Virus record (IMG/VR): IMGVR_UViG_3300034108_000621
Span: 1-46,009 of that record
Length of the DNA: 46,009 nt
From: a virus
Reading direction: 5' to 3' (one strand)
Shown here: positions 1 to 46,009 of the stretch, in pieces
Layout of the letters: each line of letters opens with the position of its first letter
How positions within the stretch are numbered: position 1 is the first letter of the stretch
Notes under the pieces: model-generated
Database searches by the model: none
Told to the model about the DNA's origin: nothing
The model's input: only the letters and a program-made list of their open reading frames with translations
Translations under genes and position numbers: made by a program

Positions 1-135
1 CCAACCCAAGACACAACAATTTTTAGCCTAATGTCTGCCGATTTGTTCAATTACTACGATGACCAATACCGAACAGCTTTTGCCGAACTAACCAAGGACA
101 TTGAAGAAACCGAAGAAGAGCTAGAAAATGCCTAA
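1..135 (+). CDS. 3' end of a small acidic early protein (partial)
   Basis: The reading frame is open from base 1 to a TAA at 133-135 and gives 44 residues with no start. Through base 127 it is identical to the inside of the complete 121-residue protein at 44229-44594. After that base it diverges and ends ELENA instead of continuing. The 5' end therefore lies off the window, or is the copy at 44229 if the molecule is circular. The protein is acidic and I do not recognise a domain. It overlaps the next start by 8 bases. Confidence 0.7.
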   Translation, partial: PTQDTTIFSLMSADLFNYYDDQYRTAFAELTKDIEETEEELENA

Positions 136-400
136 CAGACTCGAAATTGACGAAATGACCCGCAACGCTAGGGGTATCGCTTGGGATACTTGCCACAAAA
201 TCTACATAATCCTTGACGATGAGGAAATGGAGAAAATGCGAGGTTATGGCTATGACTGTCTAATCTCTGCCGATGAGATGACCCCTGAACAAATGACTTG
301 GCAGGTGTTGGCTTGGTATCGTGAGTCTTGCGAGCTGAGATTCATTGACACTTGTTCATCAAAAGACGGAATAGCCGTCTTGGTTGGACAGGGGGTATAG
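128..400 (+). CDS. Hypothetical 90-residue protein
   Basis: ATG start overlapping the previous stop by 8 bases, so it is probably translationally coupled. The protein is mixed charged with an acidic middle (ILDDEEMEKM), several Cys (residues about 22, 44, 68 and 76) not in a CxxC pattern, and two Trp. No signal peptide or membrane segment is visible. In the other version of the locus this position is filled by three unrelated short genes (44587-45034), so it behaves as an exchangeable cassette. Function unknown. Confidence 0.7.
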   Translation: MPNRLEIDEMTRNARGIAWDTCHKIYIILDDEEMEKMRGYGYDCLISADEMTPEQMTWQVLAWYRESCELRFIDTCSSKDGIAVLVGQGV

Positions 401-401
401 C

Positions 402-512
402 GTGAGTAAATGTCAAGACTGCCAAGCCCCTATTGACTGGGACGAGGGCGGTTTCATCTGGGACGGATTAGCCTTTTGCGAATTACACGACCCCGAGGCG
501 GTGAACGTGTGA
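402..512 (+). CDS. Zinc-ribbon miniprotein (36 residues)
   Basis: GTG start one base after the previous stop. It begins VSKCQDC, and a second Cys/His group (FCELHD) follows about 20 residues later, giving a CxxC...CxxH metal-site pattern. The copy at 45031-45138 is almost identical in protein (DWDEGG here, DFDEGG there) although its upstream neighbours differ, so the reading frame is under selection despite its size. The stop overlaps the GTG of the next gene by 4 bases (GTGA). Role unknown; zinc binding is inferred. Confidence 0.72.
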   Translation: MSKCQDCQAPIDWDEGGFIWDGLAFCELHDPEAVNV

Positions 513-610
513 AATGCCAATGTTGCGGGTGGAATAGCCCCAATGTGTCCAAACTAGCTTTCTGCCCAAAATGCGGAATAGATAAAGTTATCCACAGCCG
601 TAAACGCTAG
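509..610 (+). CDS. Zinc-ribbon miniprotein whose 3' end contains a DnaA-box-like site
   Basis: GTG start in a GTGA overlap with the preceding gene; 33 residues with CxxC near the N-terminus (CQCCGW) and a second knuckle FCPKCG, followed by a basic tail (HSRKR). The homologue at 45135-45236 starts with ATG and keeps both knuckles while other residues vary, which supports real coding. The codons for Val-Ile-His-Ser lie on a perfect TTATCCACA, so coding and a replication-type site are superimposed. A nucleic-acid binding role is inference. Confidence 0.7.
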   Translation: MKCQCCGWNSPNVSKLAFCPKCGIDKVIHSRKR

Positions 611-620
611 TTGTGTATAA
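588..620. promoter_or_regulatory. Inverted pair of DnaA-box-like sites
   Basis: TTATCCACA at 588-596 and TGTGTATAA at 612-620 (TTATACACA on the other strand) both fit the DnaA consensus TTWTNCACA. They face each other across 15 bases, and the arms extend to AAAGTTAT/ATAACTTT. The pair is conserved at 45214-45246. It lies upstream of an AT-rich stretch and heptamer arrays, the order found in many theta-type plasmid origins. A weak terminator is possible because the right arm ends in five T, but the stem is AT-rich and the 9-mers fit DnaA better. Confidence 0.55.
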
Positions 621-658
621 CTTTTTACCGAATCCAAGTCGGTAGCCTTAAGTGATAC

Positions 659-864
659 CTGCTCACTACTCATCTACTCATGAGCAGATTAGTAAGCAAC
701 GCCTATCTTCTTAAGACTTCAATAGGAGAACAAAAAAACTAAAAAAACCCTTGATTTTTAGCGGGTGATTTTTGCCCAATTTGCCCCACAATCCCCAAAA
801 TCCTAAAAATCGCTATAAACTGAGCAGATGTGTAGATTTACCTACTCAGATACTCATTAGCTCA
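659..864. repeat. CTRCTCA heptamer arrays around an AT-rich core (iteron/operator region A)
   Basis: Left cluster: CTGCTCA 659-665, CTACTCA 666-672 and 674-680, then the inverted TGAGCAG 681-687. Right cluster: TGAGCAG 821-827, CTACTCA 842-848, and weaker ATACTCA 850-856 and TAGCTCA 858-864. Between them is an A/T-rich stretch with A and T runs and the segment TTGATTTTTAGCGG, which is nearly unchanged in the other version. The right cluster ends just before the ribosome-binding site of the HTH gene, so the sites could be both origin iterons and autoregulatory operators. In the second locus the corresponding heptamer is CTTAGAY. Confidence 0.65.
781..809 (+). promoter_or_regulatory. Candidate promoter of the HTH gene
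   Basis: TTGCCC at 781-786 and TAAAAA at 804-809 with a 17-base spacer. The equivalent at 45402-45429 is TTGCTA, 16 bases, TAAAAA. A TATAAA at 814-819 is an alternative -10 in this copy only. Either would place the start of transcription among the right-hand heptamers, consistent with repression by their binding protein. The match to consensus is modest. Confidence 0.3.
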
Positions 865-886
865 GAAAACTAGAAAGGAACCAAAA

Positions 887-1504
887 TTGACCACTTACCA
901 CCCAAAGTTTGGGGAGCTTTACAGCCCCAAAGAGGTAGCAGACCTAACAGGATTTACTGCCAACCAACTACGCAACTGGCGACAGCGACAGGGCGAAACC
1001 ATGCCTTTTGGATTCATTAGACAAGGCGGGACAAGCTTTTACAGAAAGGTTGTTGTTGATGCTTGGCTTGAAGAAAATGACGGCGGTATCGCTGAGTATG
1101 TCATGTCAGACCTAGACAAGCGATTCCCTATTGAGCGAGAACTCGCAACCGACAGGGACAAGGTAGAGAACCTCAAAAAGCTACAAGGCATTACAACAGC
1201 CAACGCCTACCTGAAATGGTATCAGTGGTATTGCGACAGCTCTGGTTTGACCTTTAGCGAGGCTAGCAACAAGGTAGAACAATGGCAAAAGGAACTCTGG
1301 GCATTACATACAGGGCTACCGCTTGACCAAATCGGCAAGTTTCCTACCAGAAAACAGCGAGGCGAACAGCCTGAGCATTACTGGCTTGGTTGGACTTGGG
1401 CTATGCGTAAAGCCTACGCAGATGTCTATAACCTTGATGTTTCCAATCAGGAGATACTTGACCTACCTGCTGGAGATGTCCCACCCCTAAAAGAAACTTC
1501 ATAA
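887..1504 (+). CDS. Winged-HTH protein, candidate replication initiator or regulator (allele A)
   Basis: 205 residues. The TTG start is chosen because the homologue at 45508 has ATG at the same place and an AGAAAGGA ribosome site precedes both. Residues about 13-65 form a MerR/excisionase-like HTH: SPKEVADLTGF, then TANQLRNWR, then a wing ending in FYRK and an amphipathic DAWLEE. From about residue 96 the protein is nearly identical to the other version (LKKL.GITTANAYLKW...), while the N-terminal half is strongly diverged. Heptamer arrays lie directly upstream and also differ between versions, so they are the likely cognate sites. With DnaA boxes and an AT-rich tract upstream, an initiator role is plausible; a transcriptional regulator is the main alternative. 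Confidence 0.7.
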   Translation: MTTYHPKFGELYSPKEVADLTGFTANQLRNWRQRQGETMPFGFIRQGGTSFYRKVVVDAWLEENDGGIAEYVMSDLDKRFPIERELATDRDKVENLKKLQGITTANAYLKWYQWYCDSSGLTFSEASNKVEQWQKELWALHTGLPLDQIGKFPTRKQRGEQPEHYWLGWTWAMRKAYADVYNLDVSNQEILDLPAGDVPPLKETS

Positions 1505-1532
1505 CGATTAGATAACGAAACGGCAAATGTGC

Positions 1533-1560
1533 TTGACCTACCTAACCACTAGGCAAGAAT
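1533..1560 (+). promoter_or_regulatory. Promoter of the early small-gene operon
   Basis: TTGACC at 1533-1538 and AAGAAT at 1555-1560 with a 16-base spacer. A block of about 50 bases (1511-1562) is conserved at 44140-44191, where the boxes read TTGACA and AACAAT with the same spacing. The shared upstream words are ATAACGAAAC and CAAATGTGC. The downstream genes in the two places are unrelated, so the conservation belongs to the promoter. It probably drives the genes from 1589 to about 3666. Confidence 0.6.
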
Positions 1561-1588
1561 AGGAATAACCAACCAAAAGGAGAAACAA

Positions 1589-1918
1589 ATGTATAAGAAC
1601 TATGACTACAACCTGTTTGGCGATAGCGAGGCTAGCCTCACCCTTACCGCCTACCCAGATGTCATTGTGCCTGAGGACGGCGTTGAATACCTGACAACAG
1701 ACTACTCAGAAGCCAATTCAATTAGCCTAAAGCTCACCTTTCCAAAAGACCTAAAGGCTATGGAATACCTGCTTGATGACCTATACATCAACGAATACCC
1801 CCTAACTGATTATGACGATTGGCTAGACATTAGCGAAATACCTGATGACTGCCCTGAGGTAATCAAGGATTTCTTACTCGCACTACCAACCAACAAAATA
1901 GAAATGGAGAACGCATAA
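1589..1918 (+). CDS. Hypothetical acidic protein (109 residues)
   Basis: First gene of the operon, with a strong AAGGAGA ribosome site 7-8 bases before ATG. The protein is very acidic, with clusters of Asp and Tyr (YDYN, LTDYDDWLD, IPDDCPE), no membrane segment and no recognised domain. Strong acidity is common in phage proteins that bind host proteins or mimic DNA, but nothing here proves that. The C-terminus ends MENA in a junction sequence that is repeated exactly after the next gene. Confidence 0.75.
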   Translation: MYKNYDYNLFGDSEASLTLTAYPDVIVPEDGVEYLTTDYSEANSISLKLTFPKDLKAMEYLLDDLYINEYPLTDYDDWLDISEIPDDCPEVIKDFLLALPTNKIEMENA

Positions 1919-2124
1919 TGGCACTACAGCACCACTTCGTTGTCGTTGTAGAGGACGGCAAGATGTTTATTGACTATGACACAACTGACCACAAGTTCTA
2001 TGAGGGCTCGGTTTGGAACACCGAGATTGAGGACTGGGAAGCAAATTATGAACACGCACAGGAATACACCAAAGCCCAAGAAGCACTATGGGACAAACTA
2101 AACCAAGAAATGGAGAACGCATAA
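1918..2124 (+). CDS. Hypothetical small acidic protein (68 residues)
   Basis: Starts in a TAATG overlap with the previous gene, so it is translationally coupled. An N-terminal beta-like stretch (HHFVVVVEDG) is followed by an acidic, Trp-containing helical half ending QEMENA. The last 20 bases and the next start (2107-2126) repeat 1901-1920 exactly. I do not recognise a family. Confidence 0.72.
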   Translation: MALQHHFVVVVEDGKMFIDYDTTDHKFYEGSVWNTEIEDWEANYEHAQEYTKAQEALWDKLNQEMENA

Positions 2125-2330
2125 TGCCTACCTATGAAATCTGGTATGACGAAACATACACCTACAAGGCTTGGTTCACAGCCGACAGTAAAGAACACGC
2201 AAAAGAACTACTAGGGCTTGTCCAAGACGGTCAAGCTGAGTGGGATAGCCTTGATGACTTTCAATCAAAAGACAAGGGCTATGAACTACAAATTGAACTA
2301 TCAACCATTACCGACATAGAGGAGAACTAA
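2124..2330 (+). CDS. Small early protein resembling the DpnD/PcfM type (68 residues)
   Basis: I start at ATG 2124 (MPTYEIWYD) because it follows the coupled TAATG and the embedded GGAG, rather than at an in-frame ATG 36 bases upstream inside the preceding gene. Layout: a strand pair (YEIWYDETYTYKAWFTA), then an S-x-E-H-A helix, then an acidic tail. The pattern Y-x-V ... A-x-S-x-E-E-A recurs in the next gene and in the protein at 42615, and resembles DpnD/PcfM-like domains. That family assignment is tentative and the function unknown. Confidence 0.7.
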   Translation: MPTYEIWYDETYTYKAWFTADSKEHAKELLGLVQDGQAEWDSLDDFQSKDKGYELQIELSTITDIEEN

Positions 2331-2527
2331 TGAAGTACACAATCCAACGCCCACTAACAGTATGGGTTGAAGTAGTAGTAGATGAGGCTGACAACCTTGA
2401 AGAAGCACTAGAGAAAGCTGATGAGATGTTCGAGGACGGCGATTACACAGAACTAAACGGCACCTTTGACATCAACTATGACAAGTACTGGTCGCAAGAT
2501 GAGTTTGGAAAGGAAGCTTATGTTTGA
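2330..2527 (+). CDS. Small early protein resembling the DpnD/PcfM type (65 residues)
   Basis: TAATG-coupled to the previous gene. It begins MKYTIQRPLTVWVEVVVDE, then has a helix with paired acidic residues (LEEALEKADEM) and a strand-rich end. It shares the beta-then-EEA-helix layout with its upstream neighbour and the 42615 protein, suggesting old duplication. It overlaps the next gene by 8 bases. Confidence 0.7.
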   Translation: MKYTIQRPLTVWVEVVVDEADNLEEALEKADEMFEDGDYTELNGTFDINYDKYWSQDEFGKEAYV

Positions 2528-2726
2528 CATCGGATACCAGATAGCAGAACGACAGATACCACAGGACAGGCTTAGTGCCTATGCCAAGGGCAGACGTGAT
2601 GAACAGTATGCCTTTGAGTCATTACTAAACGCTATGGTGCTTGACCGCACACTAGACATCTCAACAGGACACATGATTATGGGATACCTAATCAACATTG
2701 ACAGACGACCAAAAGTGGAGGCATAA
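2520..2726 (+). CDS. Hypothetical early protein (68 residues)
   Basis: Start set at ATG 2520 (MFDIGYQIAE), where GGAAAGGA lies at the right distance, rather than at an ATG 54 bases further upstream in frame. Mostly helical and mixed charged, including AYAKGRRDEQYAF and a hydrophobic end (GYLINI). No Cys motif or signal peptide. The central part resembles generic phage early proteins without a named domain. Confidence 0.7.
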   Translation: MFDIGYQIAERQIPQDRLSAYAKGRRDEQYAFESLLNAMVLDRTLDISTGHMIMGYLINIDRRPKVEA

Positions 2727-2729
2727 CAA

Positions 2730-2873
2730 ATGTGTAATTTAGATGATAGCAACACAGAGCTAGATAAAATCATGGAAGCCCTTGACCTACTGAGCATTGA
2801 ACTAAAGGTTCTAGCAGAGGTAGCACAGGACATCGAGCTGAGAGTAAACGCATTGGTGGGTGAGGACGAGTGA
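2730..2873 (+). CDS. Short coiled-coil-like acidic protein (47 residues)
   Basis: ATG preceded by GGAGG eight bases upstream; TGA at 2871. The peptide has Leu/Ile at heptad-like spacing (ALDLLSIELKVLAEVAQDIELRV is broken only by single residues) and ends in acidic GEDE, so an amphipathic coiled coil is likely. It fills an otherwise empty gap and its stop overlaps the next GTG (GTGA). Function unknown. Confidence 0.62.
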   Translation: MCNLDDSNTELDKIMEALDLLSIELKVLAEVAQDIELRVNALVGEDE

Positions 2874-3064
2874 ACGAGTTAGAAGTGAACATCGTCTTTG
2901 ATAGCGGTGCTGAAATGAAATGTGGCATGACTGAGCTTGCTTGGCAAGTGTTCAAGAAAGACTTAGCTCAGACGCCTAGTGTCAGCCGAGTGGAAATCAG
3001 AAATGCTAACGGCGTTGTCTGGTCTGTGCTTTACAAGGAAGAGCTGGAGATGACTTTTGTATAG
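2870..3064 (+). CDS. Hypothetical protein (64 residues)
   Basis: GTG start in a GTGA overlap with the preceding gene. The protein alternates short beta-like stretches (VNIVFDSGAEM, VEIRNANGVVW) around one helix (ELAWQVFKKDL). No known motif. The next gene's ribosome site lies at its end. Confidence 0.65.
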   Translation: MNELEVNIVFDSGAEMKCGMTELAWQVFKKDLAQTPSVSRVEIRNANGVVWSVLYKEELEMTFV

Positions 3065-3074
3065 GCAGGACGCA

Positions 3075-3401
3075 ATGTTTTATGTAAACACACCTAGCTT
3101 TGAGGTAGTTGCCAAGTATGGTCGCTATGAAGTTGTTAGGAACGGCTACATGAGAATAAACAACATGACTACTGGTGATGTTTACCGATACACCAGTGAT
3201 TTAGAGAAAGCTGGCTACACCGATGACACCTTGCTAGCTGAGGAGATTGACAATGGCGAATTAGAAGTCATTGACAGTCCTTGGTTTGAGGTTTGGGATA
3301 GCCAAGAACTTTCACCAGATTCACCAGTATTTGACAACCACCGCCATGCTTGTAAAGAAGCGTGGGAATTAGCGAAACAGGAGATAGAAGCGTATGTATA
3401 G
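3075..3401 (+). CDS. Hypothetical protein (108 residues)
   Basis: I choose ATG 3075 (MFYVNTPSFEVV) because GGCAGGA lies four bases before it; an in-frame TTG at 3057 overlaps the previous gene and has no ribosome site. Two repeated aromatic and charged stretches around residues 10-45 look like a small beta domain, followed by an acidic middle and a C-terminal helix. No family recognised. Overlaps the next gene by 8 bases. Confidence 0.68.
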   Translation: MFYVNTPSFEVVAKYGRYEVVRNGYMRINNMTTGDVYRYTSDLEKAGYTDDTLLAEEIDNGELEVIDSPWFEVWDSQELSPDSPVFDNHRHACKEAWELAKQEIEAYV

Positions 3402-3666
3402 AAAGACAGAATACGAAATGAACAATGTTGATTTGTGGGTGAGCGAAGATGGCTCATACGGCTCAGGCGACATTGCTTTCTTTAGCACCGAAGATTGGAC
3501 AGGCAAAGAGTTCAACGAGCTCGATGAAGCACCTGAGAGCGAGAAGCTTGAAACGGCTATGCGTATCCACAAACGCCTATCAAGGCGAATGACCCAAGAG
3601 AACCTGAATCGCATTGATGTCAGAGTATTCATCATTGACAGCGATGGCGTAGAAGAAATCAAATAA
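3394..3666 (+). CDS. Hypothetical protein (90 residues)
   Basis: ATG inside the end of the previous gene. N-terminal beta-like, acidic part (VDLWVSEDGSYGSGD), then a basic helix (RIHKRLSRRM) and a final strand pair. It is the last gene before a GC-rich hairpin at 3671 and probably closes this transcription block. Function unknown. Confidence 0.7.
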   Translation: MYRKTEYEMNNVDLWVSEDGSYGSGDIAFFSTEDWTGKEFNELDEAPESEKLETAMRIHKRLSRRMTQENLNRIDVRVFIIDSDGVEEIK

Positions 3667-3670
3667 TAAA

Positions 3671-3694
3671 GGGGGCTGAGAAAACCCAGCCCCC
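3671..3694. terminator. GC-rich hairpin without a U-tract
   Basis: GGGGGCTG at 3671-3678 pairs perfectly with CAGCCCCC at 3687-3694 across an 8-base loop. Only CTCACC follows, so it is not a classic intrinsic terminator. It may attenuate transcription, protect a 3' end, or lower readthrough into the gene at 3716, whose AAGGAG lies just after it. Confidence 0.45.
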
Positions 3695-3715
3695 CTCACC
3701 GAAAGGAGAAACATA

Positions 3716-3988
3716 ATGAGTATGAGAACACATCATGAATACAGGGAACCACCCCTGCCGTATCAGAATAAACCTGCTTTGCCACTAAAGTATCCCGACA
3801 CGCTAGGTTTGTATGCCTTTGGTCTGGCTTTCCTTGGCTCAGCTGGAGCCATGATGGCTGTGCTATTCAGCCCAATGGCACACCAATTTGTTGAGCAGGA
3901 TAGGCTATTCCTAGCTGTGCTGACAACCTTTACCACATCAACCACATTCAACCTATTCGCTAACGAGATGAGAGAGATACTCAAATGA
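3716..3988 (+). CDS. Small membrane protein with two hydrophobic segments (90 residues)
   Basis: ATG with GAAAGGAG eight bases upstream. A Pro-rich, polar N-terminus (about 30 residues) is followed by two hydrophobic segments, about 32-56 (LGLYAFGLAFLGSAGAMMAV) and 62-82 (LFLAVLTTFTTSTTFNLF). It ends in a short charged tail. Holin-like in size and shape, but it lies among early genes far from the endolysin, so a role at the host membrane such as exclusion or takeover is as likely. Overlaps the next gene by four bases. Confidence 0.65.
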   Translation: MSMRTHHEYREPPLPYQNKPALPLKYPDTLGLYAFGLAFLGSAGAMMAVLFSPMAHQFVEQDRLFLAVLTTFTTSTTFNLFANEMREILK

Positions 3989-4269
3989 GCTACGAATACA
4001 AGCATGTGGACGAGATGATGACATTCAACGGTGTTGCTTGGACAGCCCAGATTTTTGACAATCACCAGAATCTAATCTGTGATGTCATGAACTACGGCGA
4101 GGGACTAGGCAATGTCTACAAGTGGCACAGCGAGGACGGCAAGGAAGCAATGATTGCCAACGCCTTACAGGACTTCCAAGGCAGTATGGAGCCCCTTGAT
4201 GAGTTTGTCCATGCCTTATGGGCTGGCGACTTTATGGGGCATCATGTGCCTGAATCGGAGTTGTTTTGA
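3985..4269 (+). CDS. Hypothetical protein (94 residues)
   Basis: ATGA overlap with the membrane protein gene. Acidic, soluble and His-containing (EYKHVDEMM, FMGHHVPE), with a beta-like region (WTAQIFDNHQNLICDVMN). No catalytic motif recognised. Coupling on both sides indicates one operon. Confidence 0.68.
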   Translation: MSYEYKHVDEMMTFNGVAWTAQIFDNHQNLICDVMNYGEGLGNVYKWHSEDGKEAMIANALQDFQGSMEPLDEFVHALWAGDFMGHHVPESELF

Positions 4270-4493
4270 GGCTACCCAAGCACCTTACGGATAGCCTGAC
4301 CTATAACAAGTGGCTCAAGGAAGGCACTAATGATTGGGTCAAAGATGGAATCCTACTAAGTATCTACCCCTCAAGTATGGGTCGTATGTATAAAGTAGAG
4401 TATGAAACAGCAACAAAGTCTGGCAATGATTTAGTTCACATTGACAGGCTAACCAAAATAATCGAAGGAATGGAGAAACCAAATGTCAGATAA
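4266..4493 (+). CDS. Hypothetical basic protein (75 residues)
   Basis: TTG start in a TTGA overlap with the previous stop; no ATG or GTG is better placed without losing the well-formed N-terminus RLPKHLTDSL. It contains a WLKEGTNDWVKDG segment and a C-terminal helix. It overlaps the next gene by 11 bases. Function unknown. Confidence 0.6.
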   Translation: MRLPKHLTDSLTYNKWLKEGTNDWVKDGILLSIYPSSMGRMYKVEYETATKSGNDLVHIDRLTKIIEGMEKPNVR

Positions 4494-4857
4494 GTATGAA
4501 CAGCTTGTAGCAGATGCTAAAGCTAAGTTGATTACGGGAGCCCCGAAAGCAACTAAAGAGAACAAGAACGCTATTGAAGCAACAGACCCGATTCTCGCTA
4601 ACGAATTGTTAGCAGAGCGACAGGGCATCGTTGATGAAATCAAGATGCTCACCTCTCGTAAGACTGCCATCGAGGACATCATCAAAGATGCCATCGGTGC
4701 TAAGGACGAGCTACACATTCACGGTGCGAAAGTTGCGAGCATTGCTCGCTGGCGTGAAACAGCGGTGCAAACCGATGTCGTCAAAGAAACCTTCCCGCTT
4801 GTTGATTACCCAGAGCTATACAAGCGTAGTAGCAAGACAAGGCTGACGATTCACTAA
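4483..4857 (+). CDS. Coiled-coil protein resembling a nuclease-associated phage domain (124 residues)
   Basis: ATG preceded by GGAATGGAGAAAC. Residues about 38-75 form a coiled coil (ELLAERQGIVDEIKMLTSRK followed by an amphipathic helix). Then come a small beta unit (HIHGAKVASIARW) and a final part with T..V.KE.FP.....Y....KTRLTI. That C-terminal pattern occurs in phage proteins next to, or fused to, YqaJ/Cas4-like exonucleases. Such a nuclease (7181) lies in the same gene block, so it may be a partner in recombination or end processing. The assignment is by pattern only. Confidence 0.6.
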   Translation: MSDKYEQLVADAKAKLITGAPKATKENKNAIEATDPILANELLAERQGIVDEIKMLTSRKTAIEDIIKDAIGAKDELHIHGAKVASIARWRETAVQTDVVKETFPLVDYPELYKRSSKTRLTIH

Positions 4858-5093
4858 TGCCAAGTGTTAGGGAGAGGTGTAGTTGTGGTGCTGAGATGGA
4901 AATAACCGACGCACCTCTTCCTAACGCACTCGCATCTGTCAAGTCATGGCGAACCAATCATGTTTGTAATCCACCTGAGAGGGACATACAAGCAACGCAC
5001 GGTATGCCAGGAGATTTAGATAGAGCAATCGGATTTGCACCAAGCGAACACCCAGCAAAAGAGTATGACCCATTTGAAGAAAGAAGAATCTAA
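4857..5093 (+). CDS. Zinc-finger-like protein (78 residues)
   Basis: Overlaps the previous stop by one base (TAATG). N-terminal CSC (RERCSCGAEM) and a later HVC form a possible CxC...HxC metal site around residues 8-38. The remainder is disordered with Pro and acidic residues. Likely DNA or protein binding; no family name assigned. Confidence 0.62.
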   Translation: MPSVRERCSCGAEMEITDAPLPNALASVKSWRTNHVCNPPERDIQATHGMPGDLDRAIGFAPSEHPAKEYDPFEERRI

Positions 5094-5308
5094 TGACCTA
5101 TGTATGGATAAAGCAGAGCGAAGGCTCGATGAGGTATGTCAATGACATCTACCTACCACCTTGTAATGGTTGCGGTGAGCGTGTAAGCACTTGCACCTGC
5201 AACGATGTCAAGGAAGAGAAAGAAGAAGTGTGTGCCTCGTGCAATGGTCGCTGTGTTTGCGACTATGAGTATGACCGTATGCGTGAGAAGCAGAACGAGG
5301 GCGACTAA
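5093..5308 (+). CDS. Cysteine-rich protein (71 residues)
   Basis: TAATG-coupled. Nine Cys in four clusters (CNGC, CTC, CASC and CVC) joined by a Glu/Lys-rich linker suggest two small zinc sites. It is flanked on both sides by other Cys-cluster proteins, forming a run of three zinc-type genes just before the helicase. Function unknown. Confidence 0.65.
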   Translation: MTYVWIKQSEGSMRYVNDIYLPPCNGCGERVSTCTCNDVKEEKEEVCASCNGRCVCDYEYDRMREKQNEGD

Positions 5309-5403
5309 TGTTCAGATGCGAGATTTGCGACGCTTGGTATGACGACTCCGAGCGTGATGAAGAATTAGTAGCACCGACCTGCAAAGACTGCGGTGCTGTT
5401 TGA
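5308..5403 (+). CDS. Zinc-ribbon miniprotein (31 residues)
   Basis: ATG in a TAATG overlap with the previous gene, TGA at 5401. Two well-spaced CxxC knuckles, CEIC at residues 4-7 and CKDC at residues 25-28, with an acidic connector. The coupled start and the ribbon pattern support coding despite the length. Its 3' end overlaps the helicase start by 11 bases. Confidence 0.62.
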   Translation: MFRCEICDAWYDDSERDEELVAPTCKDCGAV

Positions 5404-6925
5404 TGATGTGCTGTTTGACTATCAAAAGCAAGCTTCCAAACGGATAGCTGAACAGCGACGCATTTTGCTGGCTGACCAGCCAGGATTGGGTAAGACACTA
5501 GAAGTATTGGGAGCATTGGAGCTTGCAGGATTACTTAGCAAGCCAAGCAACATACTTATCCTGACACCTATCATCAACGCTCAGACAACTTGGCGAGACA
5601 GTATCGAACGATTTGTCATGCCCCGCTATGAAGTAAACCTAATTGATGTGTCCAAGGGCACGGCACCTCAGAAGATAAAGGCTATGGGGCAGGTATCCAA
5701 GGGCGTAAACATTGTGCTTGCTAACCACAACGCAATCGATAGACCAAAGGAAGAGCTTAGAGTTTCTAACATTGTCGACATTGACTACGATGCTGTAATC
5801 ATTGACGAGTCGCACATGGTATTGCCAATCAAGAATCCAAGAAGCATGACTAACTTCTGGCGAGGATTGAAACGCATACCTTACAACTCAGATGCAATTC
5901 GTATTGCAATCTCAGGAACACCTGACCGAGGCAAGCTTGAGAATAGATACGGCACATGGTTGTTCCTTGACCCTTGGAAGACCGAGACAAGCAAGTGGGA
6001 TTGGTTGGAGAAGAACTTCGTGATGTATGAGCAGAAGGTTGCTCGCAATCGCACAGTCAAGATGGTGGGTGCATTGCGTTCACGAACTACTTGGACTGAG
6101 AAGGACAAGCAGATGATGATTCGTCGCACCAAGCAGGAAGTATTGCCACAGCTTCCACCTAAGCGATACATCGATGTTGAGCTTGAACTATCCAAGGCAC
6201 AGAAGATTGCATACTTCGACAAGCAAGCAGAAACTAAGCGTGCAGTATTCGACGCCAAGATAGAGGAGCGAGACAACTCCGAGGCTATGGTGTTTGCTAT
6301 CCGTGCCCGCCAGCTGGCTACATGTAGTTGGGTGCCAGCCGATGACACAATGACACCGCTAATTGGTGGCGAGTCATCGAAGCTTGAGTGGTTGCTTGAG
6401 TGGCTAAGTGAGCGAGGCTTCATCGAGCATGATGAGATGGCTGACAACCAAGCCAAGGTCGTAATCGTTTCACAGTTCTCGATGGTGTTGCACTGGCTTC
6501 ACCAGGAGCTGGCTCTCCAGGGAATCAAGTCAGCAATCCTTGATGGTAGTGTGCCATCTGGTAAGCGTGATGAGATACAGCGAATGTTCCAAGACAAGGC
6601 ATCACCTCTTCGCATAGTATTGCTATCAGGCTCCATGGGTGTCGGCATCACGCTCGACGCTGCAGACGATTTGATTATGTTGGATTCACCTTATGACCCC
6701 GACAGAGTTGAACAGATTGAGGACCGTGTTCATCGTGCATCGAACATGCACCATGTCACGATTTGGAATCTAATCGCCAAGGACACGATTGACCAAGCAA
6801 TCGCTGAACGAGTATCAGAACGCTACAAGATTACAAGAGCGATGATGGACGGCACCCGTGGAGTTGACTTTGCACGCAACATAATAAACCTAATAAGAAA
6901 GGATGAAGATGATAACGAAAATTAA
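5393..6925 (+). CDS. SNF2-type DNA helicase/translocase
   Basis: 510 residues covering a complete two-domain superfamily 2 ATPase. Visible motifs: Walker A QPGLGKT (about 28-34), DESH box in VIIDESHMV (about 137-145), SGTP motif III (about 174), and motifs V and VI in the second half (GSMGVGITL, then YDPDRVEQIEDRVHRAS near 444). The order matches SNF2/Rad54-like phage helicases. It probably moves on DNA during replication or recombination. Start is GTG 5393 overlapping the upstream miniprotein; GTG 5408 in frame is possible. It leads the DNA-metabolism block with nuclease, ssDNA-binding protein and primase downstream. Confidence 0.88.
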   Translation: MLFDDVLFDYQKQASKRIAEQRRILLADQPGLGKTLEVLGALELAGLLSKPSNILILTPIINAQTTWRDSIERFVMPRYEVNLIDVSKGTAPQKIKAMGQVSKGVNIVLANHNAIDRPKEELRVSNIVDIDYDAVIIDESHMVLPIKNPRSMTNFWRGLKRIPYNSDAIRIAISGTPDRGKLENRYGTWLFLDPWKTETSKWDWLEKNFVMYEQKVARNRTVKMVGALRSRTTWTEKDKQMMIRRTKQEVLPQLPPKRYIDVELELSKAQKIAYFDKQAETKRAVFDAKIEERDNSEAMVFAIRARQLATCSWVPADDTMTPLIGGESSKLEWLLEWLSERGFIEHDEMADNQAKVVIVSQFSMVLHWLHQELALQGIKSAILDGSVPSGKRDEIQRMFQDKASPLRIVLLSGSMGVGITLDAADDLIMLDSPYDPDRVEQIEDRVHRASNMHHVTIWNLIAKDTIDQAIAERVSERYKITRAMMDGTRGVDFARNIINLIRKDEDDNEN

Positions 6926-7151
6926 GTTTGAACGGCTGGGAGCTAACACCAAGATACCGACGATTCAGTTTTACGGCGATAGCATCTTCGATGTTGTCAA
7001 AGTTATCGAGACCGAGGCAACCAAGGAAGGCATCAATCTAGGGCTAATTGACTACCGTTGGGACCCTATGGGCGACGGTAAGAACTACCTGCTCAGGCAC
7101 GCCTCCAAGTCAGTTATTGGAGTATTTACCATCGAGAATGTCGGTGGGTAG
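6903..7151 (+). CDS. Hypothetical protein (82 residues)
   Basis: ATG within the end of the helicase gene (23-base overlap), after GAAAGGATG that can act as ribosome site; a second Met two codons on is possible. Small alpha/beta protein (YGDSIFDVVKVIETEA..., then IDYRWDPMGDG). No named domain. The position suggests a helper of DNA metabolism, but that is context only. Confidence 0.65.
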   Translation: MKMITKIKFERLGANTKIPTIQFYGDSIFDVVKVIETEATKEGINLGLIDYRWDPMGDGKNYLLRHASKSVIGVFTIENVGG

Positions 7152-7180
7152 TAGTATAGTGATTTACCTAAGGAGACGTA

Positions 7181-7921
7181 ATGCCAGTAAAGATTCTTGA
7201 TGTAGCCCCTAGCGACTACAATCCAAATGACAAGCAAGCCTATGATGCTGCACAGCAGTGGCTCAAACGCATACCAGAACTATTCATCACCGACAGAGCT
7301 AGACAAACCGTTATCGGTATCAGCGAGGTTGGTATGGATTGCCGTAAATGCGTAGCTCGTAAGCTCGCTGAGAAACCTCGCACGCCAGATGGCTCATGGT
7401 TTCCTTTTATTGGCACCGCCGTCCACGAACAGCTAGAGCTTGGCTTTGCACGCTGGACCGATGACTACAAACTCGAAGAGAGATTGTTTGTCCACGAATA
7501 CAAGAACCTAAAACTTGCTGGCTCATGCGACATGTTTGCCTACAAAGCTGGTGTCGTCAACGATTGGAAGGTTGTTGGTGAGCGTGCTATCAAAGAAGCA
7601 GCGCAGGGCAAGATAAAGAACCAGTATCGTGTCCAGGCGATGCTCTACGGCCTCGGATGGAAAAAGAAAGGCTTCGATGTGACTCATGTCGCATTGTCCT
7701 TCTTACCGAGAGACAAAGATTTGCCAGAAGCCCAAGTAGTGATGCTTCGCTACGATGAAGAGCTGGCTATGAAAGCTCTAGCAGAGCTAGAGATAATGAT
7801 TGATGCAGCTGAGCTAGTTGGCTGGGATGCAGTAATCGAGAAACAACCAAAAGCTTCCTTCTGCTGGGATTGCAAAAAGTATGAACAGCAGGATGAAGGC
7901 GATGTATCATCGCTAATCTAA
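7181..7921 (+). CDS. Cas4-like PD-(D/E)XK exonuclease
   Basis: 246 residues. The RecB-type nuclease core is visible: GTAVHEQLE (His about 82), GSCDMF (Asp 117), DWK (128-130) and the QAMLYG motif (Gln 152). Cys 54 and 57 (CRKC) at the front and Cys 228 and 231 (CWDC) at the back could hold an iron-sulfur cluster, as in Cas4 and AddB nucleases. Cas4-family exonucleases are widespread in actinobacteriophages, usually beside replication genes as here. Likely role: processing DNA ends for recombination or replication. AAGGAG lies seven bases before ATG. Confidence 0.82.
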   Translation: MPVKILDVAPSDYNPNDKQAYDAAQQWLKRIPELFITDRARQTVIGISEVGMDCRKCVARKLAEKPRTPDGSWFPFIGTAVHEQLELGFARWTDDYKLEERLFVHEYKNLKLAGSCDMFAYKAGVVNDWKVVGERAIKEAAQGKIKNQYRVQAMLYGLGWKKKGFDVTHVALSFLPRDKDLPEAQVVMLRYDEELAMKALAELEIMIDAAELVGWDAVIEKQPKASFCWDCKKYEQQDEGDVSSLI

Positions 7922-7956
7922 TAAACACTAAAAACAAGATAAGGTAAATAAATCAC

Positions 7957-8598
7957 ATGGTTGAATACAATGAGGCACTACCAGACCCAAACTCCCTATT
8001 GGGAACAAAGTCTGTTCCTTCACTATCCTTCAAGGATGTTGAAGTAGGCACCCGCTTTGAGGGTACTATCACCGACCTGAGAACTGTTCAGGTTAGAAAC
8101 TATGACGACCCGAACAAACTAGAGTTCTGGGACGACGGCAAGCCAAAGCTTCAGATTGAAGTGACGATTGCTACCGACTACAACGACCCATCACTAGATG
8201 AAGATGACGGCACTCGCCGTGTCTATCTATTTGGTCAGAAACTTCAGGCTGCAAAGGCTGAGATGAAAGCCAAGGGTATCGACAAGCTGGAGAAGGGATT
8301 CAAGTTCGCTATTGAGTTCACTGGCACCAAGCCATCCAGCAACAAGCGCTACAACGACGTAAAGCTGTACGCTATTGAGGTCACCCCCTCAAAATCTAAC
8401 CCTGATGTAGACGCATTGCTAGGTGACATGGGCGCTAAGCCTGTCGCATCGGCAGGTAAAGCATCTGGTGCTAAACTATCTGCAGCACAGGTAGAGAAGG
8501 CCCAGAAGCTAGCATCAGCTGGTTTTGTGGCTAGCGAGATTGCTGAGACAATGGGAGTTTCTGAAGACTCCGTAGCCTCAGTGCTCGATACCTTCTAG
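7957..8598 (+). CDS. ssb: Single-stranded DNA-binding protein, actinophage OB-fold type
   Basis: 213 residues. SLSFKDVEVGTRFEGTITDL opens an OB-like barrel (about 22-125), followed by EFWDDGKPKLQIEVTI and a strand-rich region, a pattern shared with ssDNA-binding proteins of mycobacteriophages. A linker rich in Ala and Lys follows (about 150-175), then a short C-terminal HTH-like helix pair (ASEIAETMGVSEDSVASVL). It lies between the nuclease and the primase. The usual acidic tip of bacterial SSB is not evident. A GC-rich hairpin follows the stop. Confidence 0.72.
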   Translation: MVEYNEALPDPNSLLGTKSVPSLSFKDVEVGTRFEGTITDLRTVQVRNYDDPNKLEFWDDGKPKLQIEVTIATDYNDPSLDEDDGTRRVYLFGQKLQAAKAEMKAKGIDKLEKGFKFAIEFTGTKPSSNKRYNDVKLYAIEVTPSKSNPDVDALLGDMGAKPVASAGKASGAKLSAAQVEKAQKLASAGFVASEIAETMGVSEDSVASVLDTF

Positions 8599-8611
8599 GT
8601 CCACCCCCACA

Positions 8612-8649
8612 GGGAGCCCAGTGTTATGAACGGATAATGCTGGGCTCCC
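8612..8649. terminator. Ten-base-pair hairpin between ssb and primase
   Basis: GGGAGCCCAG at 8612-8621 pairs perfectly with CTGGGCTCCC at 8640-8649 around an 18-base loop. The following ACCAATCTTTAC has no continuous U-tract. It may be a partial terminator or a stabilising stem that lets ssb be expressed above the primase. Confidence 0.5.
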
Positions 8650-8673
8650 ACCAATCTTTACGAAAGGATAACT

Positions 8674-11184
8674 ATGGCTATCACCAAGCCATTCCAAGAG
8701 CTACTAGAGCGACTTGGAAGAGACTCCGATGAATCACTAGCGGTCTGCTATCAGTCAGCCACACAGGGCTTCAGGGTCAAGAAGACTAAGGTTCAGCACG
8801 CCGACATAGTTGTCGAGGCACTGAACGACCTCAACGCAAACGTATGGTTTGAGATAAACCCATCCGATGCAGAACTCCGAGCACGTGCTGAGGACATCAC
8901 CAGGCTCGCTGCAGTATGGATTGACATTGATTACAAGCAAGGTGGTATCCAGAATGAAGCATCGGCTAAAGAACTTATCGACTTGCTTACAAGTCTCATT
9001 GGTGTGTCTCCTACTGCTGTTGTACATTCGGGGCATGGGCTACAGCCATACTGGGCGATTGACCCCGAAGAAGAACTTACCCAAGAGCAGTCAGCTGGGC
9101 TTATTCAACGCTGGGGTGCATTCGTTCGGTGGTTGGCTGCTTCGCAAGGCGGGCAGATTGACTCGGTGTTCGACCTGCCCCGTATCTTCAGAGCGCCTGG
9201 CAGCGTTAACCACAAGGATGTGGCTAATCCAGTACAAGTACGTGTAGATTTCCCAGACAACTGGAGACCGCTTAGCTACGAAGAGATTCACGAGATTCTA
9301 ATTGCTCATGGCTTTGCAAGCGTCGTCACGATGCCTGATAGCTTTGATAAGATTTCGGAGCACAACGAGTGGGAGTTCGCTACCCAAGACTGCCACTGGG
9401 TTGGCAACTTATTCAGCTCAGTAAAGCCATCCAACGGTGTGCCTAAGTCTCGTCACGGTTGGTTGCTTCAGCAACTTGTCAAGATAAATGCAGCTCACCG
9501 CAACGGATGTATTACCGAAGCGTCAGCCAATCTGATGCTTGAGGTACTCACAGAGCGATTCAAGTTCTTCTTGACCCAAGCACCTTCCCGACAAATCAAC
9601 CAAGGTGAGATAGCTGGCGCTAACAAGTGGGCTATTGCCAAGATTGAAACGATGAGCGAAGCCAAGCTAAAAGAAGAGCTTCGTGGACACGAGCACAAGG
9701 ATTTATTCACAGGTAGCCCAGAAGACGCCCTCTTCGAGCGCCCAGCAGACGGTCAGTACGATGATGACGAGCTAGCCCAGATTTACAAGGATAGCTACGG
9801 AACCTACGGCAAGACTGACGCTGCTAACGCTCGCAGACTGGTCTACTTTATGCGTGGCGATTACAAGTACGTGACAGATGTCGGATGGCACCGCTGGGAC
9901 TCGACTAGGTATGTGCTTGACAAGGAAAAAGCAATCATGCAGACTGCTATTGATGCAGCTGAGTTTGTACAAGAAACTGCACCACCTCCAGACCAGATGA
10001 AATGGGCTGAGGCATCAACCAATAGAGACAGGATACAAAATGCCATTATCATTGCTGGGACCGACGATGAAGTCCTTGTCCATGCAGTCGAACTGGATGC
10101 GGAGGCGAATGCTCTCTGTACTCCTAGCGGGATTGTCAATCTCCGAACAGGTGAGATTAGGGATGCAGTCAAGGGTGTTGACCTCAACACTCGGCAGACG
10201 GCTGTCCCTGCCAGAGATATTCCTACTCCGCTTTGGAACGAGTTCCTCAGGGAAGTGGTTGAAGATGAGGATAGGATTGCGTACCTGCAAGAACTGTTCG
10301 GGGCGACGCTGTTCGGGGATTCACGGTATCACGTTCTTCCTGTTCTAGTCGGAACTGGAGCCAACGGTAAGTCCACACTGCTTGATGTAGTGTCAGGCAT
10401 CCTTGGCGATTACTCTGCTTCGATGCCAGAAAACTTTTTGCTTGATACAAGTAGCACAGCTCACCCAACTGAGATTGCACGTCTTCGTGGAGTTAGGCTA
10501 GCTGTAGCCTCTGAGACCAGGCCTGATGGCAAGTTCAACGAATCTCGTGTGAAGATGCTTACTGGTGGCGACATGCTCTCAGCACGCTTTATGAACCAGA
10601 ACTTCTTTGACTTCAAGCCAACCCACACTTTGTTCTTGGCAGTAAACCACTTGCCAGAAGTAAAATCTGGTGGTGATGGCTTCTGGAGAAGACTTCGTAA
10701 GTTTGACTTCCGCAAAACAGTGCCAGTTGAGAAGCGCAAAGAGAACCTAGCTGAGACGCTGGTTGAGCAAGAAGGCGCTGGAATCCTACACTGGATGGTT
10801 CAAGGTGCTGTACGCATCACCAACCAGGGCATGACAGAGCCTGAGTCAATTCGCCTGGCTACCCAGTCCTACCGTCACGAGGAAGACCACATTGCAAAGT
10901 TCATCGACGAGAAGATTCTGGTATCAGACACCTCCTCAGTCACCAAGACAGCCGTATTCAATGCCTACCGAGACTGGTGTTCAGATAATGGAGAGCGTCC
11001 AATCACCCAGAATAGCTTCGCCAGAGAGCTTCGCTCTCGCTTAGGTATCAGCGAATCTGAATCTGTTGGCTACAAAATGTTTGTAGGAATTGAGCTTCTC
11101 AAGATAGACTCAATAAGCAACGAAATGGCTGTACAGGAAATGATGGGAACGCTGGATGATGAGCCCGACAAATACTGGCGCTGA
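8674..11184 (+). CDS. Primase-helicase (archaeo-eukaryotic primase plus D5-type helicase)
   Basis: 836 residues. The N-terminal part shows a prim-pol pattern: VWIDIDYK (about 81-88) with catalytic-type Asp pair, VVHSGHGLQPYWAI (about 112), and the RIFRAPGSVNHK block (about 173). The second half is a superfamily 3 (D5) helicase: Walker A GTGANGKST (about 560), Walker B-like RLAVASE, sensor FLAVNHLPEV, and arginine region FWRRLRKFDF. A C-terminal HTH-like segment (TQNSFARELRSRLG) follows. Such fusions start and unwind replication in phages, satellites and plasmids. No DNA polymerase is seen in the window, so host polymerase is the likely elongating enzyme. Confidence 0.88.
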   Translation: MAITKPFQELLERLGRDSDESLAVCYQSATQGFRVKKTKVQHADIVVEALNDLNANVWFEINPSDAELRARAEDITRLAAVWIDIDYKQGGIQNEASAKELIDLLTSLIGVSPTAVVHSGHGLQPYWAIDPEEELTQEQSAGLIQRWGAFVRWLAASQGGQIDSVFDLPRIFRAPGSVNHKDVANPVQVRVDFPDNWRPLSYEEIHEILIAHGFASVVTMPDSFDKISEHNEWEFATQDCHWVGNLFSSVKPSNGVPKSRHGWLLQQLVKINAAHRNGCITEASANLMLEVLTERFKFFLTQAPSRQINQGEIAGANKWAIAKIETMSEAKLKEELRGHEHKDLFTGSPEDALFERPADGQYDDDELAQIYKDSYGTYGKTDAANARRLVYFMRGDYKYVTDVGWHRWDSTRYVLDKEKAIMQTAIDAAEFVQETAPPPDQMKWAEASTNRDRIQNAIIIAGTDDEVLVHAVELDAEANALCTPSGIVNLRTGEIRDAVKGVDLNTRQTAVPARDIPTPLWNEFLREVVEDEDRIAYLQELFGATLFGDSRYHVLPVLVGTGANGKSTLLDVVSGILGDYSASMPENFLLDTSSTAHPTEIARLRGVRLAVASETRPDGKFNESRVKMLTGGDMLSARFMNQNFFDFKPTHTLFLAVNHLPEVKSGGDGFWRRLRKFDFRKTVPVEKRKENLAETLVEQEGAGILHWMVQGAVRITNQGMTEPESIRLATQSYRHEEDHIAKFIDEKILVSDTSSVTKTAVFNAYRDWCSDNGERPITQNSFARELRSRLGISESESVGYKMFVGIELLKIDSISNEMAVQEMMGTLDDEPDKYWR

Positions 11185-11803
11185 CCCTTGCTTTAGTTGC
11201 AGGGCTGGATACCATAACGAATGCGAAATGGTTTGGAAATTTGAGGATGTTGACTGCTGTTGCGGTGGTGAAGTAAAGTTCACGGCAACAGGGGAAGTTA
11301 AGGACAATGGGCAAGATGAAGGAATACAGGGACATAGCTCGTCATCAGAAGGAATTGATACGGGCTATATCTCAGATGGATACGATGGAAACAAGTCACT
11401 GGCTGACTACAAAGACCCAATCTCCACGGGTAGAAAACGTGCAGCGGAAATGTACCCTATCCAAGCTGGCATGGTTTGTGAGTGGGCTGGTCTTAAGTTC
11501 GCTGGTGGTGGTGTTGTTCCCATTGTTGGCTGTGTAGGCAGACCAGCATCAGACAGGCATCATGGGCCTGACAAGAACACAATGAACAATGCACCGTCAA
11601 ACATGCACAGGATTTGCGATTACTGCCACAACACTTGGCACGCTGCCAATGACCCATTCTATGGCGAGCGCCCAGAACATACTCAGCCGTTTATTCCAAA
11701 GGGGAAACAAGGCGATGATTGGTTTTTACACGATTCAACTACGAAGGCGACCACTGCGGAAATACTTGAGGCAGAAGCTAAACGTGTTGAGGAGATGGGC
11801 TAG
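11156..11803 (+). CDS. HNH-type zinc protein, candidate endonuclease
   Basis: 215 residues, overlapping the primase by 29 bases. An N-terminal Cys cluster (CFSC...HNEC...CCCGG) is a probable zinc site. The C-terminal half has DRHHGPDKNTMNN (about 131), then HRICDYCHNTWHAAN, matching an HNH nuclease core (DRHH, N, H with CxxC knuckles). Phage HNH proteins nick or cut DNA in packaging, recombination or homing; which applies cannot be told. It ends the rightward early block and meets the minus-strand phosphoesterase by 4 bases. Confidence 0.72.
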   Translation: MMSPTNTGADPCFSCRAGYHNECEMVWKFEDVDCCCGGEVKFTATGEVKDNGQDEGIQGHSSSSEGIDTGYISDGYDGNKSLADYKDPISTGRKRAAEMYPIQAGMVCEWAGLKFAGGGVVPIVGCVGRPASDRHHGPDKNTMNNAPSNMHRICDYCHNTWHAANDPFYGERPEHTQPFIPKGKQGDDWFLHDSTTKATTAEILEAEAKRVEEMG

Positions 11804-12768
11804 CCCTTGGCTACAAACTTCTGTCCTCGGAAGTAAGCAACGCCATCATTAATCTGCACTAACTCAAAGAACTCTTTTCCGTCGTCATCGATGGTGACTA
11901 CTGTGACTCCCTGTTGCCAGTTCTCGTAATGCTTAGCTGCTGTTCCATCAATCTTTGTGCTTCCGTTGACACTGGGTACTGACCCATCCACTTTGCAAAG
12001 ACATCCTGGACTAACTGCGATTGATTTGATTGGTCCACTTCTATCAAAGACTGTTCGGCTTTGTAGCTCTTGTCTGTGAACGTGTCCAAAGATTGTGGAG
12101 ATGTGAGGGGTATCGTTTGTATAGGCTGCAGCGGTGGAACCATTGCTCCGTACCTTAGTGCCATGAATCGCACGAAGGGTTTCGCTAAGCCAGTAAGCAC
12201 CCGCTGGGTAAGCGTCAATGTATTCAACCCCAATCTCATCAAGTCGTAGAAGGTAAGGAATGCTCATTACTGGCAGTTCCTCAGCATTGGCACGCTTTAG
12301 TCCCCATGCACTAGCCGTATTAATCATAATGAATTTCTCCATACGGCGGTCATGATTTCCTTCGATAAGGACGATGTGGGCATTTGGCCCTGCAGCTGCA
12401 CGCTGCTCCTGCAAGAACTTATGGCCTCTGTCAAAGGCAGATTGGGTAGTGCCAGCAAAGGCAGCTTCTTGCTCGAAGCGCCCTTGGCTAGGTAGGTCTA
12501 GGAAGTCACCTAAGTTGATTACGCCGTCAATGCGGTCATTGTGATAAAGCCAGTTGGTGATTTGCAAGGCAACATCCATTGCCTTCTCATCATGGAAAGA
12601 TAGCCACTTGCCATCAATGTGGCGATACCCAATCTGTGGGTCAGGCAGGATAGACCAAACTTTATGTTTGCTCTTTACCTTTTTAGGCTCTTTGGGGTTG
12701 TTGATGTAGACAGGCTTAGCTGGCTGTACTAAGTTCCACTCTGGCTGAGGCTGTAGTTTCTCAAGCAC
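11800..12768 (-). CDS. Calcineurin-like metallophosphoesterase
   Basis: 322 residues with the metallophosphoesterase series: DPQIG (43-47), GDFLD (87-91), GNHDRR (137-142) and a late GHVH motif (about 224). These residues bind two metals in the Mre11/SbcD and calcineurin-type fold. The phage substrate may be DNA or nucleotides; no second nuclease subunit is nearby. It overlaps the small HTH gene upstream by 8 bases and is the last gene of this minus-strand unit. Confidence 0.82.
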   Translation of the reverse strand: MLEKLQPQPEWNLVQPAKPVYINNPKEPKKVKSKHKVWSILPDPQIGYRHIDGKWLSFHDEKAMDVALQITNWLYHNDRIDGVINLGDFLDLPSQGRFEQEAAFAGTTQSAFDRGHKFLQEQRAAAGPNAHIVLIEGNHDRRMEKFIMINTASAWGLKRANAEELPVMSIPYLLRLDEIGVEYIDAYPAGAYWLSETLRAIHGTKVRSNGSTAAAYTNDTPHISTIFGHVHRQELQSRTVFDRSGPIKSIAVSPGCLCKVDGSVPSVNGSTKIDGTAAKHYENWQQGVTVVTIDDDGKEFFELVQINDGVAYFRGQKFVAKG

Positions 12769-12982
12769 AAGCGCACTTTCTCGACCTGTGTAATCTCACT
12801 TGCTCATCATAACACTTGAAGCCACGCTCAGTGAGTTCTTTGGCTAGCCCTACATTGCTCCACCGAACATCGGCAAGGCTATCGTCAAGTATCTTGAGGT
12901 CTTTAGCAGATAGTGTATCCCTGGCGTTCTTATAGAACGCACAGATGTCTTCTCTTATAGGCGGGGTAAGGCCTTCTAACAT
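12761..12982 (-). CDS. Small HTH DNA-binding protein, actinophage type
   Basis: 73 residues from ATG 12982 (MLEGLTPPIRED), chosen because AAGGAG lies six bases before it; an ATG five codons upstream overlaps that site. The pattern DVRWSNVGLAKELTERGF followed by V..HR..KCAC resembles a small HTH family frequent in actinobacteriophages, which ends in a Cys-x-Cys tail. Probably DNA-binding, possibly in replication or packaging control. Co-transcribed with the phosphoesterase. Confidence 0.68.
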   Translation of the reverse strand: MLEGLTPPIREDICAFYKNARDTLSAKDLKILDDSLADVRWSNVGLAKELTERGFKCYDEQVRLHRSRKCACA

Positions 12983-13011
12983 GCTCGTCTCCTTCATGTA
13001 TCCCTTGAAGC

Positions 13012-13038
13012 TTAGTAGCCCCTATAGAGCCCTGTCAA
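13012..13038 (-). promoter_or_regulatory. Candidate minus-strand promoter for the HTH-phosphoesterase unit
   Basis: On the minus strand TTGACA (13033-13038) is followed after 15 bases by TACTAA (13012-13017), about 30 bases before the HTH gene start. The -35 is perfect; the short spacer lowers confidence. A hairpin terminator sits directly upstream, which suits a separate transcription start. Confidence 0.4.
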
Positions 13039-13045
13039 GCATCCT

Positions 13046-13070
13046 AAAAGGGTGAGTTTTAGTCCCTTTT
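13046..13070 (-). terminator. Intrinsic terminator after the holin-like gene
   Basis: AAAAGGG and CCCTTTT arms (13046-13052 and 13064-13070) flank an 11-base loop that contains the holin stop codon. On the minus strand the right arm ends in TTTT. The A-run and T-run make it usable in both directions, but no plus-strand gene reads into it. Confidence 0.5.
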
Positions 13071-13310
13071 GCTAGGCTTTGAGTCCTTGTCGGCAATCTT
13101 ACCAAAGCTCTTGTTGATTTCATCAGCGTCAATCCTGCCGTCTGCTAGGTAGGACCTAGACAGCTCCTGGGCAACGTCGATGATTCCAGCAAAGGCAGCC
13201 ATAGCGACAGCCTGAGCTACCTCTAGTCCGATTACGGCTCCACCTACGAAGATACCAGTGACCTTCAGGACGATTACTGCAAATGTTCTACGAGCGATGT
13301 CTAACCACAT
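13059..13310 (-). CDS. Holin candidate (actinophage-type membrane protein)
   Basis: 83 residues. Hydrophobic residues 8-45 (FAVIVLKVTGIFVGGAVIGL, then AQAVAMAAFAGIIDV) can make one or two membrane spans. The C-terminal tail carries DGRIDADEINKSF, an acidic EF-hand-like pattern seen in membrane and holin-type proteins of actinobacteriophages. It lies 3 bases after the endolysin gene in the same operon, which favours a holin. The number of spans and lytic function are not proven. Confidence 0.65.
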   Translation of the reverse strand: MWLDIARRTFAVIVLKVTGIFVGGAVIGLEVAQAVAMAAFAGIIDVAQELSRSYLADGRIDADEINKSFGKIADKDSKPSKRD

Positions 13311-13313
13311 GGC

Positions 13314-13937
13314 TTACTTCCTTGTCTTTTTAGTGTTAACAGTTGGCTTAGCTGTCTCTACTTTTTGGACTGGTCCATGCACTGGGGCAGGTAATACCTC
13401 ACCAGTGTCAGGAGTTGCCATGTTTATTGATTGCTTTAGCTCCCATTGTTCGATGGTTGCTCTAACAAACTTTAGCGGGTCTACAAAGCCCTTACCGTCT
13501 GATGTCCAGCGGTGGACCTTACCCTTGCAAATCTCGAAGTGTAAGTGGCGACCAGCAGATGCGCCAGTGTTGCCCATGATACCAAGTCTGGTTCCAGCCT
13601 TGACCTTCTCGCCCTTGGTAACGGTCAGAGAGTTCTCGACCATGTGGGCGTAGCGGGCTACGTACCATTCGCCATTAATCTTGGAACGGATGTCTACGTA
13701 CCATCCAACTCCACCAAGGGAGCCATCGGCGTTCTTTAGCTTAGAAGTGCCAGCTGCAATGACTGTGCCATCGTGCCAGGCTTCGTTCCAAATCTTGGCC
13801 TTAGGGCCCCAAAGGTCAACGCCATTATGATGTTTTTTGTATCCTTCTATAGGATGCACACGGTACCCAAAGGGGCTCGTAACTTTCCAGTCTTTCTTGA
13901 ATACGCCATCAAGGGGCATCTGAGGTTTAGTTTGCAT
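13314..13937 (-). CDS. M23 peptidase endolysin (LytM-like)
   Basis: 207 residues. The M23 zinc-peptidase core is complete: SPFGYRVHPI (about 21-30), HHNGVD (H37-x3-D41), YAHM (about 97) and HLHFE (131-135). This family cuts peptide cross-bridges in peptidoglycan. No signal peptide is seen, so it would need a holin, which follows downstream. The final 50 residues are Pro/Lys-rich and lack a recognised wall-binding repeat. It could also be a virion peptidase, but the holin neighbour favours lysis. Confidence 0.85.
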   Translation of the reverse strand: MQTKPQMPLDGVFKKDWKVTSPFGYRVHPIEGYKKHHNGVDLWGPKAKIWNEAWHDGTVIAAGTSKLKNADGSLGGVGWYVDIRSKINGEWYVARYAHMVENSLTVTKGEKVKAGTRLGIMGNTGASAGRHLHFEICKGKVHRWTSDGKGFVDPLKFVRATIEQWELKQSINMATPDTGEVLPAPVHGPVQKVETAKPTVNTKKTRK

Positions 13938-14018
13938 ACCCCTATTGTACCAGACTACCTAGCCTAGCCTAAAGTTATGCTAGGCTCTGAATAACCGAAA
14001 ATGTTTAGGAGACAAAAC

Positions 14019-14837
14019 ATGGAGAAAACGTATCATTTTATGGCTGGCCTGCCCCGTTCTGGGAGCACCGTATTGGCAGCTTTGCTGAATCAACACCCAG
14101 ATATTTACGCCAGTCCACAGACTGATTTACTTGGCATGTTGTATGAAGTGAATAAGGAAATACCCAACTACGAATCTTATAAAGCTGGTTTATTTCATAC
14201 TGGCTATCAAAATGTCATGAGTAACATGGCTGACAATTTTTACTCCCATATAGATAAGCCAGTTGTAATTGACAAGAACAGAGGATGGGGCACCCCATAT
14301 AACTGGGATAATATAAGCCAGCATGTAAATGTAAATGGCAAAGTAATTCTCACTCTTCGCCCAATTCTTGAGGTCCTAGCATCTTACGCAAACGTAATAA
14401 ATAGGACAGAAAAAATCCTTGGCTATTCCCCTTACTTAAATAGTAATCTGTGGATTACGGATTACAGGGATAAAGGAGATGCTCAAATTGAAAACTTAAT
14501 GCAACTAAATGGAGAAATTGATAGGGCAATTTTATCAATAGCTAATTTGCTAAAAAATCATGGGGATAGAGTTTTTATTGTTTGGTTCAATGATTTGCTG
14601 GAAAATCCACAGGAAACGATGGATGGTATATCTAATTTCTTAGAGCTTGACAGACACGTGCATAATTTTGACTCCATAAAAGAAGTCGACAAGCATGATG
14701 ACGTCAGTGGGTATGGAATTATTGGCCTACATGATGTAGCTCCGAAGCTTACTAAGCCAAATACTAATCCAGAAAAATATTTATCCGATTACATTATTGG
14801 TAAGTACAAGAACGCTTTAGACTTCCTCTGGAAGTGA
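14019..14837 (+). CDS. Sulfotransferase-like protein (moron candidate)
   Basis: 272 residues from ATG 14019; TTAGGAGA is placed correctly for this start and would lie inside the gene if ATG 14001 were used. The N-terminal GLPRSGSTVLAALLNQHP is the phosphosulfate-binding loop of PAPS-dependent sulfotransferases, and LRPILEVLASYANV fits the 3'-phosphate motif. The substrate is unknown: a glycan, lipid or small molecule. It is the only plus-strand gene between minus-strand lysis and tail genes, and it is visibly richer in A/T-ending codons (TTA, AAT, ATA) than its neighbours. Both features suggest recent acquisition. Confidence 0.8.
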   Translation: MEKTYHFMAGLPRSGSTVLAALLNQHPDIYASPQTDLLGMLYEVNKEIPNYESYKAGLFHTGYQNVMSNMADNFYSHIDKPVVIDKNRGWGTPYNWDNISQHVNVNGKVILTLRPILEVLASYANVINRTEKILGYSPYLNSNLWITDYRDKGDAQIENLMQLNGEIDRAILSIANLLKNHGDRVFIVWFNDLLENPQETMDGISNFLELDRHVHNFDSIKEVDKHDDVSGYGIIGLHDVAPKLTKPNTNPEKYLSDYIIGKYKNALDFLWK

Positions 14838-15155
14838 GGAATCCTCCCAGGACTGAGACTCTTCATTCCAAAAGTAAGGCCCCTCTGGTCTTGGCGTCGG
14901 TGGTTGCCAATCAAAATTTTCATCTAATGTCCAACTTGGGAATGGTTGAGGCTCTATAAAAACATCTGCAATTTCGTCATACTTATACCCAGTGCCTGCA
15001 AATTGCTTTCTGAAATTACCATTGTAGGAAGCCTGAACCCAACGACCACCTAGGTTTTCAACAAACCAATCGTATCCTTCATTTGGCATGTCATTGTCAC
15101 CCACAAGGACTCGGATTACTACATTGTTCTCGTCTATTTCGGCAAAATGACTCAT
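14817..15155 (-). CDS. Tail-associated protein of a type common in cyanophages (112 residues)
   Basis: Starts MSHFAEIDENNVVIRVLVGD and continues with W.QASYNGNFRKQFAGTGYKYD, then FPSWTLDEN and a Trp-rich Pro-Gly end. This layout is familiar from short virion/tail proteins of cyanophages and marine phages. Likely a fibre accessory or chaperone-like piece. Its start overlaps the stop of the glycine-rich adhesin upstream (4 bases), and its 3' end overlaps the sulfotransferase gene by 21 bases. Confidence 0.65.
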   Translation of the reverse strand: MSHFAEIDENNVVIRVLVGDNDMPNEGYDWFVENLGGRWVQASYNGNFRKQFAGTGYKYDEIADVFIEPQPFPSWTLDENFDWQPPTPRPEGPYFWNEESQSWEDSSLPEEV

Positions 15156-15988
15156 TCTGCATACCTCACTATAAATATACCCGAACCGCCAGCAGCTCCA
15201 TTTTGTTGAGCTCCACCACCGCCACCGCCACCAGTGCTTATTGTTCCAGCAACTGCAGGTGTTGAGATGTTACTTCCAGCTCCACCACCACCGAAACCAC
15301 CAGCCCAAGGTGCAGAAGTATCGCCAGCTCCACCAGCTCCACCACCACCGACAGCTCTTCCTAAGAAGGTGTCGCCAGCTCCAGGGGCTCTGTTACCGCC
15401 ACCGACGTTAGAACCAGCAGTGGCTTTTCCACCACCACCACCAGCAGTAACCTGACTTTGACCGTTTCCGCCATTGTTACCTTGACCAGCAGTTCCAGCA
15501 CCACCAGTTGTACGGCAAGAACCACCGCCAGAGCCACCAGCTTGACCAGGATTGTACATACCAGGACCACCACCACCACCTCCAGCAACTGCTGTTTGGC
15601 TTAAACCTGTAGTGTTTTGTCCGTTAGAACCTGTTCCGTTAGAGGTTCTTTCTGGACCACCAGCACCAACTGTAATTGTATAAGAATTTACCGATACCGA
15701 GGTAAGCGTTGGGTTGATGACACCACCAGCTCCACCTCCACCACCACCAATGTTTGTCCCTGTGCGACCACCTGCACCACCGCCAGCAACAATTAAAGTT
15801 TCAGCGCTAGGTATTGTTGTAATAACTTGAAAGGTGCCTGAGCTAGTAAATACATGCCACCAGAATCCGCCACTGGCAAAAACCTGATTGCCCCCTATTG
15901 CCTTTTGAGGTAAGGGGTTTCCCGCCCTTATTTTGTTATATTTTGCGGAGCTAGCTATTCCTGAGGTTTGCAGTCTTGTGATTGCCAT
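15152..15988 (-). CDS. Glycine-rich adhesin/tail fibre tip (copy 1)
   Basis: 278 residues. After an N-terminal region (about 1-45) comes a strand unit (FWWHVFTSSGTFQVITTI), and then long stretches of consecutive Gly with Asn, Ser and Ala, ending GGSGIFIVRYAE. Such sequences form polyglycine-II sandwiches in phage receptor-binding tips such as the T-even-type gp38 adhesin. Two paralogues lie at 16839 and 17724. Probably binds a cell-surface receptor; the Gly-rich loops are the likely variable contact sites. Confidence 0.68.
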   Translation of the reverse strand: MAITRLQTSGIASSAKYNKIRAGNPLPQKAIGGNQVFASGGFWWHVFTSSGTFQVITTIPSAETLIVAGGGAGGRTGTNIGGGGGGAGGVINPTLTSVSVNSYTITVGAGGPERTSNGTGSNGQNTTGLSQTAVAGGGGGGPGMYNPGQAGGSGGGSCRTTGGAGTAGQGNNGGNGQSQVTAGGGGGKATAGSNVGGGNRAPGAGDTFLGRAVGGGGAGGAGDTSAPWAGGFGGGGAGSNISTPAVAGTISTGGGGGGGAQQNGAAGGSGIFIVRYAE

Positions 15989-15996
15989 GCCATCTC

Positions 15997-16329
15997 CTAA
16001 AGGTCAATTTCGCTTCCAAAAGCAGAAAACGTTAGGTCGGCTGAACCGCCTCTGACTGTTATGACATCAGTAGGGGATAGGGTTATACCCAGAGTAAGTG
16101 TCGTAGCGTCTGCGTTCATGACTGTCACATCAAAAGCAACATAATGTTGATTGGCTAAAGCAGCCCCACCTGGTCTAATTGCAATTCTAAAAGAGGTAGA
16201 TGCAGCACCCCTATTAGCAACAATTAGAGTTGATATGACCGCTTGTTTTCCAGCGGGTGCTGTGTAAAGAGTTGTATCAGTGGTCGCTCCAGGAGCAACT
16301 TGACCTAGTACTTTGTATGCTGTTGCCAT
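15997..16329 (-). CDS. Fibre-associated beta-sandwich protein (110 residues, paralogue 1)
   Basis: Beta-rich throughout, with YKVLGQVAPGATTDTTLYT at the start and TPTDVITVRGGSADLTFS-type strands at the end. It is paralogous to the 18590-18922 gene (YK.LGQ.AP..., then D.ITVR...LTF...GSEI). Each copy sits immediately upstream of a glycine-rich adhesin in transcription order, so they may be linkers or base proteins for these tips. No enzyme motif. Confidence 0.68.
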   Translation of the reverse strand: MATAYKVLGQVAPGATTDTTLYTAPAGKQAVISTLIVANRGAASTSFRIAIRPGGAALANQHYVAFDVTVMNADATTLTLGITLSPTDVITVRGGSADLTFSAFGSEIDL

Positions 16330-16575
16330 TTAGGCTCCCATCAATAAGAATGAACTAAAGTTTGCTTCGCCATCGGCACCAGCTGGACCTGGTGCACCAT
16401 TTGTACCGTTAGTACCATTGGTACCATTAGTACCATTTGCTCCAGCAGGTCCAGTTGGGCCAGCTACTGAGATACCTTGGCTTTGCCAAGTAGTGCCGTT
16501 CCACTTCCAAGTAATGCTACCTACCGTAAAGGTGTCATTGACGGCTGGGCTGTTGGGGAAATCGATTGCTGGCAT
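16330..16575 (-). CDS. Short collagen-like fibre protein (81 residues)
   Basis: An N-terminal cap (FPNSPAVNDTFTVGSITWKW) resembles phage fibre heads with W-x-W-N-G-T-T-W. It is followed by about nine Gly-X-Y triplets (GANGTNGTNGTNG... then GAPGPAGADG) and a short tail FSSFLLMGA. Collagen-like repeats give trimeric stalks in phage fibres. It abuts the next gene with no spacer. Confidence 0.7.
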   Translation of the reverse strand: MPAIDFPNSPAVNDTFTVGSITWKWNGTTWQSQGISVAGPTGPAGANGTNGTNGTNGTNGAPGPAGADGEANFSSFLLMGA

Positions 16576-16590
16576 GGCTACTATTGTACC

Positions 16591-16827
16591 TTACTCTGCT
16601 GGTGTTTCGGGAGTAATTGCAGCTAACTCTTCATCCTCGATAGTTTGAACGGGCTCAACTGGTGAAAAAGGGTCGACCCATTCACCGTCTTTGTAAATCC
16701 AATTAACCCAGGGTTGCCCAGTAGTTTCGATGGCCTCTAACCCAGTCACCTGCTCAGCAATTTCTTTGCTATCAGCAACAATTACGTTGAGCACAGTAGT
16801 TCCATCGTGTATTGCAAAATTTGCCAT
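16591..16827 (-). CDS. Small virion/fibre-associated protein (78 residues)
   Basis: Begins MANFAIHDGTTVLNVIVADS and contains W.NWIYKDGEWVDPF, a pattern like the cyanophage-type tail protein at 14817 in short form. The C-terminus is acidic and Pro/Thr-rich. In the middle of the fibre cluster, so likely a structural or assembly part. Family not named. Confidence 0.62.
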   Translation of the reverse strand: MANFAIHDGTTVLNVIVADSKEIAEQVTGLEAIETTGQPWVNWIYKDGEWVDPFSPVEPVQTIEDEELAAITPETPAE

Positions 16828-16838
16828 TTTATACCTTT

Positions 16839-17711
16839 CTAGTAATAAATATAAACTACGCCTGGGGAGCCGTTTCCGCCAGCTCCACTAACTGCGTTTG
16901 TGCTTTGAAAAGTGCAACCGCCACCGCCACCGCCACCAGCCCCGTAGCCAGTTCCGTTGGACCCAGCTGTGCCGTTAGCGCCTCTTCCAGATGCTCCGCC
17001 GTTTCCGCCGTTGCCAGTTGGATGAGTACCGCCAGTACCTCCGCTGAAAGAGTTATCTGAGTTGACTCCTCCACCGCCACCACCAGACCCTGCAGCTAAT
17101 GTTCCAGGAAAAACGCTAGTTCCCATGTGATGACTAAATCCATTTGCACCAGTTCCCCAAGAACTTGACCCGCCTTCAGAGGACCCTCTACCCCCATAGG
17201 CAATTTGCATTACTGTTCTACCCTGTAAAAATGCACTGTTTGTGTCCACACGCCCAGCAGCACCAGGGCCCCCGCCTAAACCACCCTCTGCCTCTAACGT
17301 AGGGTAGCTGTTAGATGGAAAAGCAACGAGGGTCGCTCCGCCGTTTAATCCTAGAAGCCCGAATCCACCAGAATCTGTTGTGCTGTTAGTTACTGCAGCT
17401 CCTCCAGTACCTCCAGAGCCAATAGTAATTGTAGCTTGCCCCGTAAGTGGCACGTACGCTGATGAAACGAAACCAGCACCACCACCACCACCGCCCAAAG
17501 CCCTTGCAAGGGTGATGCTTCCATTCCTACTAGGACCGCCACTTCCACCACCACCGCCAGCACCAATAGCAATAGCTAGAATTTGCTTAGGACTAGATGC
17601 AGATGCTCCGTCAGGGTGAGTCCAAGTACCAGAGCTCGTTATGACCGCAACCCTATTAAATGACGGAGCGCTAGCAACCGATGCTGGTGCTGGAAAGACG
17701 GAGACACTCAT
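16839..17711 (-). CDS. Glycine-rich adhesin/tail fibre tip (copy 2)
   Basis: 290 residues. N-terminal strand block (FNRVAVITSSGTWTHP and PKQILAIAIGAGGG) leads into Gly-rich repeats and ends GNGSPGVVYIYY. The front and end match copy 3 (17724) closely, while the middle varies in length and residues. This conserved-ends, variable-middle pattern suggests a polyglycine-II tip with exchangeable receptor loops. Codes on the minus strand; the CCACC-rich plus strand makes long spurious ORFs. Confidence 0.7.
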   Translation of the reverse strand: MSVSVFPAPASVASAPSFNRVAVITSSGTWTHPDGASASSPKQILAIAIGAGGGGGSGGPSRNGSITLARALGGGGGGAGFVSSAYVPLTGQATITIGSGGTGGAAVTNSTTDSGGFGLLGLNGGATLVAFPSNSYPTLEAEGGLGGGPGAAGRVDTNSAFLQGRTVMQIAYGGRGSSEGGSSSWGTGANGFSHHMGTSVFPGTLAAGSGGGGGGVNSDNSFSGGTGGTHPTGNGGNGGASGRGANGTAGSNGTGYGAGGGGGGGCTFQSTNAVSGAGGNGSPGVVYIYY

Positions 17712-17723
17712 TATAAATCCTTC

Positions 17724-18590
17724 TTAATAGTAAATGTAGACGACACCTGGGGAGCCGTTTCCGCCAGCACCGCTTGACACACCTTGAAAGTTAGGACGTA
17801 TACCAGTACCGCCACCGCCACCGCCAGCTCCGTAACCAGTTGCATTCGTTCCAGCAGTGCCATCGTTGTACACAGCCCCATTACCACCATTACCGCCATT
17901 ACCAAAAATGCCTATGCCACCGCTTGCCCCTGCTCCAGTACCCGTACCAACACCGCTGCAGCTACCGCCACCTCCACCGCCAGAACCAGATACTAGACCA
18001 CCAAGAACATTCTTGTTTGTGTCATTACCTGATTTTCCGTGCCCAAGTGCCCTAGCTGGTCCAAGCAAAAATCCTTGCCCGCCAGGCGCTCCGCCTTTGG
18101 CTATTGTGGTAAATATTGCATTTCCAGAATTTGCGGTCCTGTATCCCCACATTCTTCCACTTTGCCCACCTTCACCGCCTAATGCGTTAAAAGCAAAGTT
18201 TGAGTTTCCAGTTGTTCCAAAGCTTGTTTGCCCACCATTTGCTCCGTTGCTGCCAAAGTTAAGTGAGTTATAAGAACCAGTGCCTGCACCAGCAGCGCCT
18301 TGAGCTCCAATTACAACTGACACTGCGCCAGTTATGACAGCTTCTCCGCCGTCAACGGAGCCAGAGCCACCGCCACCGCCACCGCTACCGCAACCTTCAC
18401 CGTTTGATGACGAACTACCGCCACCGCCACCGCCACCGCCACCTACGGCAACGACAAAAACCTGCTTTGGGCTTGACACGCTCGCCCCACCAGGATGAGT
18501 CCATGTACCAGTTGAGGTTATAGTAGCTAAGTTTGAGTAGCCAGTAGGAACAAAGCTAGCCCCGCCTGCTACTGTGCTAAAAATCGGCAT
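17724..18590 (-). CDS. Glycine-rich adhesin/tail fibre tip (copy 3)
   Basis: 288 residues with the same frame as copy 2: YSNLATITSTGTWTHPGGAS, PKQVFVVAVGGGG, Gly-rich middle, then GNGSPGVVYIYY. Twelve bases separate it from copy 2. Having three such genes in a row suggests either alternative tips in one virion or a reservoir for recombination. It overlaps the upstream 110-residue partner by one base. Confidence 0.7.
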   Translation of the reverse strand: MPIFSTVAGGASFVPTGYSNLATITSTGTWTHPGGASVSSPKQVFVVAVGGGGGGGGGSSSSNGEGCGSGGGGGGSGSVDGGEAVITGAVSVVIGAQGAAGAGTGSYNSLNFGSNGANGGQTSFGTTGNSNFAFNALGGEGGQSGRMWGYRTANSGNAIFTTIAKGGAPGGQGFLLGPARALGHGKSGNDTNKNVLGGLVSGSGGGGGGSCSGVGTGTGAGASGGIGIFGNGGNGGNGAVYNDGTAGTNATGYGAGGGGGGTGIRPNFQGVSSGAGGNGSPGVVYIYY

Positions 18591-18922
18591 TAGCTAATTT
18601 CGCTTCCGTTCAAGGTAAAGGTAAGGGCGTTTGCGTTTCCTGACCTGACTGTTATTACATCGGCTGCATCAATCGTAAGTTTTAGCTCAAGAGAAAGGGT
18701 CGAGTTAGCTGCAATTGCAACGTCGTAAGCTACCGCATTTGATGCTGCAGCTGTAGCTCCGTCAATCCTTTGAAAGACTCTAAAGCTACTAGGTGAAGTT
18801 GTAGTATTACAGACTACAATGCTAGAAACGATTGCCTGAGTCGCAGATGGCACAGTATAAATGTTGGCATTATTAGTGTCAGCTGGGGCAGTTTGACCTA
18901 ATGTCTTATAAACGAACGGCAT
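18590..18922 (-). CDS. Fibre-associated beta-sandwich protein (110 residues, paralogue 2)
   Basis: Same length as the paralogue at 15997. Shared points: YKTLGQTAP, IY.VPSATQAIVSSIVV, then AADVITVRSGN and an ending close to GSEIS. Beta-rich and without Cys. It lies just before adhesin copy 3, matching the pairing of the other paralogue with copy 1. Confidence 0.7.
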   Translation of the reverse strand: MPFVYKTLGQTAPADTNNANIYTVPSATQAIVSSIVVCNTTTSPSSFRVFQRIDGATAAASNAVAYDVAIAANSTLSLELKLTIDAADVITVRSGNANALTFTLNGSEIS

Positions 18923-18931
18923 GTCTATTCC

Positions 18932-19342
18932 TTATCCTATTAAAAATGGGTGAAAAGCGTTTTCGCCAGCTGGTCCCGTTGGGCCTGCTGCACCTGTGGC
19001 ACCTGTGGCACCAGTGGCACCAGTTGCCCCAGTGGCACCTACTGGTCCAGTAATCGCTGGGCTTAGCTCAATCCAGTAAGAATCATAGCGAATATAGGTA
19101 ATTCCGTTGCTGGAGTTGAACCAAAGAGCGCCTTGGTCTGGGCTAGCTGGAGCAGTCTCGGATACTTCAATGCCACCACCGCCAGCGTACTTTAGTGCGG
19201 TCCAGCTCTGGCTGCCGTTTCCTAGCTTGAATTTACCAGTGTCAGTTTCAAAGCCAGTTTCACCAGCTGCAAGAGTTGGATTAGCTGTGACCCACTGTGC
19301 AGCGGTACCACGTCTAAGTTGGATTAGATTGACTACAGGCAT
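18932..19342 (-). CDS. Tail fibre protein with collagen-like stalk (136 residues)
   Basis: N-terminal LIQLRRGTAAQWVTANPTLA, then GETGFETDTGKFKLGNG, the common head domain of phage fibres. After a W-Y region (TYIRYDSYWIEL) come about eight G-A-T/G-P-x collagen-like triplets (about 100-126) and a short FHPFLIG tail. Likely a trimeric stalk attached to the tail, carrying adhesins downstream. Confidence 0.75.
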   Translation of the reverse strand: MPVVNLIQLRRGTAAQWVTANPTLAAGETGFETDTGKFKLGNGSQSWTALKYAGGGGIEVSETAPASPDQGALWFNSSNGITYIRYDSYWIELSPAITGPVGATGATGATGATGATGAAGPTGPAGENAFHPFLIG

Positions 19343-19360
19343 AGTCCCTATTCTACACTA

Positions 19361-19954
19361 TTATTGTTGTATTTCGTACGTTCCCGCAACGTGAAAGTTA
19401 TCTGCCACAGCAAGAGTTACTGGCACGTTGTGAGTAAAAGGGACGTGCTTACCGTTTGAGGCAACGCTAAGCAAGCGCAGCTGATTTGAGCCAGCGACAA
19501 CGTGGCCCATGACAGAGTATTGGTCGCTAGCTGAGATGTCATGTAGGCAGCCATCACTGACTAGGTAGTTATGTTCAGCTGGGAATGGCAAGTTCATGTA
19601 ATATTGACCAGTTCCAAAGCTAGTTATGTTGTCCATGTCCACGTCAATTTGGAAATGGCAAAGGTTACCTATCTTAGTGTAGCTGCCAGTAAATAGTGGA
19701 GCGCCAGTAAAGGTCGGCTGAGTGCCTAAAGTTCCGCCCACAACAGTGAATGGGGTTGACTTGCTAGTCAACTCTTTTAGGTCAAGGCGCTTAGAGTTTC
19801 TGCCGTCATGGGTGTGATTGCCAGGGGAAGCCTGTGAGGGTCCTAGGCCCAGTGTATGATGTTGAGCAGTAGGCCCAGCATCCCTATCTGAGTTCAGGTG
19901 AAAAAGGTTTACTTCTTCAGCGGGAACTGATGCTCTGGGATTTATTTGGACCAT
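19361..19954 (-). CDS. Tail fibre/spike-related structural protein (197 residues)
   Basis: Start taken at ATG 19954 (MVQINPRASVP), because TATAAT sits six bases upstream with no ribosome site, fitting a leaderless message; a TTG at 19984 in frame is the alternative. It has HHTLGLGPSQASPGNHTHDG, the H-x-H metal motif typical of phage fibres, followed by a beta-rich domain (FTGSYTKIGNLCHFQIDVDM...). First gene of the minus-strand fibre operon. Probably joins fibre to tail. Confidence 0.7.
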   Translation of the reverse strand: MVQINPRASVPAEEVNLFHLNSDRDAGPTAQHHTLGLGPSQASPGNHTHDGRNSKRLDLKELTSKSTPFTVVGGTLGTQPTFTGAPLFTGSYTKIGNLCHFQIDVDMDNITSFGTGQYYMNLPFPAEHNYLVSDGCLHDISASDQYSVMGHVVAGSNQLRLLSVASNGKHVPFTHNVPVTLAVADNFHVAGTYEIQQ

Positions 19955-19960
19955 AATGGT

Positions 19961-19966
19961 ATTATA
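19961..19966 (-). promoter_or_regulatory. -10 element (TATAAT) for a leaderless fibre operon
   Basis: Minus-strand TATAAT with six bases to the A of ATG 19954, so transcription would begin at or next to the start codon. No good -35 is seen at 16-18 bases. Leaderless genes are frequent in actinobacteria. The plus-strand gene at 19984 starts 18 bases away in the other direction, so the region is a compact divergent promoter. Confidence 0.45.
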
Positions 19967-19983
19967 GCCGTAAGGAGACGACA

Positions 19984-20415
19984 ATGAGTAAAGCTAAATC
20001 AATTGGCACCAAAGCTGAAACAGCGGTGCGAAACTATCTATTATCTACTGGGTATAGCCCGCTAGATGCCCACCGCAATGTCCTAAAGGGCAGCGACGAT
20101 GAAGGCGATGTCTGGCTACGTGAGACATATGGCCTTATCGTCTTTGAGGTCAAGGGTGGCAAGATGGCTAAGGATGCCAGCTACGAACAGTGCAAGAAAT
20201 GGCTTGCCGAGGCTGAGCTTGAAAGAGACAATGCCGAAGGCAGGTTTGGCTTCCTAGTTACCCAGCGTGCAGGGGTAGGCTACCCCAGAGCTGGGGAATG
20301 GTGGGCATACGCTAGACTTGGCGATATCTTCTATCTAAGGACTCACTTGGACAGCATCGACCAAACAGTTGTGCGGATGACGCTATCTGACTTGGTAAAA
20401 CTAATCCATGGCTAA
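19984..20415 (+). CDS. Holliday-junction-resolvase-like nuclease (PD-(D/E)XK)
   Basis: 143 residues. GTKAETAVRNYLLSTGY (Glu about 11), then DEGDVWLRETYGLIVFEVKGGK (GD about 39, E-x-K about 53-55) form the nuclease core of archaeal-type resolvase and related phage enzymes. AAGGAG precedes ATG. It directly precedes the large terminase and overlaps it by 8 bases, so it may resolve branched DNA before packaging. Confidence 0.72.
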   Translation: MSKAKSIGTKAETAVRNYLLSTGYSPLDAHRNVLKGSDDEGDVWLRETYGLIVFEVKGGKMAKDASYEQCKKWLAEAELERDNAEGRFGFLVTQRAGVGYPRAGEWWAYARLGDIFYLRTHLDSIDQTVVRMTLSDLVKLIHG

Positions 20416-21943
20416 AGAAACCTACGACCTTCAGACGGTCCTCCTCCAACTAGGCGAAGGGCTAAATGAGGCTAGCCATGTACCTAATCTATACGACTAT
20501 ACCCCGTCAGAGAAGCAGGCAATCTTCCATAAGATGCCCCAAAAGAATAGGCTTTACATTGGGGGTAACCGTTCGGGTAAATCCCTAGGCTCCACTATCG
20601 AAGCTATCTGGTGGCTAACTCACAGCCACCCATTCCGCAAGACCCCAGAAGGCCCTATCCGAGGCCGTGTGGTCGCCGTTGACTTCTTGAATGGTGTGGA
20701 CAAGATTATCTTGCCTTTATATAAGCAATGGCTTCCTAAGAAATTCCTGATAAATGGTAGCTGGGAAGACAGCTACTCCAAAGAACGTCACGTACTTACC
20801 CTGAATAATGGCAGCTTTGTGGAGTTTATGTCCCAAGACCAGGACCTAGACAAGTTCGCTGGTTCGTCCAGGCACTTTATTCACTTCGATGAGGAGTGCC
20901 CCCAGACAGTATTCCGTGAGTGTCTGGCACGTCTGGTCGATACTGCTGGTGTTTGGTGGATGTCTCAGACTCCAGTCCAAGGTATGGAGTGGATTTTTGA
21001 GGATATCTACATACCAGCTAAGGAAGGCACTAAGCCAATCGGTATTGTCGAGGCTGAGATGGCTGACAACCCTACCCTATCCCGTGAGGCTATCCAGGAG
21101 TTCTTGGATATGCTGCCCGAAGAAGAGCGAATCATCCGTAGCAAGGGTCAATATGTCCACCTTGGTGGTGCCGTATTCCCTGATTTCAACCCAGTAACCC
21201 ACTGCATCCCACGTGGCACCTTTAAACCAGGCCCCGAACACCGCATTATCAGGACTATGGACTCAGGCTACGCCAACCCTACGGTCTGGCTGTGGATAGC
21301 TGTCTCATCTGACGGCACAATGATTGTCTTTGACGAGCATTATCAGGCAAAATTGAACGTTGCCGAACATGCTGAGATTGTGAACCGCAAAACCAGCCAG
21401 ATTATCGCTGAAACAGGGGCTGAGCTCTACCTGACAACAGGGGACCCTGCTATCAAGCAGACCAAGGAGCATACTGGGACCTCGATTCTGCAGGAATACC
21501 AGAAGGCGGGTATCTTTATCTCCGTAGATTCCATCCCCAAGGACAGGCGAATTGGGCTTGAGAAGATTAGGCAGTATCTCAAGATGAACCCTAGGACCAA
21601 GAAGCCCTTCTTGATGGTTACTGACGACTGCCCTCATCTTATTGCTGAGCTGCCTAAGCTGAAATGGAAAAAGTGGGCTAGCCCTAAGGTAGCTGAGCAA
21701 AATAATAAGCTGGAAGACATTAGAGATAAAGACAATCACTGCTATGATGCTCTTAAGTACGCCATGACTTTCATGGATGACTTGACGCCAGAGCAGCTTT
21801 CAGGCAACAGAACAAGAGAAAAGTTCCACTCAGAGTTTAGGGAGCATTTCGGAGCGAGCGATAAGTTCTCCGAGTATGACGACCAAGATGAGTGGGGAGA
21901 CCAATGGCGAGGCGTGTCCTCAGTTAGAGAGTTAGAAGGATGA
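20408..21943 (+). CDS. terL: Terminase large subunit
   Basis: 511 residues. Packaging ATPase: Walker A GGNRSGKS (52-59) and Walker B HFIHFDEE (about 157-163). The C-terminal nuclease shows MDSGYANP (about 283), TTGDPA and a late DNHCYDALKYAM, with acidic residues in the usual order. It cuts concatemeric DNA and drives it through the portal. The likely small subunit is far away, on the minus strand at 40804. First gene of the morphogenesis run. Confidence 0.92.
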   Translation: MAKETYDLQTVLLQLGEGLNEASHVPNLYDYTPSEKQAIFHKMPQKNRLYIGGNRSGKSLGSTIEAIWWLTHSHPFRKTPEGPIRGRVVAVDFLNGVDKIILPLYKQWLPKKFLINGSWEDSYSKERHVLTLNNGSFVEFMSQDQDLDKFAGSSRHFIHFDEECPQTVFRECLARLVDTAGVWWMSQTPVQGMEWIFEDIYIPAKEGTKPIGIVEAEMADNPTLSREAIQEFLDMLPEEERIIRSKGQYVHLGGAVFPDFNPVTHCIPRGTFKPGPEHRIIRTMDSGYANPTVWLWIAVSSDGTMIVFDEHYQAKLNVAEHAEIVNRKTSQIIAETGAELYLTTGDPAIKQTKEHTGTSILQEYQKAGIFISVDSIPKDRRIGLEKIRQYLKMNPRTKKPFLMVTDDCPHLIAELPKLKWKKWASPKVAEQNNKLEDIRDKDNHCYDALKYAMTFMDDLTPEQLSGNRTREKFHSEFREHFGASDKFSEYDDQDEWGDQWRGVSSVRELEG

Positions 21944-22428
21944 GTAAGAGACATTTCGTAGTATTCGCAAACGGCGGGCCTTTCCCAGGCACTTGCGTCG
22001 GATGCCGTAGCAACATCGACCTGCATGACCTAGGCGCAGACCTGCTAAGTGGTGGAAATGCCATGCTTTGCAAGCAGTGTGTAATGGACCTAGCTGTATT
22101 CAATGGGTATGCCCCAGAGGCCCCACTACTGGCTAAGATAGCCGAACTGGAGCAGGAAATTGCTTCCCGTGAAAACACCATCACTAAGATTCCAGACCAC
22201 GTAGAGGAGCTCATCAATGGAATACGTAGTAGCGTCACTGATTTTATTCTTACTGTTTCTGGCAGCAGTGACAACAGCAGCAGTGTACCTGTTCAGAGGC
22301 CTAAAAGTGGCAATGCAGGAAATGGTAAATCTGGAAAAGCAAAGAGCAGCGACGATAAAGCACGCAATGAATCTGCTAGCGTCGAAGGAACCCATGACGT
22401 TCCAGCAGCTCCAAACAGTGACAGTTGA
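21940..22428 (+). CDS. Zinc-finger protein with disordered tail (162 residues)
   Basis: ATGA overlap with terL. Residues 18-48 carry CVGC and CKQC with an intervening DLHD, a zinc-ribbon pattern. A coiled coil follows (about 66-80, KIAELEQEIASRE). The last 70 residues are Ser/Asn/Lys-rich and low in complexity. That tail is the part overlapped by another gene in a different frame (22217). Function unknown; position suggests packaging or head assembly. Confidence 0.65.
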   Translation: MSKRHFVVFANGGPFPGTCVGCRSNIDLHDLGADLLSGGNAMLCKQCVMDLAVFNGYAPEAPLLAKIAELEQEIASRENTITKIPDHVEELINGIRSSVTDFILTVSGSSDNSSSVPVQRPKSGNAGNGKSGKAKSSDDKARNESASVEGTHDVPAAPNSDS

Positions 22429-22558
22429 GCCAGAAACAAGGTATACTGGACCATATCTATCAGGTGACGAAATTGAGCTCTTTGAACAACAAGAGCGAGA
22501 GATGACGGAGGCCTGGAAGCGGTTAATGGACGATTCGGATTTGGACGATGGCAACTGA
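22217..22558 (+). CDS. Single-span membrane protein overprinted on the zinc-finger gene
   Basis: 113 residues. ATG preceded by AGAGGAG at six bases, one of the best ribosome sites nearby. A strong membrane span (about 5-26: VASLILFLLFLAAVTTAAVY) is followed by a basic then helical segment and a very acidic end (LMDDSDLDDG). For 212 bases it shares DNA with the 21940 gene in another frame, and it overlaps the portal start by 11 bases. The clear span, ribosome site and charged coil argue for real coding. It could help lysis or membrane contact during assembly. Confidence 0.7.
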   Translation: MEYVVASLILFLLFLAAVTTAAVYLFRGLKVAMQEMVNLEKQRAATIKHAMNLLASKEPMTFQQLQTVTVEPETRYTGPYLSGDEIELFEQQEREMTEAWKRLMDDSDLDDGN

Positions 22559-24719
22559 GCAATTTTTTGAGGGCATGGACGGCAACTACCTGTCTGGCAA
22601 CGCACTTGAAGGCGAGATGGCTGATAGCGAAATTATCAACCGTTTCAAGAAGAAGGAAGAAGCCAAGAAGCTAGTCGCTTGGGTCAAGTCTGAATACGAG
22701 AAGTGCAAGCAGTCCCGCAAGACCGAAGAGCAAGACTGGTATCTCCAGCTATCCTTCTACAATGGCAACCAGTACCACTCCTGGCGCAGACTAGGAAACG
22801 GTCAGGTCCTTGCCGAAGAGCCAAACCCACAGGGCTTGCCTCGTGTAACAGTAAACCGCATTGAGCCAGTTGTACGCACAGAGATTGCTAAGACAACTTC
22901 AGGCCACCCATCAGCCACTGTAATCCCTGCGTCTAACGATGACGATGACCTAATGGCAGCTAGCGCAGCCGAACAGGTCTGGCAGTCACTTTATGACCGT
23001 GAAAGTTTCCAGACTCGCATTCTTCAGAAGGCTGAGTTCTGGAGAGCTACTACTGGTAACGCATTTATCAAGACTTACTGGGACCCATCCATCAAGGAAA
23101 TCGTCCCAACCCCAGTTGTTGACCCATACACTGGCGAGAAAAAGGTCATCCAGCAGGTTGCCTCACAGGGCGACGTCAAGTTTGAGGTAGTATCGCCTTT
23201 CCACTTGTTCGTACCTGACCTATCTGAAGAAGACCTAGAATCACAGCCATACATCTTCAACGTTTATACAAAGAGCGAAGAATGGGTGCGTTCCAACTTT
23301 GGCTCAGTTCTACCTAAGGACTTCAAGCCAGCAAAGGTTTCTACGTCTGAGTTGCTTGACGCTGCTTTGATGGACATGAGAAACGTAGACAACTCAAAGC
23401 CAGATGCAATCTTGGTTATTGAGATGTGGGCTAAGCCAAACGGATGCCCTTACCTACCAAAGGGTGGCCTTGTCACCATCGTCGACAACGAGATTGTCCA
23501 GATGGCTGAGAATGGCATTCCTTACTCTCACAAGCAGTACCCATTCGCTCACGTTGGAACCATTCCGACTGGAAAATTCTACCGTCGTGGCACAGTAAAA
23601 ACTCTTATCCCAATCCAGCGTGAGTACAACAGGCTTCGTTCTCAGATTATTCACGCCAAGAACTTGATGGCTAAGCCTCAAATGATGTTCCAAGAGGGCT
23701 CAGTGGACCCTCGCAAGATTACAGCACGTGCTGGTATCTGGGTGCCTATTCGTCCAGGCTTCCAGTACCCTACGCCTGTACCAATCCAGCCACTACCTCA
23801 GTATGTAATCAACGAAGTCAAGCAACTTGAAATGGACTTCGAGGACCTATCAGGTCAGCACGCAGTTTCTCGTGGTGAAAGTGGCGGAGTAACCGCTGCT
23901 ACTGCGATTAACTACCTACAGGAGAGAGACGACGCCTACCTAACAACCGTATTCTCTGCAATTGAAGCTGCCGTAGAAAAGATTGCAAAGCACTCTATTG
24001 CTTTGTTTATCCAGTACGTCACTCAGCCTAGATTGATAAAGACTGTTGGAAGCGACGGCGCATTCGACGCAACCGTCCTATCAGGTGCTGATATCGCATC
24101 AGGAAACGACATACGAGTAGAGTCAGGCTCGGCGCTTCCAACTTCAAAGTCAGCTCGCCAGGCACTTATTACCGAGTGGATGAAGATGGGCTTTATCTCT
24201 CCACAGGACGGTCTACGCATCCTAGATATGGGAATGCTGAAGCAATACTACAACTTGCTCAAGCTAGACGAGAACCAGTCTCAGCGAGAGAACTTGATGA
24301 TGAAGCGTCTAACCGACGAAGCTGTACAGCAGTTCCAGATGAACTGGGAGATGGGCGCATCAAACGGCGACCCAGACAAGACCGTTCCTGGACAGACCGA
24401 CGCAGAAGGCAACCCAATCGCACTCGAAGTCCCAGCGGTTATCCCAGTTCACGACTACGACAACCACGCTGTCCACATCGAAGTTCACAACAGATTCCGT
24501 AAGAGCCAATCCTTCGAGATTTTGCCTGACGTTGTAAAGGCTGAGTTCCAGAAGCACATCTCTATGCACGAAGCAGCACTACAGCAAAAGATGATGGAAC
24601 AGGCTATGATGGGAATGATGGGAGAGGGAGCAGCTCCAGGACAACCAACAGCTCTACCGTCTGAGCAAGCTGGGCAGATGCCTCAGCAGGCTGGACAAAC
24701 ATCTGAACAACTACAGTAA
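22548..24719 (+). CDS. Portal protein, P22 family
   Basis: 723 residues, close to the 725 of P22 gp1. Features of the family: an N-terminal helical region with RKTEEQDWYLQLSFYNGNQY (about 57-80), PRVTVNRIEPVVRTEIA (about 102), and a region with WDPSIKEIVPTP. A long C-terminal helical and Gln/Met-rich tail (MMEQAMMGMMGEG) may extend into the head. It forms the dodecameric DNA channel. It follows terL and precedes the scaffold, the usual podophage order. Confidence 0.9.
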   Translation: MATEQFFEGMDGNYLSGNALEGEMADSEIINRFKKKEEAKKLVAWVKSEYEKCKQSRKTEEQDWYLQLSFYNGNQYHSWRRLGNGQVLAEEPNPQGLPRVTVNRIEPVVRTEIAKTTSGHPSATVIPASNDDDDLMAASAAEQVWQSLYDRESFQTRILQKAEFWRATTGNAFIKTYWDPSIKEIVPTPVVDPYTGEKKVIQQVASQGDVKFEVVSPFHLFVPDLSEEDLESQPYIFNVYTKSEEWVRSNFGSVLPKDFKPAKVSTSELLDAALMDMRNVDNSKPDAILVIEMWAKPNGCPYLPKGGLVTIVDNEIVQMAENGIPYSHKQYPFAHVGTIPTGKFYRRGTVKTLIPIQREYNRLRSQIIHAKNLMAKPQMMFQEGSVDPRKITARAGIWVPIRPGFQYPTPVPIQPLPQYVINEVKQLEMDFEDLSGQHAVSRGESGGVTAATAINYLQERDDAYLTTVFSAIEAAVEKIAKHSIALFIQYVTQPRLIKTVGSDGAFDATVLSGADIASGNDIRVESGSALPTSKSARQALITEWMKMGFISPQDGLRILDMGMLKQYYNLLKLDENQSQRENLMMKRLTDEAVQQFQMNWEMGASNGDPDKTVPGQTDAEGNPIALEVPAVIPVHDYDNHAVHIEVHNRFRKSQSFEILPDVVKAEFQKHISMHEAALQQKMMEQAMMGMMGEGAAPGQPTALPSEQAGQMPQQAGQTSEQLQ

Positions 24720-24728
24720 GGAAACAAT

Positions 24729-25601
24729 ATGTCTGAAGAGACGCAGGTAACCCCTGACCAGACTACAGAGGCCGAGACCAACGTAGTAGAACCAGCACCA
24801 TCTGGAGAGCCAGAATACAAGGCACACCCAGCCCACGAAAAACTTCTATCTGAGTTGCCAGAAGCTTGGCACCAGAAGGTAATACCGCACCTACAAGAGC
24901 AGGACAAGTATTACCAGCAGCAAATGGAGAAGTTCACTCCGTTTAAGGAATACGTAGACCAGGGTGTATCGCCTGAGGTCATTCTTGGCGGAATCAACCT
25001 TGCCCGTGCTATCGAAACCCAGCCAACTGAGGTTTACGCATCTCTAAAGGATTACCTACTAAGCCAAGGCCTTCTTGAGGAAGACGCCAAGCAGGCTGCA
25101 AAGACCATTATGGAAGAAGAGTCTGGCGAAGACTTTGACGACATGTTTGACGACTCTGACATTCCTTCAGCTCTAAAGAAAGAGCTACAGGAGCTAAGAA
25201 GCCTTCAGGAAGAGCAGTCCAACTACATCCAGTCTCAAGAGCTAGAAAAAGCTACGGCTGAGTACACTGTAGAGCTTGAGGCCGAAATGGGCACTCTACG
25301 TAGCCAGTACAACATTACCGAAGCTCATGAAATGGCTATCTACGACTTAATGAACGCAGCCCTAAACGCTGGTCGTGAAATCTCAGTTGCAGATGCAGCT
25401 AAGCAACTTCAGGGCATGGTTGGCACATTCCAGCGAGCTGGCGCAGCTCCAGCTGAGGATGCTCCAATGGTTATTGGTTCAGCTGGCGGTGCTGGTGTGC
25501 AGGCTCAAAACCTTGAAGTCCCTAAAGACGACAAAGGAAAAAGAGCTATGATGGAACAACTTTTTAAGGACTATCAGAAGGCAAACCAAGGTATACTATA
25601 G
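24729..25601 (+). CDS. Scaffolding protein
   Basis: 290 residues, similar to P22 gp8 (303). Acidic and Gln-rich, starting with an unstructured region with many Glu, then helices and coiled coil (KKELQELRSLQEEQSNYIQS at about 155-174), and a basic C-terminal helix (KGKRAMMEQLFKDYQKANQ) like the coat-binding end of scaffold proteins. Placed between portal and coat genes. Confidence 0.8.
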   Translation: MSEETQVTPDQTTEAETNVVEPAPSGEPEYKAHPAHEKLLSELPEAWHQKVIPHLQEQDKYYQQQMEKFTPFKEYVDQGVSPEVILGGINLARAIETQPTEVYASLKDYLLSQGLLEEDAKQAAKTIMEEESGEDFDDMFDDSDIPSALKKELQELRSLQEEQSNYIQSQELEKATAEYTVELEAEMGTLRSQYNITEAHEMAIYDLMNAALNAGREISVADAAKQLQGMVGTFQRAGAAPAEDAPMVIGSAGGAGVQAQNLEVPKDDKGKRAMMEQLFKDYQKANQGIL

Positions 25602-25718
25602 TCGTAGTATTACCCGACGTGATACTATAGATTAGTCCGATGTACAGCCCCTAAGAGGGTCAGGGCAAGTGACGATTAGAAATTATTCGTTTAACTTATA
25701 CTCTTAGGAGAGTGAAAA
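25593..25718 (+). promoter_or_regulatory. Repeat-containing leader upstream of the major capsid gene
   Basis: The nonamer ATACTATAG occurs at 25593-25601 and 25622-25630, 29 bases apart, and CTAAGAGGGTC forms part of a small stem. A TATACT appears again near 25698, just before AGGAG and the ATG at 25719. These are -10-like words without clear -35 elements. The 117-base gap, unusually large in this operon, may hold an extra promoter or processing site that raises capsid synthesis. Confidence 0.35.
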
Positions 25719-26948
25719 ATGGCAGGTCAGGGAATTCTGACTTTTGCGTCAGAGGCTCTAAAGCTCGTCTACGGCGACCTTCACGAGCAGCTACGTGACA
25801 AGAACCCAGCGCTTGAGTTCATTGAGGCTTCAGCGCAGAACATTACCCGCAACGGTAAAGAAGTAATCTTCGACACCCACATCGGACGTAACCAAGGAAT
25901 TGGTGCTCGTGGTGTGCGTGAGAAGCTACCTATTGCTGGAGCTCAGAAGTACAAGCAGGCTCACCTATACCTAAAGAACCTATACGGTGCTATCGAGGTT
26001 GACGGTCAGCTATTTGAGCAGGCAGCAGACGACTACAACGCATTCATCAACGTAGTTGACATGGAAATCAAGGGTCTTAAGAGAGACCTTTCAAAGGACC
26101 TAAACCGTCAGATTTACGGTGATGGAAGCGGAAAGCTAGCAGTTGTTACAGCTCAGCCTTCTTCTACCACTCTAACCGTAGATGCAACTGACTGGCTCGA
26201 AGAGGGCATGGTTATCGACGTAGTTGACCCAACCACTGGTGTAAAGCAGCAGTCTGGCGCAGCATCGTCTATCGAAATCGTGTCAATCAACGAGTCCACC
26301 AAGGTAATTACCATCACTGGTACCCTTGGAACCTTCAACACCAACATCAGCGCTAACGACATCATCGTTCGCTCTTCAAACGGAGTAAACAGCTTTGGCA
26401 AGGAGCTAACTGGTCTAGGTGCAATTGTTAAGGCTACTGGAGAACTACACGAGATTGACCCAGCAACTACCCCAGTGTGGGCAGCTACTGAGGTTGCTCT
26501 TGGAAGCGTAGGAACCCCAGGCACCCTAACTGAGTTGAACCTTATCAACCTAGTTCAGAGTGTTGACAAGAAGGGTGGAGACGTTGACGTATTCCTCGCT
26601 TCTCCTGGTGTTTACAACGCTTACTGGAACCTACTACAGGGATTCCGTCAGTTCACCAACGGCGCTGGCCTAACTGGTGGACAGCGTTCCTTCACCTTCG
26701 AGGCTCTAGGTAAGCCAATCCGCTTCGTGTCTGACTACGCAGCTCCAAAGGGAACATTGTACGCATTGTCCTCCAAGGAACTGGTTATCAACCGCAAGAA
26801 GGACTGGTCATGGATGGACCGTGATGGCTCTATGTGGTCACGTGTTGCAGACACTGACGCCTACGAGGCTCGCATTTACCAGTACAGTGAAATCGGTACC
26901 TACCGTCGTAACGCTCACGCTAAGTTGAGCAACATCGCTGAACTGTAA
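25719..26948 (+). CDS. Major capsid protein, P22/HK97 fold
   Basis: 409 residues (P22 coat is 430). Starts MAGQGILTFASEALKLVYG. Then comes the N-arm and an E-loop-like region. Around residues 145-220 is a beta-rich insertion (STTLTVDATDWLEEGMVIDV, then VITITGTL) like the extra domain of P22 coat proteins. The rest has the mixed HK97-fold pattern. The strong terminator right after it and the leader before it fit high expression. Assignment relies on order and size as well as sequence. Confidence 0.88.
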   Translation: MAGQGILTFASEALKLVYGDLHEQLRDKNPALEFIEASAQNITRNGKEVIFDTHIGRNQGIGARGVREKLPIAGAQKYKQAHLYLKNLYGAIEVDGQLFEQAADDYNAFINVVDMEIKGLKRDLSKDLNRQIYGDGSGKLAVVTAQPSSTTLTVDATDWLEEGMVIDVVDPTTGVKQQSGAASSIEIVSINESTKVITITGTLGTFNTNISANDIIVRSSNGVNSFGKELTGLGAIVKATGELHEIDPATTPVWAATEVALGSVGTPGTLTELNLINLVQSVDKKGGDVDVFLASPGVYNAYWNLLQGFRQFTNGAGLTGGQRSFTFEALGKPIRFVSDYAAPKGTLYALSSKELVINRKKDWSWMDRDGSMWSRVADTDAYEARIYQYSEIGTYRRNAHAKLSNIAEL

Positions 26949-26961
26949 AAAATGATAAACT

Positions 26962-27004
26962 CCCAGAGGAGTGGGTCCGTCTCGCCTACTCCTCTGGGTT
27001 TTTT
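26962..27004 (+). terminator. Intrinsic terminator after the capsid gene
   Basis: Perfect 11-bp stem CCCAGAGGAGT (26962-26972) with ACTCCTCTGGG (26988-26998), 15-base loop, followed by six T. The best terminator in the window. It limits readthrough into connector genes and would keep coat protein in excess; the next gene has its own AGGAGG. Confidence 0.9.
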
Positions 27005-27018
27005 CATAGGAGGATTTA

Positions 27019-27435
27019 ATGATTAACTTTGCTAGAATTGACGGACTCTACACCGAAGAGCAACGACGAGTTGCCCGTGTAATCAGCGACCTATTCCCTA
27101 CCGTGCGATTGATTCGTATGGAGCCAGGTCACCCAGCCTTTGACCCAGAGAGACCATTCGCTCTTGTAGACGAACCAAACTTGGCACCGCCCTACCACAT
27201 TAGAAACATGGCAGAGTCTGAAATTGACGCTAGGTTGGTAGCTTGGCTTGCACAAAACAACACCCATGACCCAAATTCACAGGTCAATAAGCTACAATTG
27301 TTAGAGATGTCTAACGCCTTGCTTAGGGCAAAAGAAGAGCAAGAGTACCTAGAAGAGCGCAAAGACCTCATGAAGAGTGCAATGGCTTCTAAGAAGCACA
27401 CTTGGACTCACAACGGCAAGACCCTTAGGAAGTAA
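27019..27435 (+). CDS. Head-completion or connector protein candidate (138 residues)
   Basis: AGGAGG seven bases before ATG. Soluble alpha/beta protein with an acidic Pro-rich middle (HPAFDPERPFALVDEPN) and a coiled C-terminal helix (ALLRAKEEQEYLEERKDL) ending in basic residues. It lies between the coat and adaptor genes, where head-completion proteins are found. No family name from sequence alone. Confidence 0.6.
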   Translation: MINFARIDGLYTEEQRRVARVISDLFPTVRLIRMEPGHPAFDPERPFALVDEPNLAPPYHIRNMAESEIDARLVAWLAQNNTHDPNSQVNKLQLLEMSNALLRAKEEQEYLEERKDLMKSAMASKKHTWTHNGKTLRK

Positions 27436-27437
27436 CG

Positions 27438-28100
27438 ATGCCAGCTGAAGAGTTTAATTACACAGGAAACGATGTTTCCTTCAGGGTCAGGTCTCAGTTC
27501 GGAGACCAGTCTGGTGCCCAGCTAGGTGACCCAGCAATCCTTTCCTGGATTAACGACGGTCAGCGTGAAATCGTCAACAGCAACCCTATTCTTCGTGCAA
27601 CTAAGATTACAAACCTAGTTGGTGGTCAGCAGGACTACAGCTTCCCAGATGACAAGGTTCTAGCTATTGAGGCTGTCTACGTAAGTGGCTACCCTATTCA
27701 GAACATCTCGCCACAGGCAGCACGTGAATACATCATAGCCCTTGACCCAACTAACATCTTAAATGCCGAGCGTCCAGAGGTCTGGTATGAACGAGCTGGC
27801 GTTATTACGTTTTACCCAGTGCCGTCAGTCAGCATCCCTAACGCCATCAAGCTTGAATACGTAAAGAACCCGACGCCTCTGACTCTGCTAACTCAGACTC
27901 TTGGCATCCCAGACAGGTACTTTAACGAACTAACCAACTACGTAATCTCTCAGGCTCTTGAAATGGACGAAAACTATTCCGCAGCAGCTTACAAGCTAGG
28001 TCAATTCAGGGAAGGACTAGACAGGCTAAATCTAAAGGATACTTTATCTCAGACCGATTTATACCAGCAACTGCTGCCTGACCCAGACGACTACATCTAA
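27438..28100 (+). CDS. Head-tail adaptor protein (P22 gp4-like position)
   Basis: 220 residues. The N-terminal half (FRVRSQFGDQSGAQLGDPAI and SWINDGQREIVNSNP) and the following QDYSFPDDKVLAIEAVYVSG match the helical-then-strand pattern of podophage adaptors that bind under the portal. Overlaps the next gene by one base. T7-like gp11 proteins have a similar shape. Confidence 0.72.
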   Translation: MPAEEFNYTGNDVSFRVRSQFGDQSGAQLGDPAILSWINDGQREIVNSNPILRATKITNLVGGQQDYSFPDDKVLAIEAVYVSGYPIQNISPQAAREYIIALDPTNILNAERPEVWYERAGVITFYPVPSVSIPNAIKLEYVKNPTPLTLLTQTLGIPDRYFNELTNYVISQALEMDENYSAAAYKLGQFREGLDRLNLKDTLSQTDLYQQLLPDPDDYI

Positions 28101-29758
28101 TGTCCCAGATAATCAGAGAACGCTCAGCACCCTTACAGAGATTCACTGGAGGGCTTAATAACTATTGGGACCAGTCCAGCATTGAGGATTCCGAGCTAGC
28201 TAGCGTAATCAACTTTGAGTTCACATCCAACGGTGCTCTAACTTCTCGCCCGCCAATCTACCTTGAGAAAAACTCTTCCAACGTTGTAATCAAAACTCCA
28301 GCAGCGTCTGAACCCCTTGACATTATTGGCACCTACATCAGACAAGATGGTGTTCGCTTTCTTGTAGGCGTTACTGATGACAAGACCTGGATTTACAATG
28401 TCACAGCAAAAACCTGGACACAGATTGCAACTTTTAGAGCTTCTGATTGTACTCAGTATCTAAACAAAATTGTGCTTTGCTCTGAAACTCAGGCTGGTGG
28501 ATATTGGGAAGCTGGCACTTTTACTTCCACACCTACCATGCCATATCTTGGTGGTATTGAGCTATTCCAGACTAGATTCTTTGGTTTCGGCGTGCAGGGC
28601 ACCGCAACAGCAAACATCGTTTACTGGTCAAACATCTCTACCGCTGGACCATCTGGGGTATCCACTAGCGTATTTAACTGGGAAGATGGCTTTGGCGCAA
28701 AGCTTTACGTTGAGATTGGTGGCGGTGACGGTCAGTGGATTACCGCAATGGCTCAAGGATACAACGACATCGTAATCTTCAGAAACCGTTCAACCTACCG
28801 CTATAGCTACGGCGAGCTACCTGAAGAAGGTACCATGCAGGTTATGCAGCAGGACATCGGAGCCGAAACTAGACGAAGCGTTGTGAAGTTTGAAAACGCT
28901 CACCTAGTTCTATCTGGTCAGACCTTGTACCTATACCAAAACTACCTCTATTACCCACTCAACTCTGAGAAGGTAAAATTCGTCCCAGACAGCTCTTTTG
29001 AAAGAAGATTTGAGCACGCAATCAGCATGGTAGGTAGTCGCTGCGTAGTCTTCCACAACGGCGGTATTTATTGCTACGACATGGACACAAGAACTTGGTC
29101 GCAATGGACCACAGCATCAAGAATCGGATACTTTGTCACAATCCCACGTAGGTTTGAAGATGAGCAAGAAGAGCTATACTACGGAATCTCTGGCTCAGCT
29201 GAGGTAGATGCTCCAGGCATTACCGATTACTCTGTCTACCGTATCGAGGATGACCCAACAAGCTCTGTCGGGTCAGAAGAAATGACCTGCTCGCTAAGAA
29301 CAAAGATTTACGATTTCAATACACCTGTGGAATGGAAGAGGCTTTATTTCTGGACTGCAGACATCACTACTGCCCGCATCGTTCGTGCAGTTGCCGTGCC
29401 AGTTGCCATCCGTGAAGAGGCACTAGCTGTTCATTGGGATGAGATTTCTAGCGACGGCGCTTATGACAACAGCTTCTACACTTGGGATGAGCTTTCTCAG
29501 GAAAACGAATTCGATGACCGTTTTGGTACTTGGGACAGGCTAAAGACCCCAGGAACCATCGAGACCGTTATCGAGGATTTCCCTCAGGGGCAGCTAATCC
29601 GCATGGAAACAAAGCTGGACAACTCGCTTCGCTTCAGACGCATCTATTTTGAGCTATACTTGTCCTGTGACGGGACGGCTGCCACATCTCCTGTTCAGGT
29701 CTTTAGCATCATTCCAATGGTAGGCGCTAAAGCTAAAATTGCTAGGGAAGCTAACTAA
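28100..29758 (+). CDS. Tail hub / DNA-stabilisation protein (P22 gp10-like)
   Basis: 552 residues. Beta-rich with repeated short blade-like units (LVGVTDDKTWIYN, VVFHNGGIYCYDMD, TRTWSQW), typical of the propeller-like tail hubs of podophages. It starts ERSAPLQRFTGGLNNYWDQSS, a common opening of such proteins. Its place after the adaptor and before ejection proteins agrees. It would close the head and carry the fibres. Confidence 0.76.
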   Translation: MSQIIRERSAPLQRFTGGLNNYWDQSSIEDSELASVINFEFTSNGALTSRPPIYLEKNSSNVVIKTPAASEPLDIIGTYIRQDGVRFLVGVTDDKTWIYNVTAKTWTQIATFRASDCTQYLNKIVLCSETQAGGYWEAGTFTSTPTMPYLGGIELFQTRFFGFGVQGTATANIVYWSNISTAGPSGVSTSVFNWEDGFGAKLYVEIGGGDGQWITAMAQGYNDIVIFRNRSTYRYSYGELPEEGTMQVMQQDIGAETRRSVVKFENAHLVLSGQTLYLYQNYLYYPLNSEKVKFVPDSSFERRFEHAISMVGSRCVVFHNGGIYCYDMDTRTWSQWTTASRIGYFVTIPRRFEDEQEELYYGISGSAEVDAPGITDYSVYRIEDDPTSSVGSEEMTCSLRTKIYDFNTPVEWKRLYFWTADITTARIVRAVAVPVAIREEALAVHWDEISSDGAYDNSFYTWDELSQENEFDDRFGTWDRLKTPGTIETVIEDFPQGQLIRMETKLDNSLRFRRIYFELYLSCDGTAATSPVQVFSIIPMVGAKAKIAREAN

Positions 29759-29994
29759 TGGCTGGTGCAGAGCGCAACCGCATCCTTGGAACCTTTGAGT
29801 TCAACCCTTACGCTGCTGGCTCTAAGACCTACGGGCAGGGCATGAAATCCCCTACATCTGGCCCAGTTGACAAGACAGGCTACAAAGCAAGGGATTTGAA
29901 GATGAAGGCCCGAAGAAACGCAATTCTTGGTAAAATGAAAGCTGGTAATGCTGGTGCTTATGCCAGCCCTAACTTTTTGAGGTTTAGTAGATAA
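29758..29994 (+). CDS. Small basic virion-region protein (78 residues)
   Basis: TAATG-coupled to the hub gene. Rich in Lys, Arg, Gly and Ala (KARDLKMKARRNAILGKMKA) and likely disordered. In this position it could be a minor virion or DNA-contacting protein. No family recognised. Confidence 0.65.
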   Translation: MAGAERNRILGTFEFNPYAAGSKTYGQGMKSPTSGPVDKTGYKARDLKMKARRNAILGKMKAGNAGAYASPNFLRFSR

Positions 29995-30752
29995 TGGCAA
30001 AAGTAAAGGTCACAGAACCTGTAAAAGCTATTGGGCTTGCTAGGCAAGCTTCACCTACTGCCACTACAGCACAACAGCGTGCTATTGCCGACAACATTCT
30101 TAAGCTAAACAAGCAAACAAGAGGACAGGCTTTTGGAGCTGGCTCTACCGTCAGACTTGGACAAGGTATCAGCATTCCTTCCGCTGGAGCAATGGGCGAT
30201 GTAAAGCTAGGTAGTCCTGCAAACGCTGACCCAATGGGTCAAGTATTTACAGATACAGCTACTCCTGCTGAGGTTACTGGCGGAATTTCAGAAGGTACAT
30301 CAGGCTCATCCACATCTGCTAACCAGTGGAGTTTAGAGAGCGACCCAATTTACCAACAGGCTATTGCTGGCGGTCAGAGTGCATTCAACGTAGCAAGGGC
30401 ACAGGCTTTGGCTCAGATGCAGAACCAGCAGACCGAGGCAGCTCAGGCTGAAAAAGACATCAACAAGAGCGCAGCATCTTCCCGTGAAAGACTTGCTGGA
30501 AACTACGCTGCACGTGGCATGGCTGGTGGAGCATACGGAGCTCTGACTCGTGCTGAGGCTGAGGCAAACGCTCGCCAGGTTGCAGCTCAGACCAGCATCA
30601 AGGACCAGATGGCTGCAGTAAGTCAGCAGTATCTATCTAACTTCGGAGCCACTGGCACCGATTGGACTGGCACTTTAGTTGGTCAGGACTACAGAAACCA
30701 AGCAATTCAACAGGCGCTAAGTTCCATTATGCCTAGATATACAGGAGTCTAA
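29994..30752 (+). CDS. Ejection protein candidate 1 with degenerate LysM-like N-terminus
   Basis: 252 residues. The N-terminus MAKVKVTEP...IADNILKLNKQTRG...STVRLGQGISIP repeats the start of the next protein and resembles a LysM unit. The remainder is Ala/Gln-rich and helical (residues 120-240), typical of P22-type internal proteins. It shares a one-base overlap with the upstream gene. Probably packaged in the head and injected with DNA. Confidence 0.65.
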   Translation: MAKVKVTEPVKAIGLARQASPTATTAQQRAIADNILKLNKQTRGQAFGAGSTVRLGQGISIPSAGAMGDVKLGSPANADPMGQVFTDTATPAEVTGGISEGTSGSSTSANQWSLESDPIYQQAIAGGQSAFNVARAQALAQMQNQQTEAAQAEKDINKSAASSRERLAGNYAARGMAGGAYGALTRAEAEANARQVAAQTSIKDQMAAVSQQYLSNFGATGTDWTGTLVGQDYRNQAIQQALSSIMPRYTGV

Positions 30753-30753
30753 G

Positions 30754-31836
30754 ATGGCTAAGGTAAAGGTAACTACACCTCAAAACGCTAAGCAGATTGC
30801 TCAGCAGTACGGAACTACTGCGAAACAGATTCGTGACCTAAACAAGCTTGACAAAGGCGAGAAGATTTCAGGCACCGTAAGACTAGGCAGAGGCGTTGGC
30901 CCAGTAACTCCATCTAGGACTGCACAATCTCTTTACGTTGACCCTACTCCGATGTATCAGCCAGCAATGGACTTTATCAACAAGCAGATGGGTGCAGCTA
31001 ACACTCGTTACGCTGCTAACCAGGCTGACATCAAATCTATCTTTGGAAACCTTTCAACTGTTCGTGCTGCAGACAAGCTAAAGATTCAAGAGCAGTTCAC
31101 TAAGTCAATCGCTGACCAGCAGTTAGCCCTTGCTAACAGAACCGCCGAAGCTCGTGCTGGTTCCGAGGCTGGCGCACAACAGCTAGCGGTTACCGCTGGT
31201 GAGCGTGGTCAAGGTCCAATGCCTGCTTCAAGCCCAGTACAGCTAGCTGCCGAAGAAGGCATCGCTCGTTCAAACGAATACCAGCAGACTTGGGCAGCCC
31301 TACAAAACGTAATGAGCCAGCAGGCTCAGAATGATGTCAACGCTGCAGTTCGTGGCTATGACTACCAGCAGGCTTCAGCTCTTGAGCAACTTCGCAACAA
31401 CCTAGAGCAAAGACTATCTGGCCTTGAAGGTCAGCAGATTGATGTACAGTCACAGCTAGCTGGCGCTCAGCTACAAGGACGCCAGGGTGTCATGCAGGCT
31501 AACTACGGTGAGATTCAGGCTCGCCGAGCACAAGAAGCTGCGCTTCGTACAGCCCAGGCTCGTGCTGCAGGAACTGCAGAAGCTGCTCGTATCCGTGCTG
31601 AAAATGCGCCTATAGAATACCCTGAAGGCCCAATAGGTTGGGACTTAAAGGTAACTGATGCTGGAGGAGACCCAACAGCGATTAGAGAAAGATTAAGGAA
31701 AATCGTAGCAAGCTTGCGTGCAGGAAACGCCGATGAAATGCCACCTCGCAATCTAATTAACCAAAGGTACCAAAAGCTTTACGGTAAAAAGGGTGACGCT
31801 GGTTACGCTAACGAGCTAGTCGACCTTATCTACTAA
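30754..31836 (+). CDS. Ejection protein candidate 2 with LysM-like N-terminus
   Basis: 360 residues. Residues about 10-52 fit LysM (AKQIAQQYGTTAKQIRDLNK then GTVRLGRGV), a peptidoglycan-binding unit. The middle is a long helical, Gln/Ala-rich region (AQQLAVTAGERGQGP; ALEQLRNNLEQRLSGLE), and the end is a basic-charged segment. This would suit a protein crossing the cell wall during injection. Paralogous to the upstream gene at the front. Confidence 0.68.
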   Translation: MAKVKVTTPQNAKQIAQQYGTTAKQIRDLNKLDKGEKISGTVRLGRGVGPVTPSRTAQSLYVDPTPMYQPAMDFINKQMGAANTRYAANQADIKSIFGNLSTVRAADKLKIQEQFTKSIADQQLALANRTAEARAGSEAGAQQLAVTAGERGQGPMPASSPVQLAAEEGIARSNEYQQTWAALQNVMSQQAQNDVNAAVRGYDYQQASALEQLRNNLEQRLSGLEGQQIDVQSQLAGAQLQGRQGVMQANYGEIQARRAQEAALRTAQARAAGTAEAARIRAENAPIEYPEGPIGWDLKVTDAGGDPTAIRERLRKIVASLRAGNADEMPPRNLINQRYQKLYGKKGDAGYANELVDLIY

Positions 31837-31860
31837 ATCGCATACTCTGCCCGATTAGCC

Positions 31861-31866
31861 TATAAT
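31861..31866 (+). promoter_or_regulatory. Consensus -10 (TATAAT) before the giant gene
   Basis: TATAAT 25 bases before the ATG at 31892, inside a 55-base gap in an otherwise close-packed operon. No convincing -35 at 16-18 bases. GGAAGAG precedes the ATG. It may be an internal promoter that supports expression of the very long last gene. Confidence 0.35.
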
Positions 31867-31891
31867 TGGTATAACAACAACCAGGAAGAGC

Positions 31892-34800
31892 ATGGCGAAA
31901 GACAACGAAAACAAGCCTAGCGATAGAACACGCTCTGGGTTGCCTCTAATCAAACCTGTCGCCCCACCTGCTCAAACGACCCCAACGGTCCCATCGCCAA
32001 AGCCACCTACGATTGATGCGCCAAAAATATCTACTGGGCGTACAAGGGGTGGGTTGCCAATCATTGTGCCATCGCCTACTAAGGCAATTACACCAGCTGC
32101 CCCAGCTCAAAAGAAACAGACCTTTCAGCAAAAGTTTGAAAAAGAAGTAAATAAGCAACTAGACGCTGCAGGCGGAGCGACAGTTGGCGTCCTAGGTGGC
32201 TTTATAGATGCAATTTCTACTGGACTTTCTTATGGTTCTGGTAAAGAAAAGGCCATCAGGGAGCTAACTGAAAAAGGCGTCATAACTGAATCTATGCGTG
32301 TCTACTTGCTTGACAAGATTAGTGGACCAACTGGGGCTAACAGCGAGACAGTAGCTCTTATTCCAAAGGCAACAGTTGTAGGAACTGAAGAAGCTGACCG
32401 CATAAATAAGTTTATAGAGAAGGCTGCTTGGGCTAACGCAACCGCTTGGACTCGTGGTGAGAAAGTAAACTATGGACTTGAAACGCTTTTTGGCGAAAAG
32501 AAAAATTACACACTAGACGAGTACGTCGCTGGTATTACTTACGACATCATCAATGACCCTCTAACCTTTGCTGGGTCTGGAGCTGTCAGTGCGGTAAAAG
32601 GTTTAGTCAAGGGTGGCGCTGCTGCCGTTAAGGCTGGAACTACAGCAGCCCTAAAGAGCGAGGTCTCACGTGAAGCTGCCATGGTTAGCAGGTTCAAGCA
32701 GACTAGAGAAGCTGAGGCTCTGCCAGTTGCCAAGGTTAAAGAGCCTAAGGTAAAGATAAAGCAGTCCGAGATTGAAACAGCACGTGCTCTTGGCGTAGAC
32801 GTTGCTAGCGAAGTCGAAAGAATCCGCAGACTTGGAACTTACACGACTACTCCAATCCCGCCAACAATAAGCTTTGGTCCTGTAAAGCTAAATCTAGGCT
32901 TAGTCACATCTTCGGCTCTTGAGGCTGGACAGAAAGCTTTGCTTTCAAGTTTGCGCTCTGACCTAGCTAGAGAGACTCTCTCTGACGTTTTAAAGGGCAA
33001 CGTTTCCAGTACCGCTGGTGTAGTTGTCGCAAGACAGGGTGAAGAATGGATTGTCAAGACTTCATCTGGCGAGAACATCGGTACACGTGCCACAAAAGAA
33101 GATGCCAAGGCGCTCGCAAAAGAAACTAAAGCAAACGCTAACAGCAAGCAAGTTGGCGAGGTTTCTGTTGACCAGCTACCAGTCAACGCTGCTCGCCAAA
33201 CAGAGGATGGCGTTGACGCCGTAGATGTCCCAGCTGAAGGCGGAGGGAGTGTCCAACTAGAAAAGAATACACCTCACCAAGCTACAGATGGCTCAGTCTG
33301 GATTTACGATGGGACGAAAGTAAAAGTCTTTGCTGACATGGATGGTGCACAAGCATCTCTAGTCCAAAAAGCACAAGCGCCTAAAGCAACTGTAAAGAAA
33401 ACCAAGGGCGTGGACGAGTACATTGTCCGTGCTGGTGATTACATTGAAACTTTCAAGACCAAAGCGGAAGCCTCTGCTGCAGCTGCAGCTTACAACACTG
33501 GCAAGGTTGTAACGCCTAGCAGAGTAGCTAGTGGTAAGAAGCCAGCACTGGATTTGACGCCGACACCTCAGTTTACATTTGCTGACCTAGGTAAAGGTAA
33601 GGTAACGACAAAAGAAGGTACTGTCCTCAAGAAGATTCTAAAGAAGGTTGATGAACTAGCGAGCAAAACCCCTGGTCGCAAGATTCGCCTTGCTATGACT
33701 AACCAGCGCTTGCTCCGTCGCATTATTAGAGATGGTACGCTTACTGATTCAACTGCAATGCGCTACCTTCACAGAGCTCTACGAAAAGACTTCGATAATG
33801 CTATCAAGCTAGCTAAGGTTGAAGGCGAACTAGAAACCCCATACACCTTGATGAAAACGCTACAAGCCACTGCTAAAGATAACGAAAACATTAATTGGAT
33901 TTCATCTTTAGTTTCCAACATAGTAATTAGGGTTGATAACTCACTTGTCCCGCTAAGTAAACTGCCAGAGCGATTCCCTAACTACATTAAAGATGTTCCT
34001 AACTATGTAGCAAAACAGGTTGCAGATAAACTTAAGCAAATTATGGACGAAGCTGCAACTCTTGCTAAAGCTAAAGACCCAATTGCTAGAACCGAAACCA
34101 AAGTGTATGACAGTCTTGTTTCTGTTTTTGGCGAGGACATTGCTAACCAAGTAAAAGCTACTGGAATCCTAAAGGGATTTAGCGCTGAAGCTAATAAGCA
34201 ATTTGAACTACTTGAAGCAAGACTGTTGAACCAGTACGAGAACGTCACTTACAAAAATCTTGACGAACTTATTGCTGGTCTACGCAACGGTGAAAGCGTC
34301 AACTCTGATTCACTACTTAGAATCTTCAAGGAGATTGACCCAGAAAACCAGATTACTAAGTCGACTCTAAAGGCAATGGAAGGTGGGACTGGTACTGGGC
34401 TACGTAACATCTTCCTAAACGAAGTTCCACAGACCGTCGCTGACATGAGGGTAAAGGTAGCTGTAGCTGGTGACGTCAGCGAGCTAATGAAGGCTAACGG
34501 AATTAGCTACGATGACTTGCTTGCCCAGGCAATCAAATTTATGCAGGAGCCAACTCCAGTCAACGCAATCGAGTTAGCTGGTAATACCTCCATTACTCCA
34601 GAATGGATTCAGGACGCTCTTTCAAAAGAATCTGCATCTGCCCTAGCTCAGCAGTTTAGCGACAGTATCTCTCCAGCAACTGGTCGCACTTGGAATGAGG
34701 GCGATGACATGGTGACATTGGCTCTCCGTGAATCATGGACAAACAAGTTCAACTACACCCAAGTTATTGAGCAATCTGAGGATTACATTGAAACCGTTTC

Positions 34801-37800
34801 TTCTCTTGGTCAAAAAGTAAAAAAGGTTTCGGACCAAAATTATGTTTCTCCAAACGGGGCTGTTTTGCCTAACGTATTCACTCAAGCTGACGAATTTCGC
34901 ATGGTTATGAAACTTACTGCTCTTATCAGGGCCCGTATCTCTAAGGGCATCAAAAGTAAGGGTAAGCCTAATGTCCTTACTCCTGCGAACAAGCTAGGTA
35001 AAGAAAAGCAACTTGAACTACGCAACGCTGGTGCTGATAGGCAGATTGATGAGTTTATCTATCAAATGGACCAAGCGTCCAGATTGCTTGGAATTCTTGG
35101 CGTAAGAATTACAAGGCTAAAAGAAGCTAACGACTTTACATTTGACGCTGCATACAAGGCAGAGCGTGCAGCTGCTAAGGCTGAGGGTCGCAAACCGAAC
35201 TATAACAAAGCAGCAGATGCCCACTTTGCGTACGTCCACATGGGCGATATCTTTAGAGCGTTTGACTCAACTGGTGGACGAGACATTTTGCGTCAAGCCT
35301 TCTTCCCAGTTACAGGCCCCGCCGACTACGACAAAAATACCATGGGCTTTATGGGTTTTGGCGACGCTGCCCGCCGTGTGCTTGAACTAGATGGTAAAGA
35401 AAGTATCGTTGACAAAGCTGAAATTGCTGAAGAGCTTGTAACTCGAATTCTAAGCAAGTCGGAAAAGATGAAGACTCCAACTCCAGCTTTCAAGGCTAGG
35501 CAGCCTGAGATTGCTGCTGCAATGGCTGAACATTTACTAAAGCCAGAAACAATTGCTGCGCTAAGAGAAGCTCACTTGGTCAAGGCTGTAGCCTCAGCTG
35601 ACCGTTGGGTTCGTGAAGCTCAGACAATTTCAGATGACGTTCTAAACTCATTACGTGAAGGTATGCGTGCTGCAGACTCAGTTGGCGAAACCTCTGACTA
35701 TGTAAGGCTAGAGGTTGTGAGGCAATACCTCCGCAGACTTGCACTTGCTGGAAATATCTTTGCAGCTCAGGGTGGTCGCTACGCTGAAGATATCTTTACT
35801 GCCTATGCAATGCAGTTTGCACAATACGGAAAACTCCCCCTATCTCCAGATGCTCCAGCGGGCACTATAATCAAAATTCTTGACGACCAGGAGAAGTCGC
35901 TACTTCGCACTCAGCTTTACCTACTTGACATGCACGTGGCACCAGAGCGTGCACAGGCTCAGGCAGCTGCTGGGCTCAAGTACAAGAAGCCTGCAGAGCT
36001 TGAAGCAGTACAGGACAAGCTGACTTTAGCCCAAGAGCAATTTGAAGAAGTAATGTCCAGAATCGGAATTGTCCGTGATGGTGGCACTCAAGAAGTTGCT
36101 GCATGGGAAAAGGAATACCAGCAAGTAAAGAAAGCACTTGAGAAGGCTCGTAAGAGTGCAGCCGAAAGCGGAATACAAACTTTCCATTACCAGGCTGGCA
36201 CTTGGGTTCCATCCGACCAGTACGACCCAACTATTGCACGCCAACTAGCTGAGGAGATGGAACGAGCTTATGTTGCAGGCGAGGCTGGTCGAGTTGCCAG
36301 GACAATGGTTGACGAGACTCCAGTCGTTCCTGAGTTTAAAGTCCTTAGTGGCAAGAAACTACAAGAGGCACTAAAGCGTGAAAACATTATTCTTACAAAT
36401 GCCAGAGTCGCAAACTCTGTAAAGCATGGTGAAGAGATTGCTGCTGCGATGTCAAAGGAAATTGGCAAGTACGACCAAGTTATTGATGACCCAGCTGTTT
36501 CAGCAATGCAGGAATTGCAAGAGCTAGAGCTAAAGCAGCTATCTGCAGACATGGACATGCCTCCAGTAGTTCACTACGCTGACGAAATTATCCCAGAAGT
36601 CATGCGTGTAGATGTTGAGTTCGATTCATTCTTCAAGGGCGACAAGGCAGTTGCGACTGGTCAGCTTGCTGAAAGGTTCTCATCATTCCGCAATAAAGAA
36701 GACCTGATTGCGCTCGCCAGAAAAGAAGAAACCTCTGGTATGTTGCGTACTTCAAACACAGCACAATTCTTGACCCGTATCCAGCGTGAGTACAGAGACA
36801 CTGCTCCAGCTGACTTTGCAGATGCACTTGGCTACGCCATCTCTCGTGGTGAGATTCCAAAGAGCGTGCAAGGTGTAACTCGTGAAATTGCCATGAAGAT
36901 AAGACCAATGATTGGTCCTATCCGTCAGGCACTAAGCGAGATGAACAAGAATGGTTTAATGAATGCTATTGAGCGTTTTGGCCTTAAAGACTTTTTAGAC
37001 CCTAAGTTTGATGAGAAATCTATGGTTCAAAGTATGGAATCAGTATTTGAAGCCTTGCCTTTTGTAAAAGCTAAAAACATAAAAACTGATGAAGAACAAT
37101 TGCGCTTGCGTCGCCTAGGCGAATCCTTGGAATCTGGTCTTCACCCAATTCAGTTGTTTGAGAACTTGGTAAAAGCAATCTCTGTAACAAAAGCAGAGCA
37201 GGGTCTTGCTGCAAACATAGTTGCAAACTTCGGATGGAAAAACCAGTTCAACAGCTACAAAGAAGCAGTGGACGCTGGATGGGTTGCAATCGAAAGCGCT
37301 GGTATAGGCCAGAAGTCAAATATTATTAACGCCCTACCTTCTCCAAAAGATGGTGCACTATTCCCGCCTGAAATTGCAGGCCAGGTTGGTGCAGTAGTTA
37401 GACACTGGAACGAAATGGTTACCAAGCCTCGCAATGAGTTTGTAAAGCAGGTTAGCCAGTGGACTGGTCTAGCCAAGGTGTTTATGACTGTAAACCGTTT
37501 GGGCTACCACACACTTAACCTTGTTAGCGACCTTTCAACTGCAGTAATCCGTGGCACTAGCCCAGCTGACATGATTCTGGGAACTAGGCTTGCATCTCGC
37601 TACATCGCTAGAACTTTGCCAGCTGAGTACGGTGGCTTGACAGACTTTGTTGCAAAGCGCACAGGTATGGCAACTGCACTTGAGCAGCAGCTTCGTTTGG
37701 TTACTAAGTCATGGGGTGCTGATGCTGATGCAATTGCAAAAGCAGATGCCGAAGGTTTTGCTCCTACAATCAGATTGGTTGGCGCAGGTGGCAACGTCAA

Positions 37801-38959
37801 GCGCACAAAGCTAGACCCAGATGAGCTTGTCGAAGGTATGACAAGACGAGGCATCTTTGAAAAGAACGTTTTTGTGAACGCTATCCAGGGTCTCGATGAC
37901 TCACTTATTCTTGACGCAAGAGACTTGGAAAAAGCAAAGTTTGGTCAAAAAGTCGGAGCTCGTGTAGCAAGGGCAACACAAATCGCTGGTAAGGTTGGTG
38001 GTGACTTTGCATCTGTATACAGCAACGCAATTCGTGCAGCTCACGCTAACAAGATTATCCAGAGCCGTTCATGGAGGAGCCTTGACGAAGCGCTTGACTT
38101 TGTTGCAGACGAACTAGCAATCTTCCACCCAACTAACAAGAGCCTTGGTTCATTTGAGCGCAGAAACTCTGCAGTAATTAGCTCCTTCTATACCTGGTTG
38201 CGTATGGCGCACGTCATGGCCTTCAAGATGGCAATGGAGAACTCTCGTGAGCTGTATGCAATTAACAACGCTTTGTACTATCTAAACTCACTAAACGGAG
38301 AACAGCCTCAGAGCAGGGGGACATCATTTGCAAACCCAGAAGGTGTTGCAGACTGGTTCCGTTATAGAAGTGGTCAGGTAATCTTGCCTGGCATGACAGA
38401 AGAAGGTGCATTAGGTATTCGTACCCCATTTGCACTCTACGAAGTTGTGAATAACTGGCAGTTTAATTACGACACCGCAAAGAGCTTAAATGAGAATGTT
38501 GCTGGTAGCGCTCAGCAACTAGGTAAGACCCTAGCCAGAATGACGCCGATTGCCTTCCAAACTGGATTTAAGGTTGCAACTGGTAGGGACATAGCCACTG
38601 GACAGACTGTAGCTAGAGAAACTGTTGGTGACTACGCAGCTATTCTTGCAGGGCTATTCCCAGCTGCTACAGGCCCCGCTAGAGGCTTTACACAGACTGA
38701 CTTGCCTGTAGAGATAGGTAAGACAATTGACAAGATTCTTGGGGCTCCTGCGAAGCCTGACACCACAGAGGAGATTACTCCAGACCAGGCTCTTATTGCT
38801 AGATTGAACAACCTACTAGGTGTTGCTGCATTCCAGCCTGAAAGTGAAGCCAGCAAAAAGCGTGCAAAGCAGCTTGAGACTGAGCGTAAAAAGCGTGAGC
38901 GTGAGATAGAATTGCAAAGGCGTAAAGAGCGTCGTCGGAGACGAAGAGAAGGTCAGTAA
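31892..38959 (+). CDS. Giant internal virion / ejection protein (2355 residues)
   Basis: About 15% of the window. The N-terminus is Pro/Thr-rich with a repeated TRGGLPI.P-like element (SGLPLIKP and GGLPIIVP), followed by a hydrophobic stretch (GGATVGVLGGFIDAIS, about 92-107). Most of the rest is long helices. The end is a strongly basic Lys/Arg tail, including RRKERRRRRRE. Position, after two Ala/Gln-rich proteins and at the end of the morphogenesis run, fits a huge injected protein such as T7 gp16 or the large proteins of N4-like phages. I could not find N4-type RNA polymerase motifs or a clear transglycosylase motif. Enzymatic domains may be hidden in the helices. Confidence 0.7.
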   Translation: MAKDNENKPSDRTRSGLPLIKPVAPPAQTTPTVPSPKPPTIDAPKISTGRTRGGLPIIVPSPTKAITPAAPAQKKQTFQQKFEKEVNKQLDAAGGATVGVLGGFIDAISTGLSYGSGKEKAIRELTEKGVITESMRVYLLDKISGPTGANSETVALIPKATVVGTEEADRINKFIEKAAWANATAWTRGEKVNYGLETLFGEKKNYTLDEYVAGITYDIINDPLTFAGSGAVSAVKGLVKGGAAAVKAGTTAALKSEVSREAAMVSRFKQTREAEALPVAKVKEPKVKIKQSEIETARALGVDVASEVERIRRLGTYTTTPIPPTISFGPVKLNLGLVTSSALEAGQKALLSSLRSDLARETLSDVLKGNVSSTAGVVVARQGEEWIVKTSSGENIGTRATKEDAKALAKETKANANSKQVGEVSVDQLPVNAARQTEDGVDAVDVPAEGGGSVQLEKNTPHQATDGSVWIYDGTKVKVFADMDGAQASLVQKAQAPKATVKKTKGVDEYIVRAGDYIETFKTKAEASAAAAAYNTGKVVTPSRVASGKKPALDLTPTPQFTFADLGKGKVTTKEGTVLKKILKKVDELASKTPGRKIRLAMTNQRLLRRIIRDGTLTDSTAMRYLHRALRKDFDNAIKLAKVEGELETPYTLMKTLQATAKDNENINWISSLVSNIVIRVDNSLVPLSKLPERFPNYIKDVPNYVAKQVADKLKQIMDEAATLAKAKDPIARTETKVYDSLVSVFGEDIANQVKATGILKGFSAEANKQFELLEARLLNQYENVTYKNLDELIAGLRNGESVNSDSLLRIFKEIDPENQITKSTLKAMEGGTGTGLRNIFLNEVPQTVADMRVKVAVAGDVSELMKANGISYDDLLAQAIKFMQEPTPVNAIELAGNTSITPEWIQDALSKESASALAQQFSDSISPATGRTWNEGDDMVTLALRESWTNKFNYTQVIEQSEDYIETVSSLGQKVKKVSDQNYVSPNGAVLPNVFTQADEFRMVMKLTALIRARISKGIKSKGKPNVLTPANKLGKEKQLELRNAGADRQIDEFIYQMDQASRLLGILGVRITRLKEANDFTFDAAYKAERAAAKAEGRKPNYNKAADAHFAYVHMGDIFRAFDSTGGRDILRQAFFPVTGPADYDKNTMGFMGFGDAARRVLELDGKESIVDKAEIAEELVTRILSKSEKMKTPTPAFKARQPEIAAAMAEHLLKPETIAALREAHLVKAVASADRWVREAQTISDDVLNSLREGMRAADSVGETSDYVRLEVVRQYLRRLALAGNIFAAQGGRYAEDIFTAYAMQFAQYGKLPLSPDAPAGTIIKILDDQEKSLLRTQLYLLDMHVAPERAQAQAAAGLKYKKPAELEAVQDKLTLAQEQFEEVMSRIGIVRDGGTQEVAAWEKEYQQVKKALEKARKSAAESGIQTFHYQAGTWVPSDQYDPTIARQLAEEMERAYVAGEAGRVARTMVDETPVVPEFKVLSGKKLQEALKRENIILTNARVANSVKHGEEIAAAMSKEIGKYDQVIDDPAVSAMQELQELELKQLSADMDMPPVVHYADEIIPEVMRVDVEFDSFFKGDKAVATGQLAERFSSFRNKEDLIALARKEETSGMLRTSNTAQFLTRIQREYRDTAPADFADALGYAISRGEIPKSVQGVTREIAMKIRPMIGPIRQALSEMNKNGLMNAIERFGLKDFLDPKFDEKSMVQSMESVFEALPFVKAKNIKTDEEQLRLRRLGESLESGLHPIQLFENLVKAISVTKAEQGLAANIVANFGWKNQFNSYKEAVDAGWVAIESAGIGQKSNIINALPSPKDGALFPPEIAGQVGAVVRHWNEMVTKPRNEFVKQVSQWTGLAKVFMTVNRLGYHTLNLVSDLSTAVIRGTSPADMILGTRLASRYIARTLPAEYGGLTDFVAKRTGMATALEQQLRLVTKSWGADADAIAKADAEGFAPTIRLVGAGGNVKRTKLDPDELVEGMTRRGIFEKNVFVNAIQGLDDSLILDARDLEKAKFGQKVGARVARATQIAGKVGGDFASVYSNAIRAAHANKIIQSRSWRSLDEALDFVADELAIFHPTNKSLGSFERRNSAVISSFYTWLRMAHVMAFKMAMENSRELYAINNALYYLNSLNGEQPQSRGTSFANPEGVADWFRYRSGQVILPGMTEEGALGIRTPFALYEVVNNWQFNYDTAKSLNENVAGSAQQLGKTLARMTPIAFQTGFKVATGRDIATGQTVARETVGDYAAILAGLFPAATGPARGFTQTDLPVEIGKTIDKILGAPAKPDTTEEITPDQALIARLNNLLGVAAFQPESEASKKRAKQLETERKKREREIELQRRKERRRRRREGQ

Positions 38960-39192
38960 TGGAAGAACAAAACGATTTTGAAGCCGTAAAGGCTGGAGCT
39001 GCTGTAATGTATTCAGCACTAAACTCTATTTACCAGCTACACGAAGAAACACCGCTAGTAGAGGGTGCTGTGTGTAGGCACTGCAGTAAGATTGCCGACG
39101 CCAATGTAGCTTATCCTTGCCCGACTGTGCAGATTTTGTTTAACGACTTTATTGGTGAAGAATCTACTTCTGAACCTTTGCCCGCTGAATAG
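38959..39192 (+). CDS. Zinc-knuckle protein (77 residues)
   Basis: TAATG-coupled to the giant gene. CRHC at about residues 39-42 and a later Cys (YPCP at 54) give a partial zinc site; a helix precedes it. The end is acidic. Its last 29 bases overlap the convergent minus-strand gene at 39164. Unknown function. Confidence 0.65.
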   Translation: MEEQNDFEAVKAGAAVMYSALNSIYQLHEETPLVEGAVCRHCSKIADANVAYPCPTVQILFNDFIGEESTSEPLPAE

Positions 39193-39463
39193 CGAGCGCT
39201 TTTCTTTTAGCATCAGCTTTAGAGCTAGCGCCCCATGCTTTTAGTGATAGGAGTAATCTAGTTGGTTTCCCATCCTTGTACTCAGGACCAGGCATATTGC
39301 CCATGCGAGATAGGAATGAACTCCTGCGGGGATTATTGCCAGCCTTTACTGGAGCCTTCAAGTCAGAACCAGGATTAGCTGCTTCGTAAGACTTGCGACC
39401 CTTTTCGTTTAGACCGCCAGATGGGTTCTTACCCTCTTTACGCTGCCAAGCTTCGCTAGCCAT
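39164..39463 (-). CDS. DUF6321-like small basic protein (99 residues)
   Basis: MASEAWQRKEGKNPSGGLNE, then RKSYEAANPGSDLKAPV, NPRRSSFLSRMGNMPGP and a Lys-rich end. The RKEGKNPSGGLN and R..F..RM..MPGP patterns match a small phage family known as DUF6321. Role unknown; probably nucleic-acid or virion associated because it is strongly basic. Last of four TAATG-linked basic genes on this strand. Confidence 0.72.
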   Translation of the reverse strand: MASEAWQRKEGKNPSGGLNEKGRKSYEAANPGSDLKAPVKAGNNPRRSSFLSRMGNMPGPEYKDGKPTRLLLSLKAWGASSKADAKRKALAIQRAKVQK

Positions 39464-39600
39464 TATTTGTCCCTAGGTGGGATTCTTCCCTCTTTGCGAA
39501 GCTTAGATAGCTGAATAGCAATAGCCTGCTTTTTTGGCAGGTAGTCACGTTTACCGCCGACCATGTGATAGGCCTTCTTCTCGGTAAACTTGTAAGGCAT
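39463..39600 (-). CDS. Small basic phage protein (45 residues)
   Basis: ATG in a TAATG overlap with the upstream stop, and its own TAA overlaps the next ATG. The sequence has YKFTEKKAYHMVGGKRDYL and KKQAIAIQLSKLRKEGRIP, Lys-rich throughout. Its place between basic genes supports real coding. Probably a minor DNA-associated or virion protein. Confidence 0.68.
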   Translation of the reverse strand: MPYKFTEKKAYHMVGGKRDYLPKKQAIAIQLSKLRKEGRIPPRDK

Positions 39601-39740
39601 TAGTAACCTAGTTGTGACTTAGCGCCAGACCAGTTCTGCTTCTTCTTAGTCTTGTCACGCATCTTGGCAACAGCAGCCTTCTTGGCTTCCATCTTGCCTT
39701 CTTTGGTGTAAGGATACTTCTTACCGTTTACCATTGGCAT
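39600..39740 (-). CDS. Small Lys-rich phage protein (46 residues)
   Basis: Begins MPMVNGKKYPYTKEGKMEAK and continues with Lys/Ala repeats, ending SQLGY. This opening is shared by small proteins in many marine and freshwater podophages, which adds support. One-base overlaps on both sides. Likely basic virion or DNA-binding protein; the function is not established. Confidence 0.7.
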   Translation of the reverse strand: MPMVNGKKYPYTKEGKMEAKKAAVAKMRDKTKKKQNWSGAKSQLGY

Positions 39741-39922
39741 TATTTCTTACCCTTCTTCATAGGCTTTAGTGACTCAAGAAATGACCTGCGAGGTGCATTC
39801 ATCATCTCTTTGTCATCTAGCATTTTGCCGACCTTAGAGGTCTTTGACATCTTCTTCATAGCCTTAGCCTTGGCAAGCTTGTTTAGAGCGCCTGGCTTCT
39901 TGTCGTCTTTATCCTTGTACAT
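39740..39922 (-). CDS. Small Lys/Met-rich protein (60 residues)
   Basis: Very basic (KAKAMKKMSKTSKVGKM), ending NAPRRSFLESLKPMKKGKK. The PRRSFL piece is like PRRSSFL in the DUF6321-like protein three genes downstream. Separated by 12 bases from the XhlA-like gene. Possible nucleic-acid binding or head-internal protein. Confidence 0.66.
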   Translation of the reverse strand: MYKDKDDKKPGALNKLAKAKAMKKMSKTSKVGKMLDDKEMMNAPRRSFLESLKPMKKGKK

Positions 39923-39934
39923 AGTGTTCCTATT

Positions 39935-40186
39935 CTATCTGATAATTGTAAATAGTGAGGCTAAAAATGAGACAATTGCGCCACCTAGCGCTGTCTTGGC
40001 AATCCTGTCAATCCACTCCATACGAGCCTGCTGAATCTCAATCCCACGCACTCTATCAGGCAGGTCGGACATTCCCTTGAGCTCGCTGGCAAGCTGAATT
40101 AGAAGTTTGTTGGTTTCCTGCTGCTCTTTGTAGAGGTCGTTGATGGTGACTTTGACATGGTTACCTTGGGTAGCCTCGCTAGCCAT
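39935..40186 (-). CDS. XhlA-like membrane-anchored protein (holin-associated candidate)
   Basis: 83 residues: a charged coiled-coil first part (NDLYKEQQETNKLLIQLASE, then RVRGIEIQQARMEWID) and one C-terminal span (about 62-80: IAKTALGGAIVSFLASLFTI). This matches the XhlA type, which helps lysis in some phages. A second membrane candidate lies with the endolysin (13059), so the lysis pair could be split. It overlaps the fibre gene by one base. Confidence 0.65.
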   Translation of the reverse strand: MASEATQGNHVKVTINDLYKEQQETNKLLIQLASELKGMSDLPDRVRGIEIQQARMEWIDRIAKTALGGAIVSFLASLFTIIR

Positions 40187-40794
40187 TATGGAGTTCCACC
40201 GTCAACAGCAAAGTTTACAGGTGGGTTACCAAGGGCAGTTTCAACAGCGTTCAACCGAGTGTTCTGAGTAGTGTTTACACCTTCAACCGCAGTAAGCCTG
40301 TTGTTCTGAGTAGTGTTCAAAGAGTCGATGCCATCTAGGCGAGAGGTCTGAGTGCCGTTTACGCTTTCAACAGCGGTAAGACGAGTACCAGCATTGATAC
40401 CCTCAAGGGCAGTTAGGCGACCATCCTGAGTGGTGTTTAGGCTCTCTACAGCCGTAAGGCGGGTGCCAGCATTGATTCCCTCAAGCGATGTCAGCCTGGT
40501 GTTCTGGGTGGTGTTTACACCCTCCACCGCCGTCAGGCGGTTGTTTTGAGTTGTGTTTAAAGTGTCATTGTTATCAGCACGAGTATCAAGTGTGATGAGC
40601 TCAGCTTCAGCAGTGTCTAGTCTGGCATCAAGTGCTACGAGTCCTGCTTCAGCGGTGTCAAGGCGAGCGTCAGCTGCAACTGCCTCAGCGTCAACCTTGT
40701 CCCAGTTTGCGTTGATAACCGAAGTCTCAAAAGGTTGGTTGGTACCGATTACAGCCTTCTTGAGCAAGAGGCGAGTAGTATTGGTATAAGCCAT
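40186..40794 (-). CDS. Coiled-coil fibre protein with repeats (202 residues)
   Basis: A short head (TNQPFETSVINANWDKVDAE) is followed by heptad-like repeats, first ARLDTAEAGL.A-type (about 41-75) and then NTTQNxRLTAVEGx repeats about 15 residues long (about 79-190). This makes a long trimeric coiled coil, as in phage fibres. End GNPPVNFAVDGGTP. The repeated DNA at this locus is due to these codons, not a CRISPR. Confidence 0.74.
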   Translation of the reverse strand: MAYTNTTRLLLKKAVIGTNQPFETSVINANWDKVDAEAVAADARLDTAEAGLVALDARLDTAEAELITLDTRADNNDTLNTTQNNRLTAVEGVNTTQNTRLTSLEGINAGTRLTAVESLNTTQDGRLTALEGINAGTRLTAVESVNGTQTSRLDGIDSLNTTQNNRLTAVEGVNTTQNTRLNAVETALGNPPVNFAVDGGTP

Positions 40795-40803
40795 AGCTAA
40801 ATC

Positions 40804-41532
40804 CTACTGTTCAGAAATAATGGTCGCCTCGACCTCTATTGTAGCATCATCGGGCTCTGGAATTGTGGATAAATGGCTCTGTCCGTTAGCTAGCGCAATC
40901 AGTTCCCTAGCTATATTGCGCTTGGTAATAGGGTCTTTTACATGCCTCAAAATGATATCTTGCACTTGCATAAGCAACGATGGCACATCTAGGTTTACCC
41001 TGGCATTCGGGTCGTATCGTCCAGTTAGCTGGTTGACGAAGGTAATAGCCTTCATATCGCCGTTTTGCACTAACTGCCCTAATGCCTGGTCAGCCATCGG
41101 GATAAACTTCTTTAGGTTCTCCTCAGCCTTGGTAGCAAAGGCATTGCCAAACTCTTTCTGCCTCATCCAACCATCTAGCTCTGTCAGGCTAATCTTCATG
41201 CGCTTAGCTAGCACCTGCGGAGTAAGCAGATTCAGCGGGTTTAGATAAGCCTGCAAGAAGGTCTCTTGTCGCAAGGTCAGGTTGGGATTTGACGTGGTTT
41301 TTATGCCACGGTCTTCTAGGGACTTCTGGAACTTCGATGTAGGCCATACCAGCTCTACCTGCTCTTTTGTCAGGCTGGCATCCTGGTCCAGAATAACCTG
41401 GGTCTCTAAGAACATGCCCTGCCTGTCAGCAGCAATCGCAGCAGCTAGGACTTTTTCAAATAGCGCTTGCTCTTTGGTTGGCTTAGGAGTGTAAAGCTTG
41501 GTCTCGAACTTTAGTAAGTCAAACTCATCCAC
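40804..41532 (-). CDS. Small terminase candidate (HTH type)
   Basis: 242 residues from GTG 41532, with GGAAGG eight bases upstream; a TTG seven codons earlier lacks a ribosome site. The middle has LTLRQETFLQAYLNP, then LTPQVLAKRMKISLTELDGW, an HTH order seen in phage small terminases of the phBC6A51 type. A helical region follows and a final acidic tail. The genome otherwise lacks a terS next to terL. DNA recognition at packaging sites is inferred. Operon partner of the XRE regulator. Confidence 0.6.
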   Translation of the reverse strand: MDEFDLLKFETKLYTPKPTKEQALFEKVLAAAIAADRQGMFLETQVILDQDASLTKEQVELVWPTSKFQKSLEDRGIKTTSNPNLTLRQETFLQAYLNPLNLLTPQVLAKRMKISLTELDGWMRQKEFGNAFATKAEENLKKFIPMADQALGQLVQNGDMKAITFVNQLTGRYDPNARVNLDVPSLLMQVQDIILRHVKDPITKRNIARELIALANGQSHLSTIPEPDDATIEVEATIISEQ

Positions 41533-42025
41533 GAGGCAGCCCTTCCAGTGCAACTAGGTATTCAGGACTGAGCTTGAATGCTTCCATTAACTTTGCTGAT
41601 AGACCGTCTGGCATTCTTTGCAATTTTCCATTCTCGTAGTCCCTCACTATAGCTGGGTTCATGCGTAACATAGATGCGAACGCAGTCTGGGTCGGTGCAA
41701 TCTCCGCACGCCACTGTGAAAAGCTGCGGTAATACTGTTGCAAGGTATATGGCGGTATGAGCATTAAGTTCTCCGCAGCGGGTCTCAAGTCTGGGGCCAA
41801 TGGCTTGTCTAACCATGTCTTTATCTCCTGGTCGAGTTCTTCGGCTGCCATGCCGAGGTGATTAGCTAGGGTACCGATAAGTCTCTCGGTAGGCCGTCTC
41901 GTTCTGCCATCCTCAATGGCCGAGACAGCGCTGCGCTGTACGCTTGCACGCTTGGCTAACTCAAGCTGAGATAGCCCTGCCTTCAAGCGAGCGATGCGAA
42001 GTGGGTGGTCTGCAATTCTTGCCAT
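41525..42025 (-). CDS. Double-HTH regulator (XRE type)
   Basis: 166 residues from ATG 42025, seven bases after a TATACT box, so probably leaderless; upstream in-frame ATG 42067 is less likely. XRE HTH 1 at about 8-64 (RIARLKAGLSQLELAKRASV, then SAVSAIEDG). A second HTH-like unit at about 103-160 (PTQTAFASMLRMNPAIVRDYENG) has a similar order. Two such units in one chain could bind a dimeric site alone. It lies between divergent promoters and shares an operon with the small terminase candidate, so it may control the switch between the leftward late genes and the rightward small genes. Confidence 0.78.
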   Translation of the reverse strand: MARIADHPLRIARLKAGLSQLELAKRASVQRSAVSAIEDGRTRRPTERLIGTLANHLGMAAEELDQEIKTWLDKPLAPDLRPAAENLMLIPPYTLQQYYRSFSQWRAEIAPTQTAFASMLRMNPAIVRDYENGKLQRMPDGLSAKLMEAFKLSPEYLVALEGLPRG

Positions 42026-42032
42026 GCAGCTA

Positions 42033-42038
42033 AGTATA
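42033..42038 (-). promoter_or_regulatory. -10 element (TATACT) for the leaderless regulator operon
   Basis: Minus-strand TATACT with seven bases to ATG 42025. There is no strong -35 at 16-18 bases, and the region upstream overlaps the -35 of the divergent plus promoter. A regulator made here could act on both promoters. Confidence 0.4.
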
Positions 42039-42060
42039 CATGGTTGTACTGCTTTCCTAG

Positions 42061-42089
42061 TAGACATAGTTTTGTGAGGCTTGTATAGA
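42061..42089 (+). promoter_or_regulatory. Promoter of the right small-gene block
   Basis: TAGACA at 42061-42066 and TATAGA at 42084-42089, spacer 17. It faces the regulator operon in the opposite direction, and its transcript would start about 10 bases before the CAGGGGACGGCTGGAAA leader word at 42106. The genes after 42219 lie downstream. Confidence 0.5.
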
Positions 42090-42105
42090 GGTTGGTTGCT
42101 AGATA

Positions 42106-42194
42106 CAGGGGACGGCTGGAAATCTGCTCACAACATCAACCCTGCTAACTTTGACCTATCGCAAGCACCGCTAGCGATGCCCCCCTAGGGGGGC
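42106..42194 (+). ncRNA. Structured 5' leader 1 (CAGGGGACGGCTGGAAA type)
   Basis: Begins with CAGGGGACGGCTGGAAA (42106-42122), which recurs at 43361 and 43756. Later ATCGC...GCGAT and a strong palindrome GCCCCCC/GGGGGGC at 42179-42194 can fold, the latter just before the GGGAGC ribosome site of the 42219 gene. No T-run follows. The 5' word is conserved while the rest differs, so it may bind a common factor. Confidence 0.45.
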
Positions 42195-42218
42195 TTGATA
42201 AATAAACAAGGGAGCATC

Positions 42219-42527
42219 ATGCCACTAACATGGAACGCTGAGAAGTGCGTCGAAGAAGCAAGAAGCGAGAGCGAGAGTGATTACACTGCCTACCTCTGCT
42301 TCTTGATGATTCCAGTAGGCATCAACCACCTCACCGCTGAGAACGTCGATGAATTCTACTGGCGACTATCGCTGTACGAGCGACTATTCGGGAACTTCTA
42401 CGACACCCCCAGAACTAGGGAATTCGTAGAGCTAAGGGTTGGCTACTCAAGCAACGCTAGCAACCTGACTAGGACTCAGTTCATGAAGCAAGTCGAGAAG
42501 CGCTGGTTCAAAGCCAGCGACTTCTAA
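42219..42527 (+). CDS. Hypothetical early protein (102 residues)
   Basis: ATG 42219 is chosen because AAGGGAGC, shared by neighbouring genes, sits before it; ATG 42195 upstream lies in the palindrome. Acidic N-terminus (ECVEEARSESESDY-like), an aromatic region (FYWRLSLYERLFGNFYDTP), and a basic C-terminal helix (FMKQVEKRWFKASDF). Helical, soluble, no known domain. Confidence 0.7.
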   Translation: MPLTWNAEKCVEEARSESESDYTAYLCFLMIPVGINHLTAENVDEFYWRLSLYERLFGNFYDTPRTREFVELRVGYSSNASNLTRTQFMKQVEKRWFKASDF

Positions 42528-42610
42528 GCAACACCGCCCGACCAGCAGACACTGGGGTGCAAGTCCCCAGCGGGCACGATTGGTCAAGTAGGCTAATCAT
42601 CGAAGGGAGC
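42528..42610 (+). ncRNA. Repeated structured RNA element, copy A
   Basis: A GCCCG (42536-42540)/CGGGC (42571-42575) outer pair encloses a hairpin CTGGGG-TGCAAGT-CCCCAG (42552-42570). A second hairpin, GATTGGTC-AAGTA-GGCTAATC (42578-42598), lies just before GAAGGGAGC of the 42615 gene. The same unit occurs at 42814-42898 with five substitutions; four fall in hairpin 2 and all keep pairing through wobble pairs. That supports selection for RNA structure. Function unknown; a cis-acting leader or processing signal is likely. Confidence 0.62.
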
Positions 42611-42614
42611 AGTA

Positions 42615-42815
42615 ATGCCAAGATACGAAGTAAACATGACCGTTGAATTCAGCGGTGAGATTGAAGCAAGCAGTGTGTCTGATGCTGAGCAAAAAGCATG
42701 GACCGCTTGGGGTGAATCCTTTGATAAGCCCCTTACGTACAGCGGGGTCGATAGTATCGACGTCGAAGAAATAGAGGATGAGGACGAGGACGAGGACGAG
42801 GACGAGGAAGAATAG
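42615..42815 (+). CDS. Small acidic-tailed protein (66 residues)
   Basis: MPRYEVNMTVEFSGEIEASS, then VSDAEQKAWTAW helix, similar in layout to the 2124 and 2330 proteins. The end is a run of Asp/Glu (EEIEDEDEDEDEDEEE) coded by a GAGGAC hexanucleotide-like repeat, which can vary in length by slippage. Such tails can mimic DNA or bind basic proteins. Lies between the two structured RNA copies. Confidence 0.68.
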   Translation: MPRYEVNMTVEFSGEIEASSVSDAEQKAWTAWGESFDKPLTYSGVDSIDVEEIEDEDEDEDEDEEE

Positions 42816-42898
42816 CAACACCGCCCGACTAGCAGACACTGGGGTGCAAGTCCCCAGCGGGCACGATTAGCCAAGTAGGCTAGTTATCGAAGGGAGCA
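42814..42898 (+). ncRNA. Repeated structured RNA element, copy B
   Basis: Begins inside the TAG of the acidic-tail gene. GCCCG (42823-42827)/CGGGC (42858-42862), hairpin CTGGGG-TGCAAGT-CCCCAG (42839-42857), and hairpin GATTAGCC-AAGTA-GGCTAGTT (42865-42885) precede GAAGGGAGC of the 42901 gene. Compared with copy A, the stem-2 changes are U-G to C-G, G-U to A-U, U-A to U-G and G-C to G-U, all pairing. The loop AAGTA is unchanged. Confidence 0.62.
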
Positions 42899-42900
42899 TC

Positions 42901-43047
42901 ATGAATACAGAAACAAAATTGCAATGCGGATTATGCAAGCAAGCTGAAGCCCAGTACGAGCTGAGCTTCGGTCCTGGCGGGTTCCACGCAACCGTCAATG
43001 TATGCAAGAAGTGTGCAACCAAGCACGCTGGACCACTAGACAAGTAA
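42901..43047 (+). CDS. Zinc-ribbon miniprotein (48 residues)
   Basis: ATG after AAGGGAGCATC; CGLC at residues 9-12 and CKKC at about 35-38, separated by a strand-rich segment (AQYELSFGPGGFHATV). A clear treble-clef-like spacing. Too short for many gene finders but well supported by ribosome site and pattern. It starts MNTE like the next gene. Confidence 0.68.
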   Translation: MNTETKLQCGLCKQAEAQYELSFGPGGFHATVNVCKKCATKHAGPLDK

Positions 43048-43056
43048 GGGAGCATC

Positions 43057-43299
43057 ATGAATACAGAACCAATCATCGCCTACTGCGACTTCTGCGAAGG
43101 GCAGTACCGCCAACCAATCAAGTTCCGCAAAGTCTATGACCAGTGGGAATCATCATCCTGGCACGAACCACTTGACCCGCTCACTGGGTCGGATTGGATT
43201 GCCAACTGGTGCGCCCACTGCGGGCCCCAGCACCGAAGCGAGCGAGCTTACCGTGAGTGGCAACAGAAGAAAGCTGAGTACGTGTTTCAGCTGAACTAA
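43057..43299 (+). CDS. Zinc-ribbon protein (80 residues)
   Basis: AAGGGAGCATC then ATG. CDFC at about 10-13 and CAHC at about 52-55 with His/Trp-rich middle (SSSWHEPLDP) and a basic helix at the end (ERAYREWQQKKAEY). The two CxxC knuckles and basic helix suggest nucleic-acid binding. Paired with the 42901 gene by its shared leader word and MNTE opening. Confidence 0.7.
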   Translation: MNTEPIIAYCDFCEGQYRQPIKFRKVYDQWESSSWHEPLDPLTGSDWIANWCAHCGPQHRSERAYREWQQKKAEYVFQLN

Positions 43300-43360
43300 T
43301 ACTTGCTCCCTCAAGCGTCCTGAGCATGACGATAAAAGGCTCTATAAACATGCCCGCCTA

Positions 43361-43446
43361 CAGGGGACGGCTGGAAAGGTGCGATGCCTGCGGTGCCTAG
43401 TAGATTAGCCGTAATGCCAAACTGGCAGAAACGATAGGAGCAAAAA
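43361..43446 (+). ncRNA. Structured 5' leader 2
   Basis: Starts with CAGGGGACGGCTGGAAA and continues AGGTGCG (23 bases identical to leader 3). TATAAA at 43343-43348 lies 13 bases upstream and could be a -10. Within the leader TGCCA-AAC-TGGCA forms a tight hairpin. The leader also contains a short ORF that ends at the ribosome site of the next gene. Confidence 0.45.
43384..43437 (+). CDS. Possible leader peptide (17 residues)
   Basis: ATG preceded by GGAAAGG, giving MPAVPSRLAVMPNWQKR and a TAG that runs directly into the GGAG of the next gene. Its ribosome site belongs to the leader element, which repeats at 43756, there followed by TTG. It may couple translation to structure of the leader. 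Very short, so coding is uncertain. Confidence 0.3.
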   Translation: MPAVPSRLAVMPNWQKR

Positions 43447-43674
43447 ATGACCAAAAAAGACTACAAGCTAATTGCCCAAGCAATCGCAGACACCTATTGC
43501 GACATTGGCTCAGCTAGCGCAATCGTCGAGAGTATCGCCGAGGCATTAGAGGCTGAGAACCCATTGTTCAACAAAACCAAGTTTCGTGAGGCTTGCGGGG
43601 TTGCTCTACCTGCCAAAAGCGAGGAGCAGAAGTTCATGGATGACCATTTCAAGGTGATAATGGTTCAGGCATAG
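43447..43674 (+). CDS. Small phage protein (75 residues)
   Basis: TAGGAG six bases before ATG. MTKKDYKLIAQAIADTY, then a helix with VESIAEALEAENPLFNKTKF and REACG. This layout is common among small phage early proteins of actinobacteriophages and others, without a known role. The hairpin at 43699 closes the transcript. Confidence 0.72.
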   Translation: MTKKDYKLIAQAIADTYCDIGSASAIVESIAEALEAENPLFNKTKFREACGVALPAKSEEQKFMDDHFKVIMVQA

Positions 43675-43698
43675 TCTAAACAGCCCTGTAAGCCCCGT

Positions 43699-43727
43699 AG
43701 ACCCCGCTAGCCCCGCTGGCGGGGTCT
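43699..43727 (+). terminator. GC-rich terminator-like hairpin
   Basis: AGACCCCGC (43699-43707) pairs perfectly with GCGGGGTCT (43719-43727) across 11 bases, followed by TTCCC. Strong stem and short T-run, so moderately efficient termination is likely. The next leader starts 29 bases later. Confidence 0.6.
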
Positions 43728-43755
43728 TTCCCTATCTGCGGGGCTGGCGGGCCCT

Positions 43756-43940
43756 CAGGGGACGGCTGGAAAGGTGCGTTGCGTGCCCTGCGTGCTAGCT
43801 TGGCAGGGTTAGCCATGCTTGGCATAGCTAGCACCGCAATACTGCTAGACATGCCTTGCCCTGTTGATTCTCAATTTTTGAGAGTTGCGGGGCGGGCTTG
43901 GCTAGCTAAACAACCGATAACCAACCGAAAGGCTAAAAAA
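43756..43940 (+). ncRNA. Structured 5' leader 3
   Basis: CAGGGGACGGCTGGAAA plus AGGTGCG, then a perfect 9-bp inverted repeat GTGCTAGCT (43792-43800) / AGCTAGCAC (43826-43834) with a small ATGC-TTG-GCAT hairpin in its loop. TCTCAA-TTT-TTGAGA follows. An open frame from TTG 43779 runs through to the 43941 gene, but the stems suggest RNA structure rather than coding. No promoter box was certain; readthrough past the 43699 hairpin is possible. Confidence 0.45.
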
Positions 43941-44141
43941 ATGGAAACAGCGAACAACAGCCGAATCTGTAAAGAGTGTGCCGAAACTGGCAGATTGAAA
44001 TGGCTACCCTGCGGAACTCATCACCTAGTTATTCCCGCCGAATTGTGCGGGCATGAAAACACAAGCCAGATTTTTATTCACAATGGCGAGGGGCTAGGTT
44101 GCCACGATTGCGGAACCCAAATCGGCTTGATAACGGTTTGA
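43941..44141 (+). CDS. Zinc-ribbon protein (66 residues)
   Basis: Start at ATG 43941 with GAAAGG in front. CKEC (residues 9-12), a later CG and CHDC (about 55-58) with His residues form likely one or two zinc sites. An in-frame extension upstream to TTG 43779 would add a hydrophobic 54-residue N-terminus; I disfavour it because it lies over stems and starts weakly. Followed by the promoter at 44162. Confidence 0.68.
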   Translation: METANNSRICKECAETGRLKWLPCGTHHLVIPAELCGHENTSQIFIHNGEGLGCHDCGTQIGLITV

Positions 44142-44161
44142 TAACGAAACCCCAAATGTGC

Positions 44162-44189
44162 TTGACACGCCTAAACACTAGGCAACAAT
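44162..44189 (+). promoter_or_regulatory. Promoter, homologous to 1533-1560
   Basis: TTGACA at 44162-44167, 16-base spacer, AACAAT at 44184-44189. The stretch from ATAACGAAAC (44141) through GGCAACAATGG matches the 1511-1562 block. Drives the 44229 gene and probably the short genes up to the origin-like locus. The perfect TTGACA makes it likely the stronger of the pair. Confidence 0.62.
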
Positions 44190-44228
44190 GGAACTAGCAA
44201 CACCCAACCAACCGAAAAGGAGCAAGAA

Positions 44229-44594
44229 ATGAAAATGGATTACAGCGACATAAAGAGCGATGTTTTAGACCACTTCAAGCAACTAACAGAAACCCCTTAC
44301 CCCGAAGATTTGTTGCGAGAGCTGGCGGATTCCGCTTGCCCTGTTTACTATTCGGACATAATCAAGGACTGGCAAGAAATGCCGAACGAATACACCGACA
44401 GTTGGCAAGAGTTCATTGAACCAACCCAAGACACAACAATTTTTAGCCTAATGTCTGCCGATTTGTTCAATTACTACGATGACCAATACCGAACAGCTTT
44501 TGCCGAACTAACCAAGGACATTGAAGAAACCGAAGAAGAGCTAGAAATTGACATAACCAACCCAACCAGCCCGAAAGGATACCAAAATGCCTAA
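44229..44594 (+). CDS. Acidic early protein (121 residues)
   Basis: AAAAGGAGC before ATG. Acidic, helical, with ISLMSADLF-like and Tyr-rich parts (FNYYDDQYRTAF) and a Glu-rich end that continues past ELE into IDITNPTSPKGYQNA. The copy at the start of the window lacks this extension. Bases 44421-44547 are identical to 1-127. Function unknown. Overlaps the next start by 8 bases. Confidence 0.76.
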   Translation: MKMDYSDIKSDVLDHFKQLTETPYPEDLLRELADSACPVYYSDIIKDWQEMPNEYTDSWQEFIEPTQDTTIFSLMSADLFNYYDDQYRTAFAELTKDIEETEEELEIDITNPTSPKGYQNA

Positions 44595-44742
44595 AACCTA
44601 CATCATCAAGAACAGCGGAGATTACCGCCAAGACGGAAAAGACCAAGTATTCACAACCAAGAAAGAAGCCGAACAAGTAGCCACCGCCCTACGATTTGCG
44701 AGGGCTAGAGTTTGGGTTGAGAAAGTAGAGGAAAACGCATAA
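44587..44742 (+). CDS. Hypothetical basic protein (51 residues)
   Basis: CGAAAGGAT before ATG. MPKTYIIKNSGDYRQDG, then a helix KKEAEQVATALRFARARVW and an end VEENA. The last bases repeat the GAAAACGCATAATG junction type seen after the 1589 and 1918 genes. Coupled to the next gene by TAATG. Unknown function. Confidence 0.66.
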   Translation: MPKTYIIKNSGDYRQDGKDQVFTTKKEAEQVATALRFARARVWVEKVEENA

Positions 44743-44894
44743 TGACAACACCCAACGGATACCGCCAATTTGTCGTGATTGACAGGGCAACAGATAAACC
44801 CCTAGCAACCTTACCCCTAACCGTCCCTATTGGTTCCACAATAGAGGCGTATGAGAGGGCAGGTTATAGTGTGCGATGGACTTGGGGGGCGTGA
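44742..44894 (+). CDS. Hypothetical protein (50 residues)
   Basis: TAATG-coupled to both sides. Begins MTTPNGYRQFVVIDRATDK; mostly beta-like with Thr/Pro, and an end YSVRWTWGA. No motif. Coding is supported by exact coupling in a run of similar genes rather than by homology that I can recognise. Confidence 0.58.
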   Translation: MTTPNGYRQFVVIDRATDKPLATLPLTVPIGSTIEAYERAGYSVRWTWGA

Positions 44895-45034
44895 TGATTG
44901 ACCTAGCAGGGAAACGCTACATAACGGAAATGCTAGCCAAGGGGTTTGTTATTGCCCCTTGTGCTACGCCGTATTGTGAACAGCTATTTTCTAGCGGTTT
45001 GTTTTGTTCGGATTGCGAGGCAATAACGCTATGA
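44894..45034 (+). CDS. Zinc-finger miniprotein (46 residues)
   Basis: ATG overlaps the previous TGA (TGATG). Four Cys at about 23, 28, 38 and 41 (PCATPYC and FCSDC) make a zinc-finger pattern after a helical first half (GKRYITEMLAKGF). Its TGA overlaps the next ATG (ATGA). Not present in the other version of the locus. Confidence 0.64.
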   Translation: MIDLAGKRYITEMLAKGFVIAPCATPYCEQLFSSGLFCSDCEAITL

Positions 45035-45138
45035 AATGCCAAGACTGTCAAGCCCCAATAGATTTTGATGAGGGCGGTTTCATCTGGGACGGATTAGCCT
45101 TTTGCGAATTACACGACCCTGAGGGCGTGAGCGTATGA
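45031..45138 (+). CDS. Zinc-ribbon miniprotein (35 residues, copy B)
   Basis: Counterpart of 402-512: MKCQDCQAPIDFDEGG and FCELHDPEGVSV. It uses ATG where copy A uses GTG, and the codons differ silently in several places (for example CCA ATA against CCT ATT), which supports selection on protein. ATGA overlap before it and a 4-base overlap after it. Confidence 0.72.
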   Translation: MKCQDCQAPIDFDEGGFIWDGLAFCELHDPEGVSV

Positions 45139-45236
45139 GGTGCCAAGTTTGCGGGTGGAACAACCCTAACATCACCGCCCTAGCCTTTTGCCCAAAATGC
45201 GGAATAGACAAAGTTATCCACAGCCGTAAACGCTAG
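45135..45236 (+). CDS. Zinc-ribbon miniprotein (33 residues, copy B)
   Basis: Counterpart of 509-610, with CQVCGW and FCPKCG knuckles and the same basic IHSRKR end. The last codons carry the DnaA-box-like TTATCCACA in the same place. The middle differs (NNPNITAL against NSPNVSKL), so the protein has evolved while the box has stayed constant. Confidence 0.72.
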   Translation: MRCQVCGWNNPNITALAFCPKCGIDKVIHSRKR

Positions 45237-45246
45237 TTGTGTATAA
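45214..45246. promoter_or_regulatory. Inverted pair of DnaA-box-like sites (copy B)
   Basis: TTATCCACA at 45214-45222 and TGTGTATAA at 45238-45246, same spacing and loop as in copy A. Just downstream the sequence changes completely to the CTTAGAY arrays, so the box pair is a fixed part of the module and the heptamers are the variable part. Confidence 0.55.
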
Positions 45247-45284
45247 CTTTTTACCGAATCTGAGCTGGGTTCCCTATAACCTTG

Positions 45285-45494
45285 CTTAGACTTAGTCAGC
45301 TTAGATTTCTAACTTGACTAAGTCTAAGTAGTGTTCTTAAGAACTTCAATGGGAGAGAGTTTTTTTACCAAAATACCCCTGATTTTTAGCGGTTCTTGTT
45401 TTTGCTACCAATCGGGATTTCACTAAAAACCGAAAATGGTCTAAGCTGTCTAAGCAAACTAAGGTTTACCTTAGATACCTTAGACCACTTAGAC
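45285..45494. repeat. CTTAGAY heptamer arrays (iteron/operator region B)
   Basis: Left cluster: CTTAGAC 45285, CTTAGTC 45291, CTTAGAT 45300, then inverted GACTAAG 45316 and GTCTAAG 45322. Right cluster: GTCTAAG at 45439 and 45448 and AACTAAG at 45457, then inverted CTTAGAT 45470, CTTAGAC 45479 and 45488. In the right cluster both half-arrays step by 9 bases. GTTCTTAAGAAC and TGATTTTTAGCGG between the clusters are shared with copy A. The last site ends a few bases before AGGAAAGGA of the HTH gene. Confidence 0.7.
45402..45429 (+). promoter_or_regulatory. Candidate promoter of the HTH gene (copy B)
   Basis: TTGCTA at 45402-45407, 16 bases, TAAAAA at 45424-45429, aligned with the copy A candidate. 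The right-hand heptamers begin ten bases later, so transcription would start among them, as expected for autoregulation. A modest match to consensus. Confidence 0.3.
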
Positions 45495-45507
45495 AGGAAA
45501 GGAACAA

Positions 45508-46009
45508 ATGACCAAATACGACCCCGCACTAGGCGAAATGTTGAGCGTATCCGAGGTGTCAAACCTAACTGGTTTCACCCCTCACCAACTACGAAGCTGG
45601 CGAAAACCTGAGAACTACGACAGGGCAATTTTCAAGGCTTACCGAGATGAAGCCTCTAGCAACTCAGTTTGGTATCGCAAAGATGACATAGACCTATGGA
45701 GAGAACAGAAAGGCATTACAACAGGGCTAGCAGAAATACCAGCCCCCAATGCTATCTCTACCCCGCTACGCAACCCTGAAGCTGAGGGCGATAAGCGGGA
45801 CACCCTAAAGAAACTTATGGGCATTACAACAGCCAACGCCTACTTGAAATGGTATCAGTGGTATTGCGACAGCTCTGGCTTGACCTTTAGCGAGGCTAGC
45901 AACAAGGTAGAACAATGGCAGAAAGAACTATGGGCATTACATACAGGGCTACCGCTTGACCAAATCGGCAAGTTTCCTACCAGAAAACAGCGAGGCGAAC
46001 AGCCTGAGC
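45508..46009 (+). CDS. Winged-HTH protein, candidate initiator or regulator (allele B, 3' truncated)
   Basis: 167 codons are present before the window ends; the copy A protein has 205. ATG follows AGGAAAGGA. HTH at about 12-32 (LSVSEVSNLTGFTPHQLRSW), wing around 50-65 (SSNSVWYRKDDIDLWRE), then a Pro/Ala linker and, from about residue 99, LKKLMGITTANAYLKWYQWY and a C-terminal half nearly the same as copy A (only synonymous changes after the first few residues). The N-terminal half has about one third of residues in common with A, with insertions. It faces CTTAGAY arrays rather than CTRCTCA. Confidence 0.72.
   Translation, partial: MTKYDPALGEMLSVSEVSNLTGFTPHQLRSWRKPENYDRAIFKAYRDEASSNSVWYRKDDIDLWREQKGITTGLAEIPAPNAISTPLRNPEAEGDKRDTLKKLMGITTANAYLKWYQWYCDSSGLTFSEASNKVEQWQKELWALHTGLPLDQIGKFPTRKQRGEQPE

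Follow-up and report, generated by a model that had tools for sequence, protein, structure and literature searches.

The window analysed here, an IMG/VR virus record of 46,009 bases, contains two copies of a structured RNA element that, judged from sequence comparison, consists of a 5-bp helix P1 stacked directly on a 6-bp helix P2, the latter closed by a tRNA-type T-loop. The predicted fold is completed by an 11-nt strand before P2, which carries D-loop-like purines (positions 15 and 16), is closed on itself through the pair 13-19 and pairs with the final two T-loop bases in a 2-bp pseudoknot. We are slightly inclined to regard the element as a constitutive tRNA-elbow mimic, which occurs in tailed phages of at least two phyla at up to ~15 copies per genome and marks uncoupled gene starts for a host machine, either the ribosome or RNase P. 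Neither the T-arm-like module with its pseudoknot nor the wide spread of the element was part of the original prediction for this DNA.

Two copies of the element in the window

The two 85-nt units are located at 42527-42611 and 42814-42898, 287 nt apart, and share 80 of 85 bases, in agreement with the original prediction of two near-identical units with five differences, each before a small gene. The region singled out at that time spans both copies and the gene between them, whereas the structured elements proper are confined to 42530-42598 and 42817-42885. A stop codon lies directly 5' of each unit (TAA 42525-42527; TAG 42813-42815), and each unit ends with a Shine-Dalgarno sequence followed by an ATG (42615 for copy 1; 42901 for copy 2). 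The parts of both copies are as follows.

42528..42535, + strand: copy 1 spacer, 8 nt from the TAA stop of the upstream gene to P1 (sequence, gap statistics)
42536..42575, + strand: copy 1 predicted core, with P1 42536-42540/42571-42575, joining strand 42541-42551, P2 42552-42557/42565-42570 and T-loop 42558-42564
42542..42564, + strand: copy 1 inferred tertiary contacts 42542-42548 (13-19), 42544/42559 (15/30, A/G), 42545-42560 (16-31), 42549-42564 (20-35) and 42550-42563 (21-34), from covariation in relatives except for 16-31, which rests on the tRNA analogy alone
42576..42577, + strand: copy 1 purine-C (A47 C48) after P1, at the place of tRNA R73 C74
42578..42598, + strand: copy 1 variable hairpin P3, 8 bp, loop AAGTA
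42603..42614, + strand: copy 1 Shine-Dalgarno AAGGGAG and spacer (sequence), ATG at 42615
42816..42822, + strand: copy 2 spacer, 7 nt after the TAG stop 42813-42815
42823..42862, + strand: copy 2 predicted core, with P1 42823-42827/42858-42862, joining strand 42828-42838, P2 42839-42844/42852-42857 and T-loop 42845-42851
42863..42864, + strand: copy 2 A47 C48, conserved in relatives
42865..42885, + strand: copy 2 hairpin P3 (folding, alignment of close sequences)
42890..42900, + strand: copy 2 Shine-Dalgarno and spacer (sequence), ATG at 42901

The covariance model R2, which was trained on these copies, matches the core of copy 1 at 42530-42577 (67.7 bits, E 3.2e-16) and that of copy 2 at 42817-42864 (69.1 bits, E 1.4e-16). 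Of the five differences, four fall within the second hairpin, P3 (G-C to G-U, U-A to U-G, G-U to A-U and U-G to C-G), and one affects an unpaired base (42543 C/T, model position 14). As first described, all four keep a standard pair; but each is one-sided. They had been taken as good small-sample evidence for a selected RNA structure, an assessment that proved too generous. Pairing-preserving changes between two copies are weak evidence on their own, because by our own reckoning roughly every second random transition in a stem of this kind leaves pairing intact, and the folding energies of the two copies are only 1.4 and 2.0 s.d. below those of shuffled sequences (z -1.41 and -1.96). The structure is settled, as far as comparative analysis can do so, by the relatives and not by the pair in the window.

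Several further features were observed in this region. The gene between the copies (42615-42815) encodes a 66-aa product ending at its C-terminus in a long acidic Asp/Glu run, for which no PHROG or Pfam match was found; a neighbouring 102-aa protein has a relative only in the contig L001. A strong hairpin at 42501-42519 (CGCTGG TTCAAAG CCAGCG) lies within the final codons of the gene that precedes copy 1. In addition, GGGGACGGCTGGAAA occurs three times on the + strand (42108-42122, 43363-43377 and 43758-43772), each time upstream of a small-gene group, against zero occurrences expected by chance, and is a candidate promoter or operator. An intrinsic terminator was rejected, as no T-run follows P3 in the window; stop-codon readthrough was likewise rejected, as the two copies would be read through in different frames and soon reach stops.

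Covariation and inferred tertiary contacts in the relatives

The initial pattern retrieved a single contig, the closely related L001, and an early gapped scan returned 42 stretches, in which no element except that of L001 was recognised by eye and many of which resembled tRNA T-arms. In a BLAST of a 421-nt region against phages, the best 20 of 484 records match acidic-repeat coding sequence instead of the element. A pattern of unpaired bases, AGCAGACANNNNNNTGCAAGT, matched 76 viral stretches; 37 of them have at least 5/6 P2 pairs (28 distinct 48-mers, the window's two included), and the remainder of those printed were taken as chance matches. In this first alignment P2 was therefore partly selected, whereas P1 was not; P1 was paired in 95.7% of cells, and each of its five pairs is changed on both sides in some copies. 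With the covariance model R1, additional copies of greater divergence came to light in the same contigs. As a negative control, 41 loci of the earlier pattern scan (L004-L044) gave no match to R1 better than E 0.009. Such a search of viral contigs had been proposed as a check of the original prediction, and it yielded many copies.

All 80 distinct copies of one alignment have P1 paired (100% of cells); the corresponding figures are 99.2% for P2 and 100% for the pairs 20-35/21-34. A second alignment of 82 distinct copies, including annotated phages, has 99.7% of all cells paired, counting 13-19, and exceeds every one of 500 shuffles in each of five measures. Scans with free gaps fixed the length of P2 at 6 bp in 29 copies (one pattern) and 38 copies (the other) with full P1; the sole exception, L164, has 5 bp. 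The hairpin GCCCG/CGGGC around TGCAAGT, originally described as unchanged, is indeed so within the window; it is not static in the family, of which it forms the conserved and strongly covarying core.

Because some loop positions were fixed in the scan patterns, the contacts within the loops were assessed on 52 copies outside every scan pattern and by scans in which the positions concerned were left free. Since the covariance models hold only the P1 and P2 pairs, the signals at 13-19, 15-30, 20-35 and 21-34 were not induced by the models. In the 52 unselected copies, the top twelve pairs by average-corrected mutual information all come from P1, P2, 13-19, 15-30, 20-35 and 21-34, and positions 15/30 are G/U in 39 copies and A/G in 13, with no other combination. 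With 20, 21, 34 and 35 free, 20-35 is paired in 164/164 distinct copies among the matches listed with P1 complete and P2 ≥5/6 (A-U 79, G-C 63, C-G 8, U-A 8, G-U 4 and U-G 2; shuffles ≤114), and in the same 164 listed copies 21-34 is always paired (C-G 161, G-C 3; shuffles ≤162). With 13 and 19 free, 188 of 190 listed copies are paired at 13-19 (C-G 85, A-U 53, G-C 47, U-A 2, G-U 1; shuffles ≤103). These pair counts left out rows without full P1 or with fewer than 5 P2 pairs (12/176 and 18/208 distinct matches among those listed), and the copy counts of these last two free-position scans are to be read as "at least". The phages are related, and the copies are thus non-independent. The covariation, far above shuffled and slid controls and confirmed with the tested positions free in the scan, bears out the original claim of a selected RNA structure; homologues without covariation would have refuted that claim, and the homologues found do covary.

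In 113 copies, the T-loop columns G28, C31, A33 and C36 are invariant (113/113), U29 is present in 112/113 and position 32 is A or G; G16 in the joining strand is also invariant (113/113). In tRNA numbering the loop reads G53, U54, U or G55, C56, R57, A58, N59, N60 (mostly U) and C61, and the column counts of the 113 and 52 copies meet the elbow-base membership test for a tRNA T-loop/D-loop. By analogy with tRNA, we infer that 15/30 is equivalent to the 18/55 contact and 16/31 to the 19/56 contact. The pairing of 16-31 is inferred from the analogy only, because both positions are invariant and do not covary. Among the matches listed, P1 is followed by a purine at 47 in 163/164 copies and by C48 in 163/164, and position +1 is G in 153/164. 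C48 is followed by another C in just 13/124 copies, and position -1 is mostly A.

On the 3' side of the core come first the variable hairpin P3, then usually a Shine-Dalgarno sequence and finally the start codon. P3 has no conserved sequence; among 124 copies examined, 111 have a folding energy < -3, and in 100 of these it starts 0-2 nt after C48. It was not evident in the AT-rich Bacteroidota copies inspected. In eight close sequences 98.4% of the P3 cells are paired and two pairs have both-sided changes, with a covariation score reached by 8/500 shuffles. The stem on which the original prediction laid its stress is thus real by these alignments but is a variable, loosely kept accessory part, with weaker support than the core. 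Complementarity between the T-loop arm and the Shine-Dalgarno sequence is not enriched in 103 copies (mean longest run 3.52 for their own Shine-Dalgarno vs 3.66 for those of other genomes); this comparison does not support a yjdF-like switch, and no Shine-Dalgarno sequestration by the core is predicted.

Distribution and position of the element

BLAST and model searches located the element in the Mycobacterium phages Konstantine, Predator, their relatives and LittleE, and it is also present in many Streptomyces phages including Joe, Endor2 and Nanodon, in the Microbacterium phages LeeroyJenkins and Musetta, in Actinomyces phage xhp1 and in Bifidobacterium phage BA720P3. Gordonia phage Cafasso has the element by sequence, and Rhodococcus phage Madraxi gives a weak match (E 3.1e-4). 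In Bacteroidota, it is found in Riemerella phages and in Flavobacterium phage fF4, where the copy lies just before a DDE transposase gene. Endor2 has 9 copies, Joe 8 and the contig G337 15; another contig (L297, IMG/VR 3300046499_000008) holds 10 copies within 6.6 kb, and of 20 contigs examined with the model one (G350) gave no match. In a survey of Actinomycetota genomes, 1/296 had a match, namely the centre genome itself, although with 20 candidates scored per genome this absence is weak. As far as seen, the element is a phage element.

Position statistics were collected for Konstantine, Predator, Nanodon, Endor2 and Joe, with manually entered gene lists (35 copies at E ≤1e-3). All but one of the 35 copies overlap no CDS and run in the direction of the flanking genes, and 33/35 lie 31-51 nt upstream of a start codon; the exceptions are one Endor2 copy 82 nt from the start and one weak Predator match (39201) inside the annotated gp49. 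The spacing between upstream stop and copy, measured in 34 cases, is at least 6 nt throughout and 6-8 nt in 14. The distance to the start codon also holds when the upstream stop is 32-134 nt away, and thus the element belongs to the downstream gene. At the other loci, where ORFs were called mechanically, the gap from stop to P1 is 7 or 8 nt in 42/78, with TAA, TAG and TGA all used; 9/78 upstream ORFs end <6 nt from P1 or inside it. Downstream ORFs are diverse, with 75 protein clusters among 103. Covariation, strand and position together argue for action in cis on the next gene, and on this comparative basis the element is assigned as a cis-acting structured RNA in the 5' leader of the gene that follows. 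A separate observation concerns Konstantine (L264), where a TTGGGCTAGCC-type palindrome, possibly an operator, recurs ahead of genes whether or not the RNA element is present (gaps 38840-38961, 40568-40653 and 43371-43519).

Function and relation to known RNAs

Docking of 15/30 and 16/31 would present a flat, tRNA-elbow-like surface to host machines that read tRNA, and a general host factor is favoured because the downstream genes and the host phyla are diverse. The leading targets are the ribosome (translation activation) and RNase P (processing), neither of which has been tested. The available part of PMC4919913 lists RNase P, T-boxes and the ribosomal L1 stalk as readers of the elbow. The ribosome seems the most likely reader, in the absence of binding data, and the element may activate and individualise translation where a phage gene lacks translational coupling to its predecessor. 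With no ribosome-binding or expression data, translation activation by a tRNA-elbow mimic acting on the ribosome is put forward tentatively, at somewhat less than an even chance. According to the accessible portion of PMC9142559, tRNA-like leaders or grafted tRNAs upstream of the Shine-Dalgarno sequence raise translation 2- to 6.3-fold, grafted tRNAs activate in vitro, and the yjdF riboswitch leader is itself tRNA-like; changing two D-loop guanines of yjdF brings the effect near background, and a change of the 3' ACCA has little effect. Counted against translation activation are the near-invariant purine-C and the G-C at the base of P1, because they are not predicted by it, and the lack of a copy before the first gene of the window operon (ORF 42195-42527) in the R2 scan. 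Moreover, in the five phages 33/45 gaps of ≥70 nt hold a copy and 12/45 have none at E ≤1e-3, while much shorter gaps cannot hold one.

The same fold may instead serve as punctuation, in which host RNase P mistakes the P1/P2 stack and elbow for a tRNA; cleavage on the 5' side of P1, a few nt past the upstream stop, would split the polycistronic mRNA into units with folded 5' ends. We regard this as possible but unlikely. It would account for the G at +1, the purine and C after P1 (at the frequencies given above for the matches listed), the invariant G19-, G53-, C56- and A58-like bases and the free leader of ≥6 nt before P1. Among plus-strand Rfam matches, that to mascRNA, an RNase P substrate, comes closest, but it scores far under the cut-off (15.6 of 42.5 bits, E 3.1). 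In the leader before gp52 of Predator (L138 3638-3668, 40400-40430), a 12-bp T-loop minihelix without joining strand is followed by GC and another hairpin; it resembles a minimal RNase P model substrate and is the single clear case of its type. In what is available of PMC11143913, RNase P cuts acceptor/T-arm hairpins with G19, G53, A58 and G71 as strong interference positions, and contacts between its protein and the leader extend over positions -8 to -3; the accessible text of PMC4919913 calls the D-loop dispensable for RNase P, and that of PMC12710915 describes cleavage of a pseudoknot with RCCA. However, P1 and P2 sum to 11 bp and fail the test of the 12 bp measured by RNase P, RCC is rarely completed, position -1 is mostly A, and cleavage would not require a fixed distance to the start codon.

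Binding of the elbow by a phage or host protein or by a small molecule (a riboswitch), with many small genes controlled together as an RNA regulon, would suit the leader position, the up to 15 copies in one contig and the invariant unpaired bases; it is nevertheless improbable, as the downstream genes are diverse, sharing between Actinomycetota and Bacteroidota phages makes a single phage protein unlikely, and the core does not appear to sequester the Shine-Dalgarno sequence. There is also little to recommend a 5' stabiliser or exonuclease block shielding each downstream cistron from RNase J or E: the compact pseudoknotted fold with P3 directly behind it would be apt, but the tRNA-specific bases, the start-codon distance and the purine-C remain unexplained, and we give this a slim chance. 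A DNA repeat (a protein-binding site, promoter or recombination site), as the two near-identical copies in the window might suggest, is ruled out by covariation: the stem sequences vary with pairing kept, and 34/35 annotated copies avoid CDSs and are oriented with the flanking genes.

Should the element activate translation, it would serve as a portable and compact means of expression; should RNase P cleave it, bacterial viruses would possess a tRNA-punctuation system. Whichever holds, it matters for understanding the expression of runs of tiny genes in phages. An abundant RNA family has remained unannotated in the well-studied phages Konstantine, Predator, Joe, Endor2 and Nanodon, and its fold, including tertiary contacts readable from covariation, offers a small mimic of the tRNA elbow.

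The original view that the element lies outside the known riboswitch and ribozyme classes holds against Rfam 15, which at gathering scores gave no match in the window, none in the loci of 12 relatives except one real tRNA elsewhere, and none in 8 further loci. A permissive scan of the region returned only a sub-threshold sroD match adjoining the element, a chance match arising from the hairpin at 42501-42519, and nothing above chance at the element itself. A glutamine or downstream-peptide riboswitch, considered because of AAGTAGGC, was rejected, neither family appearing in the permissive scan. ARAGORN found no tRNA in the window, and in 9 loci with copies it called a single one, in Endor2, as tRNA-Arg through added flanking sequence; this copy (44378-44460; L271 2879-2961) is annotated as tRNA-Arg in the record as well, and Sitrop likewise has a tRNA-Arg annotation at the element match. 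With no Rfam match at the element and no ARAGORN call in the window, the test for a tRNA cloverleaf was not met. No description of the element was found in the accessible portion of the open full-text literature.

Among known RNAs, tRNA (RF00005) shares with the element the equivalents of G53-C61, U54, C56, R57 and A58, a stacked helix, here of 11 bp, the purine-C at the place of R73 C74 and, by inference, D-loop purines docking on the T-loop. The element differs in lacking an anticodon arm, a D arm and CCA, in having 5+6 bp instead of the 7+5 bp of acceptor and T stem, in pseudoknotting the T-loop bases 59-60 with the strand before P2, and in sitting inside mRNA leaders. Viral 3' tRNA-like structures, e.g. 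that of TYMV, also combine tRNA mimicry with a pseudoknot, but they occupy the 3' termini of RNA virus genomes. RNase P model substrates (AT1) and mascRNA (RF01684) resemble it in their T-loop hairpin with an acceptor-like helix, whereas the element has 11 bp and mostly no complete RCC, and no cleavage has been shown. The yjdF riboswitch (RF01764; PMC9142559) combines a four-helix junction and ligand pocket with a T-loop/Shine-Dalgarno off state; by contrast, the element has no RF01764 match, no four-helix junction, no signal of Shine-Dalgarno pairing and many copies per genome. The SAS/ESAS repeats of cluster K mycobacteriophages, in which imperfect inverted repeats of 17 bp adjoin a 13-bp SAS, are similarly found upstream of many phage start codons, but their authors, in the part of PMC3203893 available, find little support for RNA pairing of ESAS, whereas pairing of the new element is backed by covariation. 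The repeated intercistronic use in phages is without counterpart among the families compared. Altogether, the RNA family is new, reusing the T-loop elbow while the defining features of tRNA and yjdF are missing, and it probably works like the known tRNA-like leaders.

Follow-up and report, generated by a model that had tools for sequence, protein, structure and literature searches.

The sequence analysed, referred to here as the window, is a stretch of 46,009 nucleotides from the IMG/VR virus record IMGVR_UViG_3300034108_000621, a record classed as linear. It contains two versions of one locus, A at its left end and B at its right end, whose features are collected in Table 1, where paths A and B denote the two routes out of a shared 127-mer. 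The locus is built around a regulator gene, which heads a rightward operon with SNF2-type helicase, exonuclease and primase/polymerase genes, and two clusters of short repeats lie upstream of this gene, centred about 200 bp and about 20-70 bp ahead of its start. The gene spanning the branch point showed a weak ocr-like anti-restriction match, and the 39-bp in-frame indel that it contains gives rise to the branch between the paths. The inverted pair of DnaA-box-like 9-mers in the hairpin is a candidate terminator or a candidate pair of DnaA sites.

Table 1. Features of the two versions of the locus, in window coordinates.
Feature	Coordinates	Strand	Remarks
Gene spanning the branch point	44229..44594	+	121 aa in path B; 108 aa in path A (44229-44420 then 1-135)
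Shared 127-mer (branch vertex), start of path A	1..127		Exact match to 44421-44547
Shared 127-mer, end of circle, where path B begins	44421..44547		Exact match to 1-127
39-bp in-frame stretch IDITNPTSPKGYQ	44548..44586	+	In path B and L085, missing from path A
Allele A small gene, 90 aa	128..400	+	Unrelated to B counterpart
Allele B small genes, 51 aa and 50 aa	44587..44894	+	
Zinc-ribbon small genes and hairpin, allele A	408..634	+	86.8% identical to 45034-45260
Zinc-ribbon small genes and hairpin, allele B	45034..45260	+	
Inverted pair of DnaA-box-like 9-mers TTATCCACA and TTATACACA, allele A	584..626	+	Hairpin, then T run
B copy of the inverted DnaA-box-like pair	45210-45252		
Allele A upstream cluster	656..704		CTRCTCA units, 7-8 bp spacing, partial dyad, about 205 bp before start codon
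Allele B upstream 58-bp dyad, CTTAGA units	45278..45335		Score 15.8 vs best 7.4 in 30 shuffles
Allele A promoter-proximal cluster	815..876		CTCA units every 8 bp
Allele B promoter-proximal cluster	45436..45497		Two runs, three CTTAG units each, every 9 bp
Allele A regulator gene, 205 aa	887..1504	+	BldC/excisionase-type winged HTH and conserved helical C-terminal domain
Allele B regulator gene, cut by contig end	45508..46009	+	HTH (residues 9-66) 41% and C-terminal part 98% identical to A

The regulator gene gave no family match over its whole length. Its first 65 residues correspond to a winged helix-turn-helix, for which the HTH_17 and MerR matches were weak, and PHROG_66 (excisionase/regulator) was matched by 10 of the 20 regulator members. 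In the predicted structural model (mean pLDDT 81.6), the N-terminal domain aligned with the BldC structures 6ama and 6amk at a TMt of 0.72-0.74 and a probability of 1.00, the weak Foldseek E-values (0.14-0.23) being attributable to the small size of the domain, and with the RdfS excisionase at a TMt of 0.60; the predicted N-terminal fold is that of a BldC-type, MerR-like winged HTH. The conserved C-terminal helical domain of about 110 residues gave no Pfam match. The two alleles are predicted to encode one regulator, in which the C-terminal domain is kept and the N-terminal winged helix is exchanged. A pattern scan of cellular genomes found no homologues of the regulator, and annotated phages yielded no DNA or protein matches to it. 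The portal protein is 37-40% identical to those of Arthrobacter phages Jasmine and Adat, Microbacterium phage Shocker and Cellulosimicrobium phage DS1, a likeness to actinophages from which the host is probably an actinobacterium; a profile search for the regulator in Jasmine, Shocker and DS1 returned no homologue.

Comparison of the window with itself confirmed, as an earlier note on this DNA had reported, that its first 127 bases recur exactly at 44421 and that divergence begins at the next base, 128. At the right end, the same note had described homology to an internal copy of the gene at 1300-1378; the homology held on recheck, and its coordinates proved two bases off, since 45931-46009 is identical to 1298-1376 over 79 bp. 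This exact match is part of a longer one of 190 bp (45820-46009 against 1187-1376, 97.4% identity), and a third collinear block of 227 bp is formed by the zinc-ribbon region. Chance matching is excluded by E-values of about 1e-62 and 1e-89, and outside the matching blocks versions A and B are unrelated or strongly diverged.

To place these two versions, we compared the window with independent relatives. Locus L085 lies on record G001, a contig of 43,449 bp whose exact 127-bp terminal repeat makes it a closed circle of 43,322 bp assembled with the same k, and which was opened near window position 28,100, far from the locus. In L085 the left flank (window 38,980-44,594) runs into version A (125-1604, 97.7%) and then into the right flank (1733 onwards). 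In L087, which comes from another sample, the left flank (to 44,410) runs into version B (45034-46009, 95.6%), and this is followed by that right flank too (window 1187-1604 and 1738-1857). Each of these relatives has the locus once, with both flanks joined. Locus L086 is a further mosaic, in which an A-type regulator stands behind B-like upstream sequence. No exact overlap was found linking L087 with G003, which are from one sample.

The window is a lasso-shaped short-read contig, with a circle of about 44,420 bp (bases 1-44420) closed through allele A, and allele B (44548-46009) is a second path hanging off this circle. Closure of the circle keeps the gene 44229-44420 in frame into 1-135. 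A de Bruijn assembler with k=127 would have traversed the circle and exited via the other variant; in such metagenome assemblers, variants that are farther apart than k cannot be phased (PMC11443906). The joining of alternate variants through a k-length shared sequence is also what is described for strain-variant assembly artefacts, from which we found no difference here (PMC11443906). The reading of 127 as the assembler k, put forward in the earlier note, is borne out by 127-bp repeats in G001, G019 and G020. The proposal that a circular genome of about 44.4 kb had been assembled through two variants is supported by the relatives: at this one position, between the same flanks, L085 has a single copy of A and L087 a single copy of B. 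Together, these comparisons support the view that the window ends are alternative versions of one locus, left over from the assembly of a mixed population.

The presence of both versions on one contig could also reflect a real tandem duplication, in which one genome has A and B as neighbouring paralogous cassettes and the contig ends lie inside them. Against this, no relative has both, and the gene occurs once in L085, in L087 and in 13 more distant relatives with full-length matches. In addition, a duplication would require two cuts at homologous positions, with one cut placed precisely one k-mer inside the shared stretch, and other contigs, such as G019, have the same lasso at unrelated loci. 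We consider a duplication very improbable and rejected it on the single copy in the relatives.

The right end of the lasso is of a different kind. Path B stops at 46009, 79 bp past the last A/B difference compared with a k of 127, so that this end is not a clean k-mer merge; the path there either simply stops or meets another branch. L085 departs from A at 1378, adjoining the 1376/46009 endpoint, and an extra branch among B-type variants may therefore halt the contig there.

Contigs of this shape were also seen elsewhere. In G019 the first 127 bp recur at 43322, from where the contig runs on for 1,002 bp through a version 84% identical to its own start (1-987 against 43322-44308), and the two versions lie in apparent structural genes. 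In G020 the last 127 bp recur at 145, and positions 7-271 match the contig's own end, making it a lasso contig as well. The two cases indicate that lasso contigs are common and flag variation within populations at various loci. Contigs like the window are classed as linear and present two alleles as though both belonged to a single genome, and the simple test of whether the first k bases recur inside detects such contigs and shows where the population is split.

The two versions differ in the repeat units of the upstream clusters, with six CTRCTCA units in 340 bp in A and eight CTTAGA units in 340 bp in B, and they retain partial similarity in the segment that separates the clusters. A strong dyad of about 40-60 bp is present at the upstream position in most relatives. 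No consensus sigma-70 promoter was found near the sites, which counts against the explanation favoured below. Elsewhere in the window both motifs occur at roughly the chance rate, on which ground a genome-wide operator array was rejected.

We then asked how the sites vary with the two parts of the regulator. Across 19 loci, site sequences varied with the HTH rather than with the C-terminus (partial Mantel r=0.69, p=0.0002, for sites against the N-terminus given the C-terminus), and the spacer varied with the C-terminus rather than with the HTH (r=0.44, p=0.0004, for spacer against the C-terminus given the N-terminus), with negative cross terms, in a test that leaves some shared ancestry in, related loci not being independent. 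The two clusters of a locus were more alike than clusters of other loci (0 of 500 permutations). Stronger evidence than the Mantel tests is provided by two natural swap pairs. Between A and B/L087, the motif changes from CTRCTCA to CTTAGA along with the HTH, around a C-terminus that is nearly unchanged (Table 1). Between L120 and L124, with a C-terminus 96% identical and an HTH 79% identical, the motif changes from CTACTCA to CTACTTA and the spacer is largely conserved; the recognition helix reads NQRLRAD in L120 and NQRTKPE in L124, and the sites of each agree with those of other loci of its own helix type. The N- and C-terminal trees conflict at the same places as the swaps. The comparison showed that the putative winged helix and both upstream clusters have been exchanged together around a kept C-terminal domain, a covariation of protein and sites of the kind found for immunity repressors and their operators. 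Taken together, the two allele pairs and the 19 aligned relatives offer a code from which recognition helices can be matched to sites.

From this covariation, the regulator N-terminus would bind both clusters. BldC covers 9 bp per subunit on direct repeats (PMC5859096), and the direct-repeat spacing, together with the predicted fold, suggests that the regulator probably assembles head to tail, as a BldC-like filament on 8-9-bp repeats. In the DNA sequence, the units stand 9 bp apart in allele B, which would match BldC (PMC5859096), and 8 bp apart in allele A. The regulator shares the predicted N-terminal fold with this MerR-like family of Streptomyces; unlike BldC, which has 68 residues and is without a C-terminal domain, it has about 110 further residues in a conserved helical domain and is not a stand-alone winged HTH. 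Excisionases and recombination directionality factors that regulate transcription, such as RdfS and Apl of phage 186, are of the same winged-HTH type, consistent with the RdfS and PHROG_66 matches given above, and the Apl sites are direct repeats near early promoters (PMC7498355). Unlike these proteins, the regulator is much larger and no integrase was found with it.

With the proximal cluster placed immediately before the ribosome-binding site, the simplest role for the regulator is autoregulation, and we infer that it may control its own gene, switching the promoter from which it is itself expressed, where the replication operon begins. Less certainly, the module might set immunity or replicon-compatibility groups, such that a phage of different specificity could enter or persist in a cell already carrying its sister, and alternative specificities would coexist in one population. 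Selection favouring new specificities is known both for phage immunity groups (PMC6550527) and for the compatibility groups of extrachromosomal prophages (PMC7157519). In the immunity groups of Cluster A mycobacteriophages, the DNA-binding protein and its sites likewise vary in concert, so that related phages differ in specificity (PMC6550527); in contrast to the stoperators of Cluster A, which are dispersed genome-wide, the sites described here are confined to one locus, and, unlike Cluster A, the window has a separate CI-like gene. This Cro/CI-type repressor-like gene (41525-42067, minus strand) suggests a temperate or pseudotemperate life; with this gene present, and with neither integrase nor ParA among the proteins scanned, immunity could rest on a repressor other than the regulator. 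In our reading, the locus is a putative autoregulatory specificity module of the immunity or incompatibility type.

Two other roles for the module were weighed. The regulator might be the initiator of a replication origin and the clusters its iterons, so that a swap would move an extrachromosomal prophage or replicating phage into another incompatibility group. The sites do lie directly upstream of the gene heading an operon with helicase and primase/polymerase, the A/B group, L127 and L130 have DnaA-box 9-mers some 270-300 bp upstream, and the proteins scanned included neither an integrase nor a ParA; integration-deficient actinophages are known that have RepA origins and form compatibility groups (PMC7157519). 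With the RepA/iteron origins of extrachromosomal actinophage prophages, the locus shares its compactness, an HTH protein, clustered repeats and the lack of an integrase (PMC7157519), and it differs from them in having no RepA homology, no ParABS found and no GC-skew minimum at the locus. In seven genomes that minimum lies 20-31 kb from the gene, and GC skew was rejected as support for an origin. Clustered repeats stand beside the HTH gene in all lineages and DnaA boxes in some lineages only, the L117-L126 group being without them; the boxes of the A/B group overlap the hairpin with its T run, and the regulator has no initiator-family match. On this balance we regard an origin as rather unlikely.

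A small terminase subunit, with the clusters as the packaging (pac) site, is less likely still. A weak PHROG match (E 6.6e-4, in 1 of the 20 members) and an HTH fold similar to gpNu1 speak for it; the match is limited to the HTH domain and does not extend across the protein, a second gene, minus strand, 40804-41553, has just as weak a claim to be the small terminase (PHROG_24579, E 7.8e-4; Pfam HTH_Tnp_1_2), and the regulator heads an early operon far from the large subunit at 20408. The HTH-only match and the other candidate gene led us to set this role aside as improbable.

The explanation we favour joins a lasso contig, a co-exchanged specificity module, autoregulation, and immunity or compatibility groups, and as a whole we think it likely to be correct. 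On it, the population split falls on a DNA-recognition module, and phages that co-occur and are otherwise similar differ in a property that should determine whether they can share a host. More tentatively, and with somewhat more doubt than confidence, we propose that the window represents an undescribed actinophage-type lineage whose specificity locus is modular and controls itself, a BldC-like winged helix and the two separated arrays of sites belonging to it having repeatedly been replaced together around a conserved effector domain and partly conserved intervening DNA, creating coexisting compatibility or immunity groups in one population.

Several other features of the window were recorded. 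Rfam and tRNA scans of the window were empty. An 85-bp intergenic repeat (42527-42611 and 42814-42898, 94% identical) precedes two small genes, and its GC-rich, hairpin-like core, GGGGTGCAAGTCCCC, had no Rfam or tRNA match. A 69-bp intergenic repeat (1497-1565 and 44126-44193, 84% identical), also ahead of two genes, recurs in L085, L086 and L087 and is possibly a repeated regulatory element. A 35-bp repeat, CAGGGGACGGCTGGAAAGGTGCG, lies ahead of small genes at 43357-43391 and 43753-43786, with more copies in L085-L087. Internal repeats (40259-40566) were found within a coiled-coil gene at 40186-40794 on the minus strand. The tail/lysis region encodes a sulfotransferase-domain protein (14001-14837, plus strand; Pfam Sulfotransfer_3, E 4e-11), which is unusual for a phage of such size.
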